Below the pieces are notes generated by a model. That model was not told where the DNA came from, made no database searches, and saw only the letters and a program-made list of their open reading frames with translations. Of a stretch of DNA of 32,500 nt, positions 1 to 32,500 are shown one piece after another. The number at the start of each line of letters is the position of its first letter. The stretch's first letter is position 1. The position numbers and the translations under genes are program-made. The stretch is from the NCBI GenBank assembly GCA_947624565.1, contig CANQKX010000015.1, positions 1 to 32,500 of the forward strand. Direction: 5' to 3'. Source of the stretch: an uncultured Bacilli bacterium (GTDB taxonomy: Bacteria > Bacillota_I > Bacilli_A > RF39 > UBA660).

Positions 1-1
1 A

Positions 2-592
2 AATACATCAAATATAGTTATAGAAGCAAATGTAACTGGGAACTCAACTATAGGAATGATATATGGATATTCATGGTATGAAAATGGAGACTCATCAAGA
101 ATAGTAGAAGGAGGAACAATAACAGGTGGTTCTGAAGTAGGAATATTTGGTGGAAATAATAGAATTTCAGGATATTATTCAAATAACTTTGCTATTAATG
201 AAGTACAACAAACAGAAGGATTCTCATTAGATTATGTAGGAGATTTAGAGTATTATACAGATAAAGTAGAAACGAAACATAATGGAGATGTAAATAATAC
301 AGGATATTTCTTTGATTATGTATATAATAAGGATGGAATATATGTAGTAGAAAAATATACAGAATCAGAAGATAATGATGATGATTCACCAAAAAATCCA
401 GGACAAAGTTGTAAAGCAACATATGGAGTATGGATACCAACATGTTCAGTATACAGAAGTGGAACACATTCAGGATATCAATATAGAGAGCCAACTAGTG
501 ATGAATATGTACCTGCATCATGTACAGGAATGTCAAATGGAAAAGTAATGTATCCAGTATTTAAAAGAAAAGTTACATATAAATGTAGTTAA
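2..592 (+). CDS. C-terminal part of a secreted glycine/asparagine-rich surface protein (5' end outside window)
   Basis: The reading frame is open from the first complete codon at base 2 and ends at a TAA at 590-592, so about 196 residues of a longer protein are visible. The first ATG in frame (56) has no ribosome binding site and is internal. The visible part is rich in Gly, Asn, Ser, Thr and Tyr, with short hydrophobic stretches such as TIGMIYGYSW and GGSEVGIFGGNN, which look like beta-solenoid or adhesin repeats. An acidic Asp/Glu linker (around residues 121-132) leads to a Cys-containing terminal module with four Cys, the last being the penultimate residue. No LPxTG motif and no terminal membrane helix are seen, so sortase anchoring is not supported. 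Extracellular location is inferred from composition. I do not recognise a specific family. Confidence 0.6.
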   Translation, partial: NTSNIVIEANVTGNSTIGMIYGYSWYENGDSSRIVEGGTITGGSEVGIFGGNNRISGYYSNNFAINEVQQTEGFSLDYVGDLEYYTDKVETKHNGDVNNTGYFFDYVYNKDGIYVVEKYTESEDNDDDSPKNPGQSCKATYGVWIPTCSVYRSGTHSGYQYREPTSDEYVPASCTGMSNGKVMYPVFKRKVTYKCS

Positions 593-603
593 CTGTTTTC
601 GTT

Positions 604-636
604 AAAAAAAGATGATTATTTAAAGTAATCATCTTT
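604..636 (-). terminator. Intrinsic terminator overlapping the stop codon of the leftward RNHCP gene
   Basis: A perfect 11-bp stem (608-618 pairing with 626-636) with a 7-base loop is followed, on the minus strand, by seven T (complement of 604-610). The stop codon of the leftward gene (618-616) forms the last bases of the stem. On the plus strand the following bases (CATTTT) make only a weak U-tract, so it may also serve the upstream rightward gene, less efficiently. Confidence 0.8.
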
Positions 637-933
637 CATTTTAGAAAGTTCTATGATTAAGTCATAATTATCATCTTTTGCCATTATATTTTTATGTATT
701 TTATTACATTTATCACATTTATATATTATTTTAAATGTACCTTTAAATTTTTCTATACCAATTGGTATTAGTAATCCTTTACAATTATTTAATCTATCAC
801 CCGGATTTATATCTACATGTTTTGAATATAGACAATAATTACAGTGATCTCTTGCAGTATATCCTAATTGTGAAACTTTTCTTTTACAATTATCACATAT
901 AAAATTTTCATCAATCATATTAAATTTCTTCAT
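616..933 (-). CDS. RNHCP domain protein (zinc-ribbon-like)
   Basis: A 105-residue protein with four Cys-containing knuckles: CDNC near residue 13, HCNYC near 31, a single Cys near 51, and CDKC near 73. The block GYTARDHCNYCLYSKHVD and the following NPGDR match the RNHCP family, whose signature is R-N-H-C-P; here it reads RDHCN. The family is widespread in bacteria and its function is not established; metal binding is inferred from the Cys pairs. I chose the ATG at 933 because AAAAGGTG lies 6 bases upstream. A GTG three codons earlier falls inside that ribosome binding site. An extended -10 (TGGTATCAT, 962-954) lies just upstream, divergent from the next gene. Confidence 0.75.
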   Translation of the reverse strand: MKKFNMIDENFICDNCKRKVSQLGYTARDHCNYCLYSKHVDINPGDRLNNCKGLLIPIGIEKFKGTFKIIYKCDKCNKIHKNIMAKDDNYDLIIELSKMKDDYFK

Positions 934-953
934 AATTAACACCTTTTACAATA

Positions 954-962
954 ATGATACCA
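954..962 (-). promoter_or_regulatory. Extended -10 promoter for the RNHCP gene
   Basis: The minus strand reads TGGTATCAT, one base from the TGnTATAAT consensus, ending about 20 bases before the ATG at 933. No good -35 is visible. It diverges from a plus-strand TGGTATAAT at 978-986. Confidence 0.5.
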
Positions 963-977
963 TATTTTTAAAAAAAC

Positions 978-986
978 TGGTATAAT
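978..986 (+). promoter_or_regulatory. Extended -10 promoter for the tail-anchored protein gene
   Basis: TGGTATAAT is a perfect extended -10. Its first TATAAT base is 25 bases before the start codon at 1006. The expected transcript start (about 993) coincides with the ribosome binding site AGAGGTG, giving a leader of about 13 bases. Confidence 0.7.
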
Positions 987-1005
987 AATTATAAGAGGTG
1001 ACTAT

Positions 1006-1359
1006 ATGCAAGAAATAGAATATAAAAATTTAGGTGATATTCCTCAAAAAGTAAAACTTGAATTAATTGATATTTATAATTTAAATCCTACAGAATTACA
1101 AATAAAAAATATTTGTAATTATATAATATATTATTATAATAATCCAGATAAGATGCAATTGTTACCTGATGAAAATAGGGATTTTTATGAAAAATTTACA
1201 AGTATGTTAGCACTGCAATTAGAAAATAATATAGGTAATAGTTCTGGAGAAAATGGTAATGAAAAATCATATAAATATGGTTCAAATGGATTTAGTAATA
1301 TTATATTAATATCAATTGTTATGATTATTTTAGTATTAGTAGTTGTATTTTTATTATAA
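1006..1359 (+). CDS. Small tail-anchored membrane protein of unknown function
   Basis: A 117-residue protein. Residues 1-75 look like a helical cytoplasmic domain (the segment PTELQIKNICNYIIYYYNNP is helix-rich and Tyr-rich). Residues 76-95 are a Ser/Gly/Asn linker, and residues 97-117 are a single hydrophobic helix that ends the protein. There is no N-terminal signal. This is the layout of a tail-anchored protein with its domain in the cytoplasm. The ribosome binding site AGAGGTG sits 5 bases before the ATG. It is transcribed alone from the promoter at 978-986. I do not recognise a family. Confidence 0.65.
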   Translation: MQEIEYKNLGDIPQKVKLELIDIYNLNPTELQIKNICNYIIYYYNNPDKMQLLPDENRDFYEKFTSMLALQLENNIGNSSGENGNEKSYKYGSNGFSNIILISIVMIILVLVVVFLL

Positions 1360-1400
1360 TTAATTAAAATTTGACTTATTTTAAATATTATAGTGTACTA

Positions 1401-1420
1401 CCTTTCCGAGATTGGAGAGG
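1401..1420 (+). promoter_or_regulatory. Hairpin that encloses the ribosome binding site of the MraZ-like gene
   Basis: CCTTTCC (1401-1407), loop GAGATT, and GGAGAGG (1414-1420) form seven consecutive pairs, one of them G-U. The whole 3' arm is the ribosome binding site of the ATG at 1428. Such a GC-rich hairpin stands out in this very AT-rich DNA. A TATAGT at 1389-1394 or a TTGACT at 1371-1376 may belong to the promoter, in which case the hairpin is at or near the 5' end of the mRNA. Translational control is inferred. Confidence 0.55.
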
Positions 1421-1427
1421 TTTTTAT

Positions 1428-1886
1428 ATGTTTGGACATGGTATTTTAGAACACAATATAGATGTTAAAGGAAGAATTATAATGCCAGCACCATCAGGTA
1501 TAAAGCCGAAAGATAGAATTTTTATTGAATCTTGTTTTAATAATTCTGCTTTTTTAATGTTTGATATGGAATATTATAATAAACAAGTAGAAATAATAAG
1601 AAAAACAATTGGTAATACTAAAAATGCTAAAAATTTAACAACTATTAGGGAAATGTTAGAATTTTATAATATGAATATTATACATACTGGAAACATAGAT
1701 GACCAAAAAAGATTTTTAATTCCAAGGCCTATTTTAAAAGAACATAATTTTGAAAATAAAATTATATATTTTCTTTTAGGAGATCATATGTTATGTTTTC
1801 CAAATAAAGAAAAATTAGAAGAATATAAAGAATATTTAAAAGAGTCATATGTCAAAGTATTTAGAAAAAGTTTAAATCAAAACTAA
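1428..1886 (+). CDS. mraZ: MraZ-like transcriptional regulator (double SpoVT/AbrB-like fold), orphan
   Basis: A 152-residue protein close to the usual MraZ length (about 143). It has the two half-domains of the family: HNIDVKGRIIMPA at residues 9-21, matching the typical D-x-KGR-x-x-x-P, and a second copy IDDQKRFLIPR at 90-100. The segment GDHMLCFPNKEKLEEY matches the C-terminal strand and helix. MraZ binds DNA upstream of the division and cell-wall (dcw) cluster as a ring-shaped oligomer. Here rsmH, ftsL and the rest of dcw are missing: the next gene is scpA, behind a terminator. The ATG at 1428 has GGAGAGG 7 bases upstream. A TTG-initiated extension from 1371 would run through likely promoter and leader DNA and was rejected. 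The divergence from typical MraZ is clear, so a paralogue is possible. Confidence 0.7.
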   Translation: MFGHGILEHNIDVKGRIIMPAPSGIKPKDRIFIESCFNNSAFLMFDMEYYNKQVEIIRKTIGNTKNAKNLTTIREMLEFYNMNIIHTGNIDDQKRFLIPRPILKEHNFENKIIYFLLGDHMLCFPNKEKLEEYKEYLKESYVKVFRKSLNQN

Positions 1887-1901
1887 ACTTTTTCTTTTTT
1901 T
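1864..1901 (+). terminator. Intrinsic terminator spanning the MraZ-like stop codon
   Basis: A perfect 11-bp stem (1864-1874 with 1884-1894) and a 9-base loop are followed by seven T. The left arm is coding sequence and the stop codon TAA (1884-1886) starts the right arm. Confidence 0.8.
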
Positions 1902-1914
1902 GTATTAATATATA

Positions 1915-1929
1915 TGATATAATTATAAT
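1915..1929 (+). promoter_or_regulatory. Promoter of the scpA operon (tandem -10 elements)
   Basis: TGATATAAT (1915-1923) is a perfect extended -10 and is immediately followed by a second TATAAT (1924-1929). The second lies 25 bases before the scpA ATG, the same spacing seen at other genes here. The ribosome binding site AGGTGA is at 1938-1943. Confidence 0.6.
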
Positions 1930-1948
1930 GATAAAGTAGGTGAAGTAA

Positions 1949-2677
1949 ATGCAGTATAAATTTGTGATAAATGATTTTGAGGGTCCACTTGATCTACTTT
2001 TACATTTAATTAAAAATGATGAAGTTGATATATATGATATATCAATTGAAAAAATTACAGAGCAATATTTATCTTTCATTAAAAGTATGGAAGAAATGAA
2101 TTTGAATATTGCATCTGAATATTTAGTTATGGCAGCTGAATTACTTGAAATAAAATCTAAATTACTTCTTCCAAATAAAAAGGATTTAGATGATGATGAA
2201 TATGAAGAAGATCCAAGAGAGAATTTAATTAATAGGCTTATAGAATATAAAAAATACAAAGATATGATAGATACATTTAAATATTTAGAAAATGAAAGAA
2301 AAGATATATTTACTAAAGAACCAATTAATTTAAGTGAATATATAGATGTAGAAAAAGAAAATAATGGTGATATTACATTAGATGATTTAATTAGTGCATT
2401 AAATAATTTTTTAAAAAGAAAAGAAGAAGAAAAACCTTTGCAAACTAAAATAACTAAAAAAGAATTATCAGTTACACAAAGAACTGGTGAAATAAGAAAT
2501 ATAATTAGGAAAAATAAGAAAATTTCGTTTTTTGATTTATTTGAAATAGTAACAAGAGAGTATATAGTTGTAACATTTTTATCAATACTTGAAATGGCAA
2601 AACATGGAGAAATAGTTATAACTCAGGAAAATAATTTTAATAATATCATCATAGAAGAAGGTGTAATAAATGAGTAA
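1949..2677 (+). CDS. scpA: ScpA, kleisin subunit of the SMC-ScpAB condensin complex
   Basis: A 242-residue protein, normal for ScpA. The N-terminus carries the family signature FEGPLDLLLHLI near residue 10, followed by DIYDISIEKITEQYL, which forms the SMC-neck contact region. A conserved AAELLEIKSKLLLP motif lies near residue 62. The acidic middle (DDDEYEEDP) is the usual linker, and the C-terminal winged helix (about 165-235) contacts the SMC head. ScpA closes the SMC ring for chromosome compaction and segregation in the cytoplasm. The start has AGGTGA 5 bases upstream. It overlaps scpB by 8 bases, implying translational coupling. The operon continues through a nucleosidase and a lipoprotein. 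Confidence 0.95.
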   Translation: MQYKFVINDFEGPLDLLLHLIKNDEVDIYDISIEKITEQYLSFIKSMEEMNLNIASEYLVMAAELLEIKSKLLLPNKKDLDDDEYEEDPRENLINRLIEYKKYKDMIDTFKYLENERKDIFTKEPINLSEYIDVEKENNGDITLDDLISALNNFLKRKEEEKPLQTKITKKELSVTQRTGEIRNIIRKNKKISFFDLFEIVTREYIVVTFLSILEMAKHGEIVITQENNFNNIIIEEGVINE

Positions 2678-3227
2678 TGAATTAGAAGCAATATTATTTG
2701 CAGTAGGAGAAGATGGACTTAGTATTGAGGAAATATCAAATATATTAGAAATAGAAGAACAAAGAGTAGAAAAAGAAATAGAATTATTACAAAAAATATA
2801 TGAAGATAGATCAATTGAAATAAAATTACTTGGAAACAAATATAAACTTATAATCAAGTCTAAATATAAGGATTATATAAAAAAATTAACTGAAGAAGTT
2901 AGTAATAATCTTAGTAAATCAGCATTAGAAACTCTGGCTATTATTGCATATAATGAACCTGTTACAAGAGTTCAAATTGATGAAATAAGAGGAGTTAATT
3001 CAGCACAAATGATAAGAAATTTAATATCTAAAGGTTTTATAGAAGATGTTGGTAAAAGTGATTTGCCAGGAAGACCTATTCTTTATAAAACAACAAATTA
3101 TTTTCTGGACTACTTTAATTTATCAACTAAAGATGATTTACCAAAAATAGATGTAGAACATATAGAAGTTCTTGAGGAAGATGATTTATTTAAGACTAGG
3201 TATAAAGAAGAAGGAGAAGAAGTATGA
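2670..3227 (+). CDS. scpB: ScpB, second accessory subunit of SMC condensin
   Basis: A 185-residue winged-helix protein of normal ScpB length. Two winged-helix domains are visible: residues 1-75 (LEAILFAVGEDGLSIEEI) and 85-150, with the conserved SALETLAIIAYNEPVTR and the RGVNS...IRNLISKGFI...GRPILYKTT block. ScpB dimers bind the middle of ScpA and modulate the SMC ATPase. The ribosome binding site GAAGGTG lies inside the end of scpA. The TGA stop overlaps the next ATG (ATGA), so at least three genes are translationally coupled. The C-terminal tail is acidic, as usual. Confidence 0.95.
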   Translation: MSNELEAILFAVGEDGLSIEEISNILEIEEQRVEKEIELLQKIYEDRSIEIKLLGNKYKLIIKSKYKDYIKKLTEEVSNNLSKSALETLAIIAYNEPVTRVQIDEIRGVNSAQMIRNLISKGFIEDVGKSDLPGRPILYKTTNYFLDYFNLSTKDDLPKIDVEHIEVLEEDDLFKTRYKEEGEEV

Positions 3228-3880
3228 TAGGAGTTTTTGTAGCAAGTAAATTAGAATGGAGTGTACTTATTGATATCTATAATATAACCGAGGATTATTT
3301 AGAAAAATATCCATATGGAGAGTATTATAGAACTAATTTTAATGGTAAAGATATAGTTTATTTTAAAGGTGGAGTTAGAAAAGTAAATGCAGCTGCTTCA
3401 ACAGAATATATGATAAATAAGTTTTCATTAGAAAAAGTAATTGTTATTGGTACATGTGCAGCAGTTAGTGATGAACTTGATTATAATGATGTTATTATAC
3501 CTGATAAAATTGTAGATTATGATTATGTACTTAGAGAGTTTTCTTTTGATACAGATGAAAATAATATAATAGAAATAGATGAAGTAAATATTGATCTTGA
3601 TTATTCAACTGGTTTGTTTGGTACATCTGATAAAGCCTTAGTATTATGGAAAGATTTAACTTATTTAGCAAGTGTTGGCGTAGTAGCATCTGATATGGAG
3701 TCTTATTCAGTTTGTAAAGTTTGCAAAATAAATAATGTAGATGTTTTAGTTATAAAAGGTGTTTCTGATAGACCAATGAAAGGTGAAAATGGTTATAATG
3801 AGCAATTAGAAGTATATGAAGAAAATACTCCAATAGTTATGAAAAAAATAATAGAAGATTATCTTCCAGAGGTATTATAA
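3224..3880 (+). CDS. Nucleoside phosphorylase-family protein, probably MTA/SAH nucleosidase-like
   Basis: A 218-residue protein of the PNP/UDP family. Features matching MTA/SAH nucleosidase are a Glu at residue 11 near the N-terminal strand, GGVRKVNAAASTEYMI at 49-64, the core GTCAAVSDEL at 76-85, DMES at 157-160 (the ribose-binding Met-Glu), and GVSDRPM at 179-185 with Asp182 as the likely catalytic acid. MTA/SAH nucleosidase cleaves adenine from methylthioadenosine and S-adenosylhomocysteine, recycling SAM by-products. Sequence divergence is substantial, so another nucleoside substrate is possible. It overlaps scpB by 4 bases, and its TAA overlaps the ATG of the following lipoprotein. Confidence 0.75.
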   Translation: MIGVFVASKLEWSVLIDIYNITEDYLEKYPYGEYYRTNFNGKDIVYFKGGVRKVNAAASTEYMINKFSLEKVIVIGTCAAVSDELDYNDVIIPDKIVDYDYVLREFSFDTDENNIIEIDEVNIDLDYSTGLFGTSDKALVLWKDLTYLASVGVVASDMESYSVCKVCKINNVDVLVIKGVSDRPMKGENGYNEQLEVYEENTPIVMKKIIEDYLPEVL

Positions 3881-4383
3881 TGAAAAAGAATAAATTTATT
3901 GTTTTAATTTTATCAATATTAGTTATTTTTATTACATTTGGATGTAATAAAGATGAAAAAGAATCAACTGAAAATACAAAAAGTATAGAAAAAAATAAAG
4001 ATACTTATATTAAATATGTACAAAAATTAAAAGATATAGAAAAATCTTCTTCAGATATACCCTTTGATATAAATGTAACATATAGTAAATTAGATGACGA
4101 AGAAATAAGGTATGAGGTTACAATTGATAATCCTAAACAAGAAATAAAAGATATAAAAGCACTTGCAGTTCATAATAAACCAACTGATGATGTATTTCCA
4201 AGTATAGGAATATTTGATAATACAATTGATTTAAAAACAGATTCATCATCAAAAGGTATTGTTTTAGTTGGATATATATCATATGAGGGAGATATAGAAG
4301 ATTTTGAATGTGAGATGAAAGTAATAATTACATATAAAATTGATGAAAAAGAAGTTACGAACTATTATGTGACAAAAAAATAA
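3880..4383 (+). CDS. Predicted lipoprotein of unknown function
   Basis: A 167-residue protein with a Lys-rich start, a hydrophobic segment (6-20) and a lipobox-like TFGC ending at Cys22; the -3 residue is Thr rather than the usual Leu, so the lipobox is slightly atypical. After an acidic and Lys-rich linker, residues 45-167 look like a beta-rich domain with alternating hydrophobic strands (FDINVTYSK, RYEVTIDNP, GIVLVGYISYEG, EMKVIITYKID), similar in style to an immunoglobulin-like fold. It probably sits on the outer face of the membrane. TAATG overlap with the upstream nucleosidase indicates coupling. The family is not recognised. Confidence 0.6.
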   Translation: MKKNKFIVLILSILVIFITFGCNKDEKESTENTKSIEKNKDTYIKYVQKLKDIEKSSSDIPFDINVTYSKLDDEEIRYEVTIDNPKQEIKDIKALAVHNKPTDDVFPSIGIFDNTIDLKTDSSSKGIVLVGYISYEGDIEDFECEMKVIITYKIDEKEVTNYYVTKK

Positions 4384-4395
4384 CAATAAATAGTA

Positions 4396-4401
4396 TATAA
4401 T
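4396..4401 (+). promoter_or_regulatory. -10 element for the Cse60-like gene
   Basis: TATAAT lies 23 bases before the ATG at 4419, with TTGGGTGA as ribosome binding site between. No -35 is evident. The predicted leader is about 11 bases. Confidence 0.5.
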
Positions 4402-4418
4402 ATTTTTGGGTGAATATT

Positions 4419-4586
4419 ATGAAAGTGAAGATTTTTGATGAATCACATGAATTAGACTTAGAAGAAAAAGTAAATGAATTTTTAAAAGATAATAAAAATA
4501 TTATTGATATAAAATATCAAGTAAGTATAGCCATGTTTTCAGAAGAACAAATATATTGTTTTTCTGCTATGATAATATATAAATAA
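4419..4586 (+). CDS. Cse60-like small protein (DUF2758)
   Basis: A 55-residue protein. Its start MKVKIFDESHELDLEEKVNE, the central IIDIKYQV, and the C-terminal EEQIYCFSAMIIY match the small family named after Bacillus subtilis Cse60, a mother-cell sporulation protein of unknown biochemical role. The ribosome binding site is GGGTGA, 6 bases before the ATG, and a TATAAT sits just upstream. The stop codon is part of a hairpin shared with the convergent gene. Members also occur outside spore formers, so this gene does not by itself show sporulation. Family assignment rests on remembered motifs. Confidence 0.75.
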   Translation: MKVKIFDESHELDLEEKVNEFLKDNKNIIDIKYQVSIAMFSEEQIYCFSAMIIYK

Positions 4587-4609
4587 AAAATCCATTAATT
4601 GGATTTTTT
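4585..4609. terminator. Bidirectional terminator shared by two convergent genes
   Basis: AAAAAATCCA (4585-4594), a 5-base loop and TGGATTTTTT (4600-4609) form a 10-bp stem with an A-tract and a T-tract at the ends, so it can act on both strands. The stop codon of the rightward gene (4584-4586) and that of the leftward gene (4610-4608) are both inside or touching it; only 21 bases separate the two coding regions. Confidence 0.8.
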
Positions 4610-4919
4610 ACATTATATTCATTGAATTTTGATATGATGTATTTATGTAATCGCTACTCATTTCAGTATAATCAACTGCTTTTGGATAAATGTTGTTTTG
4701 AAGTCTTTGAATACTATTTTCTAAATTATTTACTTTATTTTCTAAAGTAGAAACTCTAGATTCTAATTGATTATAACTATTAGAAACATTGTTTGGATTC
4801 ATTCCCATCATATTTGGAGCCATAGGCATCACAGGCATATTAGGATATTGCATATTCATCATATTATATGATTCAAAACTTGGTCTTTGATCATATACAA
4901 CAGTTTTATCGTAATTCAT
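4608..4919 (-). CDS. Met/Asn-rich protein with a short coiled coil, unknown function
   Basis: A 103-residue protein. Residues 20-42 are low-complexity Met/Pro/Asn (MMNMQYPNMPVMPM). Residues 51-76 form a clear coiled coil with hydrophobic heptad positions (Leu52, Val56, Leu59, Val63, Leu66, Ile70, Leu73). A Ser/Tyr/Asn tail follows. There is no signal peptide or membrane helix. The start has AAGGAGG 6 bases upstream. Composition resembles small spore-coat or scaffold proteins, and it is convergent with the Cse60-like gene, but neither proves a spore role. Oligomerisation through the coiled coil is inferred. The family is not recognised. Confidence 0.6.
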   Translation of the reverse strand: MNYDKTVVYDQRPSFESYNMMNMQYPNMPVMPMAPNMMGMNPNNVSNSYNQLESRVSTLENKVNNLENSIQRLQNNIYPKAVDYTEMSSDYINTSYQNSMNIM

Positions 4920-4983
4920 AATTTCCTCCTTAATTTATTCAATTTTATTGTATGCTTATGTTTATTTTTTGCTTGGGCTATTG

Positions 4984-4989
4984 TATAAT
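4984..4989 (+). promoter_or_regulatory. -10 element for trmB
   Basis: TATAAT lies 24 bases before the trmB ATG; GGGTGA (4998-5003 region) is the ribosome binding site. The predicted leader is about 12 bases. No clear -35. Confidence 0.55.
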
Positions 4990-5007
4990 AATATTGGGTG
5001 AATAAAT

Positions 5008-5640
5008 ATGAGACTTAGAAATATTAAAGATGCAGATAAAATAATAGAAAAGTCAAAGTACATAATATTAAATCCAGAACAATATAAAGGAAAGTATAGT
5101 AAGTTATTTAATAATCAGAATCCAATTTATTTAGAAATCGGTATGGGTAAAGGAGATTTTATAATAGGAATGGCTAAAAAATACCCTAATATAAATTTTT
5201 TAGGAATAGAAATGTACGATAGTGTTATTGTAAAAGCAATAGAAAAGTTAGAAAATGAAAACTTAAATAATTTGAAATTAATAAGAATGGATGCCAATAA
5301 AATAGAAGATGTTTTTGATAAGGAGATAGATTTAATATATTTAAATTTTTCTGATCCTTGGCCTAAAAACAGAAATGCTAAAAGAAGACTTACACATGAA
5401 AGATTTTTGGATAAATATGAAAATATATTTAAAACAAATAAAGTTATATATATGAAAACTGATAATACATCTTTATTTGAATTTTCAATAGAATCTTTAA
5501 GTCAGTATGGGTATAAACTAAAAAATATATCATTAGATTTACATAACAGTAATTTTGAAGAAAATATACAAACAGAATATGAAAAAAAATTTAGTTCAAA
5601 AGGCGTAAAAATTAATAGATTAGAAGCATATAAAGATTGA
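5008..5640 (+). CDS. trmB: tRNA (guanine-46-N7)-methyltransferase
   Basis: A 210-residue Rossmann-fold SAM methyltransferase of normal TrmB length. The SAM-binding motif I is EIGMGKGDF near residue 44, motif II Glu is in GIEMYD near 70, an Asp-containing MDANKIEDVF follows, and the TrmB hallmark NFSDPWPK near 115 and RRLTHERFL near 128 provide the catalytic and tRNA-binding region. A conserved C-terminal EYEKKFSSKGVKI is present. The enzyme makes m7G at position 46 in the tRNA variable loop. It is probably transcribed alone; it ends in TGA, which shows that TGA is a stop here. Confidence 0.95.
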   Translation: MRLRNIKDADKIIEKSKYIILNPEQYKGKYSKLFNNQNPIYLEIGMGKGDFIIGMAKKYPNINFLGIEMYDSVIVKAIEKLENENLNNLKLIRMDANKIEDVFDKEIDLIYLNFSDPWPKNRNAKRRLTHERFLDKYENIFKTNKVIYMKTDNTSLFEFSIESLSQYGYKLKNISLDLHNSNFEENIQTEYEKKFSSKGVKINRLEAYKD

Positions 5641-5689
5641 TAAAAAATAAAAAGTATGATAATATAAAAGAGAATAGGGAGGGTATTAA

Positions 5690-6115
5690 ATGAAAAATAT
5701 CTTAAAAATTACTTTAGTAGTAATAATAACAATTTTATTAACGGGATGTAAAAAATATGATAAACTTGCTTATACATCTTATAATGAGTATTTTAATAGT
5801 AAGGATGGTTATGTTATTTTAGACAAAACATCAGATTATGATATTGATGTAAGAAGGTATTTAGAAGCTGGTAATGGTAATGTTCAAGTTTATTATATTG
5901 AATTTGCAACTGAAGATTTAGCTATAGATTATGTTAAAAATTTATATGAAAATCAAAATGGGTATAAGGTAAAAAATAATTATTCATATGTAAAAAGTAC
6001 AAAAAATCAATATTTTAAATTATACAGAGTAGATAATGTCATAATAAATGCAGTATCATCTGATAAAAAATATAGAAAAAATGTAAATGAAGTATTAAAA
6101 GATTTAGGATATTAA
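5690..6115 (+). CDS. Small predicted lipoprotein
   Basis: A 141-residue protein with a clear signal: Lys-rich start, hydrophobic core, and lipobox LTGC with Cys20. The mature part (about 121 residues) has an alpha/beta pattern: FNSKDGYVILDKTSDYDIDV, an acidic helix (FATEDLAIDYVKNLYEN), and a Tyr/Lys-rich strand region, ending in a helix (RKNVNEVLKDLGY). Lipid-anchored at the outer face of the membrane (inferred). The ribosome binding site is AGGGAGGG. A -10-like TATGAT/GATAAT is at 5655-5663. A hairpin with a T-run overlaps its stop codon. Family not recognised. Confidence 0.65.
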   Translation: MKNILKITLVVIITILLTGCKKYDKLAYTSYNEYFNSKDGYVILDKTSDYDIDVRRYLEAGNGNVQVYYIEFATEDLAIDYVKNLYENQNGYKVKNNYSYVKSTKNQYFKLYRVDNVIINAVSSDKKYRKNVNEVLKDLGY

Positions 6116-6126
6116 TATCCTTTTTT
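6106..6126 (+). terminator. Short hairpin plus T-run over the lipoprotein stop codon, before gpmI
   Basis: AGGATA (6106-6111), loop TTAA, TATCCT (6116-6121) and six T form a 6-bp terminator-like structure; the stop TAA (6113-6115) is in the loop. The gpmI ribosome binding site begins about 6 bases later, leaving no room for a promoter, so it may be leaky or an attenuator rather than a full stop. Confidence 0.5.
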
Positions 6127-6143
6127 CTACTTGGAGGAATAAA

Positions 6144-7628
6144 ATGAATAGAGTTTTACTTTGTGTATTAGATGGAGTTGGTATTAATAATGATAGATAT
6201 GGTAATGCTTTTTTGAATGCTAATACACCTAATATAAATCAATTTTTATCTATTTATCCTAATAAAACTATTAATGCATCTTCAGTATATGTTGGATTGC
6301 CAGAAGGACAAATGGGAAATAGTGAAGTTGGGCATTTAACAATAGGTGCAGGTAGGATAATATATCAACCATTAGAACTTATAAATAAAAATATAAAAAA
6401 TGATTCATTTTTTTCTAATAAATCATTTTTAAATGCAATAAATCATTGTAAGAAAAACAACTCAAAATTACATATATTAGGGTTACTTAGTGATGGTGGA
6501 GTACATTCACATATTAATCATATAAAAGCCTTAATTAAACTATGTAAACTTCAAAATTTTTCTAATGTATATTTTCATATTTTTACAGATGGAAGAGATA
6601 CATATAATAAAAGCGCAATTAAGTATTTAGATGAACTTTCACAAGAAATAAAAAAATATAATATAGGAACAATTAGTACAATATCTGGTAGATATTATGC
6701 GATGGATAGAGATAAAAGATATGATAGAACGCAAAAATATTATGATGTACTCGTAAATAACAAAGGTAATAGATGTAATGATTACAATAAGTATATAAAA
6801 GGTAGCTATAATAAAGGTGTAACTGATGAATTTATAGAACCATGTATAATAAATGATAATGGAAATATACAAGATAATGATGCAATTATTTGGGCAAATT
6901 TTAGACCAGATAGAGCAATTCAAATTTTAAGTACATTAGTAGATCATAATTTTGATGGATTTAAAGTAAAAAAAATTAATAATATATATTTAACTACAAT
7001 GATGTATGTATATGATAATATAAAAAGTGATATAGCATTTAAAATAGATAATATTGATAATACACTTGGAATATATTTGTCAAAAATAAATAAAAAACAA
7101 CTTAGAATAGCAGAAACAGAAAAATATGCCCATGTTACATATTTCTTTGATGGTGGTAAAGATATTAATTTACCAAATTGTAAAAGAATATTAATTCCAT
7201 CACCTAAAGTATCAACATATGATTTGAAACCAGAGATGAGTGCATATGAAATAACAAATACTTTAATTAATGAAATGGATAATAATTATGATTTTATACT
7301 TTTAAATTTTGCTAATGGAGATATGGTAGGACATACTGGAAATTATGATGCATCTATTAAAGCGATAGAAACTATTGATAAAATGCTTGGAAAAATAATA
7401 AGTAAATGTAAAGACAATAATTATACGTTAATTATAACTGCAGATCATGGAAACTTAGAATGTATGATAGACGAATTTGGAAATGTAGTAACAAGTCATA
7501 CTACTAATAAGGTACCATTTATAGTTTGTAAAGAAGATGTTGATATAAATAATGTTGATAAATTGTCAGACATAGCACCTTTTATATTAAGATATATGAA
7601 TTTAAGTTTACCAGATGAAATGAAATAA
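6144..7628 (+). CDS. gpmI: 2,3-bisphosphoglycerate-independent phosphoglycerate mutase
   Basis: A 494-residue iPGM, slightly short of the common 505-515. It interconverts 3- and 2-phosphoglycerate in glycolysis using two Mn ions and a phosphoserine. Visible motifs in order are LDGVGI (metal Asp10), GNSEVGH (catalytic Ser60), SDGGVHSH, DGRDT, GRYYAMDRDKRYDR (substrate arginines), NFRPDRA, ETEKYAHVTYFFDGG, NFANGDMVGHTG and TADHGN. All key residues are present, so it should be active. The ribosome binding site is TTGGAGG. It has no promoter of its own that I can see and probably depends on read-through from the lipoprotein gene. Arg codons are almost all AGA. Confidence 0.95.
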   Translation: MNRVLLCVLDGVGINNDRYGNAFLNANTPNINQFLSIYPNKTINASSVYVGLPEGQMGNSEVGHLTIGAGRIIYQPLELINKNIKNDSFFSNKSFLNAINHCKKNNSKLHILGLLSDGGVHSHINHIKALIKLCKLQNFSNVYFHIFTDGRDTYNKSAIKYLDELSQEIKKYNIGTISTISGRYYAMDRDKRYDRTQKYYDVLVNNKGNRCNDYNKYIKGSYNKGVTDEFIEPCIINDNGNIQDNDAIIWANFRPDRAIQILSTLVDHNFDGFKVKKINNIYLTTMMYVYDNIKSDIAFKIDNIDNTLGIYLSKINKKQLRIAETEKYAHVTYFFDGGKDINLPNCKRILIPSPKVSTYDLKPEMSAYEITNTLINEMDNNYDFILLNFANGDMVGHTGNYDASIKAIETIDKMLGKIISKCKDNNYTLIITADHGNLECMIDEFGNVVTSHTTNKVPFIVCKEDVDINNVDKLSDIAPFILRYMNLSLPDEMK

Positions 7629-7634
7629 AATTTG

Positions 7635-7643
7635 TGGTATAAT
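7635..7643 (+). promoter_or_regulatory. Extended -10 promoter of the sortase operon
   Basis: TGGTATAAT is a perfect extended -10, 29 bases (TATAAT start to ATG) before the sortase gene and only 7 bases after the gpmI stop. The -35 region is weak. Confidence 0.65.
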
Positions 7644-7666
7644 TTTTTTAGAATGGAGAGGATTAT

Positions 7667-8257
7667 ATGAAAAAGTTATTAAATATACTTATATTTTTAT
7701 TCATATTTTCATTATATTTTGTAACTTTTTTAATGATTTATGATAATTTTCGTGAAAGAAAATTATATGATCAAGAAAAAAATGCTCTCGATTTATTTGA
7801 AAATAAAATAGAAAAGAAACAACAAGAAATACCACAAGGTCAAACATATACTGTAAATTATAATGGATATACTATACTAGGAAGAATACAAATACCAAAA
7901 GTTGGAATTGATACTGTTATATTAAAAGAACATACATATGCAGCAATGAATATAGGATCAATTAAAACTTATGGTGTAGATCTTAATGAAAAAGGCGGGT
8001 TTGTAATATCTGCACATAATTTTAGAGGTAGAACACCATTTTTCTATCCAGTAAGAAATTTAGTATCAAATGATATAGTAAGAATAATTGATAATAAAGG
8101 AAGAACTATGGAATATAGTGTTTATGCAGTTAATAGATACGTAAGCCCTAATGATACCAGTTATCTAGTTTCAACTGATGATTATCATTTAACTATCGTT
8201 ACATGTGAAAATGGTGGTAAAAGTAGAATAATTGTTAAAGCTCATATAGTAGAGTAG
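7667..8257 (+). CDS. Sortase (transpeptidase), membrane-anchored
   Basis: A 196-residue protein with an N-terminal membrane helix (4-25) and an extracytoplasmic catalytic domain. The sortase triad is visible: His117 in ISAHNF, Cys180 in LTIVTCENG, and Arg187 in KSRIIV. The strand IGRIQIPKVGIDTVI (about 70-86) and GSIKTYG are typical of the sortase barrel. Sortases cut a C-terminal sorting signal and join the protein to peptidoglycan or pilins. The class is not assigned; the short length and lack of a second membrane helix suggest an A/D-like housekeeping type. No LPxTG protein occurs in this window, so the substrates lie elsewhere. It starts an operon with a WG-repeat protein and a prepilin-like gene. 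Confidence 0.9.
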   Translation: MKKLLNILIFLFIFSLYFVTFLMIYDNFRERKLYDQEKNALDLFENKIEKKQQEIPQGQTYTVNYNGYTILGRIQIPKVGIDTVILKEHTYAAMNIGSIKTYGVDLNEKGGFVISAHNFRGRTPFFYPVRNLVSNDIVRIIDNKGRTMEYSVYAVNRYVSPNDTSYLVSTDDYHLTIVTCENGGKSRIIVKAHIVE

Positions 8258-8292
8258 ATTAAATAAAAAAATAAAGAATAGGAGGAAATAAT

Positions 8293-10254
8293 GTGAATAA
8301 TAAACCTTTAGATGATTTTGAAGATGATTTTTTACCATTTTCTCCTGTAGATGAAGATACTGACAATTCACCAAGTGATGATTTCAAAGAAGAAAAATTA
8401 GATAACTCTACTATTGATGAAAATTTATCTATATTTGATGATATTAATACTATAGAAAGTAGTGTTTCAAATTTACAAACAAGCGAGAAACAGGATTTAA
8501 ATATATCTAATGAAATTATAGATAATGTTGAAGATGTTTCAAATAAAATAGAAGATACAAAGCAAGAAAAAGAAAAAACGAATGATACAGACACTGTAAA
8601 AGAAAACCAAAATATATTTGACGATAATGCTTCAATAGAAAATAATTTGCAAGAAGTGCAAAAAGCACCTTCTAAAAAGAAACAAAAAAAATCTATATTT
8701 AATAAAAAAGGAGTAATGTTACAAAATTTAAAAATATTACCTGTTTTAGCTTTTTGTTTTGTATCTGTACTAGGTATATATATTTTTATAAATAATGTAA
8801 AAGCTGATGTAGTAAATTTAATTAAAATTGAGGAAAATTCAAAAGTTGGATATATAAATAATGAAGGAAAGGTAGTAGTAAAGCCTAAATATTTATTTGG
8901 TACAGATTATTATAAAGGATATGCTGTAGTAAAAAATTATAATAATTTATATGGGGTATTAGATGGGAAAGGTAATGATGAAATACCCTTTGGTAATATA
9001 TTTTCTGCAACTTTATATGGTGATAAATATATTGTAAGTAAATTTACAAATGAAGGACTTAAAATGGGACTTTTAGATAGTAATTTAAAAGAGGTAACAA
9101 GATTTATATATGACAATTTATCATATTCTAAATCAGGTGTATTTATGTTTACTAAAGGTGAAACAATGGGATTACTTAATAGTAAAGGTAAAGAAATATA
9201 TACATATAAAGTTGATGAGGTAGATGATAGAAATATATCTATTGAAGTATCTGATTTACAAGGAGATTCTACATCAGATATTTATGCTAAAATAAAAATA
9301 AATGAATCTTCTACAATAATAAATACTAATACAGGTAAAGAAGTATATAAGTATACACTAGATGATATTAGAGTTTTAGATAATAATGTTTTTTACATAA
9401 AAGATGATTCTGGTAATAATAGATATTTTGTTATAAAAGATGATAAGGTTATATATGAAACTTCAGAATATAAAAGAATTAGAATAGAAAATTTAGATTC
9501 TAATATTGTAATTGGTATAAAAGAAAATTCAGATATAGATTATATAAATTTATTGACTAAAACAAAAATAAATGACAATGGTAATATTAAATACACATAT
9601 TCTGATGGAGTAATATTAAGTGAAGCATATGATTTTGCATCAAATAAAACTCAGTATACTATTAGTATTCCTGATAAAACATTGGGTACATTTAGTGATA
9701 TTGATCCTGTAGATGATACTTTTGTAAATGACTATATGAAAGTTAATACTGAAAATAAAAAATATAGTTTTCTAAATAAAAAGGGAGAATTTATAACAAA
9801 AAAAGAATATGAATCTGCTTCTGATTTTAATAAAAATGGTTTTTCAATTGTATCAAATGATGGACAATATGGTGTAATAAATACAAAAGGAAAAGAAATA
9901 ATAAAACTAAAATATAATGAAATTTCAATGATAGATGAAGATTTATTTAAAACGATAAAAAGAAGAAATAATCAAGAATTATTTATATTTAAAGAAGATA
10001 ATAAATATGGTATAATAAATTCTGATGAAAAGGTTGTAGTAAAACCAATTTATGATGATTTTGAATTTATTACTACAAAATATCCAATTATAAAAGCAAA
10101 TTATAATAACGAAACTATTTTAATTAATATTGATACATTAAAAGAGTTATCAATTAAAACTGAAAATGATATAGAAATATATGATAATTATATAGTTACA
10201 TCTAATGGTTATTATAATTATGAGGGAGAATTAATATACACTATAGGAGGTTAA
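8293..10254 (+). CDS. WG-repeat membrane protein with a long acidic cytoplasmic N-terminus
   Basis: A 653-residue protein. Residues 1-125 are acidic and disordered (Asp/Glu/Ser/Asn), 128-140 are Lys-rich, and 147-167 are a membrane helix, giving an N-in, C-out topology. The outer part has WG-type repeats of the form (Y/V)G-x-(I/L)-N/D-x-x-G-K-x-x-(I/V)-x-x-x-Y, clearest at VGYINNEGKVVVKPKY (185-200), NLYGVLDGKG, QYGVINTKGKEIIKLKY and KYGIINSDEKVVVKPIY. WG repeats likely form a beta-propeller-like binding surface; the ligand is unknown. The start is GTG at 8293, 7 bases after AGGAGG. An ATG at 8291 in another frame is followed at once by TGA. It follows the sortase gene and is one base from the prepilin-like gene. 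Confidence 0.8.
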   Translation: MNNKPLDDFEDDFLPFSPVDEDTDNSPSDDFKEEKLDNSTIDENLSIFDDINTIESSVSNLQTSEKQDLNISNEIIDNVEDVSNKIEDTKQEKEKTNDTDTVKENQNIFDDNASIENNLQEVQKAPSKKKQKKSIFNKKGVMLQNLKILPVLAFCFVSVLGIYIFINNVKADVVNLIKIEENSKVGYINNEGKVVVKPKYLFGTDYYKGYAVVKNYNNLYGVLDGKGNDEIPFGNIFSATLYGDKYIVSKFTNEGLKMGLLDSNLKEVTRFIYDNLSYSKSGVFMFTKGETMGLLNSKGKEIYTYKVDEVDDRNISIEVSDLQGDSTSDIYAKIKINESSTIINTNTGKEVYKYTLDDIRVLDNNVFYIKDDSGNNRYFVIKDDKVIYETSEYKRIRIENLDSNIVIGIKENSDIDYINLLTKTKINDNGNIKYTYSDGVILSEAYDFASNKTQYTISIPDKTLGTFSDIDPVDDTFVNDYMKVNTENKKYSFLNKKGEFITKKEYESASDFNKNGFSIVSNDGQYGVINTKGKEIIKLKYNEISMIDEDLFKTIKRRNNQELFIFKEDNKYGIINSDEKVVVKPIYDDFEFITTKYPIIKANYNNETILINIDTLKELSIKTENDIEIYDNYIVTSNGYYNYEGELIYTIGG

Positions 10255-10255
10255 T

Positions 10256-11104
10256 ATGAAGAAAGGTTATACTTTAATTGAACTACTTGCTGTAATAGTT
10301 ATTTTATCAGTTATAGCCGCCATTGCATATCCAAAAATTATTGATGTAATAGGAAGTTCAAAAATAAAAGCATATAATGTTTCAAAAAAGAATATAGTTG
10401 AAAGTGCAAAATTAAAATATTTGGCAGATGTTAACTCTTTAAATGTATCAGAATATAAAGTGGTTGATCTTATTGATGAGGGATACATAAAAAATACTGC
10501 TAAAAATCCATTGACTAATGAAAAATATACTGAAGATGCAAAAGTTTTAATAACAAATGATAATGGGAATGTAAGTTATAGTTATGTAGAGGGTGAAACT
10601 TTATATGATATTGTAAGTAAAAAAAATTCAGAAGATGGTGTATATAAAGAAGATCTTGATTATATATATAAAGGAGAAGATGCACAAAACTATGTATCAT
10701 TTAATGGAGAAATATACAGAATATTAAGAATTGATTCATATAGAAATGCTTATATATTAAAAGATGAAAAAAACAAAAATATTAATATTAATAATATAAA
10801 AAGTTACATCAATTCATATTATAATGATAATTATAGTGAAAAAGAAAAAAATGAGATAGTTAGTTTTGATATATTAGATTATCAATCATATCTTAAAAGT
10901 TTTAATGATGATGATTCATACATATTAAATAATAATGATATTTGGGTCAATTATAATTCACAGTATAAAACTTTAAATTGTGTTACTAATAAAATAGAGG
11001 AAAATAGTAACGCAAATATAAGATTTGTTATAAAATTAAAAAATGATATTATTGTAAGAAGTGGAGAAGGTACTCAATTAAATCCATATATTTTAGGTGA
11101 ATAA
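10256..11104 (+). CDS. Prepilin-like protein with type IV N-methylation motif
   Basis: A 282-residue protein. MKKG|YTLIELLAVIVIL is a type IV prepilin (class III) signal: a short basic leader, cleavage after Gly4, Glu at mature position 5, and a hydrophobic helix (about 6-25). Residues 30-115 look like the pseudopilin alpha-helix and loop region. The second part has a module around YIYKGEDAQNYVSFNGEIYRILRID (about 138-162) and ends with GEGTQLNPYILGE, a tail type I associate with surface proteins of related Bacilli MAGs. No prepilin peptidase, ATPase or PilC homologue is in the window. The ribosome binding site is ATAGGAGG, inside the end of the WG gene. A terminator closes the operon. Confidence 0.8.
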   Translation: MKKGYTLIELLAVIVILSVIAAIAYPKIIDVIGSSKIKAYNVSKKNIVESAKLKYLADVNSLNVSEYKVVDLIDEGYIKNTAKNPLTNEKYTEDAKVLITNDNGNVSYSYVEGETLYDIVSKKNSEDGVYKEDLDYIYKGEDAQNYVSFNGEIYRILRIDSYRNAYILKDEKNKNININNIKSYINSYYNDNYSEKEKNEIVSFDILDYQSYLKSFNDDDSYILNNNDIWVNYNSQYKTLNCVTNKIEENSNANIRFVIKLKNDIIVRSGEGTQLNPYILGE

Positions 11105-11133
11105 ATATTACATAATTTTGTAATATTTTTTTT
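11103..11133 (+). terminator. Intrinsic terminator after the sortase/WG/prepilin operon
   Basis: A 10-bp stem AAATATTACA (11103-11112) with TGTAATATTT (11119-11128), a 6-base loop and a run of eight T. The first two stem bases are the last two of the stop codon TAA (11102-11104). Confidence 0.8.
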
Positions 11134-11154
11134 AAAAATTTTATTAAAAAAGTA

Positions 11155-11183
11155 TTGATTTTATAATATTTTATTGATATAAT
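11155..11183 (+). promoter_or_regulatory. Promoter of the S10-spc-alpha ribosomal block
   Basis: TTGATT (11155-11160), a 17-base spacer and TATAAT (11178-11183) with TGA just before it form a near-consensus extended promoter. The transcript start is expected near 11190, giving a leader of about 140 bases before rpsJ. It is the only strong promoter seen upstream of the 28-gene block. Confidence 0.85.
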
Positions 11184-11189
11184 TGACCT

Positions 11190-11331
11190 ATGTGTGACTG
11201 CATTGATGTGTGAGGTTGCTGATACACAAGGTTAAGTTGTCTTTATATAATAAAGATAATTTTCTTGAAACTATTCAGGGAATTTACACGGAGCAAGTCT
11301 ATACAAGATATAGGCGAAAGGAGGATACATT
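11190..11331 (+). ncRNA. Structured mRNA leader of the S10 operon (probable cis-regulatory element)
   Basis: Three local helices are visible. ATGTGTGA occurs twice (11190-11197 and 11206-11213) and either TGTGT can pair with one ACACA (11224-11228). A 10-bp hairpin (11237-11246 with 11250-11259, one G-U) is followed by TTTTCTT and looks like a weak intrinsic terminator. GTCTATA/TATAGGC (11297-11303 with 11109+200, i.e. 11309-11315) forms 7 bp just before the AAAGGAGG site of rpsJ. Ribosomal protein operons are commonly autoregulated through leaders; the regulator here is not identifiable from sequence. Confidence 0.6.
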
Positions 11332-11634
11332 ATGTCAAATAAAATTCAAATCAATTTAAAAGCATATGATCCAAAGACAATTGATCAAGCATCTAGTAAG
11401 ATTGTTGAAACTGTTAAAAGAACAGGTGGAGAAGTAAGTGGACCAATTCCATTACCAACTAAAATTGAAAAAATAACAATCTTAAGAGCTGTTCACAAAG
11501 ACAAAGATTCACGTGAACAATTTGAGATGAGAACACATAAAAGACTAATCTGTATCAATAATCCTAGTAAAGACACAATCGAGGCTTTGACTAGATTGGA
11601 TTTACCTAGTGGTGTTGAAATAAATATTAAATAA
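11332..11634 (+). CDS. rpsJ: 30S ribosomal protein S10
   Basis: A 100-residue protein of normal S10 length. The conserved loop [17 protein letters not shown] (37-53) and the block [19 protein letters not shown] are intact, and the C-terminus [10 protein letters not shown] is typical. S10 binds the 30S head and also partners NusB in antitermination. It is the first gene of the block, after a structured leader, with AAAGGAGG 7 bases before the ATG. Confidence 0.98.
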
Positions 11635-11651
11635 TATATAGGAGGAAAAAA

Positions 11652-12440
11652 ATGAAAAAAGGAATCTTAGGTCGTAAGATCGGGATGACACAGGTTTTTG
11701 CTAAAAATGGTAAATTAATACCAGTAACTGTAATATCTGTTGAACCTAATGTTGTTTCACAAATTAAAACAATACAAACAGATGGTTATGAAGCAATACA
11801 ATTAGCATTTGAAACAAAAAGAGAAAAACTTGCTAATAAACCTGAGATGGGTCATCTAAAAAAAGCAAATACATCACCTAAGCGCTTCTTAAAAGAAATC
11901 AGAGGTGTTGACGTAAATAATTATACTTTAGGTCAAGAAATTAAAGTTGATATCTTTACTGAAGGTGAAATGGTTGATGTAACAGGAACTAGTAAAGGTA
12001 AAGGATATCAAGGTGTAATTAAACGTTACAATCAAAGTAGAGGTCCAATGGGACATGGTTCACAATATCATAGAGGTGTTGGTTCACTTGGTACTATGAG
12101 ACCTATGCGTGTATTAAAAGGTAAAAAATTACCAGGACATATGGGAACTAATACTGTAACAGTTCAAAACTTAGAAGTTGTTATGGTTGATCTTGAAAAT
12201 AATTTAATATTAGTTAAAGGTAATGTTCCAGGTCCTAAAAAGTCTTTAGTTATAATCAAATCAGCTATTAAAAATGAGGGTGTAGTAAAAGAAACTTTAG
12301 AATTAGTTTCATATGAAGAAAAAACTGAAGTTCAAGATGCTAACGAAGAGTCTGCATCTGATGAAAATACAACACAAGAACCTTCAACTGAAGAAACTGT
12401 AACTGAAGAGTCAAATGAAGAATCATCACAAGAAGCATAA
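11652..12440 (+). CDS. rplC: 50S ribosomal protein L3 with an acidic C-terminal extension
   Basis: A 262-residue protein; typical bacterial L3 is about 210. Residues 1-220 are ordinary L3: start [31 protein letters not shown] (111-125), the [17 protein letters not shown] finger (131-147, with the Gln that PrmB can methylate in many bacteria), and PGHMG. Residues 222-262 form an acidic, Ser/Thr-rich tail, with Glu at roughly every third position and a single Lys. The tail is unlikely to fold into the rRNA-bound core and should project from the surface near the peptidyl-transferase-side exit of L3. The ribosome binding site is AGGAGG. Codon use in the tail matches the body, so there is no sign of a frameshift. 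Confidence 0.97.
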
Positions 12441-12489
12441 ATAAATTTTAAATAATAAATATAAAATTGTGATGAAAGGAGGAAAAAAC

Positions 12490-13116
12490 ATGCCTAAAAT
12501 AGCTCTTATAAATAATAAAGGTGAAAAGATTAAGGACATTAAACTAAATGATGAAATATTTGGTATTGAGCCAAATAATCAAACTATATATGATGCTGTA
12601 GTATTAAAAATGGCATCAGTTAGACAAGGAACTCACAAAGTAAAAACTAGAAGTGAAGTTTCTGGTGGCGGAAGAAAACCATGGAGACAAAAAGGTACAG
12701 GTAATGCTCGTCAAGGGTCAATTCGTGCACCTCACTTTGTAGGTGGTGGAGTAGTATTTGGACCTACAACTGAAAGAAATTACTTAAAAAAACAAAACAA
12801 GAAAGAAAGAAGATTAGCTTTAAAATCAGCTTTAACATATAAAGCAAATGATAAAGAAATATTTGTTGTAGATAAAATAGAACTTAAAACAAATAAGACA
12901 AAAGAATTTATTAAATTACTTGAAGATATGAATATAAGTGGTAAATCACTAATTGTAGTAAAAGAATTAACTGATAATTTAATACTTGCTTCTCGTAATT
13001 TAAGTGATATTAAAGTAATTGAAACTCATGAAATCAACACTTTTGATGTAATGAACTATAAAAATTTAGTTATTACTGAAGAAGCAGTTAAAATGCTTGA
13101 GGAGGTACTTAAATAA
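12490..13116 (+). CDS. rplD: 50S ribosomal protein L4
   Basis: A 208-residue protein, normal for L4. The extended loop that lines the exit tunnel is clear: [22 protein letters not shown] near 60-80, followed by [17 protein letters not shown]. The C-terminal half (about 115-208) is the globular domain that in other bacteria also mediates autoregulation of the S10 operon. The ATG at 12490 has AAAGGAGG 7 bases upstream; the earlier GTG/ATG codons at 12469-12474 precede or overlap that site and were rejected. The stop overlaps the rplW start (TAATG). Confidence 0.97.
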
Positions 13117-13397
13117 TGATAGGAAATTATAGAGATATAATTATTGCCCCAGTTATAACTGAAAAAAGTGCTAAAATAGCAGAAAAGGGTAATAAGATTG
13201 TATTTAAAGTTAGAAATGATGCTAATAAAGTCCAAATTAAACAAGCAGTTGAAAAAATATTTAATGTTAAAGTATTAAGAGTTAATACAATAAATGTTAA
13301 ACCAAAATACAAAAGAGTTGGACGTTATGCAGGGACTACAAGCCGTTATAAAAAAGCAATTGTAACTTTGGCTGAAGGTAGTCAAATAGAATTATAA
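13116..13397 (+). CDS. rplW: 50S ribosomal protein L23
   Basis: A 93-residue protein of typical L23 length. It shows the N-terminal [13 protein letters not shown], the segment [21 protein letters not shown] (helix binding 23S domain III), and the loop [19 protein letters not shown]23 sits at the tunnel exit and docks trigger factor and SRP. Its ATG shares one base with the rplD stop, and its ribosome binding site GAGGAGG lies inside rplD, so translation is coupled. Confidence 0.97.
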
Positions 13398-13412
13398 TAG
13401 GAGGTTTTAGAG

Positions 13413-14246
13413 ATGGCTATAAAACATTATAATCCAGTTACTCCTGGACAAAGAAAGAAAAGTACTTTAGTAAATGAAGAGCTAACTAAAACAGCTCCTG
13501 AAAAAAGTTTACTAAAAGCTCAAAGTAAAAAGAGCGGACGTAATAATCAAGGTAAAATAACCGTAAGACATCAAGGTGGAGGAGCAAAAAGAAAATATCG
13601 TGTTATTGATTTTAAGAGAAATAAATATGATATTGAAGGTACAGTAGCATCTATTGAATATGATCCAAATAGAAGTGCAAATATAGCTTTAATTAATTAT
13701 GTTGATGGTGAAAAAAGATATATAATTGTACCAAAAGGATTAAAAGTAGGTATGAAAATAGTATCAGGTGAAAATGTAGATATAAAAGTTGGTAATTCAT
13801 TACCAATAATGAATATACCAGTTGGTACAATTATCCATAATATAGAAATGAGACCTGGTAAAGGCGGACAAATAGCAAGAAGTGCTGGACAAAGTGCTCA
13901 AATACTTGGTCGTGAAGAAAAATATGTACTTGTTAGATTATCATCAGGTGAAACAAGAAAAATTCTTGGTACTTGTATGGCAACTATAGGTGAAGTTGGT
14001 AACGAAGATTATTCATTAGTTAGACTTGGTAAAGCAGGTAGAACTAGACATATGGGAATTAGACCAACAGTTCGTGGTTCTGTTATGAACCCTAATGACC
14101 ATCCACATGGTGGTGGTGAAGGTAGAGCTCCAGTTGGACGTAAACAACCAATGACTCCATGGGGTAAACCAGCTCTTGGACTTAAAACTCGTAAGAATAA
14201 AAAGAGTTCAAGCAAACTAATTGTTACTCGTCGCAGTAGTAAATAA
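13413..14246 (+). CDS. rplB: 50S ribosomal protein L2
   Basis: A 277-residue protein of normal L2 length. It shows [17 protein letters not shown] near 53-69, the SH3-like core, and the C-terminal [18 protein letters not shown] (about 225-242), whose His is implicated in peptidyl-transferase function. The basic tail [17 protein letters not shown] is typical. CGT arginine codons are common here, unlike in non-ribosomal genes of the window. The ribosome binding site is AGGAGG. Confidence 0.98.
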
Positions 14247-14263
14247 GGAAAGGATGAATAAAA

Positions 14264-14533
14264 ATGGCTAGAAGTTTAAAAAAAGGACCTTATGTAAATG
14301 AAAAATTACTTAAAAAGGTTCAATCAATGAATGAAACTGGAAAAAAAGAAGTTATAAAAACATGGTCACGCCGTTCAACTATTTTTCCTGATTTTATTGG
14401 ACACACTTTTGCAGTTCATAATGGTAAAGAACATATACCAGTTTATGTAACAGAAGATATGGTAGGTCATAAACTTGGTGAGTTTGCACTTACTCGTAAA
14501 AATGGTGGTCATGGCGAAAATAAGAAGAAATAG
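14264..14533 (+). CDS. rpsS: 30S ribosomal protein S19
   Basis: An 89-residue protein. [44 protein letters not shown] (split across residues 32-57) and [10 protein letters not shown] are diagnostic. S19 forms a complex with S13 in the 30S head near the A-site finger. The ribosome binding site is GGAAAGGATG, weaker than that of its neighbours. Confidence 0.98.
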
Positions 14534-14563
14534 TTTGAACTTTAAGGAAGGGAGAATTAAATA

Positions 14564-14899
14564 ATGGAAGCAAAGGCAACTGCTAGAACAGTTTTAGTTG
14601 TACCAAGAAAAGCAAGATTAACTATTAATCTAGTTCGTGGTAAAAATATAAATGATGCAATGGCAATACTAAACAACTTAAATAAAAAATCAGCGCGTTT
14701 AATTAAGAAAGTTTTAGTATCTGCAGTAGCAAACGCAGAAAATAATTTTAAATTAGATAGAAATAATTTATATATTAAAGAAGCTTATATAAATGATGGA
14801 CCTATAATGAAAAGAAGAAGAATAGGTTCAAGATCACATATTGATAGACATGATAAAAAGACAAGTCATATAACTATTGTTGTGGCTGAAAAAAATTAG
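14564..14899 (+). CDS. rplV: 50S ribosomal protein L22
   Basis: A 111-residue protein of normal length. It begins with EAKATARTVLVVPRKARL, has VRGKNINDAMAILN near 25-38, and a tunnel beta-hairpin tip around KRRRIGSRSHIDRHDKKTSH (near 86-105). L22 lines the nascent peptide tunnel opposite L4; macrolide-resistance changes in other bacteria map to this hairpin. The ribosome binding site is AAGGAAGGGAG, with a 31-base gap from rpsS. Confidence 0.97.
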   Translation: MEAKATARTVLVVPRKARLTINLVRGKNINDAMAILNNLNKKSARLIKKVLVSAVANAENNFKLDRNNLYIKEAYINDGPIMKRRRIGSRSHIDRHDKKTSHITIVVAEKN

Positions 14900-14914
14900 T
14901 AAAGGAGGTCAACG

Positions 14915-15595
14915 ATGGGACAAAAAGTTAATCCACATGGAATGAGGATTGGAATTATCAAAGATTGGCAATCTAAATGGTATTCAAATAATAAAGATTT
15001 TTCTAAATATCTTTCATCAGACTTGAAAATTAGAAAATATTTAGAAAAAAAATTAAAAGATGCATCTGTTTCTAATATAAATATTCAAAGAGATAATAAG
15101 AAAACAGAAGTTATCATTTATACTGCTAAACCTGGTGTTGTAATCGGTCATGGTGGAGAAGAAATAGAAAAAATTAAAAAAGAATTATGTAAATTAACTG
15201 ACGAAAATGTTGTAGTATCAATATTCGAAATCAAAAATCCAGATCTAGTTGCAAAATTAGTTGCGGATAATATTGCAAAACAAATAGAAAATCGTGGTTC
15301 ATATAGAATGGCTCAAAAAAGAGCAATTAGAAATACTATGAAAGCAGGAGCAAAAGGAATTAAAACTTTAGCATCTGGTCGTTTGAATGGTGTAGATATT
15401 GCTAGAAGTGAAGGTTATAGTGAAGGAACTATTCCACTTCATACTTTAAGAGCAGATATTGATTATGGTTTTGCAGAAGCAGATACAACATTTGGGAAAA
15501 TAGGTGTAAAGGTATGGATCTATAAAGGGGAAATACTTGCTAAGAAAAATGGTAAAGGAGGTAATAAAAATGCCACTAATGCCAAAAAGAACTAA
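14915..15595 (+). CDS. rpsC: 30S ribosomal protein S3
   Basis: A 226-residue protein. It has the canonical start [14 protein letters not shown], a type II KH domain with [17 protein letters not shown] (about 69-85), [18 protein letters not shown], and the C-terminal [32 protein letters not shown]3 lines the mRNA entry channel with S4 and S5. A basic, Asn/Lys-rich end is usual. The 3' end contains the ribosome binding site of rplP, and the two genes overlap by 26 bases. Confidence 0.98.
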
Positions 15596-16010
15596 ATATA
15601 GAAAACCTCATAGACAATATTATGAAGGTAAATCAAAAGGAAATACAGAACTTCATTTTGGAGATTATGGACTTCAAGCAAAAGAAGGTGCTTGGATAAC
15701 AACTCAACAAATTGAAGCAGCTCGTGTAGCGATGACTCGTTATATGAAGCGTGGTGGTAAAGTATGGGTTAATATATTCCCACATTTAGCATTAACAAGA
15801 AAACCTGCTGAAACTCGTCAAGGTAAAGGTAAAGGTAATCCAGAACTTTGGGTAGCAGTAGTTAAGGAAGGAAAAATAATGTTCGAAATTGCTGGTGTTA
15901 CAGAAGAAGTTGCACGTGAAGCATTAAGACTAGCAATGCATAAATTACCAATTAAATGTGGATTCGTAAAGAGAGAACTAGGAAATGGGAGTGGTGTAAA
16001 TGAAGATTAG
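15570..16010 (+). CDS. rplP: 50S ribosomal protein L16
   Basis: A 146-residue protein. [20 protein letters not shown] is the usual start, followed by [39 protein letters not shown], and [23 protein letters not shown]16 positions the CCA end of the A-site tRNA. The ATG at 15570 has AAAGGAGG 8 bases upstream, inside rpsC; a longer frame from 15537 would only extend into rpsC. It overlaps rpmC by 11 bases. Confidence 0.97.
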
Positions 16011-16197
16011 TGAAATTAGAGAATTAACCACTGAAGAACTATATAATAAAATAGAAGAATTTAAAGAAGAGTTATTTAATTTACGTTTTGCAAGTGCAAC
16101 TGGTAATTTAGAAAAACCTTCTAGAATTAAAGAAATAAGAAAGACAATCGCAAGAATAAAAATGGTTATTCGTGAACGCGAAATTCAAGGTAAGTAG
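16000..16197 (+). CDS. rpmC: 50S ribosomal protein L29
   Basis: A 65-residue two-helix protein. [33 protein letters not shown] is diagnostic, followed by [19 protein letters not shown]. It neighbours L23 at the tunnel exit. The start codon overlaps the end of rplP, with the ribosome binding site (GGGAGTGGTG) inside that gene. Confidence 0.97.
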
Positions 16198-16207
16198 GAG
16201 GAAAGGT

Positions 16208-16465
16208 ATGGAAAATAAACGTAAAGAGATTATTGGAATAGTTATCAGTGATAAAAATGATAAAACAATAGTCGTAAAAGAAGAAAAATACCGTAAACAT
16301 CCGTTATATAATAAACGTGTAAAAGATTCTAAAAAGTATACTGCACACGATGAGGAAAATAAAGCTAAAGTTGGAGATAAAGTACGTATTGTAGAAACTA
16401 GACCATTATCAAAACGTAAGAGATATGAACTAGTTGAGATTGTTGAAGAAGCAATAATTTTATAA
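16208..16465 (+). CDS. rpsQ: 30S ribosomal protein S17
   Basis: An 85-residue OB-fold protein of normal length. It shows [38 protein letters not shown] near 31-49, and [24 protein letters not shown]17 binds 16S rRNA in the 30S body. ATG 16208 has GTAGGAGGAAAGG just upstream, part of which overlaps the rpmC stop; an earlier in-frame start at 16172 lies inside rpmC and was rejected. Confidence 0.97.
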
Positions 16466-16493
16466 TCTCTGTTGCTTAGAAGGAGGATTAATT

Positions 16494-16859
16494 ATGATTC
16501 AACAAGAAAGTAGATTAAAAGTAACTGATAATTCAGGAGCAAAAGAATTATTAGTAATAAGAGTTCTTGGTGGAAATAGAAAATTTGGTAGCCTTGGGGA
16601 TATAGTTGTTGGAACAGTTAAAAAAGCAACTCCTAATGGTACTACAAAAAAAGGAAAAGTTGTAAAAGCTGTTATTGTAAGAACAAAATCTGCTGTTAGA
16701 AGAGAAGATGGTTCTTATATAAGATTTGATGACAATGCATGTGTAATAATTAAAGACGACAAAAGTCCAGTTGGAACACGTGTACTTGGTCCAGTAGCGC
16801 GTGAACTTCGTGATGCAGGATTTATGAAGATAGTATCACTAGCTAAAGAAGTGCTATAG
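16494..16859 (+). CDS. rplN: 50S ribosomal protein L14
   Basis: A 121-residue protein, exactly family-typical. It begins [20 protein letters not shown], then [28 protein letters not shown], and later [23 protein letters not shown] and [14 protein letters not shown]14 contacts L19 and the 30S at bridge B5/B8 and is the docking site of the silencing factor RsfS. The ribosome binding site is AAGGAGG. Confidence 0.98.
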
Positions 16860-16879
16860 GATTTTAAAGGAGGATAACA

Positions 16880-17191
16880 ATGAACTTTAAAGTTGGAGAT
16901 AAAGTAGTGGTTATCGCTGGTAAAGACAAAGGTAAAGAAGGAAAAATTATCAAAACATTAAAGAAAGATAATAAAGTTGTAGTTGAAGGTATTAATATAG
17001 TTACAAAACATGTTAAACCAAATGCACAAAACGAAACTGGTGGAATTGTAAAAATAGAAGCACCAATTCATGTATCTAATGTTATGATTTTGGATCCAAA
17101 AACAAAAAAGAGAACCAGAATAGCTCATGAAATTGATGAAAATGGAAAAAAATACAGAATTTCAGTAAAATCTAAAGAGAGACTTAAATAA
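16880..17191 (+). CDS. rplX: 50S ribosomal protein L24
   Basis: A 103-residue protein with an N-terminal KOW motif ([21 protein letters not shown], split over residues 3-23) and the conserved [23 protein letters not shown]24 is an assembly initiator of the 50S subunit. The ribosome binding site is AAAGGAGGA. It lies between rplN and rplE, as in the usual spc order. Confidence 0.97.
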
Positions 17192-17208
17192 GTGAAAGGA
17201 GGGTATTT

Positions 17209-17748
17209 ATGAACCGCCTAAAAGAAAAATATGTAAATGAAATAGTTCCTAATTTAACTAAAAAATATAATTATAAATCTATAATGCAAGTGCCTAAATT
17301 AGAAAAAATTGTTATTAATATTGGTGTTGGAGATGCAACTACAAATAGTAAACTTCTAGATGCTGCTGTTAATGAACTTGAATTAATCACAGGTGCAAAG
17401 CCAGTTATAACTAAAGCAAAAAAATCAATCGCAGGATTTAAATTAAGAGAAGGTCAAGCAATCGGATGCAAAGTTACATTACGTGGTGAAAGAATGTGGA
17501 CATTCTTAGAAAAATTAATAAGAATATCACTTCCTCGTGTACGTGATTTTAGAGGGGTTTCTCCAAAAGCATTTGATGGTAGAGGAAATTATACATTAGG
17601 AATTAAGGAACAAATGATTTTTACAGAAATAGAATACGATAAAATTGTAAAAAGTCGTGGTATGGATATTGTTTTTGTTACAACTGCAAAAACAAATGAA
17701 GAAGCCTTTGACTTATTAGATGGAATCGGAATTCCTTTTAGAAAGTAA
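17209..17748 (+). CDS. rplE: 50S ribosomal protein L5
   Basis: A 179-residue protein of normal length. It shows [35 protein letters not shown] near 29-44, [42 protein letters not shown], and IPFRK at the C-terminus. L5 binds 5S rRNA and contacts the P-site tRNA and S13. The ribosome binding site is AAAGGAGGG. Confidence 0.98.
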
Positions 17749-17762
17749 TAGGAGGATACAAA

Positions 17763-17948
17763 GTGGCAAAAAAAAGTATGATTGTAAAATCACAAAGAAA
17801 TCAAAAATATAAAGTACGTGAATATACACGTTGTGAAAGATGTGGAAGACCACATTCAGTACTTAAAAAATATGGTATTTGTCGTATTTGTTTTAGAGAA
17901 CTTGCATATAAAGGTCAAATACCAGGTGTTAAAAAATCTAGTTGGTAG
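17763..17948 (+). CDS. rpsN: 30S ribosomal protein S14, zinc-binding type
   Basis: A 61-residue short S14 with two Cys pairs, C24-x-x-C27 and C40-x-x-C43, that bind zinc. Start is GTG (GTG GCA AAA AAA), which has AGGAGG 7 bases upstream; no ATG is suitably placed. The zinc type is usual in Bacilli, which may keep a zinc-free paralogue elsewhere for zinc starvation; none is in this window. Confidence 0.97.
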
Positions 17949-17965
17949 AATGAAGGGAGGATATT

Positions 17966-18364
17966 ATGGTAGTATCATGTCCAATCGCAGATATGCTTAC
18001 AAGAATTCGTAATGCTAATCAAATGCGTTATGAAGAAGTTTCTATGCCTGCATCAAAAATGAAGGTTGAAATAGCAAGCATTTTAAAAAGCGAAGGTTTT
18101 ATACAAGATTATAAAGTTGAAAAAAATGATGTACAAGGTACATTAGTAATAACTTTAAAATATGGAGAAAGAAAAGAAAGAGTAATATCTGGTTTAAAAT
18201 GTATTTCAAAACCAGGATTACGTGTGTATGCAAAATCTGATAATATTCCAAAAGTATTAAATGGGTTAGGAATAGCTATCATATCTACATCAAAAGGAGT
18301 TATGACAGATAAGCAAGCTCGAAAAGAAAATGTTGGTGGAGAAGTATTAGCGTACATTTGGTAA
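17966..18364 (+). CDS. rpsH: 30S ribosomal protein S8
   Basis: A 132-residue protein, normal for S8. It has [15 protein letters not shown] near 5-19, [21 protein letters not shown], and the C-terminal [27 protein letters not shown]8 organises the central domain of 16S rRNA and in E. coli represses the spc operon. Ribosome binding site GGGAGG. A frame overlapping from rpsN (17818-18012) is a shadow. Confidence 0.97.
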
Positions 18365-18389
18365 TAAAATTTAGTAAGGAGGCTTAAAT

Positions 18390-18929
18390 ATGAGTCGTAT
18401 TGGTAACAGAGTAATAAAAGTACCTACTTCAGTTACAGTTGATAATAATGATAATGTTGTAACTGTTAAAGGTCCTAAAGGTGAACTATCTTATGAAGTT
18501 AACAACAATTTAAAAGTTAATGTTAATGAAGGTTCAATAACTGTTGAAAGATTAAATGAAGATAAGCAAACTAAAGCAATGCATGGAACAACTAATGCAC
18601 TTATAACTAATATGATTGAGGGAGTTAATTCAGGATTTTCTAAAGGACTTGAAATCATTGGTGTAGGTTATCGTTTTACACTAAAAGGAAACAAACTTGT
18701 AGTAAATGCTGGTTATTCACATCCTGTTGAAGTTGATATTCCAAAAGGAATAGAAGTTGAAGCAGTTAGTAATACAGAAATTACTGTAAAGGGTATTAGT
18801 AAAGAATTGGTTGGAGAATTTGCAGCAAATATTAGAAAAATAAGAAAACCAGAACCATATAAAGGTAAAGGTATTCGTTATAAAGGTGAATATATCCGTC
18901 GTAAAGAAGGAAAGAAAGCATCTAAATAG
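18390..18929 (+). CDS. rplF: 50S ribosomal protein L6
   Basis: A 179-residue protein with two tandem L6 domains. It begins MSRIGNRVIKVPTSV, has VTVKGPKGELSYEV near 27-40, GVGYRFTLKGNKLVVNAGYSHPV, and the signature IRKPEPYKGKGIRYKGEYIRRKEGK near the C-terminus (split over residues 150-175). L6 lies near the factor-binding centre. Ribosome binding site AAGGAGG. Confidence 0.98.
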   Translation: MSRIGNRVIKVPTSVTVDNNDNVVTVKGPKGELSYEVNNNLKVNVNEGSITVERLNEDKQTKAMHGTTNALITNMIEGVNSGFSKGLEIIGVGYRFTLKGNKLVVNAGYSHPVEVDIPKGIEVEAVSNTEITVKGISKELVGEFAANIRKIRKPEPYKGKGIRYKGEYIRRKEGKKASK

Positions 18930-18953
18930 TAGAAAAGGAGAGTCTTATATATT

Positions 18954-19316
18954 ATGATAAAAAAAGTATCTCGTAATGAAGCTCGTCAAGAAAGACATAA
19001 GCGTATTAGAACAAAAATAAGTGGTACAAATGATATTCCAAGATTAAACGTATTTAGATCTTCTAAACATATCACTGTACAAATTATTGATGATGAGAAA
19101 GGTGTAACATTAGTTAGTGCCTCATCAATGGATAAAGATTTAAAATTATCTAATGGTGGTAATATAGAAGCAGCTAAAAAAGTTGGAGAAGCAATTGCTA
19201 AAAAAGCTAAGAAGGCTAAAATTACAAAAGTAGTTTTTGATAGAGGTGGATACCTATATCATGGAAGAGTTAAAGCACTTGCAGATGCAGCACGTGAAAA
19301 TGGATTAGAATTCTAA
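18954..19316 (+). CDS. rplR: 50S ribosomal protein L18
   Basis: A 120-residue protein. It shows the basic N-terminus [39 protein letters not shown], and the C-terminal [24 protein letters not shown]18 binds 5S rRNA together with L5. The ribosome binding site AAAAGGAGAG is about 11 bases from the ATG, longer than for its neighbours. The next gene should be rpsE, and it is. Confidence 0.98.
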
Positions 19317-19327
19317 GGAGGGTAATA

Positions 19328-19837
19328 ATGGAAAAAAAGTTTAACAACCCACATAAAGATGATTATAAAGACGAAGTAATAGATATTCGTCGTGTTACAA
19401 AAGTAACAAAAGGTGGACGTACTTTACATTTTTCTGCTACAGTAGCAGTTGGTGATAATAAAGGACTAATTGGTATTGGTTCAGGAAAATCAAATGAAGT
19501 AGTTGAAGCCATAAAAAAAGCTAGAATGCAAGCTGTTAAAAATGTACATAAAATTGATATCGTAGATGATAGAACTATATCTCATGAAATGATAGGAACA
19601 AGTGGAGCAGCAAAAGTTTTAATTAAACCTGCTAAAGCTGGTACTGGTATTATAGCCGGTGGTCCAGTTAGAACTGTTTTGGAACTTGCAGGACTTAAAG
19701 ATGTTGTTTCTAAATCACTTGGATCAAATACTAAAATAAATACTGCAAGAGCAACTATGAATGCATTACTTGCACAAAAATCAATTGATCATGTTGCTAA
19801 ATTAAGAGGAAAAACTAAAGAGGAGATTTTAGGATAA
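19328..19837 (+). CDS. rpsE: 30S ribosomal protein S5
   Basis: A 169-residue protein. [40 protein letters not shown], and [17 protein letters not shown] are diagnostic for S5; the first lies in the double-stranded RNA-binding domain. S5 helps set decoding fidelity. Its stop codon overlaps the rplO start (TAATG); rpmD (L30), which usually lies between rpsE and rplO, is absent. Confidence 0.98.
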
Positions 19838-20280
19838 TGAAATTACATGAATTAAAATACAATGAAGGTTCTATCTTTGATGGAAAAAGAAAAGGTAGAG
19901 GAACAAGTAGTGGAAATGGTAAAACATCCGGAAGAGGTCAAAAAGGTCAAAACTCACGTAGTGGTGGAGGAGTAAGAATTGGCTTTGAAGGTGGACAAAA
20001 TCCATTATTTAGAAGAGTTCCTAAAAGAGGATTCAATAATGCTAGATTCCAAGTTAGATATGCAGTAATAAATGTAAGTGATTTAAATAAATTTGAAGAT
20101 GGTGCAACTATAACACCAGAATTATTAAAAGAAATGGGATTAGTTAAAAAACAATTAGATGGTATTAAAGTTTTAGGTAATGGTACATTAGATAAAAAAT
20201 TAACAGTTAAAGCAACTATATTTTCAAAAACAGCTAAAGAAAAAATCGAGAAGATTGGTGGAAAAGCAGAGGTGATTTAA
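19837..20280 (+). CDS. rplO: 50S ribosomal protein L15
   Basis: A 147-residue protein. The glycine- and arginine-rich N-terminal half ([20 protein letters not shown], residues 20-39, then [26 protein letters not shown]) is diagnostic; the C-terminal half is a compact alpha/beta domain ([20 protein letters not shown]). It is a late assembly protein of the 50S. Translation is coupled to rpsE through TAATG, with its ribosome binding site inside rpsE. Confidence 0.98.
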
Positions 20281-20281
20281 G

Positions 20282-21538
20282 ATGTTTGCAGTATTCAAAC
20301 AAATCTTTGCACCTAGAAATAAGGATTTAAGAAAAAGAATATTATTTACATTAGGTGCACTAGCAGTTTTTGCTGTTGGGACATCTATTAGAATTCCTAA
20401 TACTAATAGTATTAATGGAAATTTAGGATTTCTAGAATTATTAAACTCAATGGGTGGAGGAGCACTAAAAAGAGGATCAATATTTGGTCTTGGTGTAATG
20501 CCATATATTAGTGCATCAATAGTTATACAATTGTTTTCTATGAATATAATTCCTTATTTTACAGAACTTGCTAAAGAGGGATATTCAGGAAGAAGAAAAT
20601 TAAATACAATAACAAGATATTTAGGAATTGCAATAGCATTTATTCAAGGATTAATATTATCAATTGGTATAGTTGGTAAAAATGCAGAAGCATTTGAATA
20701 TATTAGAGTTTCAATTATATTAACTGCAGGTACAGCATTTCTATTATGGATTGGTGATCAAATTACACAAAAGGGTGTAGGTAATGGTTTATCATTAATA
20801 ATTATGGCTGGTATAGTTGCAGGATTACCATATATGTTTACAGAAGCATTTAGAACATTTATACTTGGTAATGATAATTTATTTATAGGTATTATATCAT
20901 TTGCAGTTTATGTATTAATATACATCGCTATAGTAGTAGGTGTTGTATTTATACAAGAATCAGAAAGAAGAGTACCTATTCAATATTCAAATAAAACATT
21001 AAGTAGTTATGGTGCTAAACAAACATATATACCATTTAGAGTCAATGCAGCAGGTGTAATGCCAGTTATATTTGCATCTACATTAATCGCAATTCCGCAA
21101 ACATTAACAAATTTTATTACAAATGAAGGATATATAAAATTTGTAAATAATTATTTAAATTATAATACAGTTGTAGGATTAATAATATATTTAGTATTAA
21201 TAATATTATTCTCATTTGGGTATACAATACTTGAGTTTAGACCAGAAGATATAGCAACTAATTTACAAAAAAATGGTGGTTATATTCCAGGTATTAGACC
21301 AGGAAAAGAAACAAAAAAATATATTACATCAGTACTTATTAAAATTACAACATTTGGAAGTATATTCTTAGTTGTAATAGCAGCTTTACCAATCGTATTT
21401 GCTAATTATTCAAATATAGATAATGCAAATATTTCACTTGGTGGAACAGGAATACTAATAGTTGTTGGTGTAGCACTTGAAACTTATAAACAAGTAGAAA
21501 GTGTACTTAGTCAAAAAGAATATAAAGGAAGATTTTAA
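20282..21538 (+). CDS. secY: Protein translocase channel SecY
   Basis: A 418-residue polytopic membrane protein with ten hydrophobic segments, slightly short of the usual 430. Recognisable parts are FTLGALAVFAVGTSIRIP (helix 1), GLGVMPYISASIVIQLF (helix 2 and the pore-ring region), GVGNGLSLIIMAGIVAGLP, the cytoplasmic loop ESERRVPIQYSNK with the ribosome/SecA-contact Arg pair, and RPGKETKKYI. SecY with SecE and SecG forms the export channel that carries lipoproteins, sortase and pilin precursors of this window. It starts one base after rplO ends; the stop overlaps the adk start (TAATG). Confidence 0.97.
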   Translation: MFAVFKQIFAPRNKDLRKRILFTLGALAVFAVGTSIRIPNTNSINGNLGFLELLNSMGGGALKRGSIFGLGVMPYISASIVIQLFSMNIIPYFTELAKEGYSGRRKLNTITRYLGIAIAFIQGLILSIGIVGKNAEAFEYIRVSIILTAGTAFLLWIGDQITQKGVGNGLSLIIMAGIVAGLPYMFTEAFRTFILGNDNLFIGIISFAVYVLIYIAIVVGVVFIQESERRVPIQYSNKTLSSYGAKQTYIPFRVNAAGVMPVIFASTLIAIPQTLTNFITNEGYIKFVNNYLNYNTVVGLIIYLVLIILFSFGYTILEFRPEDIATNLQKNGGYIPGIRPGKETKKYITSVLIKITTFGSIFLVVIAALPIVFANYSNIDNANISLGGTGILIVVGVALETYKQVESVLSQKEYKGRF

Positions 21539-22179
21539 TGAGTAATATACTTTTAATCTCAGCACCAGGTGCTGGCAAAGGTATTGCTTCTGAATATTTA
21601 GAAGAAAAATATAATTTAGTTCATATGTCTATTGGGAATCTTCTTAGAGAAGAATCGGTTAATAATAGTTTATTAAAAGAAGAGTTAGATAAAGGTAATT
21701 TTGTAGATAATAATATCGTATATAAATTATTTGATGATTTCTTAACAAATAATGGTGATAGTAATTTTATTTTTGAAGGATTCCCAAGATTAATTGAACA
21801 GATAAAGCCGTTTGAATCTATTTTAGAAAAACATAACATAATCTTAGATAAAGTAATATTTATAAATATTGATAAGCAGGTAGCATTAAAAAGAATTACA
21901 GGTAGAATGTTATGTAGTAATTGTGATAGTGTCTATAATAAGTATTTTGATGATATAAAAAATTTAAAATGTAAAAAATGTAATAGTCGTTTATATAAAA
22001 GAACTGATGATAATAAAGAAACATATGAAAATAGATATAAAAGTTTTGAAGAAAGAACATTACCTATTTTGGAATATTTTAAAGATAATTTTTCAAACTT
22101 TATTGAAATTTCAAATAATGGTACTATAGAAGAATTTTATAATAAATTAGATTTTGTTATGAAAGATGATAATAAATAG
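21538..22179 (+). CDS. adk: Adenylate kinase, zinc-lid type, with several non-canonical motif residues
   Basis: A 213-residue protein of normal long-form length. It keeps the P-loop core APGAGKG (9-15), LID domain with four Cys (C126, C129, C145, C148) typical of zinc-binding Gram-positive enzymes, the LID arginines in RITGRML, the RTDD, and the late NRYKSFEERT. However the usual GKGT is GKGI (Ile16), the AMP-site STGD is SIGN (31-34), and DGFPR is EGFPR (80-84). These positions bind AMP or magnesium in known enzymes, so activity may be altered, or the changes may be tolerated. In the canonical slot secY-adk-(map)-infA; map is missing. Start overlaps secY. Confidence 0.9.
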   Translation: MSNILLISAPGAGKGIASEYLEEKYNLVHMSIGNLLREESVNNSLLKEELDKGNFVDNNIVYKLFDDFLTNNGDSNFIFEGFPRLIEQIKPFESILEKHNIILDKVIFINIDKQVALKRITGRMLCSNCDSVYNKYFDDIKNLKCKKCNSRLYKRTDDNKETYENRYKSFEERTLPILEYFKDNFSNFIEISNNGTIEEFYNKLDFVMKDDNK

Positions 22180-22192
22180 GAGATGATTAAAA

Positions 22193-22411
22193 ATGGCTAA
22201 AAATGATATGATAGAAGTTGAAGGTAAGGTAATAGATGTATTACCAGGTGGTAAATTCAAAGTACAACTTGAAAATGGACACATTGTAGAAGCTCATGTT
22301 TCTGGTAAAATACGAATGAACAATATTCGCATCTTACCAGGTGATACAGTGGTCATGGAATTATCACCAGCAGATATAACACATGGGCGTATAGTATGGA
22401 ATAAAAGATAA
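22193..22411 (+). CDS. infA: Translation initiation factor IF-1
   Basis: A 72-residue OB-fold protein, exactly typical. [20 protein letters not shown], the [20 protein letters not shown] block, and [22 protein letters not shown] (split) are diagnostic. IF-1 occupies the A site during initiation. Ribosome binding site AGGAGATGA. It directly follows adk, with rpmJ after it. Confidence 0.98.
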
Positions 22412-22424
22412 TGGAGGTATTATT

Positions 22425-22538
22425 ATGAAAGTTAGAGCTTCAGTAAAACCAATTTGCGATAAATGCAAAGTTATAAAAAGAAAAGGTGTTTTAAGAGTTA
22501 TTTGTAGTAACCCAAAACATAAACAAAGACAAGGTTAA
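22425..22538 (+). CDS. rpmJ: 50S ribosomal protein L36, zinc-binding type
   Basis: A 37-residue protein: [20 protein letters not shown], then [17 protein letters not shown]. It keeps the zinc ligands Cys11, Cys14, Cys27 and His32 (the C+ form). The ribosome binding site TGGAGG is 8 bases upstream. It lies in the conserved order infA-rpmJ-rpsM. Confidence 0.98.
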
Positions 22539-22553
22539 TAGGAGGTGTATTAA

Positions 22554-22919
22554 ATGGCACGTTTTAAAGGTATAAATATTCCAGATGATAAAAGAGTTGA
22601 AATTTCTTTAACTTATATTTATGGTATTGGTAGAAGTTTATCTAATAAAATTTTAGCAGATGCTAATGTTGATAAAAATAAAAAAGTTAAAGATTTAACT
22701 ACGGAAGAAGAAGCAGCAATTCGTGAACAAATTGAAAAATATAATGTTGAAGGTGACTTAAGACGTGAAGTTAGTCTTAATATTAAAACAAAAATGGAAA
22801 TAGGGTCTTATCAAGGAATACGTCATAAAAAAGGATTACCAGTTAGAGGACAAAGTACTAGAAGTAATGCTAGAACTCGTAAAGGTAAAGGTAAGACAGT
22901 AGCAAATAAGAAGAAATAA
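22554..22919 (+). CDS. rpsM: 30S ribosomal protein S13
   Basis: A 121-residue protein. It has [33 protein letters not shown] (split over residues 2-34), the helix-two-turns-helix region, and the C-terminal basic tail [27 protein letters not shown] (split). S13 forms bridge B1 with L5 and contacts the P-site tRNA. Ribosome binding site AGGAGGTG. Confidence 0.98.
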
Positions 22920-22943
22920 TAAATAATAAAGGAGGTTAGTATT

Positions 22944-23327
22944 ATGGCTTATAAAGCAAGGAAACGTAAAGTTAAGAAAAATGTTCCAGTTGGATGTGCA
23001 CATATCCAAGCAACATTTAACAATACAATAATAACTATATCTGATGAAACAGGGAATGCTGTTAGTTGGGCATCTGCTGGTACAATAGGTTATAAAGGAA
23101 GTAAAAAATCAACACCATATGCAGCACAAATGGCCGCAGAATCTGCTGCAAAAAAAGCATATGATGTAGGTATGAGAAAAATTGATGTTTTAGTTAAAGG
23201 ACTTGGACCAGGTCGTGAAGCAGCAATTCGTGCCTTATCTACAGAAGGTATTGAAATACAATCAATAAGTGATGTTACACCAGTACCACATAATGGTTGT
23301 CGTCCACCAAAACGTCCACGTGGATAA
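22944..23327 (+). CDS. rpsK: 30S ribosomal protein S11
   Basis: A 127-residue protein. [46 protein letters not shown] (split), [15 protein letters not shown], and [18 protein letters not shown] are diagnostic. It lies on the 30S platform near the E-site mRNA. Ribosome binding site AAGGAGGT. Confidence 0.98.
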
Positions 23328-23349
23328 TAATAAATAAAGGAGTGTGTTT

Positions 23350-24300
23350 ATGATAAAATTTGAAAAACCACAATATAAAGTAACAGAATATATTGAAAGT
23401 AATAATTATGGAAAATTTGAAGTAGAACCTTTAGAAAGAGGATTCGGAACAACTATTGGAAATGCACTAAGAAGAGTAATGTTATCTAGTTTGCCAGGAA
23501 GTGCAATTACTTCTGTAAAAATTGATGGAGTAATGCATGAATTTCAAACAATTGATGGAATTATGGAGGATGTAACATCAATCATATTAAATTTAAAAAA
23601 TGTTGTTGTAAAAAACTATACAGAAGAAGATAAAGTTGTAACACTAGTAACTGATAAAGAGGGAGTAGTAACAGCAGCAGATATACAATGTCCATCTGAT
23701 GTAGAAATAATAAACAAAGACCAAGAAATTGCAACAATAGTTAAGGGTGGAAGTTTAAATATGGAAATGACTATATCAAATGGTCGTGGATTTGTAAGAG
23801 CCGAGAAAAATAAAAAATTATTAGGTGATACAAAAGTTGGTGTTATTGCAATAGATTCATCTTATTCTCCAATTGAAAGAGTTAACATAGAAGTTGAAGA
23901 TGCACGTGTTGGTCAAGAAACAAATTATGATAAATTAACTGTTGAGGTTTGGACTAATGGTGCGATGAAACCAGAAGAATCAATTGCCTTAGCAGCAAGA
24001 ATAATTACTGAACACTTTGAAATATTAACTGAACTTAATAGTATTGCAGATATTAAAGGATTGATGGCTGAACAAGATGAAGATCCAAAGATAAAAGCAC
24101 TTGAAACATCTATTGATGATATGGAATTCTCTGTAAGAGCATATAATTGTTTAAAAAGATCTGGAATTAATACTATGCAAGATTTAGTTAATAGAAAAGA
24201 AAGTGATATGATGAAAATTAGAAATTTAGGAAAGAAATCTTTAAAAGAAGTTCTTGATAAAGTAAGAGAAATGGGATTATCTTTCAGAGAAGATGATTAA
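23350..24300 (+). CDS. rpoA: RNA polymerase alpha subunit
   Basis: A 316-residue protein of normal length. The N-terminal dimerisation domain (about 1-228) shows FEVEPLERGFGTTIGNALRR and MLSSLPGSAI; the C-terminal domain (about 243-316) shows SVRAYNCLKRSGINTMQDLV and IRNLGKKSLKEVLDKV, the helices that bind UP-element DNA and activators. ATG 23350 has AAGGAG 7 bases upstream; a GTG two codons earlier overlaps the site. The AT-rich promoter upstream regions in the window are plausible UP elements for it. Confidence 0.98.
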   Translation: MIKFEKPQYKVTEYIESNNYGKFEVEPLERGFGTTIGNALRRVMLSSLPGSAITSVKIDGVMHEFQTIDGIMEDVTSIILNLKNVVVKNYTEEDKVVTLVTDKEGVVTAADIQCPSDVEIINKDQEIATIVKGGSLNMEMTISNGRGFVRAEKNKKLLGDTKVGVIAIDSSYSPIERVNIEVEDARVGQETNYDKLTVEVWTNGAMKPEESIALAARIITEHFEILTELNSIADIKGLMAEQDEDPKIKALETSIDDMEFSVRAYNCLKRSGINTMQDLVNRKESDMMKIRNLGKKSLKEVLDKVREMGLSFREDD

Positions 24301-24312
24301 TAGGAGGTTAAC

Positions 24313-24654
24313 ATGGCTTATAGAAAATTAGGTAGAGATAATAAACATAGACGTGCTATGCTTGCCAATTTAACAAAAGCAGTTATTATTAATGAGTCTA
24401 TTGAAACTACAGAAACTAGAGCTAAAGAAGTAAGAAAATTTGTAGATAAAATGATTACTTATGCTAAAAAAGGTGATTTAGTTTCAAGAAGAAAAGCATA
24501 TGCATTCTTGCATAATGATAAAGCATGCGTTGAAAAATTATTTAACGATTTAGCTAAACGTTATGAAGGAAGAAATGGTGGATATACTAGAATAATTAAA
24601 TTCAGTGAAAGAAAAGGAGACGATGCATTAGTTGTTGTACTACAATTAGTATAA
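24313..24654 (+). CDS. rplQ: 50S ribosomal protein L17
   Basis: A 113-residue protein. [44 protein letters not shown] (split over 36-60), and [25 protein letters not shown] are diagnostic. L17 surrounds the tunnel exit with L32 and L22. Last gene of the block: its last eleven codons and stop form the 5' part of the terminator. Ribosome binding site AGGAGGT. Confidence 0.98.
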
Positions 24655-24673
24655 CAATGCATCTTTTTTTTTT
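24622..24673 (+). terminator. Terminator of the ribosomal block, overlapping the rplQ 3' end
   Basis: GATGCATT (24622-24629) pairs with AATGCATC (24656-24663), extended inward by GTT/AAC after one bulged base, and is followed by ten T. The 5' arm is rplQ coding sequence and the stop codon (24652-24654) is in the inner stem region. Confidence 0.85.
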
Positions 24674-24692
24674 ATAAATAAAACAATACTAA

Positions 24693-24721
24693 TTGACATA
24701 AATCAAATAAATTGATATACT
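24693..24721 (+). promoter_or_regulatory. Strong promoter for the coiled-coil protein operon
   Basis: TTGACA (24693-24698), a 17-base spacer and TATACT (24716-24721) with TGA just before give a perfect -35 and an extended -10. Expected transcript start near 24728, leader about 25 bases. Confidence 0.85.
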
Positions 24722-24752
24722 TAATAAAGAATAGAATAGGAAGGTGTTGGCA

Positions 24753-25838
24753 ATGGAATCAATGGATGAAATAATTGATTTAGACGAACTTCAGGAAGGT
24801 ACTATTGATGAAACCTTAAAAGAATTTATATCAAAAGATGAAGATGTAGCTGAATTATTAAAGAAAAAATTAGATGAATTAAGTTTAGAAGAAGAAAAAT
24901 TATCTAATAAAGAAGATGAAGTAAAAAAATTAGAAGAATCAAATAGAGAAAAAATTAGTTCTAATGCATCTGCTGATGAGTTAATTGAAATTGCTGGCAA
25001 ATTAAAAGATGCAGAAAAAGAACTACAAGAAATAACAGAAAATATTAAAACTTTAGAAACAGAAAAAGAAGAATTAATAAATACTAAAAAAGATATTGAA
25101 AAATCTAAGCAAGAATATATAAAAACATTAGAATCTACTAATTCTAATTATGAAGAACAATTAAAAAGAATATCAGAAGCAATTGAAGTTTGTTCAAATC
25201 CTGCGTTAAAACAAGTTTTAAATGATGTAAAACAGGAAAAAGAAAAAGAATTAACAAGTTTACAAGAAAAAAGAAATGATCAACTTAAAGTTGTTTTGAA
25301 TGAATATGATAATTCTGAAGAAAATAATGAAGATTCTAAAATTATGGTAAGTCAACAAGATGATTCAAAAGAGTCTAATGAAAATGTAATTTTACCAACT
25401 GTTGAATCTTACGAAGAGCCTGAAAAAAATGATATTCCGTTAACAAATAATGTAGTTTTACCAACTATTGAATCTGATGAAGTAAATATTGAATCACCAA
25501 AAGAAGAAGTAGTTTTGGATAATGAAAATATAGATAATAATGAAAATAATATAGAAGAAAAAAATGAATCTTCTGTAATTGATATAGATTCAATTTTATC
25601 TAAATTAGAATCAGAAAATAAAGATATTAATTTTAATTCAGATTTAAATGTTATTAATACTGATGATTTAGTTGTACCTGATGTAAATATATCAGATTTA
25701 AATAATGAATCTAAAGTAAAAATTATTTTTGAAAAAAATGTACCAACTGATGTAGTAAAAGATATATATTCTTCAAGTAAAGTTATGCCAGTTATATATG
25801 ATTTTTTAGATAATAAAGATTCAAAGGAGGCATATTAG
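24753..25838 (+). CDS. Long coiled-coil cytoplasmic protein with an acidic disordered tail, unknown function
   Basis: A 361-residue protein. Residues 1-25 are acidic, about 30-185 are coiled coil (ELLKKKLDELSLEEEKL, then EKELQEITENIKTLETEKEEL), and 186-290 are disordered and acidic. A short repeat occurs twice: NVILPTVES (211-219) and NVVLPTIES (233-241), also nearly identical as DNA. The end (about 320-355, SKVKIIFEKNVPTDVVKDIY) looks folded. There is no signal peptide or membrane helix. The ATG at 24753 has GGAAGGTG 6 bases upstream; GTG and TTG codons just before it are inside or next to that site. A strong promoter drives it, so it is probably abundant. No family recognised; a structural or scaffold role is inference. 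Confidence 0.65.
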   Translation: MESMDEIIDLDELQEGTIDETLKEFISKDEDVAELLKKKLDELSLEEEKLSNKEDEVKKLEESNREKISSNASADELIEIAGKLKDAEKELQEITENIKTLETEKEELINTKKDIEKSKQEYIKTLESTNSNYEEQLKRISEAIEVCSNPALKQVLNDVKQEKEKELTSLQEKRNDQLKVVLNEYDNSEENNEDSKIMVSQQDDSKESNENVILPTVESYEEPEKNDIPLTNNVVLPTIESDEVNIESPKEEVVLDNENIDNNENNIEEKNESSVIDIDSILSKLESENKDINFNSDLNVINTDDLVVPDVNISDLNNESKVKIIFEKNVPTDVVKDIYSSSKVMPVIYDFLDNKDSKEAY

Positions 25839-25842
25839 AATA

Positions 25843-26088
25843 ATGGATAAAAAAATATTAAAATTAGAAAATAATAAAGAATATTTTGTAATTGGAGAAA
25901 CCATTCAAAATGATATAAACTATTTACTTATAATGAATGTTGATAGTGAATATGATGTTAAAATAGTTAAGAAATTTTCAGTTGATAACGAAGATTATAT
26001 AATCGATTTAGAAGATAAACAACTAGTTGATAGTTTAAAAGATACATTTAAGAAAACAATTGATGAAGAAAAAAATCAATTTGCATAA
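25843..26088 (+). CDS. Small acidic protein, possibly DUF1292-like
   Basis: An 81-residue acidic protein with the pattern of a small beta-barrel: LKLENNKEYFVIGETIQNDI, YLLIMNVDSEYDVKIVKKFS, then DNEDYIIDLEDKQLVDSLKDTF as an acidic helix. This layout (strand, Tyr/Leu-rich strand, acidic end) resembles DUF1292 proteins, but I cannot confirm it. It is co-transcribed with the upstream coiled-coil gene: the two are 4 bases apart, and AAAGGAGG lies inside the upstream gene 12 bases before the ATG. The terminator follows 9 bases after the stop. A joint role is inferred from linkage. Confidence 0.55.
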   Translation: MDKKILKLENNKEYFVIGETIQNDINYLLIMNVDSEYDVKIVKKFSVDNEDYIIDLEDKQLVDSLKDTFKKTIDEEKNQFA

Positions 26089-26097
26089 AAAAATAAG

Positions 26098-26127
26098 GAA
26101 AATTATTAATATTAATTTTCTTTTTTT
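26098..26127 (+). terminator. Terminator after the coiled-coil operon
   Basis: GAAAATTA (26098-26105) pairs with TAATTTTC (26113-26120) across a 7-base loop, followed by seven T. It separates the two-gene unit from the ABC genes. Confidence 0.7.
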
Positions 26128-26138
26128 AATTTTTTTTG

Positions 26139-26144
26139 TATAAT
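26139..26144 (+). promoter_or_regulatory. -10 element of the ABC/truA operon
   Basis: TATAAT lies about 38 bases before the ABC start codon, directly after the preceding terminator. TG precedes it without the extra base; no -35 is evident in the T-rich region. Confidence 0.5.
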
Positions 26145-26176
26145 AATAACTAAATAATTTATATGGAAGTGTTATG

Positions 26177-26959
26177 ATGAATTATATATCTATTAAAAAT
26201 TTGAATTTTAGTTATGGTAAAAGAAAAATATTTAATAATATAAATATTGATATTAAAAAAGGTAGTTTTGTAGCAGTGACATCTCCAAATTCTTCTGGTA
26301 AAACTACATTACTTAAGATAATGTATGCTAGTATAGATACATGTGCAGACATATTAATTGAAAATAAACCATTAACTAAAAAACGAATAGAAGAGTATAA
26401 AAATGACATAACATTATTTGTCCCATATATAAGATTTTACTCAAGTACTATATTAGATGAATTATTGATTTCAGCAAAAAAAGAAAATATTAATGATATA
26501 GAAAAATTATTAAAGGAATTTAATTTATATAAATATATAAATGAATCTCCATTAAAATTAAGTTATATTGATTGTCAAAAATTAAATTTAATAAAAGCTA
26601 TATTAAATAATTCAAAATTATTATTAATAGATGATATATTTTCATATTTTGATAAATATTCAAAAATAGAATTTATTGGATTCTTAAAAAAATACCAAAT
26701 TGATATGAATATGACAATAGTATATGCAACATGCAATCTAGATGATATTATTTTTTGTGATAAAGTAATAATGATTAATAAAGGTGAATTATTATATGAT
26801 GGTTCTGTTGATAAAATTTATTCAGATGAAAAAATTTTAAAAGAATCAAAAATTAACATACCATTGTTAAATCAATTAATAGATAAATTAAAATTATATG
26901 ATCTTATTAATAATGATACTTGTACAATAGATGAAGTGGTGGATGAAATATGCAGATAA
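26177..26959 (+). CDS. Degenerate ABC ATPase in the EcfA1 position
   Basis: A 260-residue ABC ATPase-like protein, placed where ecfA1 lies in Bacilli (rplQ-ecfA1-ecfA2-ecfT-truA). The fold is clear: start ISIKNLNFSYGKRKIFNNIN, Walker A S36-P-N-S-S-G-K-T-T44 with the lysine kept but the first Gly replaced by Ser. The Q-loop Gln is not seen (LFVPYIRF), the signature is LSYIDCQ instead of LSGGQ, Walker B is LLLIDD (Asp153 where Glu is usual), and the H-loop His is Cys186 in YATCNLDD. The C-terminal IPLLNQLIDKLK extension is typical of EcfA. It may bind ATP but is likely impaired in hydrolysis. Start 26177 is preferred over 26174 for spacing. Overlaps the next gene by 10 bases. Confidence 0.75.
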   Translation: MNYISIKNLNFSYGKRKIFNNINIDIKKGSFVAVTSPNSSGKTTLLKIMYASIDTCADILIENKPLTKKRIEEYKNDITLFVPYIRFYSSTILDELLISAKKENINDIEKLLKEFNLYKYINESPLKLSYIDCQKLNLIKAILNNSKLLLIDDIFSYFDKYSKIEFIGFLKKYQIDMNMTIVYATCNLDDIIFCDKVIMINKGELLYDGSVDKIYSDEKILKESKINIPLLNQLIDKLKLYDLINNDTCTIDEVVDEICR

Positions 26960-27717
26960 GCTTAAAAAATGTTTCTTATAAAACAATAAAAAATATAAAT
27001 CTTGATATTGAAGATAATAAAATAACTGGTATAATTTCTAATAGTATTGATGAATTAAATGATTTAAATGAATTAATCTATGAAAATAAGAAAGAAACAG
27101 GAGTTATAAAATACGCTTTTAAGTATGATAAAAGAAAAATAGGTTTAGTTTCAATTAAACAATGTATTAATATGATTAGTGGCAATTTAAAAGAATTTTT
27201 TTTACTAAAAGCAAAGGAGTTAAATTTTAATATTGATAATTTAGATGAAGTATTAAAAAATGTTGGACTTTCTAGTAGTATTTTAAAACTTGATTTGTCT
27301 GAATTAAGTACAAGTGAAAAAATAAAAATTTTATTTTCAATTACATTATTATGTAATACGGATATTATACTTCTTGATAATATTTTTTCCCAATTAGATT
27401 ATAAATCTAAAGACAAAATTTTTAAAATATTAACTAGATTAAAATTTGAACATAAAACGATATTAATATCATCTCTTGATATTGATCTTGTTTATGAACT
27501 TATAGATAATATCGTTATAATAGATAATAAAAATGTACTAATTAGTTCAGAAAAATATTCAGCATTTAATGATAAAAAAATTTCTAGTAATAAGTTAATA
27601 AAAAAACCATTAATAGTTGAAATTACTAATAAAATATATGAAAAAAACAATATAAAGTTGGGTAAAAATGATAATATAAATGAATTAATAAAAGCAATAT
27701 ATAGAGAAATAAGGTGA
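26950..27717 (+). CDS. Highly degenerate ABC ATPase-like protein in the EcfA2 position
   Basis: A 255-residue protein. The ABC framework is recognisable: ISLKNVSYKTIKNINLDIEDNKITGIIS at the front, LSELSTSEKIKILFSITLL in place of the signature helix, IILLDNIFSQLD in place of Walker B plus D-loop, and KTILISSLDIDLVYELIDNIVII. But Walker A is gone (SNSIDELND where GxxGxGKST is expected), the catalytic Glu is Asn144, and the H-loop His is Leu176. ATP hydrolysis by this subunit is not expected. The frame is uninterrupted with normal codon use, so it is not a fresh pseudogene. It overlaps the upstream ABC gene by 10 bases; truA starts 5 bases after its TGA stop, leaving no room for ecfT. Confidence 0.7.
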   Translation: MQISLKNVSYKTIKNINLDIEDNKITGIISNSIDELNDLNELIYENKKETGVIKYAFKYDKRKIGLVSIKQCINMISGNLKEFFLLKAKELNFNIDNLDEVLKNVGLSSSILKLDLSELSTSEKIKILFSITLLCNTDIILLDNIFSQLDYKSKDKIFKILTRLKFEHKTILISSLDIDLVYELIDNIVIIDNKNVLISSEKYSAFNDKKISSNKLIKKPLIVEITNKIYEKNNIKLGKNDNINELIKAIYREIR

Positions 27718-27721
27718 GTAT

Positions 27722-28462
27722 ATGACTAGATATTTAATAAATTTTTCTTATGATGGATCAAATTATAATGGTTATCAGAAACAAAAAGGATTAAATACTA
27801 TTCAAGGTAAAATTGAAGATGCACTTAAATATATAAATAATAAAGATACAAAATTTTCAGCATCAGGAAGAACTGATGCTTTTGTTCATGCTAATAATCA
27901 ATTTGGTCATGTCGATATTGATGTAAATATAACTGAGAATAAGTTAAAAAGGGCATTAAATAGTTTACTTCCTGATGATATATATGTTAAAAGTGCGAAA
28001 AAGGTAAATGATGATTTTCATTGTAGATATATGGTAAAAGAAAAACAATACATTTATATAATTAATATGGGAGAATTTAATCCTATTGAAAGAAAATATG
28101 TATATCAATTTTGTAATAAATTAAATTTATATAAAATGAAAAAAGCATTAAAATATATAAAAGGTACTCATGATTTTGAAAAATTTTCATCAAATGAACA
28201 TAAAGAAAAAAATACAGTTAGAAGTATTTATACTGCAAAAATTAAAAAAAGAAAGAATTATTTAATTTTTTCTTTTTCCGGTAATGGTTTTTTAAAATAT
28301 ATGGTTAGAATAATAGTAGGAGTATTAATTCAAATAGGTTCAAATAAGATGAATCCGTCAGATATTAAGCAGATATTTAGTGGAGATTATAAATTTAAAT
28401 ATAAAAAAATAGCTCCACCAGAAGGTTTATATTTAAATAATGTAAAATACAAAAAAATATAG
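27722..28462 (+). CDS. truA: tRNA pseudouridine(38-40) synthase
   Basis: A 246-residue TruA of normal length. It begins YLINFSYDGSNYNGYQKQ, has TIQGKIEDAL, the catalytic Asp52 in SGRTDAFVHA, FHCRYMVKEKQYIYII near 100, and the C-terminal GNGFLKYMVRIIVGVLIQIG. The enzyme makes pseudouridine at positions 38-40 of the tRNA anticodon arm. The ribosome binding site AAGGTGAG overlaps the end of the preceding ABC gene, supporting co-transcription. In many Bacilli truA is followed by rplM-rpsI; here a leftward gene follows. Confidence 0.95.
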   Translation: MTRYLINFSYDGSNYNGYQKQKGLNTIQGKIEDALKYINNKDTKFSASGRTDAFVHANNQFGHVDIDVNITENKLKRALNSLLPDDIYVKSAKKVNDDFHCRYMVKEKQYIYIINMGEFNPIERKYVYQFCNKLNLYKMKKALKYIKGTHDFEKFSSNEHKEKNTVRSIYTAKIKKRKNYLIFSFSGNGFLKYMVRIIVGVLIQIGSNKMNPSDIKQIFSGDYKFKYKKIAPPEGLYLNNVKYKKI

Positions 28463-28479
28463 ATAATAAATATCTATAT
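28451..28479 (-). terminator. Terminator of the leftward DUF378 gene, overlapping the truA 3' end
   Basis: A perfect 9-bp stem (28457-28465 with 28471-28479) and a 5-base loop are followed, on the minus strand, by a run of T (complement of 28451-28457). The truA stop TAG (28460-28462) is within the stem. No U-tract is present for the plus strand, so truA transcripts may end differently. Confidence 0.75.
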
Positions 28480-28480
28480 C

Positions 28481-28687
28481 TTAATCGTGATTTTCTATTG
28501 TATCAACAAGTAATTTTAGATTTATTATTCCACAAATACCAACTATTATATATATAATCTTGGTAAATAAACTATCGGCACCACCAAATATTAGTGCTAC
28601 TAAGTTAAAGTCGAATAAACCTATTAATCCCCAGTTTATTGCACCTATTATAGTTAATGTTAATGCAATTGCTTGTAATGTTTTCAT
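28481..28687 (-). CDS. DUF378 small membrane protein
   Basis: A 68-residue protein with two hydrophobic helices (about 4-26 and 41-62). MKTLQAIALTLTIIGAINWG and the following LIGLFDFNLVALIFGG match DUF378, with the conserved GAINWGL and a short loop around Phe-Asp-Leu-Val. Function unknown; a small membrane protein of about 65-75 residues is usual. ATG at 28687 has AAAGGAGG upstream. It is leftward and stands alone between truA and the lipoprotein gene. Confidence 0.8.
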   Translation of the reverse strand: MKTLQAIALTLTIIGAINWGLIGLFDFNLVALIFGGADSLFTKIIYIIVGICGIINLKLLVDTIENHD

Positions 28688-28771
28688 ATTTTTCCTCCTT
28701 TAAATTATTTCATTATTTATATTAAACAAAAAAAATAAAATTATTCATGAATATTTAATATTTTCAAATAA

Positions 28772-28777
28772 TATAAT
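28772..28777 (+). promoter_or_regulatory. -10 element for the LolA/GerS-like lipoprotein gene
   Basis: TATAAT ends about 30 bases before the TTG start at 28808. Its expected transcript start (near 28784) lies downstream of the ATG at 28781, which supports the TTG as the real start. No good -35. Confidence 0.45.
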
Positions 28778-28807
28778 TAAATGAAAAATGAAGAAGAGGT
28801 GAAATTT

Positions 28808-29851
28808 TTGAAAAAAATATTTTTTATTGTAGTTATTTTGAGTTTGTTTCTTCTAACTGGATGTGGAAAGTACAACGAAAAAAGTATAGTTAAAGAGATA
28901 AATAAAAAAATAAATTCAATGACAGGTTATCAAGTAGAAGGAGATATGGAAATTTATAATGGTGAAGATGTATATAAATATGATGTTATATCGTCTTATG
29001 AAAATGATAATTATAGAGTAAGTTTAACAAACAAATCAAATAATCATGAACAAATAATACTTAGAAATGCTGATGGAGTATATGTTTTAACACCATCATT
29101 AAATAAAAGTTTCAAATTTCAAAGTAATTGGCCAAATAATAGTTCTCAAGTTTATATACTTCAATCACTCCAAAATGACATGAATGAAGATGAATCATTA
29201 AAATTAGAACAATCAGATAATGGTTATATGTTAACATTAAAATTAGCAAATTCTAATAATAAAAATTTAGTATCACAAAAAATATATTTAGATAAAAAAC
29301 TTAATTTTACAAAAGTAGAAGTATTCGATGAACTTGGAAATAAACAAATAAAAATGAATTTTAAATCAGTAGATACAAAAGCAACATTTAATAATAAGTA
29401 TTTCTCTACAAGCGAAAATATGAAAACTTCAGAAGATACAAGCAATAATGAAAATGATAGTAATAGTAAAAATAATAATAGTAAGACAGAAAAATCAGAT
29501 GAAACAACTATATTGGAGGAATCTATTTATCCTATGTATTTACCAAGTGGTACATATTTAAGTGAAGAAGAAAGTGTATCAAAAGAAGATGGTGATAGAA
29601 TAATAATGACATTTGCTGGAGAATCTCCTTTTATACTAGTAGAAGAAAGTATTGCATCAACACAAGAAATGGAGATAATACCTGTAAATGGAGAACCAAC
29701 AATGTTAATGGATACAATAGGAGCATTATCAGAATCATCTGTAAATTTTATATCAAATGGTGTTGAATATTATATTGCTTCTGAAAGTTTAACTACACAA
29801 GAAATTATACAGGTAGCTGAATCAATCAATTCGATTCCTGTAATGAAATAG
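28808..29851 (+). CDS. Lipoprotein with a LolA/GerS-like domain and DUF4367-like C-terminus
   Basis: A 347-residue lipoprotein. The TTG at 28808 gives a clean signal (Lys-rich, hydrophobic, lipobox LTGC with Cys19) and has AGAGGTG 7 bases upstream; the in-frame ATG at 28781 has no ribosome binding site. Residues 25-200 have the alternating strand pattern of a LolA-like lipid-binding fold (GYQVEGDMEIYNGEDVYKYD, NYRVSLTNKSNNHEQIILRN, GVYVLTPSLNKSFKFQSNWP). This is the layout of YdcC and GerS-type lipoproteins of Firmicutes. A Ser/Asn/Thr linker (203-232) leads to a C-terminal domain of DUF4367 style. A role in cell envelope or germination is family-based; here it is inference. Confidence 0.65.
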   Translation: MKKIFFIVVILSLFLLTGCGKYNEKSIVKEINKKINSMTGYQVEGDMEIYNGEDVYKYDVISSYENDNYRVSLTNKSNNHEQIILRNADGVYVLTPSLNKSFKFQSNWPNNSSQVYILQSLQNDMNEDESLKLEQSDNGYMLTLKLANSNNKNLVSQKIYLDKKLNFTKVEVFDELGNKQIKMNFKSVDTKATFNNKYFSTSENMKTSEDTSNNENDSNSKNNNSKTEKSDETTILEESIYPMYLPSGTYLSEEESVSKEDGDRIIMTFAGESPFILVEESIASTQEMEIIPVNGEPTMLMDTIGALSESSVNFISNGVEYYIASESLTTQEIIQVAESINSIPVMK

Positions 29852-29855
29852 TTAT

Positions 29856-29899
29856 AAATAGATAATTTGTTATTTCGTTAATAAATTATCTATTTTTTT
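29856..29899 (+). terminator. Strong terminator after the LolA/GerS-like gene
   Basis: AAATAGATAATTT (29856-29868) pairs with AAATTATCTATTT (29883-29895); four more pairs inside (GTTA/TAAT, one G-U) close a TTTCGT loop, giving 17 bp. A T-run follows to 29899. Confidence 0.85.
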
Positions 29900-29910
29900 A
29901 TTTTTAAATA

Positions 29911-29919
29911 TGGTATAAT
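29911..29919 (+). promoter_or_regulatory. Extended -10 promoter for the thioredoxin-fold-like gene
   Basis: TGGTATAAT is a perfect extended -10; TATAAT starts 22 bases before the ATG at 29936, so the predicted leader is about 10 bases. Confidence 0.65.
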
Positions 29920-29935
29920 TAATATGGTGATATTA

Positions 29936-30475
29936 ATGAGTAAAAAGAATATTATTAAAAATATAGATAGAAAAAATAAAAATTCTAGTAGTAATGAAAC
30001 GAAAGATAATTATTTTAGATTTGTAACAACACTTGCGGTTTTATTATTAGTATTTGTTATTTCATATTTAATAATAGGTATATTTATTACAAAAGAGATA
30101 GATTTTAAAAATGATGATACACAGGAAAAAGAAGAAGTATCTGTTGATAATGAAACTATTATGATTGGTCAATTGTTTGATCAAAAAGAAAATGAATATT
30201 ATGTTTTGATATATGATTTTTCTGATGAGGTGTTATCAGTATCTTCATGGCTTTCAGTTTATGAAAATAGTTCAAATAGTTTACCTGTATATAAGGTTGA
30301 TTCATCCAAAAAGTTTAATTCAAAATATATAGTAAAAGAAAATTCAAATAGTGAAGCAAAAACTCTTAGTGAATTAAAAGTTATATCTCCAACATTAATA
30401 AAAATAACTAATGATAATATTTCAGAGTATGTTGAAGGTGAAGAAAATATAAAAAATGTATTTAAAAATAATTAA
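29936..30475 (+). CDS. Membrane-anchored thioredoxin-fold-like protein without CXXC
   Basis: A 179-residue protein: a basic N-terminus (1-20), one membrane helix (30-51), and an extracytoplasmic domain. The pattern EYYVLIYDFSDEVLS, a strand ending in VYKVDSS, and SPTLIKITNDNISEYVEGEENI (Pro152 as a possible cis-Pro) resembles the thioredoxin fold, but there is no Cys in the protein, so no redox role is expected. The start is the ATG at 29936 rather than the one at 29924, because the latter overlaps the only ribosome binding site (GGTGA). The S41 protease gene follows 21 bases later, suggesting linkage. The family is not recognised. Confidence 0.55.
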   Translation: MSKKNIIKNIDRKNKNSSSNETKDNYFRFVTTLAVLLLVFVISYLIIGIFITKEIDFKNDDTQEKEEVSVDNETIMIGQLFDQKENEYYVLIYDFSDEVLSVSSWLSVYENSSNSLPVYKVDSSKKFNSKYIVKENSNSEAKTLSELKVISPTLIKITNDNISEYVEGEENIKNVFKNN

Positions 30476-30496
30476 TTATAGAAAGAGGATGGAAAA

Positions 30497-31666
30497 ATGA
30501 ATAATGGAAAAATAAAATTAGCAATACTTGTATGTTTATCTTTTATAGTTGGTTCACTTACTACATTACTTATAAAAGATAATAATGTAGAAATTACAGA
30601 ATATAATTCGTTGGGGGTAAGAAATGAATTTGAATCCATATATAAGGCGTATGATTCAATAATGGATAATTATTATGAAGATGTTGATGGTAATAAACTA
30701 ATTGATGGTGCATTAAATGGAATGCTTAATTCTTTGGAAGATCAACATTCAATATATTTTGATAAAGAAAGTAAAGAAGAATTTGATGCAGAACTTCAAG
30801 GGACTTATTATGGAATAGGAGCACAAATACAACTTACAGTTGATGGAACTATAAAAATAACAAAAGTTTTTGATGATTCTCCTGCAAAGAAGGTAGGATT
30901 AAAAGAAGGAGATATTTTTGTTAGTATTGATGGTGAGTCTGTTGATGGTTTAAATGCAGCAGATGTAGCGTCAAAATTAAAAAGTGAAACAAAAAAGACT
31001 GCAAAAATAGTTATTAAAAGAGATGATAAAGAATTAGAATTTAATGTTACAAAAGCAAATGTTAATTTACTTTCTGTAAGTTCAGAAATGTTAGATGATA
31101 ATATAGGATACATTAGTGTAAGTATTTTTGGTAAAAAAACATATTCTCAGTTTGTTGATGCTTTAAACAAATTAGAAAAAGATAATATGAATTCATTAAT
31201 AATAGATTTAAGAGGGAATACAGGTGGATATTTAAATGTTGTTACAGATATGATGGATTTATTTATAGAAAAGAATAAAGTTTTATACAAAATACAATCA
31301 AGTGAAGGTATAAGAGAGTATAAATCAATAGGTAGAGATAAAAAAGATTATAAAGTAGTCATATTAGTAGATGAACAAAGTGCATCTGCATCTGAAATTA
31401 TGGCTGCTGCAATGAAAGAACAATATTCAGCAACATTAGTTGGTAAAACAACTTATGGTAAAGGTACTGTACAAACTACGGTTGATTTGCCAAATGGATC
31501 TATGATAAAGTATACAATTGAAAAATGGTTAACGCCAAGTGGAGATAACATAGATGGTCAGGGAATAAAACCTGATTATGATATTGAATTAAGCGAAGAT
31601 TACGTTAATAATCCAATCAAGGAAAATGATAATCAGTTGCAAAAAGCAATAGAATTGTTAAAATAA
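30497..31666 (+). CDS. S41 C-terminal processing protease (CtpA/CtpB type)
   Basis: A 389-residue protein with an N-terminal membrane anchor (6-26). A PDZ domain (about 105-180; YYGIGAQIQL, SPAKKVGLKEGDIFVSIDG) and a protease domain follow. The catalytic dyad is Ser297 in DEQSASASEIMAAA and Lys322 in GKTTYGKGTVQ; LIIDLRGNTGGYL (234-246) is the conserved oxyanion region and WLTPSGDNIDGQGIKPD is typical near the end. It cuts substrates outside the cytoplasm, at hydrophobic C-termini. In sporulating Bacilli, CtpB acts in sigma-K activation; other members have housekeeping roles. The ribosome binding site is AAAGAGGATGG. A terminator starts within the stop codon. Confidence 0.93.
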   Translation: MNNGKIKLAILVCLSFIVGSLTTLLIKDNNVEITEYNSLGVRNEFESIYKAYDSIMDNYYEDVDGNKLIDGALNGMLNSLEDQHSIYFDKESKEEFDAELQGTYYGIGAQIQLTVDGTIKITKVFDDSPAKKVGLKEGDIFVSIDGESVDGLNAADVASKLKSETKKTAKIVIKRDDKELEFNVTKANVNLLSVSSEMLDDNIGYISVSIFGKKTYSQFVDALNKLEKDNMNSLIIDLRGNTGGYLNVVTDMMDLFIEKNKVLYKIQSSEGIREYKSIGRDKKDYKVVILVDEQSASASEIMAAAMKEQYSATLVGKTTYGKGTVQTTVDLPNGSMIKYTIEKWLTPSGDNIDGQGIKPDYDIELSEDYVNNPIKENDNQLQKAIELLK

Positions 31667-31696
31667 GTAAGCACTTAAAAAAGTGTTTACTTTTTT
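31665..31696 (+). terminator. Terminator after the S41 protease gene
   Basis: AAGTAAGCACTT (31665-31676) pairs with AAGTGTTTACTT (31681-31692), one G-U pair, with an AAAA loop and six T. Its first two bases are the end of the protease stop codon TAA (31664-31666). Confidence 0.85.
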
Positions 31697-31734
31697 ATAG
31701 ATAGGTTATAAAATAAATATGGATGTGATTATAT

Positions 31735-32259
31735 ATGAATTATGGGGATAAATATAATATACATGGCTATAAACATAATGGAGAATTATATAAGGTTTGG
31801 GATGAAACTGTTTTTTTAGATCAAAACGATGAATATTATGTATTTGCAAATAATAAAATAAAGGTTACCGAGAAAGATGGAAGAAGTTGGAGAACTAAGG
31901 AACCAGCGATAACATTTTATTATAAAAAGAAATGGTATAATATAATAGCTCAATTAAAAAATAATGGAATATATTATTATTGTAATATTTCTTCTCCAGT
32001 TATTATAGAAAACAATACTATAAAATTTATAGATTATGATTATGACTTAAGAGTATATCCGGATGGTAGTTATAAAGTTCTTGATAAATCAGAGTATGAG
32101 TATCATAAAAAAATAATGAATTATTCGGAAGATCTTCAAAAGATAATATTATATGAATTAAATAACTTAATAAAAAAATATAATGATAGAGAAGAACCGT
32201 TTAATATAGAAACAATAAAATATTACTCAGACAAATATAAGAAAATAAATGAAAAATAG
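31735..32259 (+). CDS. DUF402 nucleoside tri/diphosphate phosphatase (Ntdp-like)
   Basis: A 174-residue protein matching the Gram-positive Ntdp group of DUF402. In order: YKHNGELYKVWDETVFLDQ, VTEKDGRSWRTKEPAITFYY, KKWYNIIAQLKNNGIYYYCN, SSPVI-ENNTIKFIDYDYDLRVYPDG, and LDKSEYEYH. The Asp/Glu residues in IDYDYDLRVYPDG coordinate divalent metal in this family. Such enzymes hydrolyse nucleoside tri- and diphosphates in the cytoplasm; the exact substrate cannot be read from sequence. Ribosome binding site GGATGTG. A -10-like TATAAA at 31707-31712 lies between the preceding terminator and the start, so it is probably transcribed on its own. Confidence 0.9.
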   Translation: MNYGDKYNIHGYKHNGELYKVWDETVFLDQNDEYYVFANNKIKVTEKDGRSWRTKEPAITFYYKKKWYNIIAQLKNNGIYYYCNISSPVIIENNTIKFIDYDYDLRVYPDGSYKVLDKSEYEYHKKIMNYSEDLQKIILYELNNLIKKYNDREEPFNIETIKYYSDKYKKINEK

Positions 32260-32406
32260 AGTAATTGTTTTTCTAAAATTGAATATAATATAATGTAATT
32301 CCTTTTATTAATTATTAATTTTATTATATCCACATAGTTTGAGATTACGTTTTTTATGATAAAATACAAAATTCGACAAAAAAAATAAAAAAAATCAAAA
32401 AAACTG
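32260..32406. other. AT-rich intergenic region without a recognised gene
   Basis: After the DUF402 stop I see no clear hairpin terminator and no open frame with a ribosome binding site. The last 50 bases are A-rich tracts directly upstream of a strong promoter, as expected for an UP element contacted by the alpha subunit C-terminal domain. Confidence 0.4.
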
Positions 32407-32435
32407 TTGACACAAATTTTATGATATGGTAATAT
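32407..32435 (+). promoter_or_regulatory. Very strong promoter at the window end
   Basis: TTGACA (32407-32412), a 17-base spacer, and TAATAT (32430-32435) with TGG before it, preceded by A-tracts that could act as an UP element. This is the best -35/extended -10 combination of the window. Expected start near 32442. Confidence 0.85.
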
Positions 32436-32441
32436 TAATTT

Positions 32442-32500
32442 GCGCTGTGTGAAAGAGACTGTTTAAATATAAGGAAATACACAGGTGTAAATGATCTTTG
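32442..32500 (+). ncRNA. 5' part of a structured leader, cut by the window end
   Basis: CTGTGT (32445-32450) pairs with ACACAG (32479-32484) right at the predicted 5' end of the transcript. The pattern TGTGTGA...ATACACA resembles the S10 leader at 11207-11228. The downstream gene is outside the window, so its identity is unknown; a ribosomal or translation gene is plausible from promoter strength (inference). Confidence 0.5.

Follow-up and report, generated by a model that had tools for sequence, protein, structure and literature searches.

Retention of a degenerate EcfA1-EcfA2 ATPase pair after repeated loss of the importer in a family of small-genome bacteria

In a bacterial family with small genomes, whose members come mostly from the gut, an ECF vitamin importer has been lost repeatedly while its two ATPases, termed A1 and A2 herein, have been kept. 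The pair probably can no longer burn ATP, is still under purifying selection, and has probably taken on a different job. The reading that we favor, and judge reasonably probable, is that of a repurposed, nontransporting, hydrolysis-dead heterodimer with a scaffold or an ATP-liganded/regulatory role, for which the C-terminal half would be the working surface. As far as we know, ECF ATPases have been studied only as transporter motors, and a literature search whose scope was set outside subscription journals found no description of EcfA pairs retained without EcfT.

The window (we use this term for the whole stretch of 32,500 nucleotides that was analyzed) carries the pair between rplQ and truA. 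The features of the locus are as follows:

26098..26127, + strand: terminator-like A+T-rich hairpin with a T tract, 3' of an 81-amino-acid ORF, seen in the sequence; weak stem of A and T only
26137..26144, + strand: TGTATAAT, probably an extended -10 promoter element serving the A1-A2-truA unit, proposed from conservation only
26177..26959, + strand: A1, EcfA1-derived ABC protein of 260 amino acids; TIGR04520 match of 118 bits (cut-off, 315); AF2 pLDDT of 90.4; Foldseek matches to EcfA and CbiO
26950..27717, + strand: A2, EcfA2-derived ABC protein of 255 amino acids; TIGR04521 match of 66 bits (cut-off, 330); AF2 pLDDT of 95.2; top Foldseek match EcfA2
27722..28462, + strand: truA, the next gene after A2; ecfT, placed between A2 and truA in relatives, is missing here

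The A1 ORF starts with an ATG at position 26174 (261 amino acids) or at position 26177, and the starts of the orthologs and the Shine-Dalgarno spacing favor the latter. An earlier reading made from the sequence only had described two intact frames at these coordinates with a 10-base overlap (26950 to 26959) and normal codon use, and it was right in each of these points, the GC3 values of A1 (0.092) and A2 (0.086) being close to that of truA (0.085). Frames that are open by chance are ruled out, since shuffles preserving the codon-position composition contained 15 to 20 stops per gene and none of 2,000 stayed open.

A hairpin element like that at 26098..26127, which is absent from the output of the terminator scanner, also precedes A1 in most members of the genus. 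Directly 5' of A1, TGTATAAT is identical or nearly identical in G006, G001, G002, and G004 and has one base changed in G007 and G068; together, the hairpin with its T tract and the conserved box suggest that A1-A2-truA might form a separate transcription unit. Another terminator-like hairpin, with an 8-bp stem and a T tract, lies within the truA coding region (window positions 27859 to 27880). Upstream of the pair, the window encodes a fast-evolving coiled-coil protein (24744 to 25838; 284 to 364 amino acids in relatives, no family match) and a protein of 81 amino acids with a subthreshold DUF1292 match (25843 to 26088). These two genes replace the SDR gene found 5' of A1 in many relatives and co-occur only in the window's genus and in G068. 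Because of this limited occurrence, and because the terminator/promoter-like element appears to separate them from A1, they were ruled out as partners of A1-A2 that could explain the family-wide pattern. Elsewhere in the window, the methionine aminopeptidase gene is missing from the adk-infA slot (21538 to 22400), where several congeners have it, and the sole copy detected in the genome is on another contig (G000:C4:50439-51125). The P-loop region of adenylate kinase (SAPGAGKGI; gene at 21538 to 22179) varies at normally fixed positions among congeners, including G004, G006, and G002.

A1 and A2 are EcfA1 and EcfA2 by descent, because NCBIfam matches, predicted folds, and a shared locus all lead to this assignment. 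The top NCBIfam matches were ECF_ATPase_1 for A1 and ECF_ATPase_2 for A2, both well under the cut-offs (118 versus 315 bits and 66 versus 330 bits, respectively). Foldseek searches with the AF2 models returned EcfA and CbiO chains as the closest structures, near full length, with TM scores of 0.86 to 0.88 to EcfA chains. The same slot in other genera of the family contains A1-A2-EcfT-truA, often preceded by rplQ and an SDR gene, and it is indeed the conserved ecfA1-ecfA2 slot that had been assumed.

To survey the family, truA was sought in 136 genomes, nearly one per genus, and found in 128. From this survey and from earlier loci, 126 regions upstream of truA were assembled, a set that would miss pairs located away from truA. 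The pair was present in 115 of the 126, in 55 cases with an EcfT-like ORF between A2 and truA and in 60 without; the window's own genus supplies 7 of these 60. The 10-nt overlap of A1 and A2 was kept in 53 of the 55 EcfT-bearing and 54 of the 60 EcfT-less loci. A tree of TruA (a single gene, 107 rows) requires 15 switches in the EcfT state, of which 7 or more fall on well-supported branches. The local picture that had been drawn from the window holds for its genus, where the pair is real, and was too narrow, the same pattern being found across dozens of genera. Two observations count against our favored reading: about 8 of the 126 family genomes have no pair at truA, and in one genus A2 was undetectable in 4 of 10 genomes, so that the pair is dispensable to some relatives.

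The motifs of the window's pair are located as follows:

26282..26305, + strand: remnant of the A1 Walker A, SPNSSGKT, which retains Lys and Thr and has lost two Gly; GKT invariant in all seven genus members
26558..26572, + strand: A1 signature slot, with LSYID in place of LSGGQ; the consensus in the genus is L[SN]Y
26618..26635, + strand: A1 Walker B LLLIDD; Asp stands at the position of the catalytic Glu, where the six other species have Asn
26732..26734, + strand: A1 H-loop (ATCN), Cys instead of His; Asn or Thr in other genus members
26786..26956, + strand: A1 C-terminal domain, the best-conserved part of EcfT-less A1 (ratio of about 0.9 to 1.0 versus EcfT-bearing relatives)
27037..27060, + strand: A2 Walker A slot, reading SNSIDELN, without a P-loop motif; three congeners retain Walker A
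27304..27318, + strand: A2 signature LSTSE; Ser and Glu invariant within the genus
27385..27402, + strand: Walker B region of A2, ILLDNI, with Asn at the Glu position (motif reading)
27475..27477, + strand: A2 H-loop position (SSLD), Leu instead of His (motif reading)
27544..27714, + strand: A2 C-terminal domain, ending LGKNDNINELIKAIYREIR; near-invariant in the genus and conserved in EcfT-less relatives

Every residue state reported in the sequence-only reading was found again, that is, the kept Walker A Lys, Glu to Asp, His to Cys, and missing LSGGQ of A1 and the missing Walker A, Glu to Asn, and His to Leu of A2; the Walker B Asp is also kept in the window's A1. Within the genus, the A2 Walker A is lost in G000, G007, G006, and G001 and is still GxxGxGKTD in G003, G002, and G004, and both Glu and both His residues are lost in all seven members.

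Among the 60 EcfT-less pairs of the family, the catalytic Glu of A1 was kept in 3 (Asp in 32 and Asn in 21) and its H-loop His in 1; the corresponding numbers for A2 were 15 and 4. Of the other motifs, 52 pairs have kept the A1 Walker A, 55 the Walker B Asp of A1, and 57 the Ser/Thr of the A2 signature. Site 1, which consists of A1 Walker A/B and the A2 signature, was kept in 50 pairs, the opposite site in 9, and a complete catalytic set in 1; judged by these residues, site 1 could in principle bind ATP in 50 of the 60. In the EcfT-bearing relatives, any complete catalytic set was present in 32 of 55. This partial loss in the presence of EcfT counts against our favored reading, and because of it catalysis seems to have been failing already before EcfT was lost. 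Tests on independent pairs for an association of EcfT loss with motif loss were not significant and, with 7 pairs, underpowered.

The most extreme forms were found in the genus of G014, in which A1 has 149 amino acids and no P-loop, A2 has 181 to 189 amino acids, and the pair is present in 6 of 10 species. By profile comparison and NCBIfam, both proteins are C-terminal halves of EcfA, the A2 assignment being weak in NCBIfam and clear in the profile comparison. For the three closest species pairs, one of these comparisons being unsaturated, omega values were 0.024 to 0.067 for A1, 0.023 to 0.059 for A2, and 0.019 to 0.039 for truA. Two close species (dS of 0.16 to 0.31) gave 0.067, 0.059, and 0.039, respectively, and the omega of A1 was 0.024 at a dS of 0.75. 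Since an A1 of this type has no recognizable ATP site and is still under selection, we argue that the retained function is structural. Both a structural and a nucleotide-sensing role had been considered for the window's pair; "structural" fits better, because the most reduced relatives delete the A1 P-loop yet stay strongly selected.

We propose that A1 and A2 descend from the EcfA1/EcfA2 motor that once drove a group II ECF vitamin transporter and have outlived this transporter, with EcfT gone. With Glu and His missing from each subunit, the pair should be unable to hydrolyze ATP; in a bona fide ECF module, a single Glu-to-Gln exchange in either ATPase abolishes ATPase activity and transport, with no ATPase above background (PMC10368641). 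The double Glu-to-Gln mutant is ATP bound and closed (PMC10368641). In the present pair, the observed A1 Walker A/B residues, together with the Ser of the A2 signature opposite them, may bind an ATP that acts as a staple, and the other composite site would be dead. Such a one-ATP staple might be possible in most lineages, and the most reduced lineages would be nucleotide-free. The purifying selection that was measured would then maintain the pair as a scaffold or regulatory heterodimer.

A different reading of the same residues is that the site formed by A1 and the A2 signature, although Glu and His are lost, still turns over ATP at a slow rate and powers a new partner, either soluble or in the membrane, which would make the pair a motor with a new load and not a scaffold. 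This would account for the joint presence of the A1 Walker A Lys, the Walker B Asp, and the A2 signature Ser in 50 of the 60 EcfT-less pairs and for Asp, a conservative change, as the most frequent replacement of the A1 Glu (32 of 60). We regard it as unlikely: His is missing from both subunits in 55 of the 60 pairs, several lineages delete the A1 P-loop (the one tested for selection being strongly constrained), and a true ECF module already shows no ATPase above background when a single Glu is changed to Gln (PMC10368641).

Pfam searches for EcfT (PF02361) were negative in all 8 genus genomes and positive in each of the 23 genomes that represented other families of the class. A family-specific profile, built from 24 EcfT proteins of the family, very diverged ones included, had no match in 21 EcfT-less genomes and detected EcfT in 5 of 5 controls, and a relocated or hidden EcfT was ruled out on this basis. 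The earlier suggestion that the pair is not a transporter motor is borne out, because EcfT is absent genome-wide. S components, for which two families (PF12822 and PF07155) were searched, were not found in the genus genomes searched; these families are also rare in EcfT-bearing relatives. Family genomes with a canonical EcfT (e.g., G030, G033, G061, and G141) likewise have no PF12822 or PF07155 S component, and their modules either use other or diverged S families or already have another role. In several relatives, EcfT-like ORFs have shrunk to 194 to 219 amino acids, with neither Pfam recognizability nor the SRG-type coupling motif, and are still located between A2 and truA (L046:3753-4334, L049:3478-4125, L075:2925-3548, L099:3837-4493, and L115:3837-4493). 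It seems that EcfT decays alongside the ATPases and only then disappears.

The EcfA C-terminal domain helps to hold the dimer together in EcfA structures. In the EcfT-less pairs, its conservation was 0.86 to 0.98 of the EcfT-bearing level, and that of the region around and after the Q-loop was mostly 0.38 to 0.57. EcfT anchors its coupling helices in grooves of the ATPases (PMC10368641). A relaxed Q-loop region with a kept C-terminal domain is therefore the pattern expected if EcfT binding, but not dimerization, had been released. That the pair is still an ECF motor whose T component has diverged beyond recognition is very unlikely in view of these results. The shortened EcfT-like ORFs, already beyond Pfam in some relatives, make a still more extreme form elsewhere conceivable, but the profile that includes diverged forms was empty in the 21 EcfT-less genomes and positive in all 5 controls, the region around and after the Q-loop is where constraint has fallen furthest, no PF12822 or PF07155 S component was found, and the catalytic residues are absent.

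Within the window's genus, the pair is at the same place, with intact frames, in 6 of the 7 other genomes, the seventh being 64% complete; that is, all six of the other genomes containing the locus keep it. Identities of the orthologs to the window proteins were 45 to 65% for A1 and 41 to 58% for A2. Codon models for G000 versus G007 gave omega values of 0.034 (A1) and 0.020 (A2), point values that are rough because dS is saturated, with 95% upper bounds of ≤0.1 and likelihood ratio statistics against an omega of 1 of 97 and 114, respectively. TruA evolves more slowly than either protein of the pair in this genus, which counts against our favored reading. The sequence-only reading had held the pair to be maintained rather than decaying and had proposed to look for it, with its losses, in related genomes and to determine dN/dS. 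The intact frames and low omega values across the genus agree with maintenance, neutrality is rejected in favor of purifying selection, and the Glu/His losses recur in 7 of 7 members; together with the absence of EcfT, these conserved losses and low omega values support its repurposed, nonmotor reading. A relic of dead transporter ATPases awaiting deletion would also have lost EcfT and, stepwise, its motifs and would be wholly gone from some relatives, as is seen. Such decay into pseudogenes is contradicted by omega values far under 1, with neutrality strongly rejected (the unsaturated comparison included), and by frames intact in 60 genomes of AT-rich lineages in which chance frames break at once, and we give it scarcely any probability. 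Finally, the 10-nt overlap and tight truA spacing, both near universal, could make the frames a mere translated leader that couples ribosomes into truA irrespective of protein sequence, a reading that is hardly credible with an amino acid sequence so strongly conserved relative to synonymous sites.

Returning to the repurposed heterodimer, A1 and A2 very probably still pair, given their ancestry and because the predicted ABC fold and the C-terminal domain are retained in each. A1-A2 covariation was enriched at canonical composite-site pairs (P = 0.013, uncorrected for phylogeny), and two of the top covarying pairs, between residues at the A1 C terminus and residue 2 of A2, fall within or next to the stretch in which the two genes overlap. 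Overall scores were no higher than those of the A1-TruA and A2-TruA controls; covariation was thus set aside as proof of pairing, the composite-site enrichment being only suggestive. It is conceivable, and we offer this tentatively, that EcfA-EcfA' carries a second, transport-independent function on its C-terminal half, which survives the loss of EcfT, of hydrolysis, and even of the P-loop, has come to light on separate occasions in many lineages of this one family, and could be present, so far overlooked, in ordinary ECF modules. The family offers a natural series from canonical A1-A2-T to 149-residue remnants without a P-loop, all adjacent to truA and under selection where tested, which shows that some part of the heterodimer is worth retaining even when transport and catalysis are lost. 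Whether EcfAA' has such a hidden role thereby becomes directly testable in culturable laboratory strains, a plausible path to the more general point of a transport-independent role, and the intermediates are a residue-by-residue record of an ATPase becoming a pseudoenzyme.

CFTR, TAP, and proteins of the TM287/288 type are heterodimeric ABC proteins with one degenerate site, and the asymmetric decay of one composite site is shared with them. They keep one competent catalytic site and a membrane domain, whereas in the present pair both sites are incomplete and there is no longer a membrane subunit. The 2EQ ECF mutant (E169Q, E'171Q) likewise has the catalytic Glu exchanged in both of its ATPases, and this engineered form is ATP bound, closed, and hydrolysis dead (PMC10368641). 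Unlike this mutant, the natural pair is also without the His residues and without EcfT, one of its two binding sites is dead, and its putative ATP binding is deduced from residues. Compared to EcfA1/EcfA2 of group II ECF transporters, the window's pair has no EcfT, no detected S component (PF12822 and PF07155), curated scores far under the cut-off, no LSGGQ, catalytic Glu, or H-loop His in either subunit, and no Walker A in A2; the two have in common their ancestry, the truA-adjacent order of two overlapping genes, the ABC fold with the EcfA C-terminal domain, and the best structural matches.
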